Shown here piece by piece: positions 1 through 64,000 of a DNA stretch of 64,000 nucleotides (the stretch's first letter is position 1; every line of letters begins with the position of its first letter). Under the pieces are notes generated by a model. The model saw only the letters and a list, made by a program, of their open reading frames with translations, made no database searches and was not told the origin of the DNA. Origin of the DNA: Pontibacter cellulosilyticus (GTDB taxonomy: Bacteria; Bacteroidota; Bacteroidia; Cytophagales; Hymenobacteraceae); contig NZ_JACRVF010000001.1 in NCBI RefSeq assembly GCF_014306105.1, positions 620,001 to 684,000 on the forward strand, written 5' to 3'. Both the position numbers and the translations under genes were made by a program.

Positions 1-549
1 TAAGGCATACGAAGCAATGTTAAATGGCACACCCAAAAATACATCAGCAGAACGCTGGTACAGCTGGCAAGATAATTTGCCTTCCGCCACATAAAACTGG
101 TAAAATGCATGGCATGGCGGCAGCTTCATGTTTTCTATTTCGGCCACGTTCCAGGCACTCACAATAATGCGTCGGGAATCCGGGTTGTTTTTCAACTGTT
201 TTACTACCTGCATGATCTGATCTATGTGGCGGCCATCCGGTGTAGGCCAGTTGCGCCACTGAGAGCCATACACTGGCCCAAGGTTTCCATTTTCATCAGC
301 CCACTCGTCCCAGATGCTCACGCCATTCTCTTTCAGGTAAGCAATGTTTGTATCGCCTTTCAGAAACCACAGCAACTCATGTATAATAGACTTTAAGTGC
401 ACTTTTTTGGTCGTAACCAGCGGAAAACCCTCTGCCAGGTTAAAGCGCATCTGGTAGCCAAACACACTTAAAGTTCCCGTTCCAGTTCTATCTTCTTTCT
501 TTACCCCATTGTCAAGGATGTGCTGCATTAAGTCTAAATATTGCTTCAT
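1..549 (-). CDS. thyA: Thymidylate synthase, N-terminal 183 residues (cut by window edge)
   Basis: Converts dUMP and methylene-tetrahydrofolate to dTMP and dihydrofolate in the cytoplasm. The reverse strand reads from ATG at 549 through a continuous frame to the left edge. It shows the N-terminal RTGTGT loop near residue 22, the GPVYGSQWR segment and the active-site PPCHAFYQF, with the nucleophilic Cys at residue 146, the same number as in the E. coli enzyme. The C-terminal third lies outside the window. The start follows an AT-rich region with no clear ribosome binding site. The family assignment is secure. A short overlapping reverse frame at 546-731 is not considered a gene. Confidence 0.96.
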
Positions 550-683
550 GGTTGTTTTGCTTCGTAAAATTTTGTGAGATGATAAAGATAGATCAGTATT
601 AGCAGGATTAAAAGATTGCCAGGATGTTTTCTTTTATAAAATTCACATGGCAATAAGCTATAATTTCCATTCGACATTGGGCA

Positions 684-718
684 ACAAAAAAAGCCTCTTG
701 CTCCTGCAAAAGGCTTTT
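684..718 (-). terminator. Rho-independent terminator of the small secreted protein gene
   Basis: AAAAGCCT (688-695) pairs with AGGCTTTT (711-718), with an inner TTGC/GCAA stem. On the minus strand the stem is followed by a run of T. It lies 20 bases past the stop of the 739-1005 gene. Confidence 0.8.
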
Positions 719-738
719 CCTGAACAAGCAAAGTATAA

Positions 739-1005
739 TTACTGTGCTTTTTTCTCTTCTTTAGCTGCTTCGGCTTTGCCAGCCTCAGGCTTTGCGCAGC
801 AAGATTTAGTTGCTCCTGTGGCAGTTGCCGTTTCCTTGTTCATATGGCAGCTCTCTGCTTTCGCAGCAGCCTTTTTGCTTTTCTTCTTTTTGCCACCGTC
901 TTTTTCAGTGTACTGCATGGTGCATTTACCACCCTCGCAGGCAAGGGCAGGTGCAGCTGATCCTAGTAAGCCAACAAGTGCCAAGGCTAATAATATTTTC
1001 TTCAT
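739..1005 (-). CDS. Small secreted Lys/Ala-rich protein with paired cysteines, unknown function
   Basis: An 88-residue protein. It begins with a clear signal peptide (MKKILLALALVGLLGSAAPALA, cleavage expected after ALA near residue 22). The mature part is short and low-complexity, rich in Lys, Ala and Glu, with cysteines at CEGGKC, SCHM and SCCAK. That spacing could bind a metal or form disulfides in the periplasm. No conserved fold is recognised. It has its own terminator downstream and AAAGGA a few bases before ATG at 1005, so a real, separately transcribed gene is likely. The function is unknown; a periplasmic metal-binding or heavy-metal response role is only a guess from the Cys/His/Met content. 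Confidence 0.7.
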   Translation of the reverse strand: MKKILLALALVGLLGSAAPALACEGGKCTMQYTEKDGGKKKKSKKAAAKAESCHMNKETATATGATKSCCAKPEAGKAEAAKEEKKAQ

Positions 1006-1105
1006 ACGATTCCTTTAAACAAAACAGGTTACCTTTAGTTTTAGAACGTAAATGTACCAATGTGGTGCAATACTACAAATGATCATCATCAGTTATTAAA
1101 TTACC

Positions 1106-3370
1106 TTGAACTATAAAAATTTAAGTTACCTGGTGCTGCTTGTGGTGGCTTTGCTTACAGTGGCCAGTATTTTTTTTGCTTCCCGGCTGCGCTTCGATTA
1201 TAACTTCGATAATTTCTTCCCGAAGGGCGACCCTGACCTGGCTTACTACTTCGATTACCGCGATAAGTTCGGCAATGACAACGATTACCTGCTTATCGGT
1301 ATCGACAACAACAAAAGCCTCTTCGACCAGCAGTTCTTAACAAAAGTTGACAGCCTTACCTCTTTTTTACAACGGCAGCCGAACGTAGAGTCAGTGCTCT
1401 CTCCTACTACGGTTAAAAGCCCCGTTATTGAAGCTTTCGGGTATTTCGAAATTCCATACCTGCACGTAGCTGAGCCGGAGCGTTACGAGCAGGACTCTGT
1501 GGTAATTTACTCCTCCAAAGAGCTGGTAGGCACCCTCTTTTCCGAAGATGCTACCTCTGTTTCGCTCTTTGTACAAACCTCCGACGATCTAGGCAAGCAA
1601 GAAAGCGATACCCTGATCGCAGCTTTAAATCAGAAGCTGGAGCAGCTTAACTTACCCAATTATCACGTTGCCGGCAAAGCCCTGGCGCAGTCGGTGTTTG
1701 TTGAGAAGATGAAGATTGAACTGGCAATTTTTATGTCGGCCTCCATTGTGTTGGTTATACTTTTCCTTTGGATCACATTTCGCACCGCCTGGGGCGTGCT
1801 GGTGCCTTTGCTGGTGGTGCTGCTTTCAGTTATTTGGGCTTTGGGTGTGATGGGGCTGTTTAACAAACCAATTGATATCATGACCGTGCTGCTTCCTACC
1901 ATTATGTTCGTGGTAGGCATGTCTGATGTTATTCATATCCTGTCGCGGTACATGACGGAGATTAGCCACGGGGCAGAAAAAATGCAGGCGCTAAAAGTAA
2001 CGCTGCGCGAGGTTGGCCTGGCTACTTTGCTTACCTCCGTTACTACTGCTGTAGGCTTTCTCACGCTGTTAACCACAGCCATTGTACCTATCCGCAACTT
2101 CGGGCTTTTTACAGCCATTTCCATCGGCCTGGCTTTTATACTTGCTTTCTCGGTGCTGCCGGCCATACTGCTGCTTATTAAAAAGCCAAACCCTATAAAA
2201 GCAAGAAAAGTAAACCTGTCGTGGCCCGTGTTGCTGCGCCGCATGCTAACCTTTGTGTTCAGAAAACCTACCGTCATACTTTCTGTAAGCGCACTGGTTA
2301 CAGTTGTCAGTTTGGTGGGCATCAGCCAGATAAAAGTAGACACTACCTTGCTGGAAGATCTGGGAGACGAAGACCCGATCATACTTGATTTTAAGTATTT
2401 TGAAGAGAAGTTTTCGGGTGTAAGGCCATTTGAACTCCACCTTAAAGCTGCACCAGGTCATACTTTATATGACTATGAAGTACTGAAAGAAATTGAGGAG
2501 ATTGAAAATTACCTTTACTCGACCTACGGCCTAAACTTTATCACTTCGCCTGCCACAGTGGTCAAAACAATAAATCGGGCACAGAACGGAGGATTGAATC
2601 AATATTATACTTTACCGGAGAGCAAGCAGCAGATGCAAAGTATAAAGCGCAGGCTGCAGGCATTTAAGAACCGCAGCGAGTTGCGCAGTGTAGTAACCGC
2701 TGATGCTTTAGAAGGCCGTCTTTCAGGTAAAATGACAGATATCGGTAGCGCAAAAGCTACAGTCCTTAACGATTCCCTCAGAAGTTTTATAGCAGCTAAC
2801 ATCAACCCCAGTTACTTACAAACACGCCTTACCGGAAGCGCCCTGCTCCTCGACAAAAACAACGAGTATGTTACGCTTAACATGATGCAGGGACTGCTGA
2901 TCGCGTTCGGGGTGATTGCAGTGATTGTTGGTATCATTTTCAGGTCGTTGCGGATGGTACTTATCTCGCTGGTTCCCAATATTATTCCATTGCTGATGAT
3001 CGGGGGCATTATGGGCTTCATGGGCATCAACATGACAGTTTCTGTTTCGATTGTATTCACGATAGCCTTCGGTATTGCCGTAGACGACACCATCCACTTC
3101 CTGAGTAAACTAAAGTTGGAACTAGCCGCCGGACGATCACTGCCTTATGCCATTAAACGCACCTTTATATCCGCAGGCAAAGCCATCATCATCACCTCCT
3201 GCATCTTAATGGGAGGCTTTATGACACTTATACTTTCCACCTTTGATGCCACCTATTATGTCGGGTTCTTTGTGGGCCTCACGCTGCTTTTTGCCGTAGT
3301 GGCCGACCTCTACCTGCTGCCCGTCCTGATCCTTTATTTTTACAAACCACCTAAAAAAGTAAAGCTTTAA
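1106..3370 (+). CDS. MMPL/RND-family inner-membrane transporter
   Basis: A 754-residue polytopic protein of the MMPL (RND superfamily) type, which usually exports lipids or hydrophobic molecules using the proton gradient. One N-terminal helix is followed by an extracytoplasmic domain, then a block of five to six helices (about residues 205-365) containing the MFVVGMSDVIHILSR segment. A second periplasmic domain and a second helix block (about 590-750) with FGIAVDDTIHFLSK follow. The two Asp-containing helix motifs occupy equivalent places in the two halves, as expected for this internally duplicated fold. The frame has a stop just upstream and no early ATG, so TTG at 1106 is the likely start. 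The substrate cannot be read from sequence. Confidence 0.88.
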   Translation: MNYKNLSYLVLLVVALLTVASIFFASRLRFDYNFDNFFPKGDPDLAYYFDYRDKFGNDNDYLLIGIDNNKSLFDQQFLTKVDSLTSFLQRQPNVESVLSPTTVKSPVIEAFGYFEIPYLHVAEPERYEQDSVVIYSSKELVGTLFSEDATSVSLFVQTSDDLGKQESDTLIAALNQKLEQLNLPNYHVAGKALAQSVFVEKMKIELAIFMSASIVLVILFLWITFRTAWGVLVPLLVVLLSVIWALGVMGLFNKPIDIMTVLLPTIMFVVGMSDVIHILSRYMTEISHGAEKMQALKVTLREVGLATLLTSVTTAVGFLTLLTTAIVPIRNFGLFTAISIGLAFILAFSVLPAILLLIKKPNPIKARKVNLSWPVLLRRMLTFVFRKPTVILSVSALVTVVSLVGISQIKVDTTLLEDLGDEDPIILDFKYFEEKFSGVRPFELHLKAAPGHTLYDYEVLKEIEEIENYLYSTYGLNFITSPATVVKTINRAQNGGLNQYYTLPESKQQMQSIKRRLQAFKNRSELRSVVTADALEGRLSGKMTDIGSAKATVLNDSLRSFIAANINPSYLQTRLTGSALLLDKNNEYVTLNMMQGLLIAFGVIAVIVGIIFRSLRMVLISLVPNIIPLLMIGGIMGFMGINMTVSVSIVFTIAFGIAVDDTIHFLSKLKLELAAGRSLPYAIKRTFISAGKAIIITSCILMGGFMTLILSTFDATYYVGFFVGLTLLFAVVADLYLLPVLILYFYKPPKKVKL

Positions 3371-3423
3371 TCCAATAAGATGCTCATATTTGCGTGTATA
3401 TTGTGAGACTTAATTTTGGAGTG

Positions 3424-4023
3424 ATGATGAAGAGATTTTTCGTAGCTGCTTTGCTTTGCCTTGGTGTGTTAGGTGCTCAGGCCCAAAATCAGGAGCAGAA
3501 AAAGGTGCAGGAAGATAAGCTTACCAGGCTGATGGAAGAACGTGAGCAGTTGGTAATGGAGTACCAGTTCTACAACCAGCAGAACAGCAATTTCTGGGGC
3601 AAGAAATCTAAAAGTGACCTGCTGAGCATCATCGAAACCCTTAAAAAGATCATCAACAAAGATACACAGCTCATTGCAGCGGTAAAGGAGGCCAGCTTAA
3701 AAAAGATAGCCGAAAGTACGGTGGAGCTGCAGCGCGAAGGTAAGATTGTACGCGAAGACCAGCGTATTATTGATGCCCGTTTCAGCAACCTTCAAAGCCA
3801 GGTAAAAACGCTGCAGTCGCAGATAAAGAAGCGTGAACGCACCATAAAGGAGCTCGAAGACCAGGTTACAGCCTCTTCTGACCTGCGATACGGTAAAGAC
3901 AAAGTGATATCGATAATGGCTGTGGTTTGCTTTATACTGCTGCTGTACGCTGTGTTCCTGCAGGTGCGCTTAAACAAGGCAAAAGCGGCAGCGGTAAAAC
4001 CAAGAGCGCGTAAAAAAGTATAA
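3424..4023 (+). CDS. Signal-peptide protein with coiled coil and C-terminal membrane helix, unknown function
   Basis: About 199 residues. A signal peptide (MMKRFFVAALLCLGVLGAQAQ) is followed by a long charged region rich in Gln, Glu, Lys and Leu heptads (about residues 25-150) that should form a coiled coil. A hydrophobic helix (VISIMAVVCFILLLYAVFLQV) and a short basic tail (KPRARKKV) come last. The topology suggests a periplasmic coiled coil anchored near its C-terminus with the basic tail in the cytoplasm. GTG at 3394 is possible, but GGAG at 3418-3421 points to ATG 3424 or 3427, and these begin directly with the signal peptide. It lies 53 bases after the MMPL gene and could be co-transcribed with it. 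No family is recognised. Confidence 0.72.
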   Translation: MMKRFFVAALLCLGVLGAQAQNQEQKKVQEDKLTRLMEEREQLVMEYQFYNQQNSNFWGKKSKSDLLSIIETLKKIINKDTQLIAAVKEASLKKIAESTVELQREGKIVREDQRIIDARFSNLQSQVKTLQSQIKKRERTIKELEDQVTASSDLRYGKDKVISIMAVVCFILLLYAVFLQVRLNKAKAAAVKPRARKKV

Positions 4024-4095
4024 TCAACAGCCATAAAGCTGAAACAAAATAGCAGATATAACAACCTTCTTACCAATAAGTAGAACATCATAAGG

Positions 4096-4125
4096 AAAGG
4101 CTGGCATGTTAAACCAGCCTTTTTT
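4096..4125 (+). terminator. Rho-independent terminator
   Basis: AAAGGCTGG (4096-4104) and CCAGCCTTT (4114-4122) form a 9-bp stem with a 9-base loop and a run of T. It ends the coiled-coil gene. It also spans the ATG at 4106 of the longest helicase frame, which argues against that start. Confidence 0.85.
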
Positions 4126-4135
4126 GATTAGATAC

Positions 4136-6079
4136 ATGAGCGAAATATTATTAGAACTGAAGCAGGTACAGGAACTGCTTAAAATAGAGCAGGAAGAAGA
4201 CAGGCAACAGTACAAGATCAAAAGTTTGAAAAGCACCATTGCCGAACGCAAGCAAATGGGCTTTTGCTGGTATCCTGTAACCATTGCCAAAGAAGAGATT
4301 GGTTTTGGAAGCAAGGTGGTGATAGAACTGGAGCGGACAAAGGACCGGGACCAGCTGCACCTATTCCAGGCGGGTAAAACGGCTGCACTGTTCAGCAATA
4401 CCGGAGAGCGCCAGACGCTGAACGGAGTTATTGTTGGAATAAAACGCAACAAAGTTATACTTGCCACCAACCGCGAAGACCTGCCTGACTGGGTAGATGA
4501 CGGCAGATTAGGCTTAGACCTTACGTTTGACGAGATGAGCTATCGGGAAATGGAGATAGCCATGAGAAAAGTGATGGAAGCCTATAAAACAAGGCTGGCA
4601 GAGCTGCGCGATATACTCTTAGGTGATGCTCCTGCCCGCTTTACAGATGCTACCATGGATCCTATTGCGGTGCTGAACCCTTCGCAGAACGAGGCAGTCC
4701 GGAAGATTGTGCAGGCAAAGGATGTGGCGATTATACATGGTCCTCCGGGTACAGGTAAAACCACCACCTTAGTGCAGGCTATACTTAAAACACTCGAAAC
4801 ACAACAAAGGCTTTTAGTTACGGCACCATCCAACACTGCTGTAGATCTGCTGACAGAAAAGCTTGCCAACGAAGGCGTCAATGTGATTCGGATCGGTAAT
4901 CCTTCACGCGTGTCGGATGTGCTACTGGAGCATACGCTGGATGCCCAGATCATGAATCACCGCTCTTACAAAAGCCTGAAAGACCATCGTAAAACTGCCG
5001 AAGAGTATAAACGCATGGCTTATCAGTATAAGCGAAAATTCGGGCATGAAGAGCGGGCACAGCGGCAGTTCTTTAAAGCAGAAAGCCACCGCATGCTTGT
5101 GGAGGCAGATCGCATTGAAGAATATATTACAGAAGACCTGCTTAACAATGTGCAGGTGATTACCTGTACGCTAGTGGGCGCAGCCAATAAAGCCATACGC
5201 CATTTGGAGTACGAAACCGTTTTTATTGATGAAGCAGCACAGGCACTGGAACCGGCTTGTTGGGTCCCGATTACAAGAGCTAAGCGCGTAGTGCTGGCAG
5301 GCGACCACTACCAGCTTCCTCCTACTGTTAAATCTTTTGAGGCTGAGAAAGGAGGCCTGGACAAAACGCTGTTTGAGAAATGCATTGAGCGGCAACCCGA
5401 CGTGGCAGTTATGCTGAAGACACAATACCGCATGCACCACCACATCATGGAGTTCTCGAACCAGCAGTTTTACCACAGCGAGCTAATGGCGCACGAAAGT
5501 GTGCACAGCAGCGATCTGCATGAATTTAATTCCCACTTCCCTCCCGGCCTGGCAGTAGAGTTTATTGACACGGCCGGCTGCGGATACAACGAAGTGGTAA
5601 ACCCGGAGGCACAAAGCTCTGCCAACCCCGATGAAGCCGACCTTCTCCTGAACCACCTGGTGCACTTGCTAAAAGGCTATACCCATGCCGACGAAGAAGT
5701 GGAGCACCTGCGCATTGGTGTTATCGCTCCGTATCGCGCCCAGATAAATTACCTGGAGGATAAGATCGAACATGTCCCGCATCTGCACGAACTAAGGCAG
5801 CAACGCCATTTATCGGTGGGTACGGTAGACAGTTTCCAGGGCCAGGAGCGCGATATCATTTACATCAGCATGACGCGCAGCAACGAACAGGGCGAGATAG
5901 GTTTTCTGGCTGATATCCGCCGCATGAACGTAGCCATGACGCGTGCTAAAAAGAAACTGGTAATAGTAGGCGACAGCGCCACCCTGAGTCAGCACCCGTT
6001 TTATGCTGCTTTTTTGAGCTATGCAGAAAGTATACATGCTTACCGCAGCGCCTGGGAGCTTTCTGAACTGATGCCTTAG
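4136..6079 (+). CDS. UPF1/IGHMBP2-like superfamily 1 helicase (DNA2/NAM7 type)
   Basis: A 647-residue ATP-dependent nucleic-acid helicase. The N-terminal coiled coil and small beta-barrel resemble the IGHMBP2 1B domain. Walker A GPPGTGKTTT is near residue 202, motif II DEAAQALEP near 365, the QYRM motif (KTQYRMHH) near 427, motif V SFQGQERD near 565, and motif VI NVAMTRAKKKL near 600. The set and order identify an SF1B UPF1-like enzyme. In bacteria its cellular job (RNA or DNA repair) is not well defined. ATG 4136 is chosen because ATG 4106 lies inside the terminator hairpin of the gene before. Confidence 0.92.
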   Translation: MSEILLELKQVQELLKIEQEEDRQQYKIKSLKSTIAERKQMGFCWYPVTIAKEEIGFGSKVVIELERTKDRDQLHLFQAGKTAALFSNTGERQTLNGVIVGIKRNKVILATNREDLPDWVDDGRLGLDLTFDEMSYREMEIAMRKVMEAYKTRLAELRDILLGDAPARFTDATMDPIAVLNPSQNEAVRKIVQAKDVAIIHGPPGTGKTTTLVQAILKTLETQQRLLVTAPSNTAVDLLTEKLANEGVNVIRIGNPSRVSDVLLEHTLDAQIMNHRSYKSLKDHRKTAEEYKRMAYQYKRKFGHEERAQRQFFKAESHRMLVEADRIEEYITEDLLNNVQVITCTLVGAANKAIRHLEYETVFIDEAAQALEPACWVPITRAKRVVLAGDHYQLPPTVKSFEAEKGGLDKTLFEKCIERQPDVAVMLKTQYRMHHHIMEFSNQQFYHSELMAHESVHSSDLHEFNSHFPPGLAVEFIDTAGCGYNEVVNPEAQSSANPDEADLLLNHLVHLLKGYTHADEEVEHLRIGVIAPYRAQINYLEDKIEHVPHLHELRQQRHLSVGTVDSFQGQERDIIYISMTRSNEQGEIGFLADIRRMNVAMTRAKKKLVIVGDSATLSQHPFYAAFLSYAESIHAYRSAWELSELMP

Positions 6080-6168
6080 TATCAAATATCCCAAAACTCC
6101 AGTATAGATTAGAGGAAGGCACATATTTTTACTACCTTACAAAAATCGAGAAACATAACCTCTAAAAC

Positions 6169-6681
6169 ATGAAAATAGAGAAAAACAAAGTGGTGACGCT
6201 CACCTACGAGCTAAGAATTTTAGACGAAAACGGAGAGCAGAACCTGGTTGAAACAGCCAACGAAGAGCATCCGATGGTATTTATATATGGCATGAGCGGC
6301 TTGCCTGATCAGTTTGAGGATAGTCTGGCTGGCAAGGGCGAAGGTGACACGTTTGATTTTAAATTGGATACAGAAGAAGGCTACGGTGATGTAAATCCTG
6401 ATGCTGTTGTAGATCTGCCAAAGAACGTATTTGAGGTAGAAGGCAGCATTCCAGACAACATGCTGGAAGTTGGTAATTTTATTCCTATGACGGACAGCGA
6501 AGGCAATCAGCTACAGGGTCGTGTGAAAGAGGTTAAGGCAGATGCTGTTACCATGGATTTCAACCACCCGCTTGCCGGCAAAGAGCTATACTTCAAAGGC
6601 AAAGTGGAGAAAGTTCGCGAAGCTACGCAGGAAGAACTTGACCACGGCCACGTGCATGGCGAAGGCGGTGTTCATCACTAG
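6169..6681 (+). CDS. slyD: FKBP-type peptidyl-prolyl isomerase, SlyD family
   Basis: A 170-residue cytoplasmic prolyl isomerase and chaperone. The N-terminal FKBP half has the IYGMSGLPDQFEDSLAGK pattern, in which the chaperone insert-in-flap (IF) domain follows (EEGYGDVNPDAVVDLPKNVF). The FKBP strand VTMDFNHPLAGKELYFKGKV ends the fold. The C-terminus is His-rich (HGHVHGEGGVHH), as in metal-binding SlyD proteins that feed nickel enzymes, although the tail is shorter than in E. coli. The gene stands alone between the helicase gene and a strong terminator. Confidence 0.93.
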   Translation: MKIEKNKVVTLTYELRILDENGEQNLVETANEEHPMVFIYGMSGLPDQFEDSLAGKGEGDTFDFKLDTEEGYGDVNPDAVVDLPKNVFEVEGSIPDNMLEVGNFIPMTDSEGNQLQGRVKEVKADAVTMDFNHPLAGKELYFKGKVEKVREATQEELDHGHVHGEGGVHH

Positions 6682-6715
6682 AATGTAATTGCATAGGATT
6701 AAGTCCTGCAAGTAT

Positions 6716-6747
6716 AAAGCACAGGTATAACGCCTGTGCTTTTTTTA
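6716..6747 (+). terminator. Rho-independent terminator of slyD
   Basis: AAAGCACAGG (6716-6725) and CCTGTGCTTT (6733-6742) form a 10-bp stem with a 7-base loop and a run of T. It lies 35 bases past the slyD stop. Confidence 0.9.
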
Positions 6748-6774
6748 TTTAGTACCAAGTCCAACAACCTCTAG

Positions 6775-6953
6775 CCCCTCCTTATCCAAGGCGGGGAATT
6801 TTACTTAGTCCCTCAATTGCTATCACGTTAGTCAAGGCCTTTACTCAATGTCTTTGTGTAAAGATTTCGGTGGAAGAGAGGTTAAGCAACTGCTACAGAG
6901 ATTATACTTTGGCAGTAGTAACCGCAGAATTCCCCGCCTTGGATAAGGAGGGG
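6775..6953. repeat. REP/MITE-like element with perfect 26-bp terminal inverted repeats
   Basis: Positions 6775-6800 and 6928-6953 are exact reverse complements over 26 bases, beginning CCCCTCCTTATCCAAGG on the left. They enclose 127 bases with no ORF. Pairing continues loosely outside the arms (TAG against CTA-like bases). It fills most of the 327-base gap between slyD and acpH. C-rich CCTTATCCAAGG-type palindromes are common dispersed repeats in Bacteroidota. No transposase is nearby, so this is a non-autonomous or REP-type element. Confidence 0.8.
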
Positions 6954-7008
6954 TTAGGGGTGGTTCGACCCGGTATTGCCATTTATTTTTCAATTCTGTA
7001 AATCCTGG

Positions 7009-7593
7009 TTACAGACCTGGCTTTACCTCCTCTACATACTTTACCAAATCAGGGAAAAATTCTTCAAACTCACCGGCATACAAAGTATAATTCTCCTCTA
7101 ACTCATACACAGCAGTCTCCATACCAGATACAAAAGAAGCGCGCCTGCTCATGCCAGTTAAAGCTCTACCTATGCCTTCCAACTCAGCATATCCGAGTAA
7201 CCAATTGTGGCGCTGCATGTGATCAAAAGTATACTTCATGCGCTCAGGCAACAAGTGTAGCGATTCTCTTACAATACTGTAAACTTTTTCGGAGTAATGC
7301 ACGAGTGGCTCATCAGCATACAACTCAAATCTGCTGGCCAGGAAATGGTCGTAAAAGATGTCAGCAATAACGGGGGCAAACTTGCGGAACTGCGGGCGCA
7401 GACGGGCTTTGGTTTGGGCTACTATTTCATGGGTGTCGGTATAGGTATCGATCAGGCGGTGCAGCTTTATGCCTTTGGCTACCTCAGTGGTATACAGCTC
7501 TACCTGCTTCCCTTTCACTGTGTCAGCAATAAAATTACCTAACAGTAGTTTAGGGTTATCGCCGGATAAATAAGCATGTGCAAGAAAATTCAA
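7009..7593 (-). CDS. acpH: Acyl carrier protein phosphodiesterase (AcpH family)
   Basis: A 194-residue protein starting MNFLAHAYLSGDNPKLLLGN. This is the hallmark of the AcpH/DUF479 family, whose members remove the 4'-phosphopantetheine group from holo-ACP. The HD-like metal site is suggested by FLAHAYLS, GIKLHRLID, IADIFYDHFLA and the C-terminal YELEENY region. Length is typical for the family (about 190-200). It is monocistronic, read toward the 6.8-kb repeat, with no clear hairpin directly after its stop. The family is clear. The enzymatic role is by family membership, and some members may act on other phosphodiesters. Confidence 0.85.
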   Translation of the reverse strand: MNFLAHAYLSGDNPKLLLGNFIADTVKGKQVELYTTEVAKGIKLHRLIDTYTDTHEIVAQTKARLRPQFRKFAPVIADIFYDHFLASRFELYADEPLVHYSEKVYSIVRESLHLLPERMKYTFDHMQRHNWLLGYAELEGIGRALTGMSRRASFVSGMETAVYELEENYTLYAGEFEEFFPDLVKYVEEVKPGL

Positions 7594-7733
7594 AACCGTA
7601 TAGTGCTAATTAGAAGTATAAACAATAACAGACTATAGCTGTTAAACAACATGTACTATGTATAAACACGCAGATAAACCCTTAGTAGTTTAGCCGCGTA
7701 ATCAAAACTCAATGCTACTAAAGTATAAAAACT

Positions 7734-8237
7734 ATGGATAACAATCAGAACAGACAAGAAAGCCTGAACAAACTTATAGATATGATAAAAGACGTAGACA
7801 TCGCCATGATGACTACGATAGATGATGACGGTAGCCTGCGTAGCAGGCCTATGCGTACTCAGGAAGTAAAAGAAGACGGCGTTCTCTGGTTTTTTACGGG
7901 ATACCAGTCCGGCAAATCGCACGAGATAAATGATAATGACGCACACGTTAACCTGAGTTACTCGAACCCAGATGACGAACTGTATGTGTCGGTTTCTGGC
8001 AGGGCAACATTAACAAAGGATAAGCAAAAGATTGATGAGCTGTGGAATCCTGCCTTGAAAGCCTGGTTCCCGAACGGAAAAGATGATCCGAATGTGGGCC
8101 TTATTAAAGTAACTATTGACAAGGCCGAGTATTGGGATGCACCGAACAGCACGCTGGTTCATTTATACGGCATGGCAAAAGCAGCTATAACCGGCGACAA
8201 AGCCAGGCCAGGCGACAACGAAAAGATTAACTTGTAA
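7734..8237 (+). CDS. Pyridoxamine 5'-phosphate oxidase-like general stress protein
   Basis: A 167-residue flavin-binding split-barrel protein of the 'general stress protein 26' type. Recognisable are the N-terminal helix, the strands IAMMTTIDDDGSLRSRPM and GVLWFFTGYQSGKSHEI, the dimer-interface strand VNLSYSN, and the C-terminal KVTIDKAEYWDAPNS block typical of the group. These proteins bind FMN or F420-like cofactors and are linked to stress in other bacteria. They are not the vitamin B6 biosynthetic PdxH. The gene has its own terminator and no co-directional partner. Confidence 0.87.
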   Translation: MDNNQNRQESLNKLIDMIKDVDIAMMTTIDDDGSLRSRPMRTQEVKEDGVLWFFTGYQSGKSHEINDNDAHVNLSYSNPDDELYVSVSGRATLTKDKQKIDELWNPALKAWFPNGKDDPNVGLIKVTIDKAEYWDAPNSTLVHLYGMAKAAITGDKARPGDNEKINL

Positions 8238-8266
8238 GTATAAAAAAGTACCTATAGCTTGAAAGC

Positions 8267-8302
8267 AACACCTGCCAAACATTTCAGTCTGGCAGGTGTT
8301 TT
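8267..8302 (+). terminator. Rho-independent terminator
   Basis: AACACCTGCCA (8267-8277) and TGGCAGGTGTT (8290-8300) form an 11-bp stem followed by TT. It ends the stress-protein gene. Confidence 0.8.
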
Positions 8303-8312
8303 CATGTTTTGC

Positions 8313-8320
8313 TATCTTTG
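8313..8320 (+). promoter_or_regulatory. Candidate -7 promoter element (TAnnTTTG) for the crtA-like gene
   Basis: TATCTTTG matches the Bacteroidota -7 consensus TAnnTTTG, just after the upstream terminator. No good -33 TTG lies at the usual 17-20-base spacing, so this is tentative. If it is used, transcription would begin near 8326 and translation must start later than the TTG at 8309. Confidence 0.35.
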
Positions 8321-8341
8321 TTAAACTTTTACTCTGCTGCC

Positions 8342-9079
8342 TTGGAGCTTCACACCCCTACATCTGCACGCTTAACCACCCTCACCCTGTTTGGAATCAA
8401 AAAAGGCAGCCTCCGTTGGGGACTGGCACAAATGGGCACTTCAGGACCACACTTAAGTAAAGTACCAGGGCTTTTGTTTTACAAACTGTTGGGAAGCGGA
8501 CACGGTAAGGGATTTAGTATAAAACCAAACTTCTGGCGCTACGGCTTAATGTGTACCTGGGAAAGTGAAGCCGCAGCAGATACCTTCCTGAACAGTTCAG
8601 CGCTGATGCAGGAGTATAAAAACCATACGTTTGAATCCTGGACAATTAGACTCTTGCCCTATCAGTCGCATGGGCAGTGGGACAATCAGGAACCCTTCTC
8701 TCCTACCTTAACTGAGCCTCATACTTCCGGCCCTGTTGCAGTACTTACCCGGGCAAGTATAAACTGGCTGGCCTTGCCTAACTTCTGGCGTTTTGTGCCC
8801 GAAACCAGTAAAGCCCTTGATGATGCCGAAGGGTTAATCTGCTCCATTGGATTAGGAGAATTACCTTTTATCAGGCAGGCTACTTTTAGTGTTTGGGAAA
8901 GTATGGAAGCGATGAAGCAGTATGCCTACAAAAACCCGCTGCACAAAGAAGTAATGCGTCGCACAAGAGCTGAGAATTGGTACAGCGAAGAGTTGTTTGC
9001 CCGTTTCAAACCTGTTGCCACACAAGGCACCTGGAATGGAAAAGATCCGTTGGAACATGTTAAGCTTACAGAAATATAG
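8342..9079 (+). CDS. Spheroidene monooxygenase-like (CrtA family) carotenoid oxygenase
   Basis: About 246 residues. CrtA-family enzymes are heme-dependent oxygenases that add keto groups to acyclic carotenoids. The protein has the family's duplicated layout: LTLFGIKKGSLRWGLAQM, PNFWRYGLMCTWES, then LPNFWRFVPETSKALDDA, LGELPFIRQATFSVWES and the closing RTRAENWYSEELFARF. The second half in particular is diagnostic. There is no in-frame ATG until residue 31 of this call (42 of the longest frame). TTG at 8309, 8318 or 8342 are all possible, and 8342 is preferred because the putative promoter lies over the first two. No other carotenoid gene is in the window. Confidence 0.82.
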   Translation: MELHTPTSARLTTLTLFGIKKGSLRWGLAQMGTSGPHLSKVPGLLFYKLLGSGHGKGFSIKPNFWRYGLMCTWESEAAADTFLNSSALMQEYKNHTFESWTIRLLPYQSHGQWDNQEPFSPTLTEPHTSGPVAVLTRASINWLALPNFWRFVPETSKALDDAEGLICSIGLGELPFIRQATFSVWESMEAMKQYAYKNPLHKEVMRRTRAENWYSEELFARFKPVATQGTWNGKDPLEHVKLTEI

Positions 9080-9086
9080 GTGCAGC

Positions 9087-9686
9087 TTAAAATAAGCCTG
9101 CAACTCCAAAACCAATAATCAGGATGCTGCTGGCAATGTTCAGTAACCTGATTACGCTGCGATTTCTGATAAACCTGCCAAGAGAGGCTCCAAAGAACGC
9201 CAGCATCAACTGTATGATCAGGCTTCCGGAAAAGATAGCTGCAGCCAGCAAGATTATATCAACAAAACCTGTAACTGGAGAAATAAGCTGCCCAGAGAAC
9301 CCAAGGAAAAGTATAATGGTAAGCGGATTTACAATAGTTAGCAGATACGTTGACAGCAAATAGTTGCCTTTACCTACCTCCTGCTTTGCCTCTGTTGGCG
9401 GTGTTTCCCTCAGGCTTCCTTTCAGCATCCAGGCACCAAAAAGAAATAAAACACCAGCGGTTGCATAAGAGAAGTATAGCTGATTTGTCTTCAGAAATCC
9501 CACGATAACAGTGCCAAGTGTAAAGGCAATTATGCCGTAAGTAAAATCGGCCAGGGCTGCTCCCACGCCACTTAGTGCTCCGCTTTTTAAACCTGAATTA
9601 AGTCCCCTGTTTATGATAAGTATAGCTATTGGCCCGACTGCAATGGCAATCGTTACTCCAAAAATAAATGCCTTTACCATTTCCAT
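9087..9686 (-). CDS. LysE/RhtB-family amino-acid exporter
   Basis: A 199-residue membrane protein with six predicted helices. The N-terminal signature FIFGVTIAIAVGPIAILIINRGL and the NPLTIILFLGF segment in helix 4 are typical of LysE/RhtB/CadD exporters. These secrete amino acids or small metabolites from the cytoplasm by proton exchange. Its stop lies 7 bases from the stop of the convergent crtA-like gene, with no separate terminator between them. The substrate cannot be read from sequence. Confidence 0.88.
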   Translation of the reverse strand: MEMVKAFIFGVTIAIAVGPIAILIINRGLNSGLKSGALSGVGAALADFTYGIIAFTLGTVIVGFLKTNQLYFSYATAGVLFLFGAWMLKGSLRETPPTEAKQEVGKGNYLLSTYLLTIVNPLTIILFLGFSGQLISPVTGFVDIILLAAAIFSGSLIIQLMLAFFGASLGRFIRNRSVIRLLNIASSILIIGFGVAGLF

Positions 9687-9745
9687 ACTTTAAGATTGAT
9701 TTATCAGAAGACGTTTTAGAATGTAAAAAGACGCAGGTTTAAAAA

Positions 9746-10453
9746 CTACTTTTTCATGCGCTGCATAATGTCCTCCAACAAATCAACCTGGATCTGCTGT
9801 ATCTCTAGCAAGCGTTGGTTTTGCTGTATAATCAAATGGTCAACCTTTTCATGCAGCAGCCTTATCTCCAGCTCCGCTTTCAGGTTTACCTGGTAATCAT
9901 ACTCTGAACGCTGCCGGTCCTTTGCATCTTTCCGGTTCTGGCTCATCATAATAATGGGTGCTTGTATAGCTGCCAGACAGGAAAGGATCAGGTTCAGAAG
10001 TATAAATGGAAACGGATCAAAAGGACGTGAGGCTACAAAATATACATTAATGGCCATCCAAAGGAACAGGAAGCTGAAGAAGATCATGATAAATGTCCAG
10101 CTGCCACCAAACGAAGCAATTTTATCAGATAATCTTTCTCCTAATGTCAACTTTACCTTCAATTCGTCTTCGATATTAGAAGAAAGAAGTTCGTGCTTGT
10201 TTATACTTTGGATTACCTCCTCCTCTAGGTTTGATATTTCGCCTAGTTCTCGCTTTAAGACTTGCTCCAGGTACAGCTTGCGGTAACTGTTTAAGGTTTT
10301 TAAAGATATGTAGTGCTGCTCTTCAAAATCGGGATGATCTGCCTTTATTAACGCTAGGATACTTTTACGAATGCTAGTGCCAGCTACCAACTCCTGCATG
10401 GGCAGGTGCTTTTTTGTAATCTGGCAATACCCTGTATTGCGATGGTTTTTCAT
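9746..10453 (-). CDS. DUF1003 membrane protein
   Basis: About 235 residues. The N-terminal part has a CQITKKHLPMQELVAGTSIR segment typical of DUF1003 proteins. Two central helices (TFIMIFFSFLFLWMAINVYF and PFPFILLNLILSCLAAIQAPIIMM) are followed by the signature SQNRKDAKDRQRSEYDYQVN. A C-terminal coiled coil (EIRLLHEKVDHLIIQQNQRLLEIQ) ends the protein. The function of DUF1003 is unknown. A GTG start at 10474 would add seven residues, but ATG 10453 is preferred. Spacing to its neighbours suggests a single-gene unit. Confidence 0.85.
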   Translation of the reverse strand: MKNHRNTGYCQITKKHLPMQELVAGTSIRKSILALIKADHPDFEEQHYISLKTLNSYRKLYLEQVLKRELGEISNLEEEVIQSINKHELLSSNIEDELKVKLTLGERLSDKIASFGGSWTFIMIFFSFLFLWMAINVYFVASRPFDPFPFILLNLILSCLAAIQAPIIMMSQNRKDAKDRQRSEYDYQVNLKAELEIRLLHEKVDHLIIQQNQRLLEIQQIQVDLLEDIMQRMKK

Positions 10454-10525
10454 AAGGCAACAGCTAATACCCACTGTTGCTTACGCATAAGTACAGGTTA
10501 AAGTAAATGCGCTATCTTAATGCTA

Positions 10526-10559
10526 AAAAAATAAAGCTGCAGTGGAGGCTGCAGCTTTT
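10526..10559 (-). terminator. Rho-independent terminator of the DsbA-family gene
   Basis: AAAGCTGCAG (10533-10542) and CTGCAGCTTT (10549-10558) form a 10-bp stem with a 6-base loop. On the minus strand it is followed by TATTTTTTT. It lies 7 bases past the stop at 10565. Confidence 0.88.
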
Positions 10560-10564
10560 CAGGG

Positions 10565-11239
10565 TTATTTGGTTTGGCTCTGATTAGGAGCTATCTCTTT
10601 TATTACCCTTTGCAGGTGCGCAGAGAGTCCGTCGTATGGTCTGTATCCACGGCTAACCAAATGGATATTCGTCCCGTTGAGGATGTAAAGGCTCGGGAAA
10701 GCAGTAGCCTGAAGGTGCCGCGCAATCACGAAGTCTTGTTTTGTTTTTTCCAGGATCTCATCCGATCTGAACTTCTCTAGAAATTCTTCTTCCTCTATAC
10801 CAAATTGCAGTGCTATACTTGCCAGCACCTCCGGCTTGGTTACATCGTTGTTATTTGCGTAAAAAGCGCTCTGCACGGCCTCTGCCATTTCAAACTCCAT
10901 TTCCGGTTTCAGGTAGCGCATCGTAACTACGGCACGACAGGCAGGCTCAGTGTCATATACAAAGTCTTCACGGTTGAAAAATGTATAATCGAAAGGCTGA
11001 CCCGTTACCTGGTCCACGTCCTGCCAATGTTGTTTTATACTTGCTTTCATCTGCTCTTCTAGTGGCTTCTCTGTGCCAGGGCGCAATCCGCCCATTACCA
11101 GTTTAAACTGCATGGTACCTTGCTGCTCCTCAATGGTTCTTCTAATTACAGGCGCAAAGCCATAGCACCACGAACACATCGGGTCCATCACGTAAATCAG
11201 GTGAAGTATATCTAATAAGTCTTCTTTCTGCTTTTCCAT
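10565..11239 (-). CDS. DsbA-family (FrnE-like) thioredoxin-fold oxidoreductase
   Basis: A 224-residue protein. Strand LHLIYVMDPMCSWCYGF carries the redox motif C22-S-W-C25. A helical insertion follows, then the thioredoxin cis-Pro segment (ATAFPSLYIL). No signal peptide is present, so this is a cytoplasmic member, like FrnE proteins, rather than periplasmic DsbA. These enzymes catalyse disulfide exchange or isomerisation, often under oxidative stress. A -7 promoter box lies 5 bases before the ATG, suggesting a leaderless or nearly leaderless message. Confidence 0.87.
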   Translation of the reverse strand: MEKQKEDLLDILHLIYVMDPMCSWCYGFAPVIRRTIEEQQGTMQFKLVMGGLRPGTEKPLEEQMKASIKQHWQDVDQVTGQPFDYTFFNREDFVYDTEPACRAVVTMRYLKPEMEFEMAEAVQSAFYANNNDVTKPEVLASIALQFGIEEEEFLEKFRSDEILEKTKQDFVIARHLQATAFPSLYILNGTNIHLVSRGYRPYDGLSAHLQRVIKEIAPNQSQTK

Positions 11240-11243
11240 AGTG

Positions 11244-11251
11244 CAAAGGTA
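11244..11251 (-). promoter_or_regulatory. -7 promoter element directly upstream of the DsbA-family gene
   Basis: On the minus strand the sequence is TACCTTTG (consensus TAnnTTTG), 4 bases before ATG at 11239. The -33 region is weak. The position implies transcription starting at or within a few bases of the start codon. Confidence 0.5.
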
Positions 11252-11460
11252 TGATAATTGGACCGGTGATTAAAGGGATATGCTTCATGAAATTCTTTAG
11301 GATTACCTACTATCAGTTATGTGTCCTTTTAAATCTGAGGTCAAATTTGAGGCAAAGAAATCATTAAAATCTCCTTATTCACTGGGCAAACAATCCAACA
11401 ATTAATAATTAACAATTAACTTAGCGGTTTAACAAAGAACAAGCGAATACTGCATAAACT

Positions 11461-14226
11461 ATGTCAGAGTACAACTTTAACCAGATCGAGAAAAAGTGGC
11501 AGCGCTACTGGGAAGAAAACCAGACGTTTAAACCCTCAGCCACCAGTGATAAACCAAAGTATTACGCCCTGGATATGTTCCCGTATCCATCAGGTGCCGG
11601 ACTGCACGTAGGTCACCCACTCGGTTATATCGCCTCTGACATTGTAAGCCGTTATAAGCGTCTGAAAGGATTTAACGTGCTGCACCCAATGGGCTTCGAC
11701 TCGTTTGGTTTGCCAGCTGAGCAATATGCTATACAGACAGGCCAGCACCCTGCCATTACCACGGAGCAAAACATCGCACGTTACATCGAGCAGCTGAAAA
11801 ACATCGGTTTCTCTTTCGACTGGGAGCGTGAAATCCGCACTTCTGATCCAAGTTATTATAAATGGACACAGTGGATCTTTATGCAACTGTTCAACAGCTA
11901 CTACAATTATACTTCGGATAAAGCTGAAAGTATAGAGAAGCTAGTTGCGGAGTTTGAAACTAACGGTAACGCCAATGTAAATGCTGCCTGCGACGACGAT
12001 ACACCTGCTTTCTCTGCGGAGGAATGGAAAAATATGGATGAGCAGCAGCAGGCAGAAACGTTACTGAAGTATAGACTGACTTACGTGGCCGAAGCAGTTG
12101 TAAACTGGTGTCCTGCTCTAGGTACTGTACTGGCGAACGACGAAGTAGTAGGTGGTGTATCAGAGCGTGGCGGTTACCCGGTAGAGCGTAAGAAAATGCG
12201 CCAGTGGATGATGCGCATCACGGCCTATGCCGAGCGTTTACTGCAAGGTTTGGAAGAGATTGACTGGCCAGAGCCGGTAAAAGAAATGCAGCGTAACTGG
12301 ATTGGTAAATCAGTTGGTGCAGAGCTAGATTTTGCCATTGAAGGTGATGGTCATATTAAAGTATTCACGACACGTATTGATACGATTTTTGGAGCTACGT
12401 TCGTAGTACTTGCCCCTGAACACGAGCTCGTAGAGCAGATCACAACGCCAGAGCAACTTGAGCAGGTAGAGGCTTATGTGCAGGTGGCTAAAAACCGTTC
12501 GGAGCGTGAGCGTATGACGGATGTAAAAACTGTAAGTGGTGTGTTTACTGGTGCCTACGCGATCAACCCTATTTCTGAAGAGCGTGTACCGATCTGGATC
12601 GCTGATTATGTATTGGCTGGTTATGGAACCGGTGCCGTAATGGCCGTACCGGGCCACGATAGCCGTGATTATACTTTTGCCAAGCACTTTAACCTACCAA
12701 TCAGAGAAGTTGTAGCAGGCGGAAATTTAGAAGAAGAAGCCTACGCAGCCAAAGAAGGTAAGATCATTAACTCCGGTTTTCTGAATGGATTGGAAGTGAA
12801 AGATGCCATAAAAGCAGGTATAGCCAAAGCCGAAGAACTGGGCGTTGGCAAGGGCCGTGTGCAGTACCGTATGCGCGATGCCGTTTTCAGCCGCCAGCGC
12901 TACTGGGGTGAGCCGGTGCCGGTATACTTTAAAGATGGCATTCCGCACTTGCTTAAGCAGGAGGATTTGCCTCTTGAGTTACCGAAGATTGATGCCTACC
13001 TGCCAACTGAAACCGGTGAGCCGCCACTAGGTCGCGCCGTTGACTGGAAATATGAGAACCAGTACGAGTATGAGCTGAGCACCATGCCAGGTTGGGCAGG
13101 CAGCAGTTGGTATTGGTACCGCTACATGGACCCTCAGAACGACAACGCCTTTGCCGAAAAAGACAAGATTGAGTACTGGCGCAATGTAGACCTATACATT
13201 GGTGGTTCGGAGCATGCTACAGGTCACCTGCTCTACTCCCGCTTCTGGAACAAATTTATGTTCGACCTGGAGCTGGTGGTGGAGCATGAGCCATTTAAAA
13301 AGCTGATTAACCAGGGTATGATCCAGGGCCGATCTAACTTTGTATACAGAGTAAACGGCACCAATAAGTATGTTTCCTTTGGCCTGAAAGACCAGTATGA
13401 GACAACGCAGCTGCACGTAGACGTGAATATTGTAGAAAACGATGTGCTGGACCTGGAAGCCTTTAAAAAGTGGAGACCTGAGAATGCAGATGCTGAGTTT
13501 ATACTGGAAGATGGAAAGTATAACGTAGGCGTTGAGATAGAGAAGATGTCTAAGTCGAAGTATAACGTAGTTAACCCTGATGACATTGTTGATCGCCAGG
13601 GTGCTGACACGCTGCGTATGTACGAGATGTTCCTGGGGCCGCTGGAGCAGTTTAAGCCTTGGAATACCAACGGCATGGACGGCGTGCATAAGTTCCTGCG
13701 CAAGTTCTGGAGACTCTTCCACGACAACGACGGAAACTTTGCTGTATCTGATGATGCTCCTACGGCTGCTGAGCTAAAGTCGCTGCACAAGACGATCAAA
13801 AAAGTAGAGGAAGATGTGGAGCGTTTCTCCTTCAACACATCCGTTTCTACTTTCATGATTTGCGTAAACGAGCTGACGCAGTTAAAGACAAACAAGCGTG
13901 CTATACTTGAGCCGCTTACAGTTATTCTTTCGCCTTACGCACCACACATCGCTGAAGAGCTTTGGGAAAAACTAGGGCACAGCGGAAGTATAAGCTATGC
14001 CGCTTTTCCTGAGTGGAAGGAAGAGTACCTGGTAGAGAATTCATTTGAATACCCAGTTTCCATAAACGGAAAAACACGTTCTAAGATGACCTTTGCCTTG
14101 GATGCTCCAAAAGATGAAATGGAGAAAGCAGTGTTAGCTGATGAGCAGGTTCAGAAGTTTATGGATGGAAAATCTGCAAAAAAAATCATCATTGTTCCAA
14201 ACAAAATTATCAATGTAGTAGTATAA
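11461..14226 (+). CDS. leuS: Leucyl-tRNA synthetase
   Basis: A 921-residue class I synthetase that charges tRNA-Leu with leucine. The HIGH-type motif is in [16 protein letters not shown] (about residues 42-57) and KMSKS is near residue 695. The CP1 editing domain is seen in [19 protein letters not shown] and VPGHDSRDY, where the conserved Asp of editing is present. The anticodon-binding domain lies at the end. The protein is longer than the 860-residue E. coli enzyme because of insertions usual in Bacteroidota, including one near residues 155-200. It is monocistronic, with a terminator downstream and an AT-rich 220-base upstream region with no visible regulatory leader. Confidence 0.97.
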
Positions 14227-14255
14227 GGTTACTCCATCTTACCAATTAACTACAA

Positions 14256-14299
14256 CACAAAGCCGCTCAAGCCCCAAACTTGGCGGCTTTGTGCTTTTT
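14256..14299 (+). terminator. Rho-independent terminator of leuS
   Basis: CACAAAGCCGC (14256-14266) and GCGGCTTTGTG (14283-14293) form an 11-bp stem with a 16-base loop, followed by CTTTTT. Confidence 0.9.
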
Positions 14300-14353
14300 A
14301 CTTCACCCCATATCATCCGTTTTACCGTAAAGTAAGTATACGTTCTCTCCTGT

Positions 14354-15199
14354 ATGCTACGGATTCTTGTGCCTACCGATTTTTCTAAAAACGCCTACAC
14401 TGCTATGCGCACAGGTCTACTTTTGGCAAAGAGCTTTGGCGCTGAAGTTGTGTTTATGCATGCCATGTCTAAGCCCATGGTACCGGCCACCTCTCCTGAA
14501 GAAGTATACAACAGCCTGCTTGAAAACGAAATAAAAGAGTTGCACGAAAAGCTACGCAGGAGCTGCCATGCTTTGTATGACGAAATCAGGTTGCACCATA
14601 GTGAAGTAATGAAACAAGTGCTTGTTGTATCATCTCCACTACCTGAAACTATATTACAAGTAGCCGCAAATCAAAATATTGACTTAGTGGTTATGGGTGC
14701 CGGAGGTATAAACAGCATGAAGAGCCTGCTGTTTGGGAGTAATACCCTCCAAATGATTGGTCTTACAAATGTGCCTCTGCTAATAGTACCGGAAAAGTAT
14801 GTATTCAAAGGTTTTCATCAAATATACACCGTAGTACGGACAAAAGATTTAGGCTACAGAGATGGTTACCAATTATTACTTAGGTTTGCCCGTAATTTCA
14901 GCGCTGCCCTTAAATTTCTTGTTATTCAAAAAGACGAAGTCTTCGAACCGCATCTTTCTGATATCATTGGCTCAAATGTACTATTAGAAGAATTCCGTGT
15001 GCTAAAATATCAGGTATTAACTGTAAGTAAAATAGAGGTACTACAGGTTTATAAAAATAATCAACCCATTGATTTGTTTGCATGGCTTCCTAATAACAAA
15101 AGCTTCTGGTCGGATACTTTTTCAGATGATTTTGCAGAAGAAGTGCTGACAAAACTGCATTTGCCCCTACTCATCATTCCGCCTGAAGCCAAAATTTAA
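14354..15199 (+). CDS. Universal stress protein (UspA family)
   Basis: A 281-residue protein with an N-terminal Usp domain: ILVPTDFSKNAYTAMRTGLLLAKSF at the start and the nucleotide-loop region NIDLVVMGAGGINSMKSLLFGSNTLQMIGLTNVPLLIVP near residues 110-150. The second half (about 155-281) resembles a degenerate second Usp domain without a clear G-x2-G-x9-G motif. It lies 13 bases before a CPA2 antiporter gene, so the two are probably co-transcribed. Usp proteins often sit beside cation antiporters, and a regulatory role for the antiporter is inferred from this. Confidence 0.88.
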   Translation: MLRILVPTDFSKNAYTAMRTGLLLAKSFGAEVVFMHAMSKPMVPATSPEEVYNSLLENEIKELHEKLRRSCHALYDEIRLHHSEVMKQVLVVSSPLPETILQVAANQNIDLVVMGAGGINSMKSLLFGSNTLQMIGLTNVPLLIVPEKYVFKGFHQIYTVVRTKDLGYRDGYQLLLRFARNFSAALKFLVIQKDEVFEPHLSDIIGSNVLLEEFRVLKYQVLTVSKIEVLQVYKNNQPIDLFAWLPNNKSFWSDTFSDDFAEEVLTKLHLPLLIIPPEAKI

Positions 15200-15212
15200 A
15201 GAAGCCAATAGT

Positions 15213-16853
15213 ATGGGCAGTATAGAACTTCTACCATTTCATGAATTCGCCTTAATACTTATTCTGGCAGCAGTATTAGGATTTGTGGGCCAACTTTTAA
15301 AGCAGCCCCTTATCGTTGTTTTTATTGCACTTGGCATACTTGTTGGCCCGTCTGTTCTGAACTTAGTAGCGTCCACCGATAAAGTAAGCCTCTTATCAGA
15401 ATTAGGTATTGTTATACTTCTTTTCCTGGTCGGCCTAAAACTGGACCTGAACTTAATCCGGTCTATGGGTAAGGTTGCCATTACTACGGGGCTCGGGCAG
15501 GTTATCTTTACTTCTGTTATTGGGTTTCTACTTTGCTTAGGTCTCGGCTACGATTCCATAACAGCCTTATATATAGCCATAGCCTTAACATTTTCAAGTA
15601 CTATAATCATAGTTAAGCTATTATCTGATAAAAAAGAAATTGATTCGTTGCACGGTCAAATCGCCATAGGCTTTCTAATAGTGCAGGATTTGGTTGTAGT
15701 GTTCCTGATGATAGCCCTGACAGCGTTAGACAAAACAGCAGATGATCAGTTGTTTTATAGCATATTAAAGATGCTGGGCCGAGGAGTTACAGTTCTATTG
15801 GTTTATGCCATACTTGTTGCTTATGTGATACCCAAACTTGTGCAACGGTTGGCAAAAACACAGGAGTTACTCATACTTTTCTCTATCGCCTGGGCTATAA
15901 CAGCAGCCTCGGCCAGCGATATGTTAGGCTTTAGCAGGGAGGTCGGAGCATTCATGGCGGGTGTTTCGTTAGCTTCCTCACCTTTTCGCAATATAATCAC
16001 CGGCCGTTTAGTTAGTCTTCGGGATTTCCTGCTGTTGTTCTTTTTCATACACCTGGGTCTGCATCTGGATTTGAAACTGATCGGAGACCAGGTTACAACT
16101 GCAATTATACTTTCAGTTTTTGTATTAGCAGGAAACCCGCTTATAGTGCTAGTAATTATGGGTTTTATGGGATATCGAAAGAGGACCAGCTTTCTGGCAG
16201 GGCTCACAGTTGCTCAAATAAGTGAGTTCTCTCTAATTTTTGCCACACTTGGCTATACTTTAGGACACATAAACCAAGAAACAGTAGGCCTTGTCACATT
16301 AGTAGGTTTAATCACTATAGGTCTTTCCACCTACATGATTATTTACTCTCATACCTTGTTTGCTTGGATGTCTCCTTTGCTTGATATTTTTGAAAGGAAA
16401 GTACCCTACCGCGAAGATAATAGTGTGCTAGATCAAACATCACCTCTGGATGTTATTTTGATTGGACTTGGAAGATTTGGTAGTACTATTGCGAATGCCT
16501 TACAACGTGATAGGTACAGGTTTATGGCAGTTGATTTTGATCCCAAACATGTTAAAATCTGGCAAAGAAATGGCATACAGGCACAATATGGTGATATTGA
16601 AGACCCTGACCTGCCGGACCAACTCCCTTTGCAACAAACTAAGTGTATTGTTAGCAGTATTGCTGATGTACAGTTAAACTTAGGGCTTATCCGGATGCTA
16701 AAGTATAATAATTACAGAGGAGAAATAGCCGTTACAGCACATCGTTCAATAGATGCATTGGCTCTCGAAGATGAGAAAGTAACTGTATTATTGCCCTTTA
16801 CTGATGCTGCAGAATCTGTTTGCAATAAGTTATTTAAGCTACAGAAAAGCTAA
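15213..16853 (+). CDS. CPA2-family monovalent cation:proton antiporter with RCK domain (KefB/YbaL-like)
   Basis: A 546-residue protein. A Na_H_Exchanger domain of about 12 helices (residues 1-385) includes the GFLIVQDLVVVFLM segment, whose adjacent Gln-Asp marks the ion-binding site of CPA2 antiporters. A cytoplasmic RCK_N/TrkA_N nucleotide-binding domain follows, with DVILIGLGRFGS near residue 413 and an acidic residue at the end of the second strand (VDFD). Such proteins exchange K+ or Na+ for H+ and are gated by NAD(H) or other ligands. The gene follows the Usp gene by 13 bases. It is closer to KefB/YbaL than to NhaA in the same window. Confidence 0.9.
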   Translation: MGSIELLPFHEFALILILAAVLGFVGQLLKQPLIVVFIALGILVGPSVLNLVASTDKVSLLSELGIVILLFLVGLKLDLNLIRSMGKVAITTGLGQVIFTSVIGFLLCLGLGYDSITALYIAIALTFSSTIIIVKLLSDKKEIDSLHGQIAIGFLIVQDLVVVFLMIALTALDKTADDQLFYSILKMLGRGVTVLLVYAILVAYVIPKLVQRLAKTQELLILFSIAWAITAASASDMLGFSREVGAFMAGVSLASSPFRNIITGRLVSLRDFLLLFFFIHLGLHLDLKLIGDQVTTAIILSVFVLAGNPLIVLVIMGFMGYRKRTSFLAGLTVAQISEFSLIFATLGYTLGHINQETVGLVTLVGLITIGLSTYMIIYSHTLFAWMSPLLDIFERKVPYREDNSVLDQTSPLDVILIGLGRFGSTIANALQRDRYRFMAVDFDPKHVKIWQRNGIQAQYGDIEDPDLPDQLPLQQTKCIVSSIADVQLNLGLIRMLKYNNYRGEIAVTAHRSIDALALEDEKVTVLLPFTDAAESVCNKLFKLQKS

Positions 16854-16861
16854 GGCAGGCA

Positions 16862-16905
16862 AAAAATAGCGGGTGTAGCGAAGAATATATCCTTGCTACA
16901 CCCGC
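16862..16905 (-). terminator. Rho-independent terminator of the MarR gene
   Basis: GCGGGTGTAGC (16869-16879) and GCTACACCCGC (16895-16905) form an 11-bp stem. Only the minus strand has a following T run (TATTTTTT), so it serves the MarR gene, though it may also stop the convergent antiporter transcript. Confidence 0.85.
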
Positions 16906-16948
16906 ATGGTAAGGTAGGTTAGTAAAGTTAGATTAGATAAAAAGTATC

Positions 16949-17443
16949 TTAAAGTTGTGAGTTAACTTGCTCAGGACGTGAGTCAGCTTTTAAGGAGGTT
17001 CTAAGTTTTTGTAGTAACTGCGCTACTTGACCTGCCTCTTCTTCTGTTATGCCATATAACTTTTGATCAAGTTCAGGTAGAGCATCGTCAAGGCCTTCAA
17101 GTACCTTTAAGCCTGTATCTGAAACAAGTATATTAACCAATCTTTTATCAGACGGATTTTGTGTTACTGTAACAAAGCCTTTCGCGCTTAGCCGGCTAAC
17201 AAGCCGTGATGCATCAGACATTTTATCTAACAGTTTTTCCCTAAGGAAAGAAGTGGATACAGGTTTTGGAAACTGATCACGCAATATACGCAATGCGTTG
17301 TATTGCTGGAAAGTAAGACCAAATTGCTTGAAAAAGTTTTCATAAGTATTATACAACAATCCCTGTGTGTATAAGATACTCATGCTGGCTTTTTGCCATT
17401 CGTTTCGGAAGTATTTGTAACCTACTTCGTTCTCTAGATTCAT
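16949..17443 (-). CDS. MarR-family transcriptional regulator
   Basis: A 164-residue winged-helix regulator. The DNA-binding region is LTFQQYNALRILRDQFPKPVSTSFLREKLLDKMSDASRLVSRLSAKGFV, followed by the wing VTQNPSDKRLVNILVSDTG, an arrangement diagnostic of MarR. It is a dimeric repressor or activator whose ligand is unknown. Its stop faces the CPA2 antiporter gene, so it is not in that operon. Upstream is a 229-base AT-rich gap with no obvious operator palindrome. Confidence 0.9.
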   Translation of the reverse strand: MNLENEVGYKYFRNEWQKASMSILYTQGLLYNTYENFFKQFGLTFQQYNALRILRDQFPKPVSTSFLREKLLDKMSDASRLVSRLSAKGFVTVTQNPSDKRLVNILVSDTGLKVLEGLDDALPELDQKLYGITEEEAGQVAQLLQKLRTSLKADSRPEQVNSQL

Positions 17444-17672
17444 CTTCTTTAGTGTGGTGTGGTTCTGCTTATCAATAATAGAAATAAAAAATGATTATTC
17501 AGCAGCTTTGCACAAAAATTTATTTATCTAAAGCTGAAATATTATAAAAATAATAGTAATATGCAGGCTTTTGCTGTCGTGTAACCATTGTTCATTTCTC
17601 GAACTAAACAATTAGATCTTGTTATGGATGAAAGGATTGATTGTTTTGAAATGGCCTGTGTTATCTTAAAAC

Positions 17673-18065
17673 CTACCACAAACCTATCTGCGCTTTTACC
17701 AGCTTTGTCAGCTTTGAAGAGACCAAACTGTAAGATTCATCAATGAGGCGATAAATCAGTTGCTGATCGAGCCCAGATTCTGGCAACACTGTATTCCAGT
17801 GGGTTTTATTCATATGATAGCCAGGCAGTATTTGATACGGATACTGATCGCGCAGCTCAATCGCCCTTGCAGGATTACATTTTAATGCGATCCCTTTGCT
17901 GTACTCTGATAAACTGCATAAAGCAAACATTTTACCTCCAACCTTAAATACTAAAGTATCATAATCAAATGGGAGTTCTTCCGTTACTCCTTTTTTGGCA
18001 ATGCAATAATCTCTAAAGTCCTCTATATGTATTATACTTTTGCTTATTGCGCTACCCACTCCCAC
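17673..18065 (-). CDS. MmcQ/YjbR-family protein
   Basis: About 130 residues with the YjbR/CyaY-like fold signature: IEDFRDYCIAKKGVTEELPFDYDTLVFKVGGKMFAL, then ALKCNPARAIELRDQYP and the PGYHMNKTHWNTV block. Members bind DNA in vitro in some species, but the cellular role is unclear. No ATG is available. GTG at 18065 (or 18059) is the likely start and overlaps the end of the upstream lipoprotein gene by 22 bases, which suggests translational coupling. Confidence 0.85.
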   Translation of the reverse strand: MGVGSAISKSIIHIEDFRDYCIAKKGVTEELPFDYDTLVFKVGGKMFALCSLSEYSKGIALKCNPARAIELRDQYPYQILPGYHMNKTHWNTVLPESGLDQQLIYRLIDESYSLVSSKLTKLVKAQIGLW

Positions 18066-18538
18066 TCCTTACCATCCCAGTACATCCAGTTCGCGCTGCC
18101 TTTATTTGTAATAAGTATAAGTGCTGTGCCAACATTTTTTGGAGTTCCAGCGCCTGCTGTCAATCTTTCTTCAGCTTTCCATCCTATAAGCCAATTCCAA
18201 TTACTGCCTCCTAAAGTTTTATGGTTTCCCGCACCAAATATCTGAATAGAATCACTTTCGTGCGTTAAAATAGCAATCCCTCTCCTACCAGACACCCGTT
18301 CTACTACAACTGCAGCAAAATCGATCGTGTTATTCCCGTCAATGTCCAGATTCAAATAGAAAGGGTTGATCTTTGTATCAAAATTGTATTTGTTTTTAAA
18401 TCCGGGCTTTTCGAAGGCTGAAACAGTCCAGTGAGGCAATTCCATTTCAGGAACGTTTACGTTAGAAAGCTTCTGCTGCTCACAAGAATCTATGACCAGA
18501 AGTATAATGACTATGAAAGCAAGCTTAAACGATTTCAT
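18044..18538 (-). CDS. Putative lipoprotein of unknown function
   Basis: About 164 residues. ATG at 18538 begins MKSFKLAFIVIILLVIDSC, a lipoprotein signal peptide with Cys near residue 19. The mature part contains LNLDIDGNNTIDFAAVVV, a calcium-like DxDGNxxxD loop as in FG-GAP or EF-hand-like repeats. It ends in a Trp-rich tail (WMYWDGKEWEWVAQ). The protein is expected at the periplasm or outer membrane. It overlaps the mmcQ-like gene downstream. A longer reading from 18574 would precede the signal peptide and is unlikely. Confidence 0.72.
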   Translation of the reverse strand: MKSFKLAFIVIILLVIDSCEQQKLSNVNVPEMELPHWTVSAFEKPGFKNKYNFDTKINPFYLNLDIDGNNTIDFAAVVVERVSGRRGIAILTHESDSIQIFGAGNHKTLGGSNWNWLIGWKAEERLTAGAGTPKNVGTALILITNKGSANWMYWDGKEWEWVAQ

Positions 18539-18575
18539 ACTTACCGCAATTGTGCTAAAATCAACACTATACACA

Positions 18576-18601
18576 AAAAGGAGAATCTATTGATCCTCCT
18601 T
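18576..18601 (-). terminator. Short hairpin terminator of the DUF6728 gene
   Basis: AAGGAG (18578-18583) pairs with CTCCTT (18596-18601). On the minus strand the stem is followed by TTTTTG. It lies 46 bases past the small gene's stop and just before the lipoprotein gene. Confidence 0.5.
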
Positions 18602-18646
18602 ATACTTTCAAAGACACAAACTCCTAGTTATAGGAGAGTTAGCTAC

Positions 18647-18811
18647 TTATACGTGAGTGAATATAAAATAAATTACGCCAGCCAAAAACATCAGGATAGA
18701 TATTTTATTAATGGTGTGCATGGTGCGCAAGTTAAAGTTAGTTTTACGGTTTGGGTCTTTTTTTCGGAAAAAATAAGTCGCAACCTCTTTAAAATCAAAC
18801 AGTCCCTTCAT
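18647..18811 (-). CDS. DUF6728-family small membrane protein (54 aa)
   Basis: A short frame read on the minus strand from ATG 18811 to TAA 18647: MKGLFDFKEVATYFFRKKDP, then NRKTNFNLRTMHTINKISIL, then MFLAGVIYFIFTHV. The FFRKKDPNR...TNFNLRTMHxINKISI core matches what I remember of a small protein conserved across Bacteroidota (DUF6728). One transmembrane helix lies at the C-terminus and the basic N-terminal half should face the cytoplasm. The function is unknown. It is about one-third the size of most neighbours, so it is easy to miss. Confidence 0.85.
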   Translation of the reverse strand: MKGLFDFKEVATYFFRKKDPNRKTNFNLRTMHTINKISILMFLAGVIYFIFTHV

Positions 18812-18923
18812 ATTAATTATTTCTAAGTGCAGTTATTTAGTAAACAGTCAAAGCTATGAAAAGATTTATTCTTAACATTAATTTTCAATGCTTCTCGGTT
18901 TTTATCAATAATGAATTAACGGC

Positions 18924-19979
18924 CTAGTAAGCTGCTTTAAAAGATAAAAATCTATCCAGAATATAAAGTATGGCTACCGAAAGTATAAAAGTTATACTTG
19001 ATAAAACCAAAATGCCTAGTAGTGGTGATAGGTTATTGTAAGATATCCTGAACCAGCTGATAAGTATATGTTCAAGCACCAACACATGGATTAGGTATAC
19101 GCCAAAACTATACTTACTAATAAGGCTAATAATATTAAGTGCCTTTGATGTGATGCTATTTGCGGTCTGCTTAATCAGCAGCCACACACCTAAGGCTTTG
19201 ATGAAAATATTTAAACTGGTACTTCTGTAGAACACTTCGCTTTGGTCTGGTGCTAATTTGCTTATGTAATAGGAGCCAAAACATGTGATGCCGATGCCGA
19301 TGATTATAAGCGCAACTGACATTGGGATATTCTTAAGCCACCATTCATCTTGGTTATTTGTTGACAAGCAGTATCCCATAAGGAGATACTGAGCAAATAT
19401 TACATGCTTGATCACCTCTACTACAATAGGTCTTTCAGAGGGGATGAACATAGAAGAGAATGTGGTAAGAAGCGTAGCAACTAGAATGCCTGATACAGAA
19501 AAAGAAGCTTTTTTTGAAATTAACCTAATAAATGGCATCAGCAGGTAAAAAACCAGGATAGTATACACATACCAAAAATGGTTAACGCTGCTGTTCACTA
19601 ATTCATAAAAGTAATCTGAAAAGCCTAATGTTGCTAGATCATTTCTGGCTAAAAGGTAGACAGCAGTCCAAAATGAAAAGGGCAGGAAAATGCGCCATAC
19701 TCTCCTGCCAATAAAGCTCAAGCCTGTTGCTCTTGGCAGCAAAAGTGCACCTGAGAGCATCAGAAAAAGTGGAATACCAGATCTGAAGACAGCCTGATAA
19801 GTATTTCCAACCCACCAGTTAAACTCATGCAGAATGTTATTCGCACTGACAGGCGATGCTATATGCACAGCAATAACGGAAAACACGGCAACACAGCGTA
19901 TAATATCAAATGCCACATGCCTGGGCTGTTTTACAGTTCCGGCATGTGGCATTTGGAGAGTTGAGGTCTGAGAAAACAT
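18924..19979 (-). CDS. Acyltransferase 3 family membrane protein
   Basis: A 351-residue polytopic protein with about ten helices. The N-terminal HVAFDIIRCVAVFSVIAVHIASP contains the catalytic-type His of the acyltransferase-3 family (as in OafA/WecH), and the GIPLFLMLSGALLLPR signature follows. Members transfer acetyl or other acyl groups to surface polysaccharides or other envelope molecules. The start is 17 bases from the end of ispG on the same strand, so it is probably co-transcribed behind ispG. The link is positional only. Base composition is somewhat AT-richer than ispG, which may indicate later acquisition. The substrate is unknown. Confidence 0.87.
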   Translation of the reverse strand: MFSQTSTLQMPHAGTVKQPRHVAFDIIRCVAVFSVIAVHIASPVSANNILHEFNWWVGNTYQAVFRSGIPLFLMLSGALLLPRATGLSFIGRRVWRIFLPFSFWTAVYLLARNDLATLGFSDYFYELVNSSVNHFWYVYTILVFYLLMPFIRLISKKASFSVSGILVATLLTTFSSMFIPSERPIVVEVIKHVIFAQYLLMGYCLSTNNQDEWWLKNIPMSVALIIIGIGITCFGSYYISKLAPDQSEVFYRSTSLNIFIKALGVWLLIKQTANSITSKALNIISLISKYSFGVYLIHVLVLEHILISWFRISYNNLSPLLGILVLSSITFILSVAILYILDRFLSFKAAY

Positions 19980-19996
19980 TGATTGATGCTAGGAAA

Positions 19997-21970
19997 TTAC
20001 TCCTCCAGCTTTACTGGCTCAATCCATTTTTCGTCTTCGCGAATCAACTCTATTAATTCATCCACTGCTCTATCTGCCGGCACTGATTTTTTGATGACAT
20101 TCTGACCACGATATAGCGCGATCTTATCTTTGCCAACACCTACATAGCCATAGTCTGCATCTGCCATTTCGCCGGGGCCGTTTACAATACAGCCCATAAT
20201 ACCAATTTTAACACCTTTCAGGTGGTCGGTGCGTTTGCGGATCATGGCAGTAGTTTCCTGCAGGTCGAATAAAGTACGGCCACAACTTGGGCAGCTGATG
20301 TATTCTGTTTTGCTCATGCGCGTGCGGGCAGCCTGCAGTATACCGAAACTTAGGTTGTTCAACTTGTCTATAGTGCTTAGCCAATCCTGCTTTTCCTGCT
20401 GCGGCAATAGTTCTGTGCTTAACATTACGCCATCACCCAAACCATCTATTAACAACCCTCCCACATCAGTGGCAGCATATAATTGTACCTGGTCAGGCGT
20501 GAGGTTGCCATACTCTCGTTTGATAATGCAAGGGTTCTTCACGCCATTGTTCATCAGCCTGAAGAAGCATTTACGCAACTCCGGCATAGCATGCTCATTG
20601 TTTGTCTGGAGCATCAAAACAGCTGTACGGTCCTGCTTCAGCTGGTTCATCAACTCAGGTGTGATATCGTGTACGGTGGCAAGTATAAAGTTTAGCTCTT
20701 GATGCAACTCTAGGGTGCTTAAGTATACTTGAGCCGGAACAAGCGGATGGCGTTCTTCGCGCTGAGCAGCAGTAAACCAGGCATCATAATTCACAATTTC
20801 CTTCAAACCGTTTGGAAGCATGAAGGTTATTGGGTTGTTGCCTGTGTAGATGTAGTCAGCACCCAGATCATTCATGTTAAACTTATCCAGCAGCATGGAG
20901 TACAGGTGGCCCACGCACTTCAGATCCGCATACTTGATATCTGTCAGTCTGCTTAGGTCTGCAACCACTCGAGGCACATTGCCAGCACCAATGTTCTCCA
21001 CCTCAACTGTTTCGCGGCGATGGTACTGGAACGGATCTATCGGAACATTGCAAATATTATCTATTGGCTGCGCTTTCTCCGCGCGGTTGGTGTATCGGTC
21101 TATTAGTGCCTGGGCTACCGGTGCTTCTGCCTCTGGGGCTTCTGTAAGCGACACACGTACGGTATCTCCCAGTCCGTCTTCCAGCAAAGTGCCAATGCCA
21201 ACCGCAGACTTAATACGGCCATCTTCAGCTTCACCGGCCTCAGTTACACCTAAATGCAGTGGGTACGGCTGCAGCCCCTCTTCATCCAGCTTCTGCACCA
21301 GCAAACGATACGCCTGTACCATTACCTGTGTGTTAGAAGCTTTCATGGAAATCACAATATCATAATAGCCTTCGTCTTCGCAGATACGAATAAACTCCAG
21401 CGCGCTTTCAACCATGCCCAGCGGGGTATCGCCGTAGCGGCTCAGGATCCTGTCTGATAAAGAACCGTGATTTGTACCGATGCGCATGGCGGTGCCGTGT
21501 TCTTTACAGATGCGCACCAACGGAACAAAACGCTCCCTGATACGGTCAAGCTCTGCCTGGTAAGAGGCATCGTCGTACTCAATTACCTGAAACTTCTTCT
21601 TATCGGCGTAGTTACCCGGATTTACACGCACTTTCTCTACAATTCTTGCCGCTACTTCAGCGGCATTAGGTGTAAAATGAATATCGGCTACAAGCGGTAC
21701 ATTGTAGCCTCGTTTGCGCAGCTCCTCTTTTATAAGCTGGAGATTTTCAGCCTCCTTTATACTTGGTGCCGTTATGCGAATATACTCACAGCCTGCCTCT
21801 ATCATGCGAATGCATTGCTCTACAGACCCAGCGGTATCCATGGTATCTACAGTAGTCATAGATTGCACCCTGATCGGATGATCACCTCCCATAGGTACTC
21901 CACCAATGTTTACTACTCTGGTTTTTCTGCGTTTATAGGCTGTAAGGCTAGGGCAATATGTTTTATTCAT
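19997..21970 (-). CDS. ispG: 4-hydroxy-3-methylbut-2-enyl diphosphate synthase, long form
   Basis: A 657-residue [4Fe-4S] enzyme of the MEP isoprenoid pathway, converting MEcPP to HMBPP. The N-terminal TIM barrel begins with VNIGGVPMGGDHPIRVQSMTTVDTMDT. The C-terminal cluster domain has SCPSCGRTLFDLQ and GIMGCIVNGPGEMADADYGYVG, which give the three cysteines. It carries the large central insertion (about residues 280-510) found in the plant, Chlamydia and Bacteroidota form, absent from the roughly 370-residue E. coli enzyme. The ATG at 21970 is clear. The acyltransferase gene follows. Confidence 0.96.
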   Translation of the reverse strand: MNKTYCPSLTAYKRRKTRVVNIGGVPMGGDHPIRVQSMTTVDTMDTAGSVEQCIRMIEAGCEYIRITAPSIKEAENLQLIKEELRKRGYNVPLVADIHFTPNAAEVAARIVEKVRVNPGNYADKKKFQVIEYDDASYQAELDRIRERFVPLVRICKEHGTAMRIGTNHGSLSDRILSRYGDTPLGMVESALEFIRICEDEGYYDIVISMKASNTQVMVQAYRLLVQKLDEEGLQPYPLHLGVTEAGEAEDGRIKSAVGIGTLLEDGLGDTVRVSLTEAPEAEAPVAQALIDRYTNRAEKAQPIDNICNVPIDPFQYHRRETVEVENIGAGNVPRVVADLSRLTDIKYADLKCVGHLYSMLLDKFNMNDLGADYIYTGNNPITFMLPNGLKEIVNYDAWFTAAQREERHPLVPAQVYLSTLELHQELNFILATVHDITPELMNQLKQDRTAVLMLQTNNEHAMPELRKCFFRLMNNGVKNPCIIKREYGNLTPDQVQLYAATDVGGLLIDGLGDGVMLSTELLPQQEKQDWLSTIDKLNNLSFGILQAARTRMSKTEYISCPSCGRTLFDLQETTAMIRKRTDHLKGVKIGIMGCIVNGPGEMADADYGYVGVGKDKIALYRGQNVIKKSVPADRAVDELIELIREDEKWIEPVKLEE

Positions 21971-22134
21971 GTTTAGATATGCGTCAGCTCTTTGGGATAA
22001 CTAAAGTTATGCCATGTTTGTTCAACTTGGCAACCTTGTAAAATTAACACCAAATATTTAATCAGGCACAAGTAAAAGCCTGTCTTTACAAAATTAGCAG
22101 AATATTAAAATTGGTGACTCCACCTCCAGCACAC

Positions 22135-22638
22135 ATGGAAAATAAGCCCCTGATTATACTTGGAAGTGCACGAAAAAGTAGCGATACACGTAAACTTATA
22201 GATAAGCTGTTTCCAGCCGGTAATATGGTGCTCTTAGACCTGCTGGACTTCGAAGTAAACAACTATAACTACCTGCACCAATACCCGGAAACAGATGATT
22301 TTGAAAAGCTTGTACAGGTTATGCTGCAGCATGAGAAGCTTGTTTTTGCAACGCCTGTTTACTGGTATGCCATGAGTGGCTTGATGAAAACCTTTTTTGA
22401 CAGACTAACGGATATAGTAACAGTGCGTAAAACTCTTGGAAGGCGCCTGGCCGGAAAAGAAGCTTTTCTGATCGCTGTTGGCGCTGAAGACGCTCTACCT
22501 GTTGGATTCGCAGAACCGTTCAGGCTGACTGCTGCTTATTTTGATATGCATTTTAAAGGTGTTTATTATGCCAGCAGCAGCTCATTGAAAGGATCTATGC
22601 CTGATACCGATGCATTTATGCAACTACTTAAACTATGA
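22135..22638 (+). CDS. NADPH-dependent FMN reductase / flavodoxin-fold oxidoreductase
   Basis: About 167 residues. IILGSARKSSDTRKLID is the phosphate-binding loop of flavodoxin-like FMN reductases, and VFATPVYWYAMSGLMKTFFDRLTD is the second flavin-contact signature. Members reduce quinones, azo dyes or other electron acceptors using NAD(P)H. TTG at 22111 is possible, but ATG 22135 begins directly before the first beta strand and is preferred. A small membrane-protein gene follows by 10 bases and is probably in the same transcript. Confidence 0.86.
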   Translation: MENKPLIILGSARKSSDTRKLIDKLFPAGNMVLLDLLDFEVNNYNYLHQYPETDDFEKLVQVMLQHEKLVFATPVYWYAMSGLMKTFFDRLTDIVTVRKTLGRRLAGKEAFLIAVGAEDALPVGFAEPFRLTAAYFDMHFKGVYYASSSSLKGSMPDTDAFMQLLKL

Positions 22639-22648
22639 TGGCACACGT

Positions 22649-23014
22649 ATGATACATATGCGTAACTTTTTCCCTTCTATCTCCCCTCTTAAACTTCAGC
22701 AATTACAAAGATGCTCTAACCTACGGCAGGAGCAGCTGGTTGAGGCGATCTCAATAACTAAAGACAGTGTATTAGGGTTTCTGAAACGGCAACTCGAAAA
22801 AGGCAATTGGAAAGAGGTGCAGGACGTGCTAAAAGGCAAGCCTATGACCAAAGCGGGCAAGTTCTTTTATAATGAGCTGAGAGGTAAAGTTGTCTCTACC
22901 CTGATGATGCGCCTGGGGCTGCGCCGGATAGTTGCTGTTGGCATAGCACTGGTGCTGGTACCTCTTATACTTGCTATGGTGGCTGGTGAGGCGGTCAGGA
23001 TGGTTAAGAAATAA
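22649..23014 (+). CDS. Small protein with C-terminal membrane helix, unknown function
   Basis: About 121 residues. The soluble N-terminal part contains RNFFPSISPLKLQQLQRCSN, a helical EQLVEAISITKDSVLGFLKRQLEKGNW segment and KPMTKAGKFFYNELRGKVV. One hydrophobic helix (IVAVGIALVLVPLILAMVAG) and a short basic tail end the protein. ATG 22649 or 22658 are both plausible; an earlier start would overlap the oxidoreductase gene. No family is recognised. The topology suggests a C-terminally anchored cytoplasmic or periplasmic domain. Confidence 0.62.
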   Translation: MIHMRNFFPSISPLKLQQLQRCSNLRQEQLVEAISITKDSVLGFLKRQLEKGNWKEVQDVLKGKPMTKAGKFFYNELRGKVVSTLMMRLGLRRIVAVGIALVLVPLILAMVAGEAVRMVKK

Positions 23015-23015
23015 G

Positions 23016-23061
23016 CATTGCCTGATAAATGCTTCTTTTTAAGAGCATCCATCAGGCAATG
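23016..23061. terminator. Bidirectional terminator between convergent genes
   Basis: CATTGCCTGAT (23016-23026) pairs with ATCAGGCAATG (23051-23061). A nested ATGCT/AGCAT stem sits inside. It separates the small membrane protein gene from argH, reading toward each other. Confidence 0.75.
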
Positions 23062-23073
23062 TATGATTTTATA

Positions 23074-24405
23074 CTATTGGAGAAGATTCTTATAAGCCTG
23101 CTCCACCTTCTCAAAATTAAAAGCTTCTAACACCTTCTGCATCTGTGCGGCAATCTCAACGTTGCAAAGGTTTCCTATACTTCCCTCGTGGGTGTGCATT
23201 ACAGCTTCTGGGGTAGCAAAATTACCTGCTTCTATACTTTCTCCAACAGCCTTGTAAGCATCACGGAATGGCATGCCCTCCAGCACCAGCGCGTTTACAG
23301 CATCCACACTGAACAGGTATTTATACTTTTCATCCTCCAGGATGTGCTCGCGCACCTGTACTTCCTGCATCATATAGGCCATCATCTGTAAGCAGCTTTT
23401 TAGCTCGGCAAAGGCAGGAAACAGATTTTCTTTTAACAGTTGCAGGTCGCGATGATAGCCACTTGGCAGGTTTATGAGCAGCATGGAAATTTCGGTTGGC
23501 AAGGCCTGCAGCTTGTTGCACTTGCCACGTAGCAATTCAAAAACATCAGGGTTCTTTTTGTGCGGCATAATGCTGGAGCCAGTGGTAAGGTGGGCCGGCA
23601 AGGTAATAAAGCCGAAGTTCTGGCTCATGTAAAGGCACAGGTCCATGCTCATTTTAGCCAAAGTAGCCGCCACAGAAGCCATGGCCGTTGCCACTATTCT
23701 TTCAGATTTACCGCGACCCATCTGTGCATACACCACGTTGTAGTTCATACTTTCAAAACCCAGCAGATCGGTAGTCATCTGGCGGTTAAGCGGGAAAGAA
23801 GAACCGTAGCCGGCAGCTGAACCCAATGGGTTTTTGTCGGCAATCTTGTAGGCAGCCAGCAGCAGTTGCATATCATCCACCAAACCCTCGGAGTAGGCGC
23901 CAAACCATAAACCGAACGAAGAAGGCATGGCGATCTGCAGGTGCGTGTAGCCGGGCAACAGCACATTCTTATACTTTTCGCTTTGTTCCTGAAGTACATC
24001 GAACAGCGCTTTTGTGTCTTGTACCAGTTCCTGCAACTGGTGGCGGAAGTATAGCTTTAGGTCTACCAGTACCTGGTCGTTACGGGAACGGCCGCTGTGT
24101 ATCTTCTTACCGGCCTTACCTACACTACGTGTCAGTTCCAGCTCTACCTGCGAATGAATGTCCTCTACGCCCTCCTCAATGGTAAAATCACCGTCCTCTA
24201 TGCGTTTGTAGATGTTCTTCAGCTCTGCCTGCAGCACCTCTAGCTCTTCGGGAGAAAGCAGGTTTATACTTTGCAGCATGCGTGTATGCGCCAGAGAGCC
24301 CAATACATCAAAGCGGGCAAGCTCCATGTCCAGTTCTGCATCTTTGCCTACTGTAAATTTTTCTATTTCTGCAGCTACGCTTGTGCCTTTCTGCCAAAGC
24401 TTCAT
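23074..24405 (-). CDS. argH: Argininosuccinate lyase
   Basis: A 443-residue enzyme splitting argininosuccinate into arginine and fumarate, the last step of arginine synthesis. Diagnostic segments are EDIHSQVELELT, KIHSGRSRNDQVLVDLKL (substrate binding) and TTGSSIMPHKKNPDVFELLRGK, the fumarase/aspartase-family signature with the catalytic Ser loop. It is the last gene of the arginine operon and ends at a hairpin terminator. It starts 67 bases after argE. Confidence 0.96.
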   Translation of the reverse strand: MKLWQKGTSVAAEIEKFTVGKDAELDMELARFDVLGSLAHTRMLQSINLLSPEELEVLQAELKNIYKRIEDGDFTIEEGVEDIHSQVELELTRSVGKAGKKIHSGRSRNDQVLVDLKLYFRHQLQELVQDTKALFDVLQEQSEKYKNVLLPGYTHLQIAMPSSFGLWFGAYSEGLVDDMQLLLAAYKIADKNPLGSAAGYGSSFPLNRQMTTDLLGFESMNYNVVYAQMGRGKSERIVATAMASVAATLAKMSMDLCLYMSQNFGFITLPAHLTTGSSIMPHKKNPDVFELLRGKCNKLQALPTEISMLLINLPSGYHRDLQLLKENLFPAFAELKSCLQMMAYMMQEVQVREHILEDEKYKYLFSVDAVNALVLEGMPFRDAYKAVGESIEAGNFATPEAVMHTHEGSIGNLCNVEIAAQMQKVLEAFNFEKVEQAYKNLLQ

Positions 24406-24472
24406 AATTCAATTTGGAATTAGTGATTGAGTGGATGAGCGAATACATGTTGCATGTTCATCCACCGTACTA

Positions 24473-25537
24473 TTATTTTATTACTCTCTCAAGTAGATCA
24501 ATGTATAAGTTGATACCTTCCTCAATTTCGTGCAGGTATATGTATTCGTCGGCCATGTGCGAACGGCCTGAGAAACCTGGGCCCATTTTAAGAGATGGTA
24601 TTGGTAAAAGTGCCTGGTCGGAAGTAGTTGGAGACCCATAAGTATTTCTGCCCATCTGCAAGCCGGCTTGCACCAGCGCGTGTTCCATTGAAATCGAGGA
24701 TGGCTTTAACCTGGTAGAGCGGGGCTTTACTTCTGCCTTTACGTGTTGCTGTATTGTCTCCAGCACCTCCTCCATGGTATAAGCATCAGTTAAACGCACA
24801 TCAACAGTAAACTGGCAGTTATCCGGCACCACGTTATGCTGTGTTCCGGCATTGATCACGGTCACGCTCATCTTCACCGGCCCAAGGTGCTCGGACTCTT
24901 TCTCAAATTTATACTTTTGAAACCAGTTGATATCTTCTAAGGCCTCATAAATAGCATTTATACCTTCTTCGCGGGCAGCGTGTCCAGCCTTGCCTTTTGC
25001 AACGCAATCCAGCACCAGCAAGCCTTTCTCGGCTACTGCCAGGTGCATTTCGGTGGGCTCTCCCACAATTGCCGCTTCCAGCTCACCCAGTTGGGGAAGT
25101 ATAAGCTCAATGCCATTTCTGCCAGAAATCTCTTCTTCGGCAGTAGCAGCAAGTACTAAGTTATATTTTAAATTTAGCTGATTATTGAAGTATAAAAAGG
25201 CAGCGATTAAACTAACTAGGCATCCACCGGCATCGTTACTCCCCAAACCATATAGTTTTCCATCTCCTATACTTGCCTCGAAGGGGTTGCGTGTATAGCC
25301 GGAATTCGGTTTTACAGTGTCATGGTGTGAATTTAAAAGTATAGTGGGCAGCTGCTGGTTATAGTGCTTGTTAAATGCCCATACATTGTTCAGTTGCTGG
25401 TGCACCTCAATGCCGTGCTTTTTCAGAAAATCGGCAAGTATAGCTGCCGTTTTATCTTCTTCTCTGCTCAGCGAAGGCGTTTGGATCAGCTGCTGCAGTA
25501 GCTTTACTGCCTGTTGATATAGGTATTGCTGCTCCAT
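24473..25537 (-). CDS. argE: M20-family deacylase, probable N-acyl-citrulline/ornithine deacylase
   Basis: A 354-residue di-zinc amidohydrolase. Metal-site segments are LLNSHHDTVKPNSG, SNDAGGCLVS (bridging Asp) and LAATAEEEISGRNG (catalytic Glu-Glu); a late His contact is in SGRSHMADEYIYL. It also has the M20 dimerisation domain. In this operon the acyl group must be removed after the transcarbamylase step, so the expected substrate is N-acetyl- or N-succinyl-citrulline rather than acyl-ornithine. That is inferred from the neighbouring argF' type. The start codon overlaps the argB stop by one base (TAATG), showing tight coupling. Confidence 0.88.
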   Translation of the reverse strand: MEQQYLYQQAVKLLQQLIQTPSLSREEDKTAAILADFLKKHGIEVHQQLNNVWAFNKHYNQQLPTILLNSHHDTVKPNSGYTRNPFEASIGDGKLYGLGSNDAGGCLVSLIAAFLYFNNQLNLKYNLVLAATAEEEISGRNGIELILPQLGELEAAIVGEPTEMHLAVAEKGLLVLDCVAKGKAGHAAREEGINAIYEALEDINWFQKYKFEKESEHLGPVKMSVTVINAGTQHNVVPDNCQFTVDVRLTDAYTMEEVLETIQQHVKAEVKPRSTRLKPSSISMEHALVQAGLQMGRNTYGSPTTSDQALLPIPSLKMGPGFSGRSHMADEYIYLHEIEEGINLYIDLLERVIK

Positions 25538-26331
25538 TAATTCAGGCTGATGGTGGTGCCGGCAAAAGTAGTGTCTGTTTCTTCTATACTTAATAGTGCT
25601 TCGGCCTCTCCTATTAATACCTGGCTTACTCCCTGATTTAGGGCAGCAAAGGCATTGTCGAGCTTGGGTACCATGCCTGCCGATACGATACCTGCGACTT
25701 TCAACTCTTTATACTTTTGCTGATCAATGAAATGAATAACTGAGCCTTCATCATCCGCATCAGCCAGTACACCTTTCTTTTCGAAGCAGTACATCAGCGT
25801 CACTCTATACTTTCTAGCTAAAGCTGTGGCTAGTACAGAGGCAATGGTATCGGCATTGGTATTCAGCATAGAACCGTTACCATCATGGGTAAGCGGAGCA
25901 AAAACAGGAGTAAGTCCGGCCTGAAGTATGGCATCCAAAGCAGTTATGTTTATACTTTCGTTACCGGCTACATCTCCGGCATAACCATAATCAACTGCAC
26001 CTAAAGGACGTTTAGTAGCACGTATTGCATTGGCGTCTGCCCCTGTCATGCCGATGGAATTGCAGCCAAGCGCCTGCAGCTGCGCTACTACCTGCTTGTT
26101 TACAAGGCCTCCATACACCATGGTTACCAGTTCAAGCGTTTCGGCGTCAGTTACTCTGCGGCCTTCTACCATTACCGGTGTAATGCCCAGCCGCTGGCCA
26201 ATAGCAGAGGCTATCTTGCCCCCGCCATGTACCAACAACTTGGGCCCCTGCAGCTTCGAAAAATCAACCAAAAAACTATGAAGCCGCGAAGGGTTGTCCA
26301 GTATATTACCGCCTATTTTTACTATAATCAT
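25537..26331 (-). CDS. argB: N-acylglutamate kinase
   Basis: A 264-residue amino-acid kinase that phosphorylates N-acetylglutamate (or N-succinylglutamate). MIIVKIGGNILDN begins the nucleotide-binding fold. LVHGGGKIASAIGQRLG, GLVNKQVVAQLQALG and the later MLNTNADTIASVLATAL are the characteristic substrate and phosphate-binding segments. Upstream codons to 26388 are open, but the family start is ATG 26331. The 166-base gap before it contains a dispersed repeat, the largest interruption in the operon together with that between argC and argD. Confidence 0.95.
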   Translation of the reverse strand: MIIVKIGGNILDNPSRLHSFLVDFSKLQGPKLLVHGGGKIASAIGQRLGITPVMVEGRRVTDAETLELVTMVYGGLVNKQVVAQLQALGCNSIGMTGADANAIRATKRPLGAVDYGYAGDVAGNESINITALDAILQAGLTPVFAPLTHDGNGSMLNTNADTIASVLATALARKYRVTLMYCFEKKGVLADADDEGSVIHFIDQQKYKELKVAGIVSAGMVPKLDNAFAALNQGVSQVLIGEAEALLSIEETDTTFAGTTISLN

Positions 26332-26378
26332 TGCCTTGAATTCAAATTTTAGCTCCGCACACCGTTTCATCCCCCTGC

Positions 26379-26464
26379 CCCCCTTCAAAGGAGAACTTAT
26401 TCTGCAGATGTAAAATCAATTATTGAGAAACTACTCGCGCTGAATGTCCCCTTTAAAGGAGACA
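26379..26464. repeat. Small inverted-repeat element between argF' and argB
   Basis: CCCCCTTCAAAGGAGAAC at 26379-26396 and TGTCCCCTTTAAAGGAGACA at 26445-26464 lie about 50 bases apart and resemble each other in inverted orientation. The second is itself a palindrome around CCTTTAAAGG. The first is repeated exactly at 28710-28727. No coding sequence is present. Confidence 0.65.
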
Positions 26465-26497
26465 TATGGATGAATTATACTTGAGAACAATTAGTAA

Positions 26498-27448
26498 TTA
26501 CAAAGCCTCCAGCATTCGCTTTAGTACTGCCTGCGCCGCATACGTACGGTTATTGGCCTGCTGCAATACCAGTGAGTTCTGGCCGTCCAGGATCTCATCG
26601 TTAAGCTCTACATTTCGGCGTACCGGCAGGCAGTGCATTACTTTAGCATTGTTAGTCAGGGCAAGCTTATTATCTGTCATCATCCAACCTGCTCCCTCAG
26701 TTAGTACTTTGCCATAGTCGTTGTAACTGGACCAGTTCTTTACATATACAAAGTCCGCGTTTTGAAGCGCCTCATCCTGATTTGTGGTTACAATTGCGTT
26801 CTCTGTGAATTCCTCTGCCAGTTCATACCCCTCTGGGTGCGTTACCACCAGTTCCACATTAGCCTGTCCCATCCACTCTGCAAAAGAGTTGGCCACGCAT
26901 TGCGGAATTGCCTTTACATGCGGTGCCCAGGTAAGCACTACTTTTGGCTTTTTCCCTGTAGCCTTGTTTTCTGTAATAGTAACTAAGTCTGCTAGGCTTT
27001 GCAGCGGGTGGCGTGTAGCAGATTCTAAACTGACAATCGGAATACCGGAGTACTCAATGAACTGCTGCAGTAGCTCCTCATTATAGTCTTCGTCACGGTT
27101 CTGAAGTTTAGGAAAAGAGCGGATGCCAAGTATGTCGCAGTATGCTCCCATTACACCGGCTGCTTCTTTTATATGCTCTACAGTAGTACCATTCATGATG
27201 GCACCTTCCTGCGTTTCCAGTGCCCAGCCTTCTTTGTCCAGGTTCATCACCATTACGTTCATACCCAAATTCAGAGCAGCTTTCTGGGTGCTTAAGCGGG
27301 TACGCAAGCTTGGGTTCAGGAAGATAAGCCCCAGCGTTTTGTTTTCGCCGAGGTGTTTATACTTGTAAGGATTCTGTTTCAGATGCAGCGCCTCGTTTAC
27401 CAATTCCTCTACATTGGCTACATCTTTTACTGACGTATACTTTTTCAT
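26498..27448 (-). CDS. argF': N-acyl-ornithine carbamoyltransferase (acetyl- or succinyl-ornithine)
   Basis: A 316-residue transcarbamylase. LNPSLRTRLSTQKAALNLGMN holds the carbamoyl-phosphate loop S-L-R-T-R. HPLQSLADLVTI and VMHCLPVRRNVELNDEILDG complete the family. KEGWALE, with Trp75, is the mark of the acyl-ornithine enzymes (AOTCase/SOTCase) in place of the ordinary ornithine enzyme. The residue near position 90, which separates acetyl (Glu) from succinyl (Pro) specificity in studied proteins, appears to be Val here, so the acyl group is not settled. Its ATG overlaps the argD stop by one base. Confidence 0.9.
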   Translation of the reverse strand: MKKYTSVKDVANVEELVNEALHLKQNPYKYKHLGENKTLGLIFLNPSLRTRLSTQKAALNLGMNVMVMNLDKEGWALETQEGAIMNGTTVEHIKEAAGVMGAYCDILGIRSFPKLQNRDEDYNEELLQQFIEYSGIPIVSLESATRHPLQSLADLVTITENKATGKKPKVVLTWAPHVKAIPQCVANSFAEWMGQANVELVVTHPEGYELAEEFTENAIVTTNQDEALQNADFVYVKNWSSYNDYGKVLTEGAGWMMTDNKLALTNNAKVMHCLPVRRNVELNDEILDGQNSLVLQQANNRTYAAQAVLKRMLEAL

Positions 27449-28602
27449 TAAACTGCTGCTAATTCTGCCTTTAAAAGAATTGATTCAAATGCCTCCAGGA
27501 AAACTTTGCTTTCACGGGCTCCAATGTTAAGTGGAGGCAATAAACGTAGCGTATTCTTGTCTGACGATGAGCCAGTAAAGATTCCATACTCCTCCAACAG
27601 TTGCTTGCGTATGCCTGCACAAGGTTGGTTAAGCTCTACTCCTATCATCAGGCCTTTGCCGCGTACATCCTTCACACCTGGCATATGACGCAGTACGTCC
27701 ATTATCCAGTTGCCTATGTTCTTTGCATTCTCTGTCAGGTTTTCCTGCTCCATTACTTCCAGCACGGCCAGTGCCGCCACACAAGCCAGGTAGTTACCGC
27801 CAAATGTAGTGCCCAGCATGCCGTGCTTTGCTTCAATGGCAGGGCTTATAAGCACACCGGCAACCGGAAAGCCGTTGCCCATACCTTTTGCCATTGTAAT
27901 CAAGTGAGGCTTAACATCCGTGTGTTGATGGGCAAAGAATTTACCTGAGCGGCCGAATCCTGACTGTACTTCATCCAGAATAAGTAGCGCACCTACCTTT
28001 TCACAACCGGCAGAAACTGCCTTCAGGAATGTAGCTTCAGGCATATGTACTCCTCCTACACCTTGTATGCCTTCTACAATGACAGCAGCTAACTCCTGAC
28101 CGTGCTCATTCAGCGCATTGGCAAAAGCATTCAGGTCGTTTAAAGGAAGAAATATGATGTTATCCGTTTCGTTGATCGGTGCCTGGATCTTAGGATCGTC
28201 GGTTGCAGCCACAGCAGCAGATGTACGTCCGTGGAAAGCTCCTTTAAAGGCAATTACTTTTTTACGACCTGTATGAAAAGACGCCAGCTTGAGCGCATTC
28301 TCATTTGCTTCGGCTCCGGAATTGCACAGAAAAAGGCTATAGTCATGATAGCCACTCAGAGCACCTAATTTTTCGGCAAGCTCCTGCTGAAGGGGCATTT
28401 TTACAGAGTTGGAATAGAAGCCGATGTCGTAAAGCTGACGGGCAATTCTTTTAACGTAGTGAGGGTGGCTGTGACCAATGGAGATAACGGCGTGGCCTCC
28501 GTAAAGGTCCAGGTAACGTTTGCCGTTCTCATCCCAAACATAAGCGCCCTGTGCTTTTACAGGAGTTATGTCGAAAAGCGGATATACATCAAACAGATTC
28601 AT
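27448..28602 (-). CDS. argD: N-acyl-ornithine aminotransferase (class III, PLP-dependent)
   Basis: A 384-residue aminotransferase. LYGGHAVISIGHSHPHYV and FLCNSGAEANENALKLA are N-terminal family motifs. LLILDEVQSGFGRSGKFFAHQ holds the PLP Asp, and ITMAKGMGNGFPVAGVLIS contains the Schiff-base Lys. It transfers the amino group from glutamate to N-acyl-glutamate semialdehyde. The position between argC and argF' supports the arginine role over a catabolic ornithine or GABA aminotransferase. There is a 132-base gap to argC upstream, occupied in part by a short repeat. Confidence 0.93.
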   Translation of the reverse strand: MNLFDVYPLFDITPVKAQGAYVWDENGKRYLDLYGGHAVISIGHSHPHYVKRIARQLYDIGFYSNSVKMPLQQELAEKLGALSGYHDYSLFLCNSGAEANENALKLASFHTGRKKVIAFKGAFHGRTSAAVAATDDPKIQAPINETDNIIFLPLNDLNAFANALNEHGQELAAVIVEGIQGVGGVHMPEATFLKAVSAGCEKVGALLILDEVQSGFGRSGKFFAHQHTDVKPHLITMAKGMGNGFPVAGVLISPAIEAKHGMLGTTFGGNYLACVAALAVLEVMEQENLTENAKNIGNWIMDVLRHMPGVKDVRGKGLMIGVELNQPCAGIRKQLLEEYGIFTGSSSDKNTLRLLPPLNIGARESKVFLEAFESILLKAELAAV

Positions 28603-28709
28603 ATTTGATATTTAGATGTAAGAAGTAAGACAATAGATGAAGTACTCGACGTACATAGGTTTAATTTTTATATTGTTAAAATGTCGTTTTCATGCTGTGT
28701 ATAAAGAAT

Positions 28710-28727
28710 CCCCCTTCAAAGGAGAAC
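28710..28727. repeat. Second copy of the arginine-operon repeat word
   Basis: CCCCCTTCAAAGGAGAAC matches positions 26379-26396 exactly over 18 bases. It lies between argC and argD, 8 bases from the argC stop. Confidence 0.7.
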
Positions 28728-28734
28728 CTTATAC

Positions 28735-29742
28735 TTAAAATGCACTGGCCTTCAGTTTTAGGCCGGCAGTTTCCTCCAACCCAAACATCAGGTTCATGTT
28801 TTGCACTGCCTGGCCAGATGCTCCTTTAAGCAGGTTATCTATCAGGCTTGTGATGACAAGTTTATCATCATGCTTTTCCAGGTACAGGAGGCACTTGTTT
28901 GTATTGGTTACCTGCTTTAGATCCGGAATAGAATCTGCAATCGTTACAAAAGGGTGGCTTCTGAAATAGCTTTTGTACATTTGCTCTGCCTCCTCTATAC
29001 TTAATGTGCTATTAAGGTAACTCGTGCAAAGTATGCCTCTTGTAAACGGACCGCGGTAAGGCACAAAGTTTATTTCAGCCAAATCATCCTGCTGCATACC
29101 AGCCAGTGTGCGTCTTATCTCGTTGAGGTGCTGGTGCTGCAATACTTTATAGTTCGAGATATTGCCGTCGCGCCAGCTGTAGTGCGAAGTAGCACTCAGG
29201 CTCTGCCCCGCACCGGTGCTGCCTGTAATACCGCTTATATGTATTTCCTGCTGTAGCTGGTTCTGCTCTGCCAGCGGCAGCAGTGCCAGTTGTATGGCAG
29301 TGGCAAAACAACCCGGGTTGGCAATGTTCTGTGCCTGCTTTATCTCTTCCCGCTGAAGCTCTGGTAAGCCATATACGAAAGTCCTGCCGGAAGCCTCAAC
29401 AGTTGCTTCTCTTATACTTTCATTCCAGCGGTAATCCTGGCTCAGGTCGATTATTCTTATACTTACCGGCAACTTCTCAGCTTCTACAAACTTTTTAGCT
29501 TCGCCGTGTCCAACGCACAGAAACAGCACGTCCACATCTTCCTGCAGTGTATCTTTAAAGTATAACTCAGTATCACCTAGCAGGTCTTTGTGCACCTCGT
29601 AAACTGGCTTTCCAGCCTGGCTTTTGCTGTGCACAAAGGCTATCTCTACATTGGGGTGGTTTGTGAGCAGACGTAGCAGCTCGCCGCCTGTATAGCCAGC
29701 GCCGCCTACAATACCTGCTTTTATACTTACTCCGTTGCCCAT
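28735..29742 (-). CDS. argC: N-acyl-gamma-glutamyl-phosphate reductase
   Basis: A 335-residue NADPH-dependent reductase making N-acyl-glutamate semialdehyde. AGIVGGAGYTGGELLRLLTNHP is the dinucleotide-binding start. ANPGCFATAIQLALLPL contains the catalytic Cys and GSTGAGQSLSATSHYSWR the substrate region. PFTRGILCTSYL and the C-terminal KGASGQAVQNMNLMFG, with the family's final motif, follow. ATG 29742 overlaps the end of argG by 16 bases. Confidence 0.95.
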   Translation of the reverse strand: MGNGVSIKAGIVGGAGYTGGELLRLLTNHPNVEIAFVHSKSQAGKPVYEVHKDLLGDTELYFKDTLQEDVDVLFLCVGHGEAKKFVEAEKLPVSIRIIDLSQDYRWNESIREATVEASGRTFVYGLPELQREEIKQAQNIANPGCFATAIQLALLPLAEQNQLQQEIHISGITGSTGAGQSLSATSHYSWRDGNISNYKVLQHQHLNEIRRTLAGMQQDDLAEINFVPYRGPFTRGILCTSYLNSTLSIEEAEQMYKSYFRSHPFVTIADSIPDLKQVTNTNKCLLYLEKHDDKLVITSLIDNLLKGASGQAVQNMNLMFGLEETAGLKLKASAF

Positions 29743-30935
29743 GCTGCTTCGGTGTTGTTTACGCTATGGTATAGCTTGGTTTGATTTCCAAAAATCTTGG
29801 CAAAGCCTTTCACATCGTCAGATGTCCAGGCGCGGTTCATTTCGCCGTAGCTGCCAAATTTATCACTCATCAGGTCGTGTACACTTTCTATACCCTCTAC
29901 CTGGAAGCGGTAAGGCGCCAGCAACACGTATACTTTACCTGTAACGTTCTGCTGCGTGCTTTCCAGGAAGGCTTCAATGTCGCGCATAGTTGGGTCCAAC
30001 AGCTGTCCCTCGTGCAGCCAATTGCCGTACCAGGCCGAAAGCTGGTCTTTCCAGTACAGTTGCCACTTGGTTAGCACGTGCTTTTCTAACGTATGGTGTG
30101 CTTTGATGATAACTAAAGGAGCTGCCGCCTCAAATCCAACACGCCCTTTGATTCCAATGATCGTATCACCTACGTGTATATCGCGACCGATGGCAAACGG
30201 TGCTGCCAAAGCCTGCAATTGTTGAATAGCTTTTACCGGAGTATCATACTTGTTGTCGTTTATGCCCACCAGTTCGCCTTTCTCGAAATGCAGTGTTACG
30301 TGCTCCGGTTCGTGCTTGCTTAATTGTGTTGGGTACGCCTCTTCCGGCAACGGCAAGTTCGATGTAAGTGTTTCCTTGCCTCCTACGGATGTTCCCCAAA
30401 TGCCTTTGTTAATGGAGTACTGCGCTTTGGCAAAATCCATCTCTACACCGTGCTGCTTCAGGTACTCAATCTCCTCTTCACGCGACAGGCGTTTGTCACG
30501 GATTGGTGTAATGATCTCAACCTCCGGGATCAGTGCCTGGAATACCATGTCGAAACGCACCTGGTCGTTGCCTGCGCCTGTGCTGCCATGTGCAACAAAA
30601 TCAGCGCCTACACTTTTGGCATGCTGTGCAATGGCAATGGCCTGCGTAACGCGTTCAGCACTAACGCTAAGCGGGTATACGTTGTTCTTAAGTATATTAC
30701 CGAATACAAGGTACTTAATGCAGCTGTTGTAGAAGTTCTGTGTCTCGTTCAGGTGCGTGTGCTGCTTTACACCCATGGTATAAGCACGACGCTCAATTTC
30801 CTTCAGTTCCTCTTCTGAAAAACCGCCTGTGTCTACAATGGCAGAGTATACTTCCAATCCTAATTCCTGCGCCAGGTAAATGGCACAGTATGATGTATCT
30901 AAACCGCCGCTAAAGGCTAAAACTACTTTTTTCAT
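29727..30935 (-). CDS. argG: Argininosuccinate synthase
   Basis: A 402-residue ATP-dependent ligase joining citrulline and aspartate. VLAFSGGLDTSYCAIYL holds the SGGxDTS pyrophosphate loop. VAHGSTGAGNDQVRFD, which binds citrulline/ATP, and GTSVGGKETLTSNLPLPE follow. It is second in the arginine operon, 16 bases after the GNAT gene and overlapping argC. Confidence 0.96.
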   Translation of the reverse strand: MKKVVLAFSGGLDTSYCAIYLAQELGLEVYSAIVDTGGFSEEELKEIERRAYTMGVKQHTHLNETQNFYNSCIKYLVFGNILKNNVYPLSVSAERVTQAIAIAQHAKSVGADFVAHGSTGAGNDQVRFDMVFQALIPEVEIITPIRDKRLSREEEIEYLKQHGVEMDFAKAQYSINKGIWGTSVGGKETLTSNLPLPEEAYPTQLSKHEPEHVTLHFEKGELVGINDNKYDTPVKAIQQLQALAAPFAIGRDIHVGDTIIGIKGRVGFEAAAPLVIIKAHHTLEKHVLTKWQLYWKDQLSAWYGNWLHEGQLLDPTMRDIEAFLESTQQNVTGKVYVLLAPYRFQVEGIESVHDLMSDKFGSYGEMNRAWTSDDVKGFAKIFGNQTKLYHSVNNTEAAWATE

Positions 30936-30951
30936 GTCGGGTTACCGTTAC

Positions 30952-31653
30952 TTAAGAAGCGTTACGCTCGTTACTGTTCATGTTTTGCTGGCCAGGGCGC
31001 ATGCGGTGGCGTATCCAGCGATCATTTATACTTATTACTTTGGCTGTACTTTGCTTTTCAGGAGCTGGCATCTCAACTCTCTGCACAACCGGTAAAGCCA
31101 TAAAGTTTTCTTCCTTGGTCGGGTCGTAAAGCATGGCGGTGCACAGGCAGTTTGTGCGGTTTTTGCTTTGCAGGATCTCAAAATTCACGCAGCTACGGCA
31201 GCCTTTCCAGAACTCCTCGTCATCAGTCAACTCAGAGTATGTAACAGGTTTATAACCCAACCCGGAGTTGATACGCATAACAGCAAGGGCTGTAGTAAGA
31301 CCAAAGATCTTGGCATCCGGGTACTTCGTAAGGGAAAGCTCAAATATCTTCTGCTTTATCTGGCGAGCCAGTCCGCTTTTACGCAGCTCCGGCGACACGA
31401 TCAATCCGGAATTAGCCACATACTTATCGTGCCCCCATGTTTCGATGTAACAGAAGCCAGCCCAGGTACCATCCTGGTGTAGGGCGATAACTGCTTTGCC
31501 TTCCATCATCTTCTGGGCGATATAATCCGGTGAGCGTTTGGCAATACCAGTACCACGCGCCTTAGCCGAAGACTCCATCTCATTACATATCTGTAACGCA
31601 TACTTAACATGCTGCCCATTGGCAACTGAAACAATGAAATCGAATTGATTCAT
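30952..31653 (-). CDS. GNAT acyltransferase heading the arginine operon, candidate N-acylglutamate synthase
   Basis: A 233-residue GNAT-fold protein. VIALHQDGTWAGFCYIETW and the acetyl-CoA loop region SGLIVSPELRKSGLARQIKQKIFELS fit the fold. A cysteine group C152-x2-C155-x13-C169-x-C171 (GCRSCVN...NCLC) looks like a zinc or redox site. The operon lacks argA and argJ, while all later steps are present. A GNAT beside argG recurs in arginine operons of Bacteroidota as I recall (for example Bacteroides). The simplest reading is that it makes N-acetyl- or N-succinyl-glutamate, but this is not proven by sequence. It is the first structural gene and follows a structured leader. Confidence 0.8.
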   Translation of the reverse strand: MNQFDFIVSVANGQHVKYALQICNEMESSAKARGTGIAKRSPDYIAQKMMEGKAVIALHQDGTWAGFCYIETWGHDKYVANSGLIVSPELRKSGLARQIKQKIFELSLTKYPDAKIFGLTTALAVMRINSGLGYKPVTYSELTDDEEFWKGCRSCVNFEILQSKNRTNCLCTAMLYDPTKEENFMALPVVQRVEMPAPEKQSTAKVISINDRWIRHRMRPGQQNMNSNERNAS

Positions 31654-31676
31654 CTATGAGGTAATGAATAATACCC

Positions 31677-31949
31677 TGGCTGTGCAATGCACAGCACCAA
31701 CGTTAAAAATTAAAGTATAAATACAGCTGCTTTAGGCAATACTTTTGCCTTTGGGTACACTGTTGCGAAAAGCTGTTGTGGAAGTATGACTACCGCATAG
31801 GTAGTCGGTAAAGCTGTAGGCTACCGCCTGTAGCGGACCGTAAGTGACGAGGCCCTAAAAACTATCCTTGCGTAAATAATAGAAAAAGTCGCACCCTCCA
31901 TGGCTGGAGCGTGATTTATCAAAGATGATAAAGACGACGTTTTTTTCAT
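31677..31949 (-). promoter_or_regulatory. Structured 5' leader of the arginine operon, candidate attenuator
   Basis: About 270 transcribed bases between a possible promoter and the GNAT ATG hold a chain of hairpins. In plus-strand coordinates these are TTTATCA/TGATAAA (31915-31932), CTCCA/TGGAG (31896-31909), GGACC/GGCCC with one G-U (31835-31855), CCGC/GCGG (31824-31836), GACTACC/GGTAGTC (31788-31806), AGGCAA/TTGCCT (31734-31750) and GCTGTG/CACAGC (31679-31695). Two copies of ACAGCT in the RNA (31812-31817 and 31771-31776) can each pair with AGCTGT (31723-31728), giving exclusive folds; the second encloses the AGGCAA hairpin and is followed by U-rich sequence. With the Arg-rich leader ORF this suggests attenuation. 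The fold is by eye only. Confidence 0.6.
31821..31949 (-). CDS. Candidate arginine leader peptide (42 aa)
   Basis: Reads ATG 31949 to TAG 31821 on the minus strand, beginning MKKTSSLSSLINHAPAMEGA and ending RIVFRASSLTVRYRR. Arg occupies five of the last 15 residues (28, 32, 39, 41, 42) using AGG, AGG, CGC, AGG and CGG, and the final two codons before stop are both Arg. It lies 167 bases before the first gene of the arginine operon. The last codons overlap hairpin arms that compete with downstream folds. This is the pattern expected of a ribosome-sensing leader, and the his operon in this window uses the same device. Function inferred. Confidence 0.55.
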   Translation of the reverse strand: MKKTSSLSSLINHAPAMEGATFSIIYARIVFRASSLTVRYRR

Positions 31950-31993
31950 TTCAGTAATTAATGCTTGGGATTACTTATACCCCTATTACGCTG

Positions 31994-32025
31994 CAAAGTT
32001 TTCTGAATAGTTTATTTATATCCAA
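31994..32025 (-). promoter_or_regulatory. Tentative promoter for the arginine leader
   Basis: On the minus strand TTGG (32022-32025) is followed after about 20 bases by AAACTTTG (31994-32001), one mismatch from TAnnTTTG. Transcription would begin near 31988 and give a leader of about 335 bases. Confidence 0.35.
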
Positions 32026-32154
32026 GTGCTATGTTAATTTTCATCCAAAATTTATACTTCTTATGTTTTTTGTTTAACATATTAAACTTAACACATTATA
32101 AATTATTATCGGCAAGTAGTGTATTAGCCAAAAGCTTTAACTTGCGGCTTAAGT

Positions 32155-32478
32155 ATGTTTAAACAACTTGCCTTAGGGTGTTACAGCATGAAAAACATTT
32201 CTGTACGGGTAATTATAGGTATTATATTTTCAGCCATTGGGCTGGCTTCATTATTTATTACCAAACAAACATTGATGGCGGCTATCTGGCTTAGCTTTGG
32301 TAACGGGCTTATCTTATCTGACCTGCGCCTGACGGGTGTTGATGAAAAAGGTAATGTGTTTGTGAAGCCAATTCCGAAGGCAAGGATGATAACAGCCTTA
32401 CTTCTGATTGTTTTTGCTGTAGCGTTGTTGTTATTTCAGATCTTTCTAGATTTTCAGCAGCCATCGCTGCAGGAATAG
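32155..32478 (+). CDS. Small two-helix membrane protein, unknown function
   Basis: Up to 107 residues. Two hydrophobic helices (VIIGIIFSAIGLASLFI and MITALLLIVFAVALLLFQIFL) flank a short loop with SFGNGLILSDLRLTGVDEKGNVFVK. ATG 32155 and ATG 32188 (MKNISVRV) are both possible; the second starts closer to the first helix. Its stop lies 7 bases from the convergent aspartyl protease stop. Divergent from the arginine operon leader, so their promoters may share the AT-rich stretch 31990-32150. No family is recognised. Confidence 0.6.
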   Translation: MFKQLALGCYSMKNISVRVIIGIIFSAIGLASLFITKQTLMAAIWLSFGNGLILSDLRLTGVDEKGNVFVKPIPKARMITALLLIVFAVALLLFQIFLDFQQPSLQE

Positions 32479-32485
32479 CACCAAT

Positions 32486-33742
32486 TTAGATGCGGCTCTG
32501 TAGCACAAAATTCACATCAAAAACCTTGTGCTCCCTTTTCAACCGCATTCTTATTTTACGCCCAGGTCTGCTGTCTATCATATCTAATATCTCAGGCAGC
32601 AGCATGTCTTTACACTCTACGCCATTTATACTTAGTATCTGATCGCCTGTCTCTATTCCTACCTTTTTAGCGGGTGTGTTTTCTGTCACATTCGAGACGA
32701 TGTAAAGGTTAGTGCCTGGCAAAGGAGTTGATATCTCGAAACCAGCCAAATTATAGTTGAAAGGCTCCTTAAATTTACTGTTGGGTATCAGGGTTAGCTT
32801 GTTGTGCGGGTAATCCAGTATCACTGTAAACCTGTTTAACACATCTGACCCTAAATTACCGTTGCGGTTTGCAATTTTCAGCGCAGGTCTAATAGCTTCC
32901 TCGTCCGGGTAAGAGGCTGGCAGATTCGGCAATTCATACTTGCCCAGTACAAAAGCATTCAGCCTGCCAATTTTACCATGAATATCCCCACCTAGTCCAC
33001 GGCCTAAATAAGCCTCCATTACCTTAGGCGGCAATGAGAGTCTCTCATTGGTTGGCAGGTACAAAGAAACAGTGTGGCTGGCGCCGGTATCCAATACCAA
33101 TTTAACTTGCAGCGTATCGCCGTTTTGCTGGTGTACTTTACCATACACGTAGGCCTTCGTCTCTTCTATGTGCAGCGGAAACTCTTCGGCTTTACGCTTT
33201 TTCTTCAGTTTTACATCTGGACGGTACAGCGTAAGTGTTTTAGTGGAGTAATTGATCTTGACTATAAAATTCTTAAAAATATCATATCCTATAATCCCAT
33301 GTACAGGCATTCCCATCCGGTGCGATAGATTGAAAACATCCTCCATTAATACATATACCTGGTGGTTATCTCCTTGTATGCCTTTCATTTGCATGGTGTT
33401 ACCGCCAGAGTATAAGGCCTCAATATCATGTCCGGAACCAAGGCCACGAATGGCTACTTTATCAGCAGATTTCAGATTAAGAGAGTCAGAATAGTACAGT
33501 CGTGTGATCAGCGTATTGCGAACGCCGGAGTCAAGTATGAAATTGAGCGACTGTGAATCGTTTATCTTAACAGGAATAATGATGAGGTTGTGAACGAGTT
33601 TAAAAGGGAGCTTAATGTTCTTACGTTTCGAGGTAAAGTATACTGTATCGTGCTCGAACTTTGGCTGCACTTGTGCGGAGACAAATTCGGGCAGAAGAAA
33701 AAAAACGAGACAAAGCAGTGTCAGGAAACCAGCTTTTGTCAT
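32486..33742 (-). CDS. Secreted aspartyl protease-like protein with C-terminal PDZ domain
   Basis: A 418-residue protein. Signal peptide MTKAGFLTLLCLVFFLLPEFVSAQ. Two retropepsin-like half domains each have an Asp motif: LDSG at residue 71 (NFILDSGVRNTLI) and LDTG in LVLDTGASHTVSL near 220. A C-terminal PDZ domain (about 335-418) has NVTENTPAKKVGIETGDQILSINGV. The arrangement of duplicated aspartyl domain plus PDZ is common in Bacteroidota, usually as uncharacterised periplasmic or envelope proteases. DSG in the first half is an accepted variant of DTG. Substrates are unknown. Monocistronic, convergent with the small membrane protein gene. Confidence 0.88.
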   Translation of the reverse strand: MTKAGFLTLLCLVFFLLPEFVSAQVQPKFEHDTVYFTSKRKNIKLPFKLVHNLIIIPVKINDSQSLNFILDSGVRNTLITRLYYSDSLNLKSADKVAIRGLGSGHDIEALYSGGNTMQMKGIQGDNHQVYVLMEDVFNLSHRMGMPVHGIIGYDIFKNFIVKINYSTKTLTLYRPDVKLKKKRKAEEFPLHIEETKAYVYGKVHQQNGDTLQVKLVLDTGASHTVSLYLPTNERLSLPPKVMEAYLGRGLGGDIHGKIGRLNAFVLGKYELPNLPASYPDEEAIRPALKIANRNGNLGSDVLNRFTVILDYPHNKLTLIPNSKFKEPFNYNLAGFEISTPLPGTNLYIVSNVTENTPAKKVGIETGDQILSINGVECKDMLLPEILDMIDSRPGRKIRMRLKREHKVFDVNFVLQSRI

Positions 33743-33917
33743 ACGATTGGATATTATTGGTTCATACTATAAGCTTAACACTAATAATACGCAAAATATT
33801 CCAAAAGGACAATGTGCTATTTATTCATCTTCAATTATTTATAGCTTCTAATTGTAACATCGCATATAGCATTAATGAGATATTGCTAGAAGTATATACC
33901 GGAAACCAGCCCGCCCT

Positions 33918-35246
33918 TTACTCTTTATTAGCTGATGTGATGTCGCCAAGGTATTTGCCTTTGTGGCGGCCATATACCAGGTGCTTTGGGGTACCGATGA
34001 GTTGAGACCCGTAAATGCCTGAGTGCCCTGAAAACAGATAGGCTACAACGCAAGCAAGCGCCATATACACACTGCTGTCTGCGCCAAACAACTCAATAGC
34101 CATAATGGTACTGGTGAGCGGTGTGTTTGTGGCCCCGGAAAAGACTGCCACCAATCCCATGCCAGCCAGTAATGCCATCGGTAACGGTATAGCACCGGAT
34201 AAAGCATTGCCAAGTGTGGCACCTGTAAAGAAAAGCGGCGTTACTTCACCCCCTTTAAAGCCAGCTCCCAGTGTAAATGCAGTAAGCACAACTTTTACAA
34301 GAGAATCGTACCAGGGCAAAGCTTGCTCAAAGGCAGCCAGGATAGTGGGCACGCCCAAGCCAATATACTTGGTGGTTCCCATTGCCCAGACTACTACGGC
34401 AATTACTAATCCTCCAAGCAACGGACGGAACGGTGCATAGCCAATGTACTGCCTGAACTGCTGCGAGAAGAAGTGCGTGCTTCTAGAAAAAACCATCCCC
34501 GCCAACCCAAAAATAGCACCAGCAACCAACGCATAAAATATAGCTATGGGGGATAACTCAGGAACTACCGGAATGGCAAAAGAAGTATGGCCAACACCCC
34601 ATGCGAAGCAGACATAATCGGCAATAACGGCAGCCAGGAAACTAGGTAAAAGCGCCTCATACCTAAGCCGGCCAAGTATAAATACCTCTAGCCCAAAAAC
34701 AGCGCCGGCCAGTGGTGTACCAAACAAAGAGGAAAACCCTGCGCTGATCCCTGTAATGATAAGTACCTTTCTGTCGCGGGGCCGCAGTTTAAAGATCTTG
34801 GACAGCTGATCAGCCAGGGCTCCACCCATCTGCACTGCGGTACCCTCTCGTCCGGCTGAACCACCAAGCAGGTGCGTTACTAGGGTGCCTAACAAGACCA
34901 GCGGTGCCATCAGGAATGGAATGATTTGCTTAGGTCTTTGAATCTCTTCCAACAGCAGGTTATTGCCTTTGGCAGCACGGCCGGCAAAATAGTGGTACAG
35001 TAATCCCACGAACAACCCTCCAATTGGCAGCAGCCAGATGATCCAGGTATTTGCTTCGCGGTAATCTGTTACCCAATCCAATGCCACCAGGAAAAAAGCG
35101 GAGGCAGAGCCCGCCATGCAGCCCACCAGCACACAGATCAGCAGCCATTTTAAAGTATAAAGTATGGCAGTTGCCTGCTCTCCGGAAGAAAGCATTTTGC
35201 TCAGGAATTTTGAAAAGGCAAGATTGCGGGGCGTACGATTTTTCAT
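33918..35246 (-). CDS. ClC-family chloride channel/antiporter without CBS domains
   Basis: A 442-residue membrane protein. The selectivity signatures are GSAGREGTAVQMGGALADQ (the G-R-E-G-x-x motif with gating Glu), GAGFKGGEVTPLFFTGATLGNALSG and the later GATNTPLTSTIMAIELFG. GREGT in place of GREGP, and no C-terminal CBS pair, place it apart from the second ClC gene at 50.9 kb. Transport of Cl- or fluoride-like anions is possible; the usual fluoride ClC motif is not obvious. A good -33/-7 promoter lies just upstream of the ATG. Confidence 0.9.
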   Translation of the reverse strand: MKNRTPRNLAFSKFLSKMLSSGEQATAILYTLKWLLICVLVGCMAGSASAFFLVALDWVTDYREANTWIIWLLPIGGLFVGLLYHYFAGRAAKGNNLLLEEIQRPKQIIPFLMAPLVLLGTLVTHLLGGSAGREGTAVQMGGALADQLSKIFKLRPRDRKVLIITGISAGFSSLFGTPLAGAVFGLEVFILGRLRYEALLPSFLAAVIADYVCFAWGVGHTSFAIPVVPELSPIAIFYALVAGAIFGLAGMVFSRSTHFFSQQFRQYIGYAPFRPLLGGLVIAVVVWAMGTTKYIGLGVPTILAAFEQALPWYDSLVKVVLTAFTLGAGFKGGEVTPLFFTGATLGNALSGAIPLPMALLAGMGLVAVFSGATNTPLTSTIMAIELFGADSSVYMALACVVAYLFSGHSGIYGSQLIGTPKHLVYGRHKGKYLGDITSANKE

Positions 35247-35260
35247 GTTCTAGCTGACGA

Positions 35261-35290
35261 CAAATATACAAACAGGCAATGTATAGCAAA
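35261..35290 (-). promoter_or_regulatory. Promoter of the ClC gene
   Basis: On the minus strand TTTG (35287-35290), an 18-base spacer, then TATATTTG (35261-35268), matching -33 TTTG / -7 TAnnTTTG. Transcription should start near 35255, 9 bases before ATG 35246. Confidence 0.65.
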
Positions 35291-35438
35291 GCCTTCTGTA
35301 GGAGTCATCAGCGCTGCCTGGGCAGGCGGTTACAGGTGGTACCCCATCACCTAATAACAAAGGTAAATTTTATACTTAATTATACAAAAAGTAGCTCCAA
35401 CGGATGATGCACGAATCCTTAAATTCGTATGTATAAGC

Positions 35439-35561
35439 ATGGATGCTTTAATTGTAACATTGGTGTTGGCCTCGTTTGGAGTCGTGTACCTAATAAAAAC
35501 AGTTTATACCAGCAGAAAAGGGAAGAAGCCAGAGAGAAAACACTTCGATCATTACTGGTAA
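35439..35561 (+). CDS. Possible single-helix small membrane protein (40 aa)
   Basis: ATG 35439 to TAA 35561 reads MDALIVTLVLASFGVVYLIK then TVYTSRKGKKPERKHFDHYW. One N-terminal helix is followed by a strongly basic tail with aromatic end, typical of genuine small membrane proteins. It lies in the 442-base gap between the ClC promoter and the SSS transporter gene. A longer overlapping frame (35429-35656) lacks such structure and is not favoured. No terminator or family is seen. Confidence 0.45.
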   Translation: MDALIVTLVLASFGVVYLIKTVYTSRKGKKPERKHFDHYW

Positions 35562-35880
35562 CCCCAGAGAACTGCGAGTATAAAGTGCAGCGGATTCTAG
35601 TAGTATTGTTTTCAACTTTCGCTTTACACCAGACAGCCTCTGCCCTACTCCTGTAAATTGAACTGAGCTAATAAATTTGCCTCCACCACCTCAGTTTTAG
35701 TTGGCAGCAGCAAGAGTAGTTAATATAAGAGATATTGCACAAATCCACTGCTAAAAATTCACCTTCAGGAGCATCAAAAATGCATTAACTTTAAATTTAC
35801 GTGCATTTGCGCCTTTTTTTCATTATCTTCAAGTATAACCTCCTACTTACAACTTGAAAGTAATTATACTTTTCTAATAC

Positions 35881-37617
35881 ATGCACTATATAGACTTGTC
35901 CATCTTTGCGGCATACATGCTCGCGATGCTCGGAGTTGGATACTACTTTCTAAAAAAGAATCAGGGCGCAGAAGACTATTATGTTGGCGGCCGCACCATG
36001 AGTAGCGGGCACATAGGCTTGTCAGTGGTGGCAACTGATGTAGGCGGTGGCTTCTCAATTGGATTGGGAGGGCTGGGCTTTGCCATGGGGCTTTCCGGTT
36101 CGTGGATGCTATTTACCGGACTGCTTGGAGCATGGTTGGCTGCAGTTTTCCTGATCCCGAAAGTGAAAGACAATCCGGCCTTTGCAAACTTCTTTACCTT
36201 CCCGCAGATATTCGGGCACTATTTTAACGCAAGAGTAGCTTTACTGGCAGGAATTATTTCAGCTATTGGCTATACCGGCTTTACCAGCTCACAGATACTG
36301 GCAGGTGCCAAGCTGGCCAGCGGCACGTTTATAGACCTAGATCTTAATACTGCCTTGCTTGTAATGGGTATCATGGCTGTTGTTTATACTGTAATGGGTG
36401 GCCTTAAAGCCGTTATTTACACCGATACTATTCAGTGGGCCATCTTGATGGGCGGCCTCGTGTTTATAGGCATACCTATATCGTTTCTGGCAGTAGGTGG
36501 CGGCATAGAACATTTAAGCTTTGCGCAGCTAACAGACCCTGCTTTTCTTGCTGCACAATCAGGAAGAAGTATGGCCGCTGTCCGCAGTACGCTGCCTCCA
36601 GAATTCCTGAGCCTGAGCAATATTACCTGGCAGCAAATAGTAAACTGGGCTATCACCATTATTCCGATCTGGTTTGTTGGCATGACTCTGTACCAGCGGA
36701 TTTATGCCTGCCGCGACGTGAAAACAGCTAAGCGGGCCTGGTACATTGCCGGACTTTTCGAGTGGCCTATTATGGCGTTTATGGGCGTGAGCCTGGGCAT
36801 ACTGGCAAGGGTGGCAGCCGAACAAGGAATGTTTGATGGAATGACAGCCGGAGGCGTGGTAGATCCTGAAACCGGCCTCCCCATGCTGCTGCGCTCAGTG
36901 CTGCCGGTTGGCCTGATGGGGCTGATGCTCTCCTCCTACTTCTCGGCCATACTTTCTACTGCCGACAGCTGCTTAATGGCGGCCTCCGGTAATATTGTAA
37001 CCGATGTGCTAAGCCATTTCCGCCGCATCGATCCAAACGATTCCTCTACCCTTAAACTCTCTCAGTTAGTTACATTGCTGGTAGGTGCATTTGCGCTGTG
37101 GCTGGCAACCATGATGACGAACGTGCTGGACCTGATGCTCTACTCCTATGCTTTTATGGTGTCGGGTTTGTTTGTGCCGGTACTGGGTGCCTTGTTCTGG
37201 AAAAAGCGCAGCAGTGTAGCCGCGTTCTGGGCGATGCTGATGGGTGGTGTGGTAACGGTAGTGCTGCAGGTTTTTATGCTGGCAAGTATAGGTGCCGGTA
37301 CAGATATGGTGCTCCTGGCAAAGCAATTACAGCCTTATTTCGCTGAAGCCGTAAACCTTCAGGCCCTAACTACGCCAGAGCTACAGGCATTGGTTAACCA
37401 AACATTGTCCACAAACAGCCTGGTACATATTCCTGTTATGGGTTTAACATTTAAACTGCCCTACAACCTGAACCCTAATTTATTCGGATTATCTACTTCC
37501 GCAATTTTATACTTTACGTTAACTATTTTATATCCCGATAAAGAGAAAAATAAAACATGGCAGAAAACAACAACGTCAGCTACAACTTCTTTACCCCAGG
37601 AAATAACGCAGAGCTAG
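35881..37617 (+). CDS. Sodium:solute symporter (SSS family)
   Basis: A 578-residue transporter with about 13 helices. YYFLKKNQGAEDYYVGGRTMSSGHIGLSVVATDVGGG is the SSS N-terminal signature, and GLMLSSYFSAILSTADSCLMAASGNIVTDVL carries the second family signature with Ser/Asp sodium contacts. Takes up an organic solute with Na+. The last 61 bases overlap the GNAT gene in another frame and a racemase gene follows, so all three should be translated from one message. An amino acid is therefore the likely substrate, by context only. Confidence 0.9.
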   Translation: MHYIDLSIFAAYMLAMLGVGYYFLKKNQGAEDYYVGGRTMSSGHIGLSVVATDVGGGFSIGLGGLGFAMGLSGSWMLFTGLLGAWLAAVFLIPKVKDNPAFANFFTFPQIFGHYFNARVALLAGIISAIGYTGFTSSQILAGAKLASGTFIDLDLNTALLVMGIMAVVYTVMGGLKAVIYTDTIQWAILMGGLVFIGIPISFLAVGGGIEHLSFAQLTDPAFLAAQSGRSMAAVRSTLPPEFLSLSNITWQQIVNWAITIIPIWFVGMTLYQRIYACRDVKTAKRAWYIAGLFEWPIMAFMGVSLGILARVAAEQGMFDGMTAGGVVDPETGLPMLLRSVLPVGLMGLMLSSYFSAILSTADSCLMAASGNIVTDVLSHFRRIDPNDSSTLKLSQLVTLLVGAFALWLATMMTNVLDLMLYSYAFMVSGLFVPVLGALFWKKRSSVAAFWAMLMGGVVTVVLQVFMLASIGAGTDMVLLAKQLQPYFAEAVNLQALTTPELQALVNQTLSTNSLVHIPVMGLTFKLPYNLNPNLFGLSTSAILYFTLTILYPDKEKNKTWQKTTTSATTSLPQEITQS

Positions 37618-38009
37618 ACCAGGACGAGGTGCTCGACTTCCTGTTCAAGCATCTGGATGAATACGGGGATCAACGTGCCGACATTGCCAAATGCATGGAT
37701 TACGCCCTTTCTACCGCAGAGGGTAAAGGAGGTTCTGTAGTAGTTGCCCGCGAAGACAGTAATGTAGTAGGTGCGCTGATTATGAACAATACCGGCATGA
37801 GCGGGTATATACCTGAAAATATCTTGGTGTATGTGGCTGTGCACAACAGCCAGCGCGGAAAAGGCGTAGGTAAAAAGCTTGTGCAACTGGCCATAGACAA
37901 TACCGAAGGTAGCGTTGCCCTGCACGTAGAACCACAGAACCCAGCAAGGCACCTTTACGAGAAGCTGGGCTTTACAAACAAATACCTAGAATACAGACTA
38001 CAAAGATAA
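37557..38009 (+). CDS. GNAT-family N-acetyltransferase
   Basis: A 150-residue GNAT protein. VVAREDSNVVGALIMNNTGM and ENILVYVAVHNSQRGKGVGKKLVQLAI contain the acetyl-CoA pyrophosphate loop (QRGKGVGKK). VALHVEPQNPARHLYEKLGFTNKYLEYRL is the typical motif B and end. It starts inside the 3' end of the SSS gene and stops 3 bases before the racemase gene, indicating tight coupling. Acetylation of an amine substrate related to the racemase product is plausible but unproven. Confidence 0.88.
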   Translation: MAENNNVSYNFFTPGNNAELDQDEVLDFLFKHLDEYGDQRADIAKCMDYALSTAEGKGGSVVVAREDSNVVGALIMNNTGMSGYIPENILVYVAVHNSQRGKGVGKKLVQLAIDNTEGSVALHVEPQNPARHLYEKLGFTNKYLEYRLQR

Positions 38010-38012
38010 ACC

Positions 38013-39086
38013 ATGGCAGTTTTAAAGCTGTACCACGATAAACTTCAACACAATTACAACCACCTGGACCGGGTGTTTAAGCAGCATAGTATAGACTGGG
38101 GCATTGTAACCAAACTTTTATGCGGCAACGAGCTTTTTCTGAAAGAGGTACTGGCGCTTGGCGTGCAGGAAATCCACGACTCCAGGGTTACCAACCTGAA
38201 AGCCATCAAAAAAGTAGCCCCTCATGTGCAGACGGTGTACATTAAACCTGCACCGAAGCAAAGTATACCCGACATCATTCAATTTGCCGATGTCAGCTTT
38301 CAGACGGAGTATGAAATTATCAAGCTCTTGTCTGACGAGGCGGTGCGACAGCAAAAACAGCACAAGATCATCATCATGATCGAGATGGGTGATTTGCGCG
38401 AGGGTGTGATGGGTGATGACCTAGTTAATTTTTACGAAAAGGTATTTGAGCTACCCAACATTTCAGTGATAGGTTTGGGAGCTAATTTTAACTGCCTGCA
38501 TGGCGTTATGCCTACCCGTGACAAATTGATACAATTGAGCCTGTACAAGCAAATCATCGAGGCAAAATTTAATCGTAAAATCCCTTGGGTATCAGGAGGC
38601 ACCTCTGTTACCATTCCGTTGCTTTTTACCCACCAGATGCCACAGGGTATTAACCATTTTAGGATCGGGGAAGCGCTTTTCTTTGGCCTGAACCTGTTTA
38701 CCGGCGAAACTTTTGAAGGCATGTACGATGATGTGTTCGAGCTTTTTACAGAGATAATAGAGCTAACTGAAAAGCCGATGATCCCTAGTGGGATGCTTGC
38801 CGAAAACCCGAGCGGCGAAAGTTTTGAAGTGGATGAGAGCCTCTACGGTAAAACTTCACACCGCGCCATACTTGACGTGGGCTTACTCGATATCAACCCA
38901 AAGTTTCTGATACCAAAAGACGAAAGTATAAGCGTTATAGGTGCCAGTTCTGACATGTTGGTAGTGGAACTTGGAGACAACAAGGAGAATTACAAAGTAG
39001 GTGACATGCTTCGCTTTGGTTTACGGTATATGGGCGCGCTTAGCATACTTAACTCACGGTATATTGCCAAGGAAATAGTGAGGTAG
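38013..39086 (+). CDS. Alanine/ornithine racemase family PLP enzyme
   Basis: A 357-residue fold-type III PLP protein. DWGIVTKLLCGN contains the expected Schiff-base Lys34. HDSRVTNLKAIKK, VIGLGANFNCLHGVMPT and WVSGGTSVTIPLLF are barrel segments; NHFRIGEALFFGLNL binds the phosphate. The layout (barrel then beta domain) and these motifs fit the ornithine/alanine racemase group better than Alr or YggS. It interconverts L- and D- forms of ornithine, alanine or a related amino acid. It forms an operon with an SSS transporter and a GNAT. Confidence 0.85.
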   Translation: MAVLKLYHDKLQHNYNHLDRVFKQHSIDWGIVTKLLCGNELFLKEVLALGVQEIHDSRVTNLKAIKKVAPHVQTVYIKPAPKQSIPDIIQFADVSFQTEYEIIKLLSDEAVRQQKQHKIIIMIEMGDLREGVMGDDLVNFYEKVFELPNISVIGLGANFNCLHGVMPTRDKLIQLSLYKQIIEAKFNRKIPWVSGGTSVTIPLLFTHQMPQGINHFRIGEALFFGLNLFTGETFEGMYDDVFELFTEIIELTEKPMIPSGMLAENPSGESFEVDESLYGKTSHRAILDVGLLDINPKFLIPKDESISVIGASSDMLVVELGDNKENYKVGDMLRFGLRYMGALSILNSRYIAKEIVR

Positions 39087-39230
39087 ACCTTGTTTCCTGC
39101 TGATGCGAATTAATTATGCTCAGGACCATATGATTTACAGAAGCCAACCTGCTCGGATAAAGATACTCTTGCTGTGCTTTAGCTTTTGTGGTGTGAGGTT
39201 GTTTTGCAAGCTTCCTACTTAGTGTGCATG

Positions 39231-39524
39231 TTATTTATTCCAAAATAGCCACCTGATCAATAAAAAGAGTGATAATGCCAGAAGCAACAGACCCACTAAG
39301 CTAAACATGTACAAGCGTTGTTGTGTATTGTAGACTACAAAAAAGGTAAATGAAAGCGCTACGCCACCCCCTAGTACTATCATTATATCTTTCAAAGTGC
39401 ATTCTTTAAGTTTTATGATGGTGTATACCTTTCCGTAAAGGTAAAACGGAAGCCAAAAAGAGTAAATGCTGGAGATATAAAGTAAAGCCTTTGAATCTAC
39501 TAGGTCTATTAAAAGTAATAACAC
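39231..39524 (-). CDS. Possible small membrane protein in AT-rich block
   Basis: A 97-residue frame from GTG 39524. Three hydrophobic helices (ALLYISSIYSFWLPFYLYG, IMIVLGGGVALSFTFFVVY, FSLVGLLLLALSLFLLIRW). No ATG and a stop codon not far upstream, so it may be a true small gene or the remnant of a larger one. No family is recognised. Base composition matches the AT-rich neighbours at 39.7-41.1 kb rather than the racemase operon. Confidence 0.4.
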   Translation of the reverse strand: MLLLLIDLVDSKALLYISSIYSFWLPFYLYGKVYTIIKLKECTLKDIMIVLGGGVALSFTFFVVYNTQQRLYMFSLVGLLLLALSLFLLIRWLFWNK

Positions 39525-39567
39525 GCCTTGAAGTTTATTTTATTTTGATTGCTTGTCTACGAAAAAG

Positions 39568-39674
39568 GCTATACACGGGGTGGGGATTGATGTGCAGTTC
39601 TGTATCAATCCGTAAATTGTTTCCAGAAACAACTTTCAGCTTGAACTACAAACTAAACCCCACTCGTGTATAGC
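39568..39674. repeat. Imperfect inverted repeat next to AT-rich block
   Basis: GCTATACACGGGGTGGGG (39568-39585) and CCCCACTCGTGTATAGC (39658-39674) are reverse complements apart from one substitution and one extra base, separated by 72 bases. Length and arrangement recall recombination sites such as attC or MITE ends, but no integrase or transposase is nearby. Confidence 0.6.
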
Positions 39675-39695
39675 TAATGTTGTGGCTATGTACTT

Positions 39696-40226
39696 TTATT
39701 TATCTTTCATTTTATAGTGCATTTGAACAAGCCCACTGTCATAATTTTTTGTCGACGCTAATTCAAGTTCTTGTTCAGGTCTACCATCCTGAAAAAGTCT
39801 CGTTCCGTCACCAACTAAAATAGGAACTACAGATAGAATCATTTCGTCAAACAGTTTATCAGCTAGAAGTTGATTGACGATTTCTGAGCCACCATCACAA
39901 AAAATGTTTTTCCCTTTTTTAGCTTTCAATTCTTTTACTAAAGTTTTTAGGTCACCATTGTAGAAAGTCAGATTGCCTTGTTTTGGTCGTTCCTGTCTTG
40001 TAATGATATACGATTCTTTATCCGAGTGAGGGAAATCATATCCTTGTCCAACCACCCAATCGTAAGTCTTACGACCTACAATTACTGTATCTACTGTTGC
40101 CACAAAATTATTGTAACCATAATCCTCTCCTTCTTTTTGAACAATACTTAAAAAGCTTAGGTCATCCTTAGGTTTTGCAATGTAGCCATCTAAAGAGCAT
40201 GAGATGTAAAGAATTAGTTTTCGCAT
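39696..40226 (-). CDS. Dihydrofolate reductase family (RibD C-terminal domain-like) protein
   Basis: About 176 residues. MRKLILYISCSLDGYIAKPKDDL is the typical start of YyaP/RibD-like reductases. DTVIVGRKTYDWVVGQGYDFPHSDK, the GKNIFCDGGSEIVNQLLADKLFDEMILSVVPILVGDGTRLF core and LVQMHYKM follow. They bind NADPH in a DHFR-like fold but are not folate enzymes proven by sequence; true substrates are unknown. ATG 40226 is preferred over a TTG at 40247. AT-rich codon use and the absence of the TATACTT word set it apart from most of the window. Confidence 0.88.
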   Translation of the reverse strand: MRKLILYISCSLDGYIAKPKDDLSFLSIVQKEGEDYGYNNFVATVDTVIVGRKTYDWVVGQGYDFPHSDKESYIITRQERPKQGNLTFYNGDLKTLVKELKAKKGKNIFCDGGSEIVNQLLADKLFDEMILSVVPILVGDGTRLFQDGRPEQELELASTKNYDSGLVQMHYKMKDK

Positions 40227-40289
40227 ATTTTTAAGATTTTTTCGCAAAAATCCTTCTTTAAAATCATAAAGTATAGGACAAAACTTACC

Positions 40290-41069
40290 TTAGTCATTCT
40301 GCATTAATCGATACTGATTGGGAGTCATTTGCATGAAGCCTTTAAAAACCCGATTAAAATGGGACTGATCATAAAAACCGCTATCCAAAGCTATTTGACT
40401 TAATGTAAGATAAGGATCCTGTAATTTTTTAAGAGAGTATTCAATGGCTCGAAACTGAAGATACTTCAAGGGGTTTATGCCAATATGGGCTTTAAAAATC
40501 TCAATGAATGTTTTTTGAGAAATATGTGAAAAGGCAACCAAATCCTCAATTTTCATTACATTTTTATCAAAAGCATTTATGGCACTATATATTTTGGTAA
40601 AAGTTGGGTTTATTTCCTTGAAAGAAATTTTATTCTTCACAAATGAATACAGTATCTTGGACTTGTCCTCCATACTTGATATTTTGAGGTCTTTTTCTAG
40701 GTGAACAAGTTGCTTTTTTAATTCTGAAATAATCGTTTGTTGGCTCAGATGATAAGTGCTTTTTCCGTCTATAGCATTAATGTATAAAAAAGCCCATGGT
40801 TTTAAGATTATGCCACTTGTAGAATGGTAACCCTTAGCATTAACAGGAATAGCATATAATTGATTTTTGGAAATTGAAGAAAGTTCAGTTGTTCCTTTTT
40901 CAATTGAGTAGTTTGCAAACGAAAAGTAGTCACCAAATGAAAAGAAAATTTCAGAGTTAATACTTGGGCTTGATAATCCATGATAATTAAATTCTTCAGC
41001 TTCATTACTGTAAATTAACTCAACATAATCAGCTAAAGATTCTTTAGGTTTTATTACTACGCTATCCAT
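40290..41069 (-). CDS. AraC-family transcriptional regulator
   Basis: A 259-residue protein with an N-terminal sensory domain and C-terminal double helix-turn-helix: MKIEDLVAFSHISQKTFIEIFKAHIGINPLKYLQFRAIEYSLKKL then LTLSQIALDSGFYDQSHFNRVFKGFMQMTPNQYR. The second HTH is the AraC signature. It is 63 bases upstream of the dihydrofolate-reductase-like gene on the same strand and may control it. This pairing, and the AT-rich sequence, suggest both arrived together. Confidence 0.92.
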   Translation of the reverse strand: MDSVVIKPKESLADYVELIYSNEAEEFNYHGLSSPSINSEIFFSFGDYFSFANYSIEKGTTELSSISKNQLYAIPVNAKGYHSTSGIILKPWAFLYINAIDGKSTYHLSQQTIISELKKQLVHLEKDLKISSMEDKSKILYSFVKNKISFKEINPTFTKIYSAINAFDKNVMKIEDLVAFSHISQKTFIEIFKAHIGINPLKYLQFRAIEYSLKKLQDPYLTLSQIALDSGFYDQSHFNRVFKGFMQMTPNQYRLMQND

Positions 41070-41490
41070 AGGTTTTCTTGTATTAGCTAGCGGCTATGCG
41101 TAAACATACGGTTATTGACACTATGTGCGTAATTATTTTGTCCCATCTCACCTTATTTAATGGATGTTGGGCTATGATTGCGAATTCTCCAACAATATTC
41201 TACAAATACAATATATAGAAATTTAAGATGACCTCATCTCTTCCCTTTACGATTTTAAAGAATTTATAAAAACCCACCTCACCACCTTCATTAGTCAATA
41301 TAAATTACTACTCATTTTTGTGCTGTTGTTACACAAAGCGGATTCTGTTACCATAATAACAATCACAACTATGCAGAATAAAGTATACATAGCCAGAATG
41401 AAGGCTATTACACGAGCGTTTAAAATAACCCTTGTTATACCTTTCTCGTCCATAACAGGATAATTCCATCATATAGCTATACACTGTTAC
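41070..41490. other. Intergenic region between AraC and nhaA genes
   Basis: 421 bases, AT-rich, divergent between the AraC regulator and nhaA. No good TAnnTTTG promoter, riboswitch or long inverted repeat was recognised. A 30-codon frame at 41371-41463 is not convincing. One AAGTATA word lies at about 41381. Confidence 0.6.
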
Positions 41491-42822
41491 ATGCCAAAAA
41501 TATCATTGTACCGCCGGATTATTTACCCGCTACAGGAGTTTCTGCGTGCCGAGGCATTCAGCGGAATGCTGCTTATGTTTATTACACTGGCTGCACTTGC
41601 CTGGGCAAATTCGCCATGGGCCGAAAGTTACATAGATACTTGGAATACTGTATTAACCTTAAAACTCGGAGCGTTTGGTATATCTAAGGCGGCTATACTC
41701 TGGATCAATGATGGCTTGATGGCGATTTTCTTTTTTGTGGTCGGTCTGGAGATCAAGCGCGAAACCATGGTAGGCGAATTATCTAGTTTTAGAAGTGCGG
41801 CGTTTCCTGTGATGGCTGCTATTGGTGGTATGGTCGTGCCTGCGGGTATTTTCGTATGGCTGAATCAGGGGCTACCCAGCTTTGACGGATGGGGAGTACC
41901 TATGGCGACCGACATAGCATTTGCGATTGGAATACTTTCTCTGCTCGGAAACAGAGTACCGCTCTCGCTCAAGCTATTTTTGGTAGCTTATGCTATTGTA
42001 GATGATATTGGCGCTGTGCTAGTGATAGCATTGTTTTATACTTCAGAGTTGAGCCTTTTAAGTCTTTGGATTGGTTTTCTGGTGTTTGGTGTGCTGCTCA
42101 TACTAAATGCATTACGGGTCCGGAACATTCTAATCTATACGCTATTCGGGGTTGTGATGTGGGTGGCATTTTTAAAATCAGGGGTGCATGCCACAGTAGC
42201 CGGAATATTACTTGCTATTACCATACCAGGGCGTTCTAAGATATCTGAAGGAGACTTTATTTCGAGCACCGACACTATTTTAGGTGAATTACATGCACGC
42301 CATGTATCTCAATTACCAGCCGCCGACAATTATGAAGAAGATGATTTTCAGGCAGCTGTACGCACTATTGAGAGTAACTGCGAAGAGGTGGGCTCTCCGA
42401 TGCATAGGCTAGAGCATGCGCTGCACCCATGGGTCGCTTACGCTATCATGCCCGTTTTTGCACTCGCAAATGCAGGAATTCTGATCAACTCCGAACTAAC
42501 AGATGGATTTTCGAACCCGCTTACCTGGGGCATTATACTTGGATTGGTGGTGGGAAAACCACTCGGCATTGTGCTCTTTGCAGCGCTTGCCTCAGTAACC
42601 CGCATCGCACGCAAGCCGGCAGCATACACCTGGTTACAATTGATAGGGGTAGCATTTGTAGGTGGCATAGGCTTTACAATGGCAATTTTTATAGCAAACC
42701 TTGCTTTTGCAGGCTCTACTCTCCTGCCACAGGCAAAGCTGGCTATTCTTTGCGCTTCGTTAATTGCCGGCCTTGTAGGCTACCTTTTCCTGCGCTTCTC
42801 CGGCCAAAAGGAAGATGCTTAA
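41491..42822 (+). CDS. nhaA: Na+/H+ antiporter NhaA
   Basis: A 443-residue antiporter that exports Na+ or Li+ in exchange for 2 H+. FFFVVGLEIKRETMVGELSSFRSAAFPVMAAIGGMVVPAGIF and VPMATDIAFAIGILSLLGNRVP contain the conserved Asp of helix IV-V. LVAYAIVDDIGAVLVIALFYT includes the paired Asp (D163/D164 type) essential for transport. A 60-residue loop between helices is longer than in E. coli (388 aa). It stands near the mrp operon, a second sodium exporter. Confidence 0.94.
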   Translation: MPKISLYRRIIYPLQEFLRAEAFSGMLLMFITLAALAWANSPWAESYIDTWNTVLTLKLGAFGISKAAILWINDGLMAIFFFVVGLEIKRETMVGELSSFRSAAFPVMAAIGGMVVPAGIFVWLNQGLPSFDGWGVPMATDIAFAIGILSLLGNRVPLSLKLFLVAYAIVDDIGAVLVIALFYTSELSLLSLWIGFLVFGVLLILNALRVRNILIYTLFGVVMWVAFLKSGVHATVAGILLAITIPGRSKISEGDFISSTDTILGELHARHVSQLPAADNYEEDDFQAAVRTIESNCEEVGSPMHRLEHALHPWVAYAIMPVFALANAGILINSELTDGFSNPLTWGIILGLVVGKPLGIVLFAALASVTRIARKPAAYTWLQLIGVAFVGGIGFTMAIFIANLAFAGSTLLPQAKLAILCASLIAGLVGYLFLRFSGQKEDA

Positions 42823-42931
42823 AAAGCATGCACATCAGCACAGGATAAGGTGCCTTAATAAAGATGTAAAGGCTAATCAGTAATTCAGATTAAGTATAAC
42901 CGCTGCATTGCACACATTACAGAATAAGCAG

Positions 42932-43849
42932 CTATGAAAGCAAAGCGTCTAAAAAGCCGACTTCCTCTTTCTCTTTTTTAAACACTAGCAACGGTATGTC
43001 CATGTCATGGCGAAGTATTTTTTCTGTCACGCTTCCTAATACAAAATGTGCAGCAGCTGTAAGTCCTTTGGCTCCAATTACCAGCATGTCGGCACGTACG
43101 CGCTTGGCCTCCATTACTACCAGTGCGCCAATATCGTCGTCATGTCCTTGTCTCACCATAATAAATTGTGCCCGATCTTTAAGCTCCGGGAATTTGCTTA
43201 GCAGCCTGTCATACTTTTCTTGTGCAAACCCCCGCATACGCTCCTCAAATGCCTCATAAGTCATGCCAAGAGTGCGATAGCCAGTAGGAACCTCGTATAC
43301 ATGCAGGCAATACACTTTAACGTTAGGCCTGTTTAATGCTGAATGTAGCACCCTGTTTAAAGCCATCTCGCTGTATTCCGAAAAGTCAATGCTAACGAGT
43401 ATATGATTAAGGTGAGGCTCAGCAGTTTCAGATACAAATAATACTCCTGTCTTACCTAGTCGCAACAATTTTTGAGCAAGTACGCCGCTCCCGCGTAACC
43501 TTAGTTTTCTGCCTACCAGCATCAAATCTATCTGCTTTATTTTAGACCAGTGCAGCAAACCCTTTAGCGGAATCCCCTCCTCTACCAGCACTTCCGTTTC
43601 TGTGTTGATGCCCGAAAAGGCTGTGTTAACACGGGTAGCAATCTGCTGTCGAAGATTTTCATCTGGAGGCAACTGCTGGTGTTCCAGGTCATTTAATAGT
43701 TCCTGTGGGATATCGAGGCTCTTAACGATGTGGATGAAGTATACTTTGTCGATTTGTAGTTCTGCGCTCAAAAAAGCAGCATACCTTATCAGTGTGTCAT
43801 CCATGGGAGTTAGGTCGAGGCCTACCATTATTCGTTTCAGCGTAGTCAT
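42932..43849 (-). CDS. Tandem universal stress protein
   Basis: A 305-residue protein with two Usp domains. The first begins MTTLKRIMVGLDLTPMDDTLIRYAAFLSAEL with KIKQIDLMLVGRKLRLRGSGVLAQKLLRLGKTGVLFVSE. The second begins HILVSIDFSEYSEMALNRVLH with RVRADMLVIGAKGLTAAAHFVLGSVTEKILRHDMDIPLLVFK, whose G-x2-A-x9-G pattern suggests nucleotide binding. Earlier frame codons to 43909 precede the family start, so ATG 43849 is chosen. It lies between nhaA and the mrp operon, opposed to both. Confidence 0.92.
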   Translation of the reverse strand: MTTLKRIMVGLDLTPMDDTLIRYAAFLSAELQIDKVYFIHIVKSLDIPQELLNDLEHQQLPPDENLRQQIATRVNTAFSGINTETEVLVEEGIPLKGLLHWSKIKQIDLMLVGRKLRLRGSGVLAQKLLRLGKTGVLFVSETAEPHLNHILVSIDFSEYSEMALNRVLHSALNRPNVKVYCLHVYEVPTGYRTLGMTYEAFEERMRGFAQEKYDRLLSKFPELKDRAQFIMVRQGHDDDIGALVVMEAKRVRADMLVIGAKGLTAAAHFVLGSVTEKILRHDMDIPLLVFKKEKEEVGFLDALLS

Positions 43850-43986
43850 GGTATTGTGGGTTGTAGTGTTAAGTATAAGAGCTAAGTAACTGAACAGCAG
43901 TTTTTGCAACTAATTGCCCGTATAGGTGTACTACTGTCTAACTACATACGGAACATAACAAAAACATGTAAAAAAATAGAGGTTTT

Positions 43987-46305
43987 ATGCTGTTGGTATT
44001 AACCATTTGCCTTATTATGGCCTTTACAGCACCTTGGTTGTTCAAGATGCTAGGCCGGTATGTGGTTATACCATTCACATTGTTGCCATTTTCCATATTC
44101 AGCTACCTATGCACCTTTTTACCAGCTGTACTATCAGGAAAAGTAGTGCGCTTCTCTTACGGCTGGATACCCTCTTTAGGCATTGATATGCATTTTATGC
44201 TGGATGGGTTAAGCCTGTTCTTTGCTTTACTGGTTACTTTTTTTGGTGGGCTGGTGATGCTATACGCCTCAGGATATCTTAATGGCCATGTACTGTTAGG
44301 GCGCTTTTATCTCTACTTAACTTTGTTTATGGCTGCCATGCTTGGCTTGGTAACCTCCGACAGTATTTTCGGCCTCTTTCTGTTCTGGGAGCTTACCAGT
44401 ATAAGCTCTTACCTCTTAATTGGATTTAACAACGAAGAGGAACGCGTAAGAAAATCTGCCTGGCAGGCCCTTATGGTAACCGGAATGGGAGGTTTGGCTC
44501 TGATGGCGGCATTCATACTGCTCTCGCTTATTTCCGGAAGCTATACTTTTAGCGACTTGCTAAGTATGGAAACAGACATTACGGAGCATTTTCTTTTTTT
44601 ACCGGTGCTGCTGTTGCTGTTAGTGGGTTGCTTTACAAAGTCGGCACAATTTCCGTTTCATTTCTGGCTTCCTAACGCCATGGCAGCTCCAACACCGGTA
44701 AGCGCTTACCTGCACTCCGCCACAATGGTAAAAGCTGGAGTATATCTGCTGGCACGAATGGCTCCTGTAATGGCTGGGTCCGAAGTATGGCAGTATACGC
44801 TGGTGCTGGTTGGCGGCGCTACAGCCCTTTTAGGTGCATTTTTAGCGCTGCAGCACACAGACATGAAAGCCATCCTGGCTTATACTACGATCAGTGCGCT
44901 TGGGCAAATGGTAACTATGATCGGGATTGGCACTACCGTAGCTTTAAAGGCCATGATGGTTTTTTTGCTGGCGCACGCACTCTACAAAGGCACCATGTTT
45001 TTGGCTGCCGGCGCAATAGATCATTGTACCGGCACACGCGATGTAAACAAGCTGCGCGGGCTTGCACGCTACATGCCTGTTACCGCACTAGCCACCACAT
45101 TGGCTGCTTTATCTATGGCCGGACTTATGCCATTTTTCGGTTTTATTGGTAAAGAGCTTTTATACGAGGCAGCCCTTAATAGCAGGTTTTTTGTGTGGCT
45201 TGTTTTTGGGCTCACGTTCCTGACAGGTATAGGCTATGTAACAGTGGCCGTTACACTCAGCTATGGCATCTTCTGGAATATGCCCCGACGCGCAACAAAA
45301 TTAGTGCATCCCCCCGGGTTCAGCTTATATGCGCCAGCCTTCATACTGGGTCTATTAGGTGCAGCTTTTGGACTTATACCCAGGCAAATTGTCACTCCTA
45401 TACTGGAACGCGCTGTACAAAGCATTTCTGGAAACGAACTGGTACAGCTAAAACTATCGCTATGGCATGGCCTTACAAAAGAGTTAGGGCTAAGCGTACT
45501 TACCATTCTGATGGGGCTGCTGCTTTACCGCTATTTAAAAGTAGTACAACAAAAGAGCAGCATCTTAAACCCACTGTACAAATTTGGCCCGAATAATATT
45601 TATCATAAAGCCTTCAGCGGTTTCCTTTTAGCTGCCAAAGCGTTTATTACGGCAATCCAAAACGGTAACCTCAGGCGCTACATTATCTACATAATCCTGT
45701 TTTTTTCGTCGATGATGTTCTATGTGATTTGGAGAGATGCTCCACACATTGATTTTTCTTCCAGAGCACAGCTATTGCAGCAATTGCCTTTCCATGATGT
45801 AGTGATATTTACATTGGTAGTTGCGGCACTGCTTTTTCTGTTGGGCACGCGATCCAGGCTTACATCTATTGTGGTGATGGGCCTGGTCGGGTATTCGGCA
45901 GCCCTCATCTACATTATGTTCGGAGCACCCGACGTAGCTGCCACCCAATTTCTTATAGAGACGCTGACAGTAGTGATATTTGTGTTGCTGCTGCACAAAT
46001 TACCTGCCTTTATTTACCTGTCGCATCAGTTTAACAAGTATAAATACATAGCTATCTCAATACTTTTCGGGGCAGTAATGACCTATACCATGCTGGTAGT
46101 GCAGGACCATACGGTAGAGTCTGAACTGAAAGACTATTTTGGAAAAACAAGTGTACTGCAGGCACACGGCCGCAATATAGTTAATGTCATACTGGTAGAT
46201 TTTAGGGCACTTGATACGTTGGGCGAGATAACGGTATTGGCCGTAGCAGCCCTGGGAATATACGCCTTGTTGCGCATGCAGCCAGAGAAAGGAGACAAAC
46301 CATGA
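43987..46305 (+). CDS. mrpA: Mrp Na+/H+ antiporter subunit A
   Basis: A 772-residue complex-I NuoL-like membrane protein. The proton-channel part (residues 60-500) includes the LFLFWELTSISSYLLIGF (Glu), CFTKSAQFPFHFWLPNAMAAPTPVSAYLHSATMVKAG and VFLLAHALYKGTMFLAAG segments with the functional Lys/His. The C-terminal DUF4040-like part resembles a NuoJ/MrpB extension, with FIYLSHQFNKYKY and the final helices. It is first of seven genes. The end overlaps mrpB by 4 bases (ATGA). Confidence 0.94.
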   Translation: MLLVLTICLIMAFTAPWLFKMLGRYVVIPFTLLPFSIFSYLCTFLPAVLSGKVVRFSYGWIPSLGIDMHFMLDGLSLFFALLVTFFGGLVMLYASGYLNGHVLLGRFYLYLTLFMAAMLGLVTSDSIFGLFLFWELTSISSYLLIGFNNEEERVRKSAWQALMVTGMGGLALMAAFILLSLISGSYTFSDLLSMETDITEHFLFLPVLLLLLVGCFTKSAQFPFHFWLPNAMAAPTPVSAYLHSATMVKAGVYLLARMAPVMAGSEVWQYTLVLVGGATALLGAFLALQHTDMKAILAYTTISALGQMVTMIGIGTTVALKAMMVFLLAHALYKGTMFLAAGAIDHCTGTRDVNKLRGLARYMPVTALATTLAALSMAGLMPFFGFIGKELLYEAALNSRFFVWLVFGLTFLTGIGYVTVAVTLSYGIFWNMPRRATKLVHPPGFSLYAPAFILGLLGAAFGLIPRQIVTPILERAVQSISGNELVQLKLSLWHGLTKELGLSVLTILMGLLLYRYLKVVQQKSSILNPLYKFGPNNIYHKAFSGFLLAAKAFITAIQNGNLRRYIIYIILFFSSMMFYVIWRDAPHIDFSSRAQLLQQLPFHDVVIFTLVVAALLFLLGTRSRLTSIVVMGLVGYSAALIYIMFGAPDVAATQFLIETLTVVIFVLLLHKLPAFIYLSHQFNKYKYIAISILFGAVMTYTMLVVQDHTVESELKDYFGKTSVLQAHGRNIVNVILVDFRALDTLGEITVLAVAALGIYALLRMQPEKGDKP

Positions 46306-46844
46306 GAACCCTGATTTTTGCAACAGCCATACGCATACTAACTCCCTTGTTTCTGGTCTTCTCCCTGTATATTCTGCTTCGCGGGCACAACCATCCCGGC
46401 GGCGGTTTTATTGGTGGCCTTATGGGCTCGATTGCCTTTGTGTTTCACACACTGGCACACGGCACAAAACAAACAGCAAAATCTTATTTCAGCCTCACGT
46501 TTTACAAGTACGACAGAAAACCCCACCACAACAACTTGAGCCATGCCCTTCGCCTGCTCCGAAAAAACATCGTCCGCAACAAGAAAGAGAAACCGATTTT
46601 TATCTGGAACTACTATTTGCTGCGCCTAAGGCCCACTTACCTGATGGCCATCGGGTTAGCGGTAGCTGTAGGCAGCGGTCTTGTTGGTTTGGTGATGGGC
46701 AAGCCTTTTATGGCAGCGTACTGGCTAAAGGTTAAGATACCTTTAGTTGGTTCAGTGGGCACCCCCCTGTTATTCGACACGGGTGTGTACCTGCTCGTGT
46801 TGGGCATGGTGCTTAAAATGGTTTTCACAATGTCTAAAGATTAA
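46302..46844 (+). CDS. mrpB: Mrp antiporter subunit B
   Basis: A 180-residue membrane protein with LFLVFSLYILLRGHNHPGGGFIGGLMGSIAFVFHTLAHG, the hallmark of MrpB/MnhB. A charged loop of about 50 residues before LMAIGLAVAVGSGLVGLVMGKPFMAAYW is longer than in Firmicutes. ATGA overlap with mrpA, 4 bases before mrpC. Confidence 0.93.
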   Translation: MRTLIFATAIRILTPLFLVFSLYILLRGHNHPGGGFIGGLMGSIAFVFHTLAHGTKQTAKSYFSLTFYKYDRKPHHNNLSHALRLLRKNIVRNKKEKPIFIWNYYLLRLRPTYLMAIGLAVAVGSGLVGLVMGKPFMAAYWLKVKIPLVGSVGTPLLFDTGVYLLVLGMVLKMVFTMSKD

Positions 46845-46848
46845 AACA

Positions 46849-47199
46849 ATGGAAATATTACTCCCATTCTTAACCGGTACCTTATTCTCCGTTAGCATCT
46901 ATTTTATTTTGCACCGCCACCTGTTCAAACTTATACTTGGGCTTATACTTTTTGGCCTGTCTACAAACCTGTTCCTGTTTGTAGTAGGTGGAATGAAAAG
47001 GGGTAGCATCGCTATTATTGAACAGGGCAGCAATTTACCTGCCGAGCCTTATGCAGACCCCGTTCCGCAGGCGCTGTTACTTACGGCCATTGTAATCGGG
47101 TTCGGCATTCAGGCATTTTCCATTGTGTTGATCAGGCGGGTGTACCAAACCTTTAAATCAAATAACATGGATAACCTGAACAACAACGAAAAAATCTGA
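46849..47199 (+). CDS. mrpC: Mrp antiporter subunit C
   Basis: A 116-residue NuoK-like subunit with three helices: MEILLPFLTGTLFSVSIYFILHRHLFKLILGLILFGLSTNLFLFVVG then PVPQALLLTAIVIGFGIQAFSIVLIRRVY. The PxPQALxLTAIVI block is diagnostic. The open frame extends back to 46747 inside mrpB, but ATG 46849 is the family start. Confidence 0.93.
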   Translation: MEILLPFLTGTLFSVSIYFILHRHLFKLILGLILFGLSTNLFLFVVGGMKRGSIAIIEQGSNLPAEPYADPVPQALLLTAIVIGFGIQAFSIVLIRRVYQTFKSNNMDNLNNNEKI

Positions 47200-47210
47200 T
47201 TCTAACCGCT

Positions 47211-48719
47211 ATGCCAGCCAATATTCTGCTTATTATACCCTTGTTATTACCTCTTTTAGGGGCCATAACCTGTGTGTTTATGTGGCGGGATATTAAATGG
47301 CAGACTGTAGTGGTATCGTGTGTACAATTGATTTTTGTAGGTATATCAGGTATTATGCTGCAGCAAGTGCTGATGCAGGGTATGCAGGTAACGCAGATTG
47401 GCGGCTGGCCTGCTCCTTATGGTATTACGTTAGTGGCGGATGTTTTAAGTGCACTGATGCTCCTGACTACAAGCATAGCCGGACTTGCCGTATTTATGTT
47501 CTCGCATGTAGCCTTAGATAAATCGCGCAAGAAATTTGGTTTTTTTCCGCTGTTCCTATTGCTGCAGATGGGCGTGAGCGGCGTTTGCCTGACAGGTGAC
47601 ATCTTTAACCTCTATGTATGGTTTGAGGTGCTCCTTATCTGCAGCTTTGCTTTGATCGCCTTGGGTAGCAAGAAGTCTCAGCTGGAGGGTGCTTTAAAGT
47701 ATGTAACAATTAACTTTATTGCATCGGGTTTGCTGCTTACAGGTGTTGGGGTGGTATATGCATTGTATGGTGCGCTTAACCTGGCCGAATTGGCCTTACT
47801 GGTAAGGTCGGAGCACGTAAACGCGGAGCTGCTCGCATTGCCAGGCATCTTTTTCCTGACCGGGTTTGGTATTAAGGCTGCTATATTCCCTCTGTTTTTC
47901 TGGTTACCGGCTTCTTATCATACGCCACCCATTGCTGTCTCTGCGTTTGTTGCCGGTATCGTATCCAAAATAGGTATTTATACTTTGCTGCGTTTATACA
48001 GTCTCATTTTTTCAGTGGAGGGAGATTATGCGCAGCCTCTTCTGCTGCTGCTTTCTGGCCTAACCATGGTAGTAGGTGTAGTAGGCGCCGCTGCACAGGT
48101 AGACTTCAGAAAAATACTCTCCTTTCATATTATTAGCCAGATCGGGTACATGCTGATGGGCATAGCCATTTATACTCCGCTGGCCGTTGCCGGAAGCATC
48201 TTTTTTGTGATACACAACATGCTTGTCAAAACAAATCTTTTCCTGGTTAGTGGCGTGGTGGCACGAAGGCACCGTTCTTTCTCCTTAACAAGGCTTGGTG
48301 GAGTATATTTAAAGCATCCTACTCTCTCCTTCTTGTTTCTCATCTCTGCACTCTCACTGGCTGGTTTGCCACCCTTATCTGGCTTTTGGGGTAAGCTGAT
48401 GCTGGCAAAGGGCGGCTTTCAGGCAGGTAATTACATTTTGGTTGCCACATCGCTGTGTGTAAGCCTGGTAACGCTGCTCTCCATGACGAAGATTTGGAAT
48501 GAGGTGTTCTGGAAACCCAGGCCAAAGCGGCTAAAGCAATCAACACACGAAACAATGGGTACCTATACCTTATACTTCCCGGTTTTCTTTTTGCTGGTGT
48601 TTATACTTATACTTGGTGTTTTTGCTGACCCTGTAATACAGGTATGTAAAATTGCAGCACAAGAAGTCTTCCACAGCGAAATATACATTAATGCCGTACT
48701 AAAAGATAAACGGCCGTAG
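47211..48719 (+). CDS. mrpD: Mrp antiporter subunit D
   Basis: A 502-residue NuoN/NuoM-like subunit. NLYVWFEVLLICSFALIALGS (Glu in helix 5), FGIKAAIFPLFFWLPASYHTPPIAVSAFVAGIVSKIGIY and VIHNMLVKTNLFLVSGVVARR show the proton-channel Lys and His residues. LSLAGLPPLSGFWGKLMLAKGGF is the family end signature. Next to mrpE (3 bases). Confidence 0.94.
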   Translation: MPANILLIIPLLLPLLGAITCVFMWRDIKWQTVVVSCVQLIFVGISGIMLQQVLMQGMQVTQIGGWPAPYGITLVADVLSALMLLTTSIAGLAVFMFSHVALDKSRKKFGFFPLFLLLQMGVSGVCLTGDIFNLYVWFEVLLICSFALIALGSKKSQLEGALKYVTINFIASGLLLTGVGVVYALYGALNLAELALLVRSEHVNAELLALPGIFFLTGFGIKAAIFPLFFWLPASYHTPPIAVSAFVAGIVSKIGIYTLLRLYSLIFSVEGDYAQPLLLLLSGLTMVVGVVGAAAQVDFRKILSFHIISQIGYMLMGIAIYTPLAVAGSIFFVIHNMLVKTNLFLVSGVVARRHRSFSLTRLGGVYLKHPTLSFLFLISALSLAGLPPLSGFWGKLMLAKGGFQAGNYILVATSLCVSLVTLLSMTKIWNEVFWKPRPKRLKQSTHETMGTYTLYFPVFFLLVFILILGVFADPVIQVCKIAAQEVFHSEIYINAVLKDKRP

Positions 48720-48722
48720 CTT

Positions 48723-49220
48723 ATGCGTACATTTTATCTGCATTCTGCCATTGCATTTATAGCTGCTTACCTGATCACGCACCAGGATCCTCCCCCATTG
48801 CCTTACAATGCGTTTACTGCAGCTTTTGTGTTCCTAGCCATTTTCTGGACCCTATGGTTAACCAGCTGGTTTTACAACAGAGCGTACTTGCGTAAAATGC
48901 CAAAAGCGATAAGCTTCGCAGCCTTTTTTTTAAAAGAACTGCTAATAGCCAATGTTAAAATTGCCTACGATATCATTACGCCCCGCTACCACATGCAGCC
49001 CACGGTCATCGCACTGCCGCTGACGGTAAAAACAGAATTCGAGATTACGCTTTTAGCCTGTATGATCACCCTTACGCCCGGAACACTCAGCATTGATGTA
49101 AGCGATAACCGCAAAGTATTGTATGTACATTCACTCTATATAAAGCATAACAATACCGAAGCCCTGAAAAAATACATAAAAGACGGGTTTGAGCGACGCT
49201 TGTTAGAACTTACCACATGA
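48723..49220 (+). CDS. mrpE: Mrp antiporter subunit E
   Basis: A 165-residue protein with two N-terminal helices and a cytoplasmic domain. LKELLIANVKIAYDIITPRYHMQPTVIALPL and ITLLACMITLTPGTLSIDVSDNRKVLYVHSLYI are the MrpE family core. Overlaps mrpF by 4 bases. Confidence 0.93.
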   Translation: MRTFYLHSAIAFIAAYLITHQDPPPLPYNAFTAAFVFLAIFWTLWLTSWFYNRAYLRKMPKAISFAAFFLKELLIANVKIAYDIITPRYHMQPTVIALPLTVKTEFEITLLACMITLTPGTLSIDVSDNRKVLYVHSLYIKHNNTEALKKYIKDGFERRLLELTT

Positions 49221-49486
49221 GTCTGTTCCAGCTAACCCTTACCATTGCAATGGCCACTTTAAGCCTATGCTTGCTGCTTACCGCCATACGGTTTGCCATC
49301 GGTCCAACGCTGCCTGACCGCATCACAGCATTTGACCTGATTGTGGCAAACGTAATAGGGATAATAGCTATTTATACTGAATTTACTGGAAACGAAGACT
49401 TTATAGACGTGGCAATTATACTTTCGGTATTTGGTTTTCTGGGCTCGGTTACTTTCGCATTTTACATCATGAAAATAAACAAATAA
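49217..49486 (+). CDS. mrpF: Mrp antiporter subunit F
   Basis: An 89-residue three-helix subunit: AIRFAIGPTLPDRITAFDLIVANVIGIIAIYTEFTGNEDFIDVAIILSVFGFLGSVTFA. The GPTxPDRxxAxD motif is diagnostic of MrpF/MnhF. Confidence 0.93.
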   Translation: MSLFQLTLTIAMATLSLCLLLTAIRFAIGPTLPDRITAFDLIVANVIGIIAIYTEFTGNEDFIDVAIILSVFGFLGSVTFAFYIMKINK

Positions 49487-49487
49487 C

Positions 49488-49928
49488 ATGCTCGAAAACC
49501 TGAACCTGGAAGTTGTAAAAGAGATTGTAAGCTGTGTGCTGATATTGATGGGTGTATGCTTTATGTTTATTGCCACGATTGGATTGCTCCGCTTCCCGGA
49601 TTTTTACATTCGCATGTCAGCTATCACTAAAGGGGCTACGCTTGGAGTTGGCCTGATTCTGCTTGGCCTTGGAATTTACTTTAACCAACCAGACATCATG
49701 CTGAAGGTATTGGCTATTATTATATTTACTTTTATCACAGCTCCCGTTGCAGCACACGTTATCGGAAGAACCGCCGTTAGAAATCACTCACCGTTCTGGC
49801 CTAAAACCAACCTACAGGAATTTGAAGAATATATGTTGAAAGACCACCTGGAGAAAATGAAGAACCATGACCGGTATGCAGAGGAACACCACGAAGTGCC
49901 AAAGCCTAGTGATGGTGGTGGTACCTGA
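49488..49928 (+). CDS. mrpG: Mrp antiporter subunit G
   Basis: A 146-residue protein with LMGVCFMFIATIGLLRFPDFYIRMSAITKGATLGVGLILLG, the MrpG signature, then ITAPVAAHVIGRTAVRNHSPFW. The hydrophilic C-terminal 35 residues are longer than typical MrpG. Last gene of the operon; its end overlaps the convergent metallophosphoesterase gene by 23 bases. Confidence 0.93.
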   Translation: MLENLNLEVVKEIVSCVLILMGVCFMFIATIGLLRFPDFYIRMSAITKGATLGVGLILLGLGIYFNQPDIMLKVLAIIIFTFITAPVAAHVIGRTAVRNHSPFWPKTNLQEFEEYMLKDHLEKMKNHDRYAEEHHEVPKPSDGGGT

Positions 49929-50718
49929 TAAAGGGCCTCACAGATTTGGCATAGGTATCAAAGGAATCTACGGAATGGAGTACATGATCCGGATAGGTCA
50001 GTGCCGTTAATCTGCCCCCAAACACACACCCAGTATCGATGTTGATGGTGTTATTGCGCCACAGCGGTTCATGCACCGGCGTATGACCATATACTACAAT
50101 GGCCTTCCCGCAATACTCTGCTGCCCAGTCCAGGCGGATGGGCAGACCGTGCTCGTCTGTTTCGCCGGTTGTGGGCCCATAAAGGCAAAGGTCGCGTACT
50201 CCTTTTGAATTTATACCGTGTAGCTGTTCTTCCAGACCGGCATGGGCCACAACTAACCGCCCTTCATCCAGAATAATGTGATGTGGCAAATTCAAGAGAA
50301 ACTTCTTCATGCGATCTTTAAAAGGCTTGCCATACCCTTTTAGCTGCGCCACAGTAAATTCGAGCCCGTGCCTTACGCGCACGTTTCTGCCAAGGAGCAG
50401 GCGCAACAGCTTATCGTCGTGGTTTCCGCTTACACAATAGGCCATGCCCGCATCAACCATATCCATTACCAAACGCACTACTTCCGGTGAGTTTGGTCCT
50501 CTGTCTACCAGATCACCAACAAATATGACCATGCTCTCATCTGGCCTGCTTATAAGGTACTTTTCGGAAGCATCATCAAACGTAACATTATACTTTAGCT
50601 GTTCCAGCAAAGCCACGAGTTCTCCAAAGCAGCCATGCACATCACCTATTATATGAAAAGGGCCATGCAGTTGATGCAACTCCAGAATGCTGTGCTCTAT
50701 GGGTGCTAATTTTGGCAT
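49906..50718 (-). CDS. Calcineurin-like metallophosphoesterase (PrpE/ApaH-type)
   Basis: A 270-residue PP2A-like phosphatase. The metal motifs are GDVHG (FHIIGDVHGCFGELVALLEQL), GDLVDRGP and GNHDDK, with late HAG and YGHTP histidines and INIDTGCVFGGRLTAL near the end. Closest known members act on diadenosine tetraphosphate, phosphoproteins or polynucleotide ends; which applies is unclear. The C-terminus is RYHHHH, a run of four His coded inside the mrpG overlap. It is convergent with mrpG. Confidence 0.9.
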   Translation of the reverse strand: MPKLAPIEHSILELHQLHGPFHIIGDVHGCFGELVALLEQLKYNVTFDDASEKYLISRPDESMVIFVGDLVDRGPNSPEVVRLVMDMVDAGMAYCVSGNHDDKLLRLLLGRNVRVRHGLEFTVAQLKGYGKPFKDRMKKFLLNLPHHIILDEGRLVVAHAGLEEQLHGINSKGVRDLCLYGPTTGETDEHGLPIRLDWAAEYCGKAIVVYGHTPVHEPLWRNNTINIDTGCVFGGRLTALTYPDHVLHSVDSFDTYAKSVRPFIRYHHHH

Positions 50719-50831
50719 ACGTTACGCTTTTGTTCTATACTTATAGTCTACTTAAACAGCCTCTCCTGGTTTTGGGTTGGGGCTTTTCGTGTTATTAAAA
50801 TGTAAAAGGGCAGATGTTTCGCAATTAATGA

Positions 50832-50861
50832 TTGGCCTTCGGAATGCTTATGCTAAATTTG
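50832..50861 (+). promoter_or_regulatory. Promoter of the ClC-CBS gene
   Basis: TTG (50832-50834), 19-base spacer, TAAATTTG (50854-50861), matching the Bacteroidota -33/-7 pattern. Transcription should start near 50867, about 38 bases before ATG 50905. Confidence 0.65.
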
Positions 50862-50904
50862 CAGTCTAAACATCATTATATGATTTTCAGGCTAACCATC
50901 TGAA

Positions 50905-52683
50905 ATGCCCTACATTAAAAAATTTAAAATTCCGCTTCTCTGGGTTCGACGCCATACTTCTGACCGAGAGTTTATGCTACTGTCGAGTGTACTTGTTGGT
51001 TTAACTGCAGGATTGGCTGCTGTTGTGCTTAAAACATTGGTACACTACATTCATTTACTGCTGGCCTACGGCAACCGGCTTCTCGACCAACCCTACTGGC
51101 TAGTTGTATTCCCGTTGATAGGCATCCTGCTCACTGTTTTTTTGGTAAGGGTGATGTTTAACGGAAAAATAGGACGAGGTACAGCTAACATACTCTTCAA
51201 CATTTCCCAGAAATCTAGTATGGTGGAGCGGCACAAAATGTACTCTCATGTGCTTACGAGTGGCATAACGGCCGGGTTTGGTGGTTCTGCGGGTCTGGAG
51301 TCGCCTATTGTTGTTACCGGTTCTGCCATTGGCTCAAATTTTGGCCGCGACTATCATCTGAACTACCGCGACAGAACCTTGCTGCTGGCATCCGGTGCAG
51401 CCGCTGGCATAGCTGCCGTATTTAATGCACCCATTGCTGGCGTGCTGTTTGCCATCGAGGTGCTGCTCATTGATATTAGCATCTCAGCTTTTATTCCGCT
51501 AATTATTTCTGCTGTTGTAGGTGCACTTTGCTCCAAGCTTATACTTAATGAAGAGATCCTTTTTTACCAAGAGCAGCAGGAAATATTCGAGGCCGGTCAC
51601 ATACCGTTTTATGTTTTATTGGGTTTACTTGCAGGCATGATCTCGGTATACTACTCCCGTATGGCCATGCGCGTGGAGGAGCTATTTGAAGGGTATCAGG
51701 ACAAAGTGTACCGCCGGGCCATTATTGGAGGTATATTGCTTGGTTTGCTGATCATGCTCTTCCCGCCGTTGTTTGGTGAAGGCTACGGAAGTATACGTCT
51801 GCTGGAAAGCAACCAGGCAGAGCTGCTGCTGAAAGATAGCTGGCTCGGGTTCTTTGGTACAAACGAGTGGCTTATACTTGGCTTTGTAGGTGCGCTGGCT
51901 TTGGTTAAAGTTTTTGCCACTACTATTACCATCGCATCGGGGGGTAACGGAGGTAACTTTGCTCCTTCTATGTTTGTGGGGGCCAGCACCGGCTTCTTTT
52001 TCGCAAGGCTAATAAACATGCTCCATATTAGCAACCTGCCGATAAACAGTTTCTCGATGGTGGGTATGGCCGGTATACTTAGCGGGGTGATGCATGCTCC
52101 GCTAACAGCTGTGTTCCTTATTGCAGAGATAACAGGTGGTTATACTTTGATGATACCCCTTATGATCGTGGCAGCCTCTTCTTTTGCACTGGTAAAATAC
52201 TTTGAGCCATACTCACTGGATACAAAAAAGCTAGCTCAGAAAGGGCAACTGCTTACGCACAATAAAGACAGAACCATACTTCGAATTCTTCAAATCCGCC
52301 ACCTGATCGAAAGAGATTTTCAGGAAGTTGCACCGGAGGCAACCTTAGGCGAACTCGTGCAGGTAATTGCCCACTCGCGCAGAAACCTTTTCCCGGTGGT
52401 AAATGCTAATCAGCAACTGGAGGGGGTTATACTTCTGGAGAACGTGCGCGAGATTATGTTCAAAGCTGACAAATACGACTCAGTTAAAGTAAAGGAGTTG
52501 ATGCAAAGGCCACCAGCGGTAGTCCAGCACGATGACAGCATGGCCGATGTAATGAAAAAGTTTGATGAGTCTGGCGCCTGGAACCTACCCGTTTTAGAAG
52601 GCGACGAGTATCTTGGCTTTGTATCTAAGTCGAGTATTTTTACTAAGTACAGGAAACTACTTATCAAGACTACGAACGTGTAA
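50905..52683 (+). CDS. ClC-family chloride channel with C-terminal CBS pair
   Basis: A 592-residue protein. GFGGSAGLESPIVVTGSAIGSNFG is the first selectivity region with the gating Glu in an unusual G-L-E-S-P context. GGNGGNFAPSMFVGASTGFFFARL is the third, and MHAPLTAVFLIAEITGGY the next. About residues 450-590 form a CBS pair (VAPEATLGELVQVIAHSRRNLFPVVN, and MQRPPAVVQHDDSMADVMKKFDESGAWNLPVLEGDEYLGFVSK) that may sense adenine nucleotides or ionic strength. Located beside mrp and nhaA, so a role in counter-ion balance is likely. Confidence 0.92.
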   Translation: MPYIKKFKIPLLWVRRHTSDREFMLLSSVLVGLTAGLAAVVLKTLVHYIHLLLAYGNRLLDQPYWLVVFPLIGILLTVFLVRVMFNGKIGRGTANILFNISQKSSMVERHKMYSHVLTSGITAGFGGSAGLESPIVVTGSAIGSNFGRDYHLNYRDRTLLLASGAAAGIAAVFNAPIAGVLFAIEVLLIDISISAFIPLIISAVVGALCSKLILNEEILFYQEQQEIFEAGHIPFYVLLGLLAGMISVYYSRMAMRVEELFEGYQDKVYRRAIIGGILLGLLIMLFPPLFGEGYGSIRLLESNQAELLLKDSWLGFFGTNEWLILGFVGALALVKVFATTITIASGGNGGNFAPSMFVGASTGFFFARLINMLHISNLPINSFSMVGMAGILSGVMHAPLTAVFLIAEITGGYTLMIPLMIVAASSFALVKYFEPYSLDTKKLAQKGQLLTHNKDRTILRILQIRHLIERDFQEVAPEATLGELVQVIAHSRRNLFPVVNANQQLEGVILLENVREIMFKADKYDSVKVKELMQRPPAVVQHDDSMADVMKKFDESGAWNLPVLEGDEYLGFVSKSSIFTKYRKLLIKTTNV

Positions 52684-52692
52684 GTTTTTCTG

Positions 52693-54384
52693 CTAGTTAA
52701 ACTGTTTCTCTGCCATCTTCTCCAGCCCCATACTTGCCAGTAAACCGCTGGCAAGGCAGTCTTTCCAGTAGCTAATAAATGACTTGTTTCGGTCGCGTTT
52801 GACTTTAATCTGAGCTATACGTGCTTTATCCCCTTTGCTGTCGGGGTTACTGTCTTCGATCAGGAACCAGTCCGCTGCTTTAGAGAGTATTTTTTTGCCC
52901 AGACTCTGATCTCTGCCTGAAGCAGCACCAGTAGAAAGGATCTCAACTTCCAGGTTTGTATAAAGCGCCTTCATAGTGCCTGTTGCCCTTTGCCTGTTTA
53001 GTGTTGCACTAAAATTTATTTGCTGCACAAAGCCTTTGTCAATTTTAATAAAGCTGGTTGGCACCAGTATGGGGTTTAATACCTGAGGTCTGCCTCCTTG
53101 TATATTGCCTTTTAAGGTATGGTAGCCACTCTTGTCTAAAAGTGGAAGGCGTACAGTGGCCTGTGTTTTTACTTTACCCATCATCAGCGCACTTGCCTTT
53201 ATCACAGCAGGGTTTTTACGGGAAATTTGCTTTGGCATATTTGTCAGATTTGTAATAGTGCAATTCAGGTTAGTGAAGTAAATATGACCTGTTTCGGAAG
53301 CTTTCTCAGCAAGCTCTTCATACCTCACATAACCCTCTGTTACTTTCATGCTGCTGATCATAAAACCTGGTTTTATACTTTGCACCAGGTCGTGTGGCAG
53401 TGGCTGATTCTTACTATCCTTAAAATGCTTTTTGTCTTTATAGCCATTTAGGCTTGGCTTGCTAATAAGCACCTGGCTGGCTATAAAATTATTCGTCCTA
53501 GAATGTGCATCATAATCTAGTCCGGATATAGTTACCTGCGGTACTTTCACTTTCAGGTGTGCTGTTGCATCGCCTGTTGCCTTAGCTAATGCTGTTGGCC
53601 CCACAGTTGGCCTATAGTAAATGTTGCTGACCGTAAAAAGCTTTTTATCTACGTTTATCAAAACTGAATCTGTGGTAAGCTTGTACAGGTTGTTGGGTAG
53701 GTTGTAAAGTGCTGCCTTTGCCTTCAGCACTATGTTATTGCTATAGTATGCCCGCTTCGGGTCTTGTAAAGATGTGCTGTCGAGCCTGAAATCATCTACC
53801 GTCAGGTTGAAGCTCTTTAAGGCGAACATATCTGTGTTACGTTGGTTATAGTTCCGGTACCTTAAGTTTGCATCGTTAACATCAATTTTGCCAATGTGCA
53901 TGTTCCTAAGCAAACCATTTACTGTTTTGTGCATTGGCTGGTGCTGCCCTGTAGTATCCTTCGCCATGGCTGTTATCAATAATTCTGGGTTTTGCACCAG
54001 CATACTATCCAGGTCCACATTGTTCTGGAAAAGTATTTTAAAGAAGCTTAGCCTGTTTAATGAAATAGCTTTAGACCGCAACTCTACTAAGGTACGCGAC
54101 ACATCTTTCCCCTGGCTTTTGAGTTCTTTCCAGCGATCATAGTCTGGTGTTAGGGCTAAACTATCCACAGACAAAGTACCTACAAACGGAGAGGTTTCCA
54201 TACCAAACAGCTCCAGTTGGTAAACCCCATCGGTATTGTTGTTCACTGTTTTCTCCAGTTTCTGTTGCAGCCAATTTGTAAATACATACTGGCCTATAAA
54301 TAAGAACAACGCTACGCCTAGTATCACTGACCCAACAACTAGCCACTTCTTTGCTTTGTCCTTCTGTTTCGTTTGTCTTATCAC
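52693..54384 (-). CDS. AsmA/DUF748-like membrane-anchored protein, unknown function
   Basis: A 563-residue protein. An N-terminal cytoplasmic basic stretch (RQTKQKDKAKK) and one helix (WLVVGSVILGVALFLFIGQYVF) are followed by a long beta-rich periplasmic region with repeated strand pairs such as LSVDSLALTPD, LRSKAISLNRLSFFKIL and MHIGKIDVNDANLRYRNYN. This layout resembles AsmA/DUF748 proteins, which may carry lipids between membranes; assignment is by style rather than strong motif. C-terminal residues (SYWKDCLASGLLASMGLEKMAEKQF) are similar to ends of that group. Monocistronic, convergent with the ClC-CBS gene. Confidence 0.62.
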   Translation of the reverse strand: MIRQTKQKDKAKKWLVVGSVILGVALFLFIGQYVFTNWLQQKLEKTVNNNTDGVYQLELFGMETSPFVGTLSVDSLALTPDYDRWKELKSQGKDVSRTLVELRSKAISLNRLSFFKILFQNNVDLDSMLVQNPELLITAMAKDTTGQHQPMHKTVNGLLRNMHIGKIDVNDANLRYRNYNQRNTDMFALKSFNLTVDDFRLDSTSLQDPKRAYYSNNIVLKAKAALYNLPNNLYKLTTDSVLINVDKKLFTVSNIYYRPTVGPTALAKATGDATAHLKVKVPQVTISGLDYDAHSRTNNFIASQVLISKPSLNGYKDKKHFKDSKNQPLPHDLVQSIKPGFMISSMKVTEGYVRYEELAEKASETGHIYFTNLNCTITNLTNMPKQISRKNPAVIKASALMMGKVKTQATVRLPLLDKSGYHTLKGNIQGGRPQVLNPILVPTSFIKIDKGFVQQINFSATLNRQRATGTMKALYTNLEVEILSTGAASGRDQSLGKKILSKAADWFLIEDSNPDSKGDKARIAQIKVKRDRNKSFISYWKDCLASGLLASMGLEKMAEKQFN

Positions 54385-54507
54385 GCAGTGCGGTTTAATT
54401 TCTATTCTGTCCTCATACGTTGATTTTGTACACGCGAGTTAAAGGAGATAGTACTATAGCCGAATTAACATTCCAATTTTGATTTCAGATGGATTCAACT
54501 AATTTTA

Positions 54508-54521
54508 TGAACGAACGTTCA
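54508..54521. promoter_or_regulatory. Probable TetR-family operator
   Basis: TGAACGAACGTTCA contains the perfect palindrome GAACGTTC (54513-54520) just before the TetR ATG at 54530. TetR-family operators often have this form, so autoregulation is likely. Confidence 0.55.
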
Positions 54522-54529
54522 ATCAATAT

Positions 54530-55096
54530 ATGGCAAGTATAGCAGAGAAACGTGAACAGAGCCGGCAGTTGCTGATAGAAACAGGACTAAAGCTTTTCTC
54601 CCAAAAAGGGTTTGAAGCTACTTCTATTCGGGCAATTGCTAAAGAAGCAGGTATCTCACTTGGCCTGATGTACAATTATTTTCCGGGTAAAACAGATCTG
54701 CTACGAGCAATCTTTCAGGAAGGCCAATCAGATATAGAAGCAACCTTTGAGCAGGTACAGGAAAGTATGGTGGGCTTGCCGGGTATAGAGCGCCACATCC
54801 GTAACATAGTAAGCCTGCTAAAGGAAAAACGAGAGTTCTGGCGATTGCTCCACAGCTTGCGCATGCAAAGCGAAATAGTAACTGAGATGATGGGCAGTAT
54901 TGAACAGCAAGTGGCTTACATACAGCAAATGATTGGAAATAACCTTAAGGAAGTGGGATATCAAAATCCGGCAGAAGAGGCTTTATTACTGTTTGCCACC
55001 TTAGATGGTATGGCTAGCCACTACCTTTTAGATCCGTCCTACCCTATTGATGATGTTGCAAGTTATCTTATTCAGAAATATAAAAAAGCACAATAA
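54530..55096 (+). CDS. TetR/AcrR-family transcriptional regulator
   Basis: A 188-residue repressor. LIETGLKLFSQKGFEATSIRAIAKEAGISLGLMYNYFPGKTDLLRAIFQ is the TetR N-terminal HTH. The C-terminal ligand domain has no assigned effector. A palindrome lies at the start. Three bases separate it from an alpha/beta hydrolase gene, probably the gene it controls. Confidence 0.93.
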   Translation: MASIAEKREQSRQLLIETGLKLFSQKGFEATSIRAIAKEAGISLGLMYNYFPGKTDLLRAIFQEGQSDIEATFEQVQESMVGLPGIERHIRNIVSLLKEKREFWRLLHSLRMQSEIVTEMMGSIEQQVAYIQQMIGNNLKEVGYQNPAEEALLLFATLDGMASHYLLDPSYPIDDVASYLIQKYKKAQ

Positions 55097-55099
55097 ACT

Positions 55100-55981
55100 A
55101 TGACTAACCCAGTGGCTAAAATGATAAACTCACCAAAGTGGCTTGACCGTATCCTGTACCCTTTTGCCCATCATACGTTGCAACTGCCGGATGGGCAAAT
55201 GCACTATGTAGATGAAGGTGAAGGTGAGCCAATCGTTATTGTGCATGGCACCCCTACCTGGTCTTTTTTGTGGCGTCAGCAGCTAAAACCCCTGAGCAGA
55301 ACGCACCGCTGCATTGCCCCTGATCATCTGGGCTTTGGCTTATCTGATAAACCCGCTGATTTCGCTTATACCCCCGAGGCACATGCAGATAACCTGGAAC
55401 GGCTGATAGAGCACCTGCAGCTGAAAAACATAACGCTGGTAGTGCACGACTTTGGTGGCCCGATTGGCTTACGCTATGCCTTAAAGCATCCGGAGAATGT
55501 AAAGCGCCTGGTTATACTTAACACCTGGATGTGGAGCCTGGAAGAAGAGCAGCAAATGATGAAGGTTAGTAAGTTCCTGAGTGGTGGTATCGGTAAGTTT
55601 CTGTACTTGAGGTTGGGTTTCTCGCCAAGACTGCTGCTGCCAAAAGGTTACCATCAGCGCAAGTACCTTACCAAAGACGTGCACCAGCATTATCTAAAAC
55701 CATTGTCGTCTGCAAAGAGCCGTTTGGGAACATGGGAGTTTGCAAAGGCGCTACATCAGTCCAACCCCTATTTTGACGAGCTATGGCAACAACGCGAAAA
55801 AATAAGAAACATCCCTAAGCTTATACTTTGGGGTGAGAAGGACTCTTTGCTTCCGATAAATTTTTTAAACAGATGGCAGGAAACATACCCTGAAGCTAAA
55901 GTATTGAAAATGAATGCAGGTCATTTCTTACAGGAAGAGAAAGGTAGTGAAGTGACAGATGCGATTAAACAATTTATATAA
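55100..55981 (+). CDS. Alpha/beta hydrolase, haloalkane dehalogenase-like
   Basis: A 293-residue enzyme. HGTPTWSFLWRQQ is the oxyanion region, VVHDFGGPIGLRYALKHP has nucleophile Asp117, and NAGHFLQEE has His275. The Asp nucleophile and overall sequence resemble haloalkane dehalogenases. However, the residue after the nucleophile is Phe118 rather than the halide-binding Trp, so dehalogenation is doubtful and an epoxide hydrolase or related reaction is possible. It lies 3 bases after the TetR gene and is likely regulated by it. Confidence 0.85.
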   Translation: MTNPVAKMINSPKWLDRILYPFAHHTLQLPDGQMHYVDEGEGEPIVIVHGTPTWSFLWRQQLKPLSRTHRCIAPDHLGFGLSDKPADFAYTPEAHADNLERLIEHLQLKNITLVVHDFGGPIGLRYALKHPENVKRLVILNTWMWSLEEEQQMMKVSKFLSGGIGKFLYLRLGFSPRLLLPKGYHQRKYLTKDVHQHYLKPLSSAKSRLGTWEFAKALHQSNPYFDELWQQREKIRNIPKLILWGEKDSLLPINFLNRWQETYPEAKVLKMNAGHFLQEEKGSEVTDAIKQFI

Positions 55982-56044
55982 GGTATACTTAATATTGGCA
56001 CGGTAATGGCTAATGCTTTTCAACTAAATAAACCAATTAAAACT

Positions 56045-56647
56045 ATGAAAAAGCTATTACCACTATCGTTCCTGTTTTTACTAACACTTCTGTTTACCGC
56101 CTGCGACTCTGATTCAGATAGAGAAGCGGAGGAAGTTGCGCCTGCTGCAGTAGCTACCATGCGTTCAGTTATAGCTTACGCTTACAACGAACCTCAATCA
56201 GCTGAATTCTCCGAATACAGCGGCATGAGTGTTATAAGCCATGCCAGCCTTGACACGGAGAGACTTGTTGCAAGCTTTATCATACCTAGTCATATTGGCC
56301 GTGATGCTATTGCTTTCAGCATCAACAAACCACAAGTTGCAGCTGGTTATGTAGGCACGTATGCACTTAAGTCTTTACCAGATCCGGCTACTGGTGCTGT
56401 TGATGTTCGGTACTCTTATCGTAAAGACGGTAACACTTACTCTGTTTACCTAAGCAGCTCTAGCACAATGGAAGGCCACTTTACCATTACAGCCTATGAT
56501 GCTAAGCACAAACTCATCAGTGGCAACTATGAAATGAAAATGAGACGGGCGTTTGATCCTAAGGCCAGTGAAGTGAGTCTGGAAAATACTCGCAGATGCG
56601 ACATCACCATTCAGGGAACATTCACTAATGTGAAGATTACACAGTAA
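56045..56647 (+). CDS. Putative lipoprotein of unknown function
   Basis: About 200 residues. MKKLLPLSFLFLLTLLFTAC is a lipoprotein signal with Cys at residue 20, then an acidic linker (DSDSDREAEEVAP) as is common for surface lipoproteins in this phylum. The rest is beta-rich (SVISHASLDTERLVASFIIPSH, GHFTITAYDAKHKLISGNYEMKM, CDITIQGTFTNVKI) and unrecognised. Start ATG 56045; the frame extends upstream to 56006 but lacks a signal there. It ends at a strong two-way terminator. Confidence 0.72.
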   Translation: MKKLLPLSFLFLLTLLFTACDSDSDREAEEVAPAAVATMRSVIAYAYNEPQSAEFSEYSGMSVISHASLDTERLVASFIIPSHIGRDAIAFSINKPQVAAGYVGTYALKSLPDPATGAVDVRYSYRKDGNTYSVYLSSSSTMEGHFTITAYDAKHKLISGNYEMKMRRAFDPKASEVSLENTRRCDITIQGTFTNVKITQ

Positions 56648-56652
56648 TACCG

Positions 56653-56705
56653 CAGTAAAGAAAAAGCCCGCAAGTAAGCTATACTTGCGGGCTTTTTCTT
56701 TACTG
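56653..56705. terminator. Bidirectional terminator with 23-bp perfect stem
   Basis: Positions 56653-56675 and 56683-56705 are exact reverse complements (core GCCCGCAAGT/ACTTGCGGGC) with a 7-base loop, and A/T runs on both sides. It ends the lipoprotein gene and the opposing hisIE gene. Confidence 0.95.
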
Positions 56706-57314
56706 CTATTTCTTGTGTCGCTCTTCTAAAACAGCCACTACATCTTTTAACTCCAAACCAGTCGCAGCCAGCAGCACCAGCAGGTGGTACAGCAGATCGG
56801 CAGCTTCGCCTTTCATGGTATCCAGTTTGCCTGCCACAGCATCAATTACTGTCTCTACAGCCTCCTCTCCTACTTTCTGGGCAATTTTGTTCACACCTTT
56901 CTCAAACAGGAAGTTGGTATAAGATCCCTCTGCCGGAGTAGCTTTACGCTGCTGTATCACTTCTTCCAGTTGCGCAATGAATTGAATAGCTTTGATGCGT
57001 TTTGAAGTCTCTTCTTCACCAAAGCAGCTGGTGTTACCTGTGTGACAGGTTGGGCCCTTTGGTTGTACTTTTATCAGAAGCGAGTCGTTATCGCAGTCTT
57101 CAGCTATACTTACCACCTGCAGGGTATTGCCTGAGGTTTCGCCTTTGGTCCAAAGGCGGTTTTTAGAACGGGAGAAAAATGTTACCAGTCCCTCCTGTTG
57201 CGTCTTTTCCAGCGCCTCCTGGTTCATATAGCCCAGCATCAGCACCTGGCCGGTTGCATTATCCTGTATTACAGCTGGCACCAAACCACCTGCTTTCTCA
57301 AAGTCTAAAGTCAT
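56706..57314 (-). CDS. hisIE: Phosphoribosyl-AMP cyclohydrolase / phosphoribosyl-ATP pyrophosphohydrolase
   Basis: A 202-residue bifunctional enzyme for the second and third steps of histidine synthesis. The N-terminal HisI domain has MLGYMNQEALEKTQQEGLVTFFSRSKNRLWTKGETSG and DCDNDSLLIKVQPKGPTCHTGNTSCF with zinc Cys/His. The HisE domain follows (GVNKIAQKVGEEAVETVIDAV). Last gene of the his transcript, 72 bases after hisF, ending at the two-way terminator. Confidence 0.95.
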   Translation of the reverse strand: MTLDFEKAGGLVPAVIQDNATGQVLMLGYMNQEALEKTQQEGLVTFFSRSKNRLWTKGETSGNTLQVVSIAEDCDNDSLLIKVQPKGPTCHTGNTSCFGEEETSKRIKAIQFIAQLEEVIQQRKATPAEGSYTNFLFEKGVNKIAQKVGEEAVETVIDAVAGKLDTMKGEAADLLYHLLVLLAATGLELKDVVAVLEERHKK

Positions 57315-57386
57315 GTTATGGTTATAAGTTATGAGGCAAGTCTACTGAGGTTCTTTCGCTCAATCACTTCCTCTACTCATTCAAAA

Positions 57387-58145
57387 TTATATCCTTACCG
57401 CTATTCCCTGTTGCTTCAGGTACTGCTTAAGCTCCGCTACACCCAATTCTCTGAAGTGAAAAAGGCTGGCAGCCAAGGCAGCATCGGCATTGGCTTGTAA
57501 AAAGGCATTAGCAAAGTGCTCCATACTTCCGGCACCACCAGAGGCAATCACCGGCACAGTTACAGCATTGGCAACCTTACCTGTAATATCCAGCGCAAAG
57601 CCTGCTTTGGTACCGTCGTTATTCATACTTGTAAGCAGAATTTCACCAGCCCCTAAGTCAACTACCTGCTTTGCCCAGTCCACTGTCTGATGTTCTGTCT
57701 CGACGGTACCGGCACGTGTGTATACTTTCCAACCTGTGGCTTCGGTATACTTGGTGTCAATAGCTACAGTAACGCATTGGCTGCCGAAATGCCTAGCCAG
57801 TTCTTCTACCAGTTGCGGAGTTTTAATGGCTGATGAGTTAATAGAAACCTTATCAGCTCCGTTCTGTAGCAGCACCTCTACATCGGCCACAGAGCCAATG
57901 CCACCACCTACAGTAAAAGGAATATCAATGTGGCGGGCAATGTCTCGTACCAACTGGGCAAAGGTTTTGCGGCCTTCGTTGGTAGCAGTAATATCCAGGA
58001 ATACCAACTCGTCGGCTCCCTGCTCGGCATACCACTTCGCTAGCTCCACCGGATCTCCGGCATCCCTGATGTTTTCAAATTGCACCCCTTTCACAGTGCG
58101 ACCGTCCTTAATATCAAGGCAAGGTATAATGCGTTTGGTTAGCAT
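57387..58145 (-). CDS. hisF: Imidazole glycerol phosphate synthase, cyclase subunit
   Basis: A 252-residue TIM barrel that forms IGP and AICAR from PRFAR and ammonia supplied by His[33 protein letters not shown] has catalytic Asp11. [10 protein letters not shown] and [21 protein letters not shown] contain the other catalytic Asp near residue 130-180 region; [13 protein letters not shown] binds phosphate. Overlaps hisA by 7 bases. Confidence 0.96.
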
Positions 58146-58861
58146 ATAAATCTTTCTAAGTCTTTTAAACTGATGGTACCTTCATAAATGGCTTTACCGA
58201 TAATAGCACCTTTTACTCCAATCTCCTGTAATTGCTCCAGGTCTTCTACTGTTGTTACACCTCCGCTGGCAATAATTCCGGCCTCGGGCAAAGTCAGCTT
58301 CAGGTGGCGATATGTGTTCGTGGATGGCCCCTGTAGTTTTCCGTCTTTGCTTACATCGGTGCAGATAAACAAGGTTGCTCCTGTTTTCACATAACCCGAA
58401 ATAAAATCCTGCAGCGGATATTTGCTTTCTTCGGTCCAGGCGCTGATGGCGATATTGGTGCCTTTAAAATCTGCGCCAATAATGATCTTTTCTGAGCCAT
58501 ACTTTAGCAACCAGCTTTTTACAGTCTCTGGTTCACGAACGGCTATACTTCCGGCTGTTATCTGTGCCGCACCGGCATCAAACGCCTGCTTCACGGCTTC
58601 TTCTGATTGAATGCCTCCGCCAAAGTCGATGGTCAGATTGGTATTGGAGGCTATACTTTCTAGCACCGCTAGGTTTACCGGCTTCTTGGCTCTGGCACCG
58701 TCCAGGTCTACCAGGTGCAGGCGCTTGATGCCGTGACTTTCGAAGCGTTTGGCTACTTCCAGTGGGTTGCTGTCGTAGGTGGTTTGCTGAGCAAAGTCGC
58801 CCTCGGTTAGGCGCACGCACTGGCCGCCGATTATGTCTATGGCAGGGATAATTTCCATCAT
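58139..58861 (-). CDS. hisA: ProFAR isomerase
   Basis: A 240-residue TIM barrel, relative of His[29 protein letters not shown] has the catalytic Asp8-type residue; [19 protein letters not shown] and [16 protein letters not shown] bind the two phosphates. Two adjacent ATG codons (58861 and 58858) overlap the hisH stop TGA. Overlaps hisF. Confidence 0.95.
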
Positions 58862-59439
58862 AAGGCTAAGAAATTTTTAAGTATCTGTGAACCGGCTGCC
58901 CCGCTTTTTTCGGGGTGAAACTGCGCGGCGTAGAAATTTTTATACTGTAGGGCTGCCGAAAAAGGCTCAGGATATGAGGTTTGCGCAATAGTGTAATCAC
59001 TTAGCGGCACATAGTAGCTGTGCACATAGTATACAAAGTCCTTTTCTGGCACTCCGTTAAATAGCGGAGAATTCAACTGCTCCAACTGGTTCCAACCCAT
59101 GTGAGGCACCTTCAGCTCTGTTTCGAAATGCTTAACAGTAAGTGGAATGATATTTAGCAGTTCCGTATCGCCTTCTTCAGAGTGCTGGCAAAGCAACTGC
59201 ATGCCAAGGCAAACACCAAAGAAAGGCTGCTCCAGTGTTGGCAGCAGCTTATCCAGATTGCGTGCCTTCAATTGCGCCATAGCCGAGGCGGCCTGTCCCA
59301 CACCCGGAAAAATAACCTTATCGGCGGCTTTAATGGTCTCAAAGTCGGAGCTCAAGGTAGCCTGTACGCCCAGTCGCTCCAGCGCAAACTGCACCGACTG
59401 TACATTTCCGGCTTTGTAATCAACTATAACTAAGTTCAT
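58858..59439 (-). CDS. hisH: Imidazole glycerol phosphate synthase, glutaminase subunit
   Basis: A 193-residue class I glutamine amidotransferase. VIVDYKAGNVQSVQFALERLG starts the fold; FFGVCLGMQLLCQHSEEGD has the nucleophilic Cys; AAQFHPEKSGAAG provides the His and Glu of the triad. First structural gene after the his attenuator. hisG, hisD, hisC and hisB are not in this transcript within the window. Confidence 0.96.
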   Translation of the reverse strand: MNLVIVDYKAGNVQSVQFALERLGVQATLSSDFETIKAADKVIFPGVGQAASAMAQLKARNLDKLLPTLEQPFFGVCLGMQLLCQHSEEGDTELLNIIPLTVKHFETELKVPHMGWNQLEQLNSPLFNGVPEKDFVYYVHSYYVPLSDYTIAQTSYPEPFSAALQYKNFYAAQFHPEKSGAAGSQILKNFLAL

Positions 59440-59534
59440 ATTATAGAATTATGAATTACTAATTATGAATGAGTATTAAAGTATAAATTCTGCTCTTCCT
59501 GTTTCATAGAAATTATGGCTCAGACAGTAACAAA

Positions 59535-59566
59535 AAAAGCCTGACTCTGTTCGGAGTCAGGCTTTT
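59535..59566 (-). terminator. Histidine attenuator terminator
   Basis: AAAAGCCTGACTC (59535-59547) and GAGTCAGGCTTTT (59554-59566), a 13-bp stem with 6-base loop, then a run of T on the minus strand. It lies between the his leader peptide and hisH, 96 bases before the hisH ATG. Loop-side bases CTCCGAA (minus strand, 59550-59556) are complementary to TTCGGAG within the leader ORF (59612-59618), giving an antiterminator that excludes this hairpin. Confidence 0.88.
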
Positions 59567-59585
59567 GAATATGGTATAGTTTATA

Positions 59586-59669
59586 CTAGTAGCAAATCCA
59601 TAGGCAGGCGGCTCCGAAACTGATGCTTCGTGCATGATGGTGATGCATATGAGCTAATGTGCCTTTCAT
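59586..59669 (-). CDS. hisL: his operon leader peptide
   Basis: ATG 59669 to TAG 59586 reads MKGTLAHMHHHHARSISFGA then ACLWICY. Five His fall in six residues (7, 9-12, broken by Met8). A second ATG at 59648 would give a 20-residue form starting M-H-H-H-H. When His-tRNA is scarce the ribosome should stall on the His codons, leaving the TTCGGAG segment (codons 18-20) free to pair with the terminator arm and allow read-through into hisH. Sequence, position and complementary arms make this a convincing classical attenuator. Confidence 0.88.
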   Translation of the reverse strand: MKGTLAHMHHHHARSISFGAACLWICY

Positions 59670-59674
59670 TGTTA

Positions 59675-59704
59675 CAAAGGTAATGCATCTAAAGTATAAA
59701 TCAA
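59675..59704 (-). promoter_or_regulatory. Promoter of the his operon leader
   Basis: On the minus strand TTG (59702-59704), 19-base spacer, TACCTTTG (59675-59682), a near-ideal Bacteroidota promoter. The -7 box ends 5 bases before the first leader ATG, so transcription starts at or very close to it. Confidence 0.75.
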
Positions 59705-59750
59705 CAAAATATTAGCTCTTTCTTCGATTGAATACAGTGAAAGATCATTT

Positions 59751-59779
59751 TTTGTATGACCGCAATTCTCTTATTTTTG
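59751..59779 (+). promoter_or_regulatory. Promoter of the S9 peptidase gene
   Basis: TTTG (59751-59754), 17-base spacer, TATTTTTG (59772-59779). The -7 box ends 4 bases before ATG 59784, implying a leaderless or nearly leaderless mRNA. It is divergent from, and about 50 bases away from, the his promoter. Confidence 0.65.
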
Positions 59780-59783
59780 ATGC

Positions 59784-61832
59784 ATGAAAAAGATATTTAT
59801 ACTGGCTGGTGTGTTTGCTGTAAGTATGGCGCAGGCACAACAGCGCATGACACCTGAACTGCTCTGGAAACTGGGCCGTGTGTCAGCCGAGACTGTGACA
59901 CCAGATGGTAAGTCGGTGATCTATGGCGTTAGCTACATAAACATGGATGAAAATAGCAGTGAGCGCAACCTCTATGCTATCCCAGTAAACGGCGGCCAGG
60001 CTACACAGCTTACTTCCACCAAAGGCGGTGAAAGTGTGGTGCATATCGATAAAGCTACAGGCAACATGGTGTACCTGCACAAAGGCCAGTTGTGGCAATT
60101 AACAGGTGGCAAAGGCGAACCAAAACAACTAACCAATGTAGATGGCGGCTTAAGCAATGTACGCTTCTCTCCGGACGGGAAACACCTGCTGTTTTCCCGC
60201 GAGGTGCACATCAAAGACATCCACAGCAAGGATAAATATCCTGACCTGAAGAAAGCTAATGCCTACATTTTTAATGATCTGAATTACCGCCACTGGGACA
60301 CTTGGGAAGACGGTAAGTTTCAGCATGTGTTTTTTGCCCCTTACGAAAATGGCAAAGTAGGCACTGCTGTCGATATTATGAAAGGTGAGCCGCACGACAC
60401 ACCTCAAATGCCTTTCGGTGGTAAGGAAGACATTATCTGGACGCCGGATAGCAAGGCCATACTTTATGTGAGTAAGAAAAAGTTTGGCAAAGACTACGCT
60501 GTTAGCACCAACACCGACATCTACCGCTACGACATAGCCAGCGGCAAAACCATCAACCTGACTGAGGGCAACAATGGTTACGACACGCATCCGGAATATA
60601 ATACCGATGGTTCTAAACTGGCCTGGCTGGCGATGGATGAAGACGGCAACGAAGCAGATCAGAATGAGTTGACAATTCTGGACACCAAATCAGGTAAAAA
60701 GTTTAACCTGACAAAAGACTGGGACGAAACAATAAACTCCTTTACATGGAGCAACGACGGCAGCAAGATCTGGTTTGTAGCGCCTACCAAAGGTACTATT
60801 CAGCTGTTTGAGATAGCACTGCCTAAGGATTTAGGCAAGTTTTCTGCAAAAAGTATAAAGCAGGTTACCAAAGGTCAGTTTGATGTAAACGGTATCGTGG
60901 GACAATCAGGGAATAACCTGTTAGTGTCGCGCACCGATATGAACCATGCACCTGAGCTTTACCGCCTCGACACCAAATCCGGTAAGCTGACGCAACTGAC
61001 TTCTGTTAACGATGAAGTATACAGCAAGCTGGCACTTAGCAAGGTAGAGCCGCGTGTTACTAAAGCCACCGACGGCAAAGACCTTTTCTCGTGGGTAGTT
61101 TATCCGCCAGATTTCGACCCGAACAAAAAATACCCGACGCTGCTTTACTGCCAGGGAGGTCCGCAATCGGCGCTAACGCAGTCGTACTCTTACCGCTGGA
61201 ACATGCAGTTGATGGCTGCAAATGGCTACATTGTAGTAGCTCCGAACAGACGCGGTATGCCAGGCCATGGCGATGCATGGAACCGCCAGATCAGCGGTGA
61301 CTGGGGTGGACAGGTGATCAAAGACTATTTAGCTGCGATTGACGATGTTTCCAAAGAGCCTTATGTAGACAAGGACAGACTTGGTGCAGTTGGTGCCAGC
61401 TACGGTGGTTACTCGGTGTTTATGCTGGCAGGAGTGCACGATGGTCGCTTTAAATCCTTTATCGCACACGATGGACTGTTTGACATGCGCAGCTGGTATG
61501 GCACTACAGAAGAATTGTTCTTTGCTAACAATGAGTTGAAAGGTCCTTACTGGGAAACAAAATCCCCTACAAGCTATAAGGAGCACAACCCAATTGAGCA
61601 TGCTAATAAGTGGGATACTCCTATACTGATCGTTCAGGGCGGACTGGATTTCCGTGTTGGCATTGAGCAGGGCTTGCAGGCATTCCAGTTGGCGCAACTG
61701 AAAGGAATTAAGAGCCGCCTGTTATACTTGCCAGACGAAAACCATTGGGTGCTCCAGCCACAAAACGCAATTGTGTGGCAGCGTGAGTTCTTCAACTGGT
61801 TAGACGAGACGCTGAAGAAAGAAGTAAACTAA
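59784..61832 (+). CDS. S9-family prolyl oligopeptidase-type peptidase, secreted
   Basis: A 682-residue protein. Signal peptide MKKIFILAGVFAVSMAQAQ. The N-terminal beta-propeller (about 25-420) has WD40/PD40-type repeats such as FSPDGKHLLFSRE, WTPDSKAILYVSKKK and WSNDGSKIWFVAPTK. The C-terminal alpha/beta-hydrolase has GASYGGYS with Ser near 538, Asp622 (GGLDFRV) and His654 (ENHWV). It resembles acylaminoacyl peptidase/DPP-IV-like enzymes that trim peptides in the periplasm. Own promoter and terminator. Confidence 0.93.
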   Translation: MKKIFILAGVFAVSMAQAQQRMTPELLWKLGRVSAETVTPDGKSVIYGVSYINMDENSSERNLYAIPVNGGQATQLTSTKGGESVVHIDKATGNMVYLHKGQLWQLTGGKGEPKQLTNVDGGLSNVRFSPDGKHLLFSREVHIKDIHSKDKYPDLKKANAYIFNDLNYRHWDTWEDGKFQHVFFAPYENGKVGTAVDIMKGEPHDTPQMPFGGKEDIIWTPDSKAILYVSKKKFGKDYAVSTNTDIYRYDIASGKTINLTEGNNGYDTHPEYNTDGSKLAWLAMDEDGNEADQNELTILDTKSGKKFNLTKDWDETINSFTWSNDGSKIWFVAPTKGTIQLFEIALPKDLGKFSAKSIKQVTKGQFDVNGIVGQSGNNLLVSRTDMNHAPELYRLDTKSGKLTQLTSVNDEVYSKLALSKVEPRVTKATDGKDLFSWVVYPPDFDPNKKYPTLLYCQGGPQSALTQSYSYRWNMQLMAANGYIVVAPNRRGMPGHGDAWNRQISGDWGGQVIKDYLAAIDDVSKEPYVDKDRLGAVGASYGGYSVFMLAGVHDGRFKSFIAHDGLFDMRSWYGTTEELFFANNELKGPYWETKSPTSYKEHNPIEHANKWDTPILIVQGGLDFRVGIEQGLQAFQLAQLKGIKSRLLYLPDENHWVLQPQNAIVWQREFFNWLDETLKKEVN

Positions 61833-61837
61833 AGTAT

Positions 61838-61872
61838 AAAAGCCCGATGCAGTTTTGCACCGGGCTTTTTTT
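61838..61872 (+). terminator. Rho-independent terminator of the S9 peptidase gene
   Basis: AAAAGCCCG (61838-61846) and CGGGCTTTT (61861-61869), with inner TGCA/TGCA, then a run of T. Confidence 0.9.
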
Positions 61873-61881
61873 GTATCCTCG

Positions 61882-61980
61882 AGATCTCGCGGCGTCCGAA
61901 GGCCCCGCGAGCGTCTAATGCTTGCTTTAAAGTAGTAGATTTGCCATACATTCGCAGGAACTGCACACGCTGCGAGGTCT
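61882..61980. repeat. GC-rich MITE-like repeat
   Basis: AGATCTCGCGGCG (61882-61894) and the reverse complement of CGCTGCGAGGTCT (61968-61980) agree at 11 of 13 bases, framing 99 bases. The left end also forms its own hairpin CTCGCGG/CCGCGAG (61886-61911). No ORF. It separates the S9 terminator from the DAHP synthase stop. Confidence 0.55.
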
Positions 61981-62006
61981 AATTATTGAACAACGAATAA
62001 CGAAAG

Positions 62007-63017
62007 TTAAAAACTCTCCCTCAGTTCATATGCCTGTCGCATACGCTTGATCATGCGCTCCGACTCCCAGAAGTTAACCGTCTGCTGTGCATCTGAAAAT
62101 GCTTTTTCCGGTGTCTGGTGCGTTTCATAGATCACGCCATCTGCACCAGCCATTACCGCTGCCAATGACATCTGCTCTACATAATCGCGTAAGCCTATAC
62201 CATGCGATGGGTCTACAATTACCGGAAGGTGGGTTTTCTCTTTAAGTACAGGCACCGCGTTCAGGTCGAGCACATTGCGGTAAGCACCCTCATACGAACG
62301 GATACCGCGCTCACATAGCATGATCTTTTCGTTGCCGTGAGAGAAAATGTACTCAGCAGCCTGCAGTAACTCCTCCAATGTACCCGAGATTCCCCGCTTC
62401 AGTAGCACCGGCTTCTGCGCCTCGCCCAGCGAATCGAGTAGGTTGAAGTTCTGGCTATTACGGGCTCCCACTTGGAAAACATCTACATAATCGATCATCT
62501 CCTCAATCTGCGACACCTGCATCACCTCCGTAATTACCTTGATGTTATTTTCGCGGCAGATACGGTGGAACATTTTAAGGCCATCCATGCCCATACCTCT
62601 GAAGGCATACGGCGAACTACGAGGCTTGAAAACGCCGCCGCGCATAATGCGTACGTTGTTTTCCTTCAGGTGCGCCACCACGCTCTCTATTTGTGCTTCG
62701 CTTTCGATAGAGCACGGGCCAGCCATGATACTAATGCTGCCTTCGCCTACCACCACACCATCTCCTAAGTCAATACGGGTTGGCTCCACGCGCCACTTAC
62801 GAGAGATCAGTTTATACTCTTCTGATACCCTATGAATATCTGCCACACCTGGTAGCTGTCCGATGTGGCGTATATCAAAATCTTTTTTACCAATAGCCAC
62901 TAGGTAGTGCGCCTCCTGCGTTATCACCTCGTTGGCTTTGTAGCCGATCTCCGCCACCTGTTTTAGTATATTCTCCTTCAGGTCTGCCGGAATGCCTTGT
63001 TGCAGTTGTATGATCAT
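62007..63017 (-). CDS. aroF: 3-deoxy-7-phosphoheptulonate synthase, type I beta
   Basis: A 336-residue DAHP synthase, first step of the shikimate pathway (PEP + erythrose 4-phosphate). An N-terminal ferredoxin-like regulatory domain (about 1-70) precedes the barrel, as in Thermotoga-type enzymes. SIMAGPCSIESEAQ, MRGGVFKPRSSPYAFRGMG, LKRGISGTLEELLQAAEYI and PVIVDPSHGIG hold metal and substrate residues. It starts 1 base after trpA, so DAHP supply is co-regulated with tryptophan synthesis. Confidence 0.94.
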   Translation of the reverse strand: MIIQLQQGIPADLKENILKQVAEIGYKANEVITQEAHYLVAIGKKDFDIRHIGQLPGVADIHRVSEEYKLISRKWRVEPTRIDLGDGVVVGEGSISIMAGPCSIESEAQIESVVAHLKENNVRIMRGGVFKPRSSPYAFRGMGMDGLKMFHRICRENNIKVITEVMQVSQIEEMIDYVDVFQVGARNSQNFNLLDSLGEAQKPVLLKRGISGTLEELLQAAEYIFSHGNEKIMLCERGIRSYEGAYRNVLDLNAVPVLKEKTHLPVIVDPSHGIGLRDYVEQMSLAAVMAGADGVIYETHQTPEKAFSDAQQTVNFWESERMIKRMRQAYELRESF

Positions 63018-63018
63018 G

Positions 63019-63795
63019 TTAGTTTTTGATGCTTTGGATGAATGATGAGATGTTTTGCTCCAGGCTTCCCTCTTGTTGCAGCGCCTTTACAAAAGCACTA
63101 CCTATGATAGCCCCACTGGCATGGTTACAGGCGGCACTGAACGTATATTTGTCGTGGATGCCGAAACCAATAACTCCCGGATTTTGTAGTTGCATGGCTG
63201 CCACACGCTGGAAGTATGCCTGGCTTTGTTCTGCCAAACCCACCGTTTTACCAGTAGTTGAGGCTGACGATACCAAATAAATAAAGCCGTTAGTGTTGCT
63301 GTCAATTTCCCGGATGCGCGCCTCCGGTGTTTGCGGCGTTATCAGGAATACTTTGCTTAGGTTATACTTCTCGAACAGCTCCTTATACTCTTCCACATAC
63401 TCACGCAGTGGCAAGTCAGGAAGTATTATACCATCTATGCCCACCTCAGCGGCTTTCTGGCAAAAACGCTCCACGCCAAACTGCATTACCGGGTTCAAGT
63501 AGCCCATCAGCACCAATGGGATTTGTGTTTTTTGGCGGATGTCTTTTAGTTGCTCAAACAGCTTAGAAATAGTCATGCCGTTAAGCAGAGCTACAGTGCT
63601 GCTGGCCTGTATGGTAGGTCCATCGGCCAACGGATCAGAGAATGGCATACCTACCTCAATTAAGTCTACGCCATTCTTCTCCAACTCCAGAATGATTGTT
63701 TCTGTATCATCCAGGTTCGGGAAACCAGCCGTAAAGTATACCGACAGCAGCCCTTTCTGCTTCTGTGCAAAAAGGCTCTTGATTCTATTGTTCAT
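63019..63795 (-). CDS. trpA: Tryptophan synthase alpha chain
   Basis: A 258-residue TIM barrel splitting indole-3-glycerol phosphate to indole. [25 protein letters not shown] has catalytic Glu (IE) and Asp (DPLADGP). [14 protein letters not shown] and [17 protein letters not shown] follow. Start overlaps the trpB end by 11 bases. Confidence 0.96.
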
Positions 63796-64000
63796 CGAAA
63801 TGGAAATGCTTTAGATAAGTAGATAGGTCTTTGTCGCCGCGGCCAGAGAGGTTAATGATAACGATCTCATTCGGCTTTGCCTGCAGCTTCTCCAGCACCG
63901 CCAGGGCATGCGCTGTTTCCAATGCCGGAATAATGCCTTCCAGCCTTGTAAGTTCAAGCACGGCCTTTAGCGCTTCATCATCGGTGGCACTCATAAAACG
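63785..64000 (-). CDS. trpB: Tryptophan synthase beta chain, C-terminal end (cut by window edge)
   Basis: The last 71 residues of Trp[37 protein letters not shown] and the final [20 protein letters not shown], the latter a clear TrpB end motif (SGRGDKD). The frame runs off the right edge. It joins indole to serine with PLP. Upstream genes of the trp operon lie outside. Confidence 0.95.

Follow-up and report, generated by a model that had tools for sequence, protein, structure and literature searches.

The leader ORF and arginine operon of Pontibacter cellulosilyticus

The window, that is, the whole stretch of 64,000 nucleotides of Pontibacter cellulosilyticus DNA analysed here, carries on its minus strand an arginine operon headed by a short leader ORF (Table 1). 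The genes follow directly 3' of the leader and on the same strand in the order GNAT-argG-argC-argD-argF'-argB-argE-argH (argG to argH, 23074-30935), bearing out the statement of an earlier note on this DNA that the leader stands directly upstream of the operon. The ORF with five Arg among its last 15 residues described in that note is likewise present; it ends in RIVFRASSLTVRYRR, and its stop codon is separated from the GNAT start by 167 nt. In front of the leader lies a TTG...TTTG pair, a candidate promoter of the type that forms the Bacteroidota consensus. Such a pair (TTG-N(17-26)-TTTG, the TTTG lying 30-90 nt 5' of the leader's ATG) is found in 65 of the 66 Pontibacter and Rufibacter leaders described below, with a gap of 25 in 59.

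The leader peptide of the window had no match to any Pfam family at E ≤ 0.1 and so gave no sign of a DUF2618 core, a result of limited power with a query of 42 residues. At the RNA level, no Rfam family reached its gathering score in the leader, and a search over 14 loci including that of the window gave three matches, all under the gathering score and from unrelated families.

Table 1. Features of the arginine locus in the window and of its predicted leader RNA. Pair counts are base pairs with two-sided changes in alignments of 39 and 64 leaders.
Feature	Position	Strand	Remarks
Candidate promoter, Bacteroidota type	31994-32025 (TTG 32023-32025, TTTG 31994-31997)	minus	Upstream of the leader ATG
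Leader ORF	31821-31949	minus	42 codons, ATG to TAG; end VRYRR
Outer A-rich/U-rich stem	31883-31943 (31935-31943 with 31883-31891)	minus	Encloses the next two hairpins; 0/8 pairs (39), 1/8 (64)
Hairpin UUUAUCAU/UUGAUAAA inside the ORF	31915-31932	minus	Recurring; 99% of cells paired (39 and 64); 1/8 pairs (39), 2/8 (64); modest support
Hairpin CAC.../...GUG inside the ORF	31892-31913	minus	Recurring; 6/7 pairs (39 and 64); strong support
Hairpin CUAU.../...AUAG inside the ORF	31862-31882	minus	Recurring; 6/8 pairs (39 and 64); strong support
Stop-codon hairpin GGC-GGUA-GCC	31819-31828	minus	Recurring; invariant in 39/39 and 64/64 aligned leaders
UAUGC-loop hairpin (UAYGY class), 3' of the leader stop	31788-31806	minus	Recurring; 4/6 pairs (39), 6/6 (64); strong support
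Hairpin GCUGUGC/GCACAGC	31679-31695	minus	25 nt before the GNAT start; a hairpin at that place in Pontibacter subgroup consensus folds
GNAT-family protein, first operon gene	30952-31653	minus	Pfam and NCBIfam scores under their cut-offs
argG	29727-30935	minus	Score under NCBIfam cut-off
argC	28735-29742	minus	Score over NCBIfam cut-off
argD	27448-28602	minus	Score under NCBIfam cut-off
argF' (N-acetylornithine-carbamoyltransferase-like gene)	26498-27448	minus	Score under NCBIfam cut-off
argB	25537-26388	minus	Score over NCBIfam cut-off
argE/dapE-family gene	24473-25537	minus	Score under NCBIfam cut-off
argH	23074-24405	minus	Score over NCBIfam cut-off

Conservation of the leader ORF in Pontibacter and Rufibacter

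A BLAST search with the leader identified it in 38 of 49 other Pontibacter genomes (39/50 with that of the window). A covariance model (R1) was built from 33 of these 39 leaders and searched against 204 genomes of the family; not every unmatched genome is shown in the result, in which genomes are ordered by genus and the Rufibacter block is flanked by other genera. The leader was found in 50 out of 50 Pontibacter and 16 out of 16 Rufibacter genomes. All 66 leaders retain an intact ORF of 42-44 codons ending in TAG, and their lengths differ by whole codons only, so that the peptide conservation in relatives by which the earlier note proposed to check its reading extends over two genera. Of 39 leaders, all have an interruption in one of the two remaining forward frames, and 32 have one in the other. 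Position -2 is Arg in every one of the 66 leaders, always encoded by AGG, and position -4 is Arg in 62 of them, with at least four codons in use, mostly CGC, CGA, AGG or CGT.

The substitution pattern gave no coding signal: in 39 sequences, pN/pS was 0.86 in the ORF frame, compared with 0.60 and 0.91 in the two alternative frames. Because RNA structure also constrains the sequence, this ratio neither proves nor rules out translation. Third codon positions of the leader ORF are no freer than first positions. A pure RNA element as the sole explanation, considered because of this third-position constancy, was rejected, as the ORF is held in 66/66 leaders and Arg-rich ORFs are found in other families.

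Structure of the leader RNA

The leader RNA of the window is predicted to fold better than shuffled sequences (z -3.11; one shuffle out of 100 did equally well). When 39 leaders are aligned, the five hairpins marked in Table 1 recur, four of them with two-sided base-pair changes. Counting the outer stem, such changes affect 17 of 40 pairs, a number that none of 500 shuffles attained, and 97.4% of cells are paired versus about 42-52% when the partners are slid. In 64 leaders from Pontibacter and Rufibacter, 21 of 40 pairs show two-sided changes; this alignment (69 sources given, L013 and L032 left out, L098-L102 without a match) was fitted to the covariance model and leans towards structure. 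The chain of hairpins that had been proposed around the ORF is supported by the folding score and by this covariation, and the stems hold in the 64 aligned leaders of two genera, as the earlier note expected of a functional element. The outer A/U stem, being nearly invariant, is only weakly supported and remains unproven. The loop of the stop-codon hairpin holds the U and A of the leader's stop codon, whose G belongs to the 3' arm. In these two genera, the same nucleotides thus carry both the ORF and the predicted fold.

Two alternative pairings had also been suggested for the window. The competition of two ACAGCT copies for one AGCTGT is real there but is not conserved, differing already in the two nearest relatives (L002 and L003). 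The pairing of the last leader codons (GCGGTAG) with the GACTACC arm of a hairpin is real in the window, but it needs a final CGG codon, which only 12 of the 66 leaders have. In Rufibacter, a GGCUGU/GCAGCC hairpin is seen shortly before the GNAT start, comparable to the GCUGUGC/GCACAGC-like hairpin of Pontibacter.

Arg-rich leaders across Bacteroidota

To survey other families, GNAT loci were taken, by sequence, from two sources: named genomes, and a phylum sample comprising 394 genomes, 159 of which have GNAT. A total of 155 loci were surveyed, the phylum part being 89 loci chosen from among the matches listed. Of these, 19 in which argG is not the next gene were set aside, as was L117, a Rufibacter locus included in the earlier counts, leaving 135. 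At each locus, a short ORF starting with ATG, GTG or TTG and ending 50-230 nt before GNAT was sought, and Arg was counted in its last 12 codons. At least three Arg were found at 106 of the 135 loci (mean 10.4 and maximum 15 in 20 shuffles; 13 in antisense), and at least four at 78 (shuffled 1.7). With ATG starts only, the corresponding numbers are 68/135 (shuffled 3.9) and 46/135 (shuffled 0.7). Among the 20 amino acids, Arg alone is enriched, every other amino acid reaching at most two loci (ATG starts, at least four residues). Many of the 135 loci come from close relatives, with two near-identical pairs; when one locus per cluster is taken, at least three Arg are present in 104/133 loci at 97% identity, 64/88 at 80% and 47/67 at 70%.

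The position of the Arg codons is also kept. In ORFs picked on positions -3 to -12 only, Arg occupies position -2 in 81 of 102 (shuffled 6.3%). All six Arg codons are used in the other-family leaders, and in the last eight positions of the 68 such leaders with ATG starts and at least three Arg, no residue except Arg reaches half. Leaders end, for example, in SRRNRFTYRV in Algoriphagus, in LRRFRNSFRA in Mongoliibacter and Indibacter and in FRYLSRRPRI in Chitinophaga, and ends TRRRP and RIPRRR occur in other groups of the phylum sample. Outside Pontibacter and Rufibacter, the body of the putative peptide therefore varies, and the C-terminal Arg residues, foremost the penultimate one, are kept across families.

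The distribution is uneven. In the phylum sample, Arg-rich leaders were found at 49 of 71 loci with argG next. Among the loci of this sample, no Arg-rich ORF was found in groups f25 (0/4) and f42 (0/3), few were found in f44 (2/6) and f26 (6/13), and in the one further genome sampled from the family of the window, the ORF end has just two Arg. At four loci of genus g134 (L249, L251, L257 and L258), a different conserved small ORF lies about 220-315 nt before GNAT; it ends in SPEVR(T/M)LSL or SPEVRML, without an Arg-rich tail.

Leaders in genomes without ArgR

ArgR is generally regarded as the regulator of bacterial arginine biosynthesis. No match to PF01316 (ArgR) was found in the genome of P. 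cellulosilyticus, the control being positive in 9 of 14. Among the 394 phylum genomes of the same draw, 137 have ArgR and 159 have GNAT, and only seven have both, compared with about 55 expected if the two were independent; 152 of the 159 genomes with GNAT thus have no ArgR match. In two of the seven, the ArgR match is weak. In the other five (L309-L313), it lies just upstream of GNAT-argG on the same strand, in the place of the leader, and none of these five loci has an Arg leader (0/5). ArgR resembles the proposed leader in exerting arginine-dependent control of arginine genes and, in these five genomes, in its position, and differs from it in being a protein repressor. Since much of the mutual exclusion of ArgR and GNAT follows clades, it counts as few independent events. 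Genome comparison shows the conserved ORF, its Arg codons and their position, its place at the head of the operon and its occurrence where ArgR is missing.

Elements downstream of the leader

Stop hairpins, UAYGY hairpins and terminators outside Pontibacter and Rufibacter were counted at 68 other-family loci, each with an ATG leader of at least three Arg. The stop codon lies in a hairpin loop in 32 of these 68 leaders at a score of at least 8, versus 14.9% of shuffles. A hairpin of at least 5 bp with a UAYGY loop is present in 25 of 50 Pontibacter (shuffled 0.2) and 16 of 68 other-family leaders (shuffled 0.1), and in none of the 16 Rufibacter leaders. A second covariance model (R2), combining the stop hairpin and the UAYGY hairpin, was built from 34 of 44 rows, those left out being mainly altered stop hairpins or close relatives. 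In the chosen 34 sequences, 6 of 7 pairs of the UAYGY stem show two-sided changes, which 34 of 500 shuffles also reached; the other four measures were reached by none. These sequences were partly picked for showing the hairpin, so the pair counts are not an unbiased sample.

Across the order, R2 gave a single match in each of 32 genomes out of 192, including several that had helped to build the model, and among the matches listed it missed Pontibacter G019 and Rufibacter G054. GNAT and argG are present at 29 of the 30 R2 loci fetched. In the genome of P. cellulosilyticus, one good match was obtained (E 6.1e-10); the other six are weak (E ≥ 1) and have no GNAT or argG nearby, so R2 seems not to be a general module there. 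Some leaders bearing the module have a single Arg near their end (L293 and L305). In four leaders of another family that end in RRRP or RRP (L237, L246, L250 and L267), a conserved AGGTGAGTCC occupies the place where the UAYGY hairpin stands elsewhere.

In folding predictions for 28 leaders with the ribosome masked, loss of the stop hairpin beneath the ribosome is built into the calculation. Without the ribosome, the predicted probability of this hairpin among the leaders listed ranges from about 0 to 1, being 0.89 in the window and at most 0.24 in L035, L071, L159, L208, L223, L228 and L250. With the ribosome on the -2 codon, the UAUGC hairpin has a predicted probability of 0.04 in the window and 1.0 in the two nearest relatives. 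Masked folding revealed no shared second switch among the leaders listed, and neither it nor the subgroup consensus folds gave a conserved alternative partner of the stop hairpin. Pairing of the UAYGY loop with a CACATA-like stretch early in some leaders, seen by eye only, was dropped because UACGY loops would mismatch.

No good intrinsic terminator with a U run lies between the leader and GNAT in the window, and the weak point conceded at the outset, the lack of a strong terminator with a long U run, stands. Terminator-like sites were detected in 9 of 50 Pontibacter leaders (shuffled mean 2.8, maximum 6), in excess of chance yet at differing places, in 1 of 16 Rufibacter leaders (shuffled 0.3) and at 3 of the 68 other-family loci (shuffled 0.8). 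A classical intrinsic terminator as the output of an attenuator is therefore not general in any of the three sets and was rejected. In the other families, the sequence that follows the hairpins is rich in C and poor in G, with a median C/G of 2.14 versus 1.17 upstream of the leader; the corresponding values are 1.39 versus 1.22 in Rufibacter and 1.18 versus 1.07 in Pontibacter. Base composition thus hints at Rho in the other families, as a possibility only, and not clearly in Pontibacter.

Comparison with known leader peptides

The leaders trpL, hisL and leuL are ribosome-mediated attenuators of amino-acid operons. The arginine leader resembles them in having a short ORF in which codons for the end product lie close to the 3' end, and in placing the stop codon within the loop that is closed by a hairpin formed with the last codons. 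It also keeps the amino acid and not the nucleotides, a trait of attenuators, as seen from the six Arg codons in other families and the at least four codons at position -4. It differs from them in that the end product is arginine and that no U-run terminator is general in these leaders. In addition, the Pontibacter and Rufibacter ORFs contain conserved hairpins, and several groups have the UAYGY-loop hairpin further downstream.

Arg codons of a short leader also report arginine supply in orf34/SpeFL of the speF operon, where, as far as the accessible part of that report describes, Rho and RNA structure likewise act downstream (PMC6386406). According to the same part, however, orf34/SpeFL controls ornithine decarboxylase in gamma-proteobacteria, its sensing codons are at positions 12-13 and the Arg beside its stop is dispensable (PMC6386406); it carries a DUF2618 core, to which the window peptide has no match. 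Leader-peptide Arg codons also sense arginine limitation in rbfL of Staphylococcus aureus, which differs in acting on a regulator of biofilm, the ribosome-binding site of which it blocks, and in that limitation leads to repression and not to activation (PMC13009471). In Flavobacterium psychrophilum, of the same phylum, clues to leader peptides 5' of amino-acid biosynthesis operons have been described, and the available text names no arginine leader (PMC9723704). Other uORF motifs have been described (PMC8632094), and a comparative survey of attenuation from 2010 (10.1134/S0026893310010164) is cited in PMC4833913. Arginine control by T-boxes is reported in other species, and no conserved arginine RNA element in Actinobacteria, in the part of the study at hand (PMC1262725). 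In the open-access literature, as represented by titles and the openings of abstracts, no leader peptide for arginine biosynthesis was present among the matches listed; an earlier mention is not excluded.

Proposed mechanism and alternative explanations

We consider it probable that the leader peptide, through its terminal Arg codons, reads the arginine supply for the arginine operon. This rests on sequence comparison without expression data; the 66/66 intact ORFs and the Arg-rich leaders at 106/135 loci support the arginine-sensing leader peptide put forward in the earlier note. The same arrangement is found across much of the phylum, mostly without ArgR, so the ribosome itself probably senses arginine. 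Under this model, the operon transcript would start with a short translated leader ending in Arg codons. When arginyl-tRNA is scarce, the ribosome would halt on the terminal Arg codons and cover the end of the leader, preventing the stop-codon hairpin, and the operon would be expressed. When arginine is plentiful, the ribosome would finish and leave, the stop hairpin would form and expression would fall. Translation and stalling are inferred here, as is the output step, which is inferred only weakly and would probably be Rho-dependent termination or translation control, not an intrinsic terminator.

The main rival explanation is ligand-induced arrest of the nascent peptide, in which binding of free arginine or of a pathway intermediate would cause the finished peptide, with its Arg-x-stop end, to stall the ribosome at the stop codon. 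TnaC with tryptophan and the fungal arginine attenuator peptide with arginine are precedents for such arrest. The penultimate Arg is far more constant than the other Arg positions (every leader of the two genera, 81/102 elsewhere), as arrest would have it, but in Pontibacter and Cyclobacteriaceae-like loci the -2 codon doubles as an arm of the stop hairpin, so its constancy could be explained without arrest. Similarly, 35 of the 50 Pontibacter leaders end in Arg-Pro-stop, and L293 and L305 have this Arg as the only one near the end, which fits arrest; yet Arg is the sole residue to reach half within the last eight positions of the 68 other-family leaders, and at the 106 loci with at least three Arg these are distributed along the final 12 positions, the pattern expected from codon reading. 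We therefore regard arrest as unlikely. The RNA might instead be an aptamer, that is, a riboswitch whose ligand is arginine or a related metabolite, with the ORF as a by-product. This would be compatible with the covarying hairpins and invariant stretches that extend over about 170 nt in all 66 leaders of the two genera, and with third codon positions no freer than first. However, matches to the fold are strong only in these two genera whereas the Arg-rich ORF is far wider, no Rfam family matches and the ORF stays open in 66/66 leaders with codon-sized indels, which makes an aptamer highly improbable. Hardly tenable in our judgement is a constitutive leader ORF that merely aids translation or RNA stability without sensing arginine. 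The absence of a terminator and of a measured response would be consistent with it, and leader ORFs near structural genes have been proposed, in the accessible part of one study, to raise expression by reinitiation (PMC4833913). Nevertheless, Arg alone is enriched at the leader end before the arginine operon, and the 167 nt to the GNAT start are far beyond the peak of 11-14 bp given for Bacteroidetes in the same part of that study (PMC4833913).

If the leader does read arginine supply by its codons, its presence at the operon head would answer how Bacteroidota without ArgR (152/159 GNAT genomes sampled) sense arginine. Codon reading also predicts which codons and hairpins matter, and the leader would be an attenuation-like one that seems to work without an intrinsic terminator. 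A wider hypothesis, which we advance only tentatively and as possible rather than probable, is that in much of Bacteroidota arginine control is exerted not by ArgR but by a leader whose penultimate Arg codon lies in the stop hairpin; that the UAYGY hairpin of several groups is a new regulatory element recognised by Rho, by the ribosome or by a protein; and that the codons of the Pontibacter and Rufibacter leaders also build a fold of 170 nt, one sequence being selected as both message and structure.

Further matches in the order and in the window

Outside Pontibacter and Rufibacter, R1 gave only weak matches, the best of which (E 4.9e-6, a rough value) is not at an arginine gene; some fall at an arg locus by way of the 3' hairpins. 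Of six places with weak R1 matches in the order that were inspected as candidate leaders, five (L314-L318) have other neighbours and were taken as chance matches, and one (L319) is a GNAT-argG locus. Elsewhere in the window, the sole Rfam match is a fluoride riboswitch (RF01734, 45.7 bits) at 35292-35360 on the minus strand, just 5' of an ORF (33918-35246, minus strand) that presumably encodes a ClC-type channel protein.
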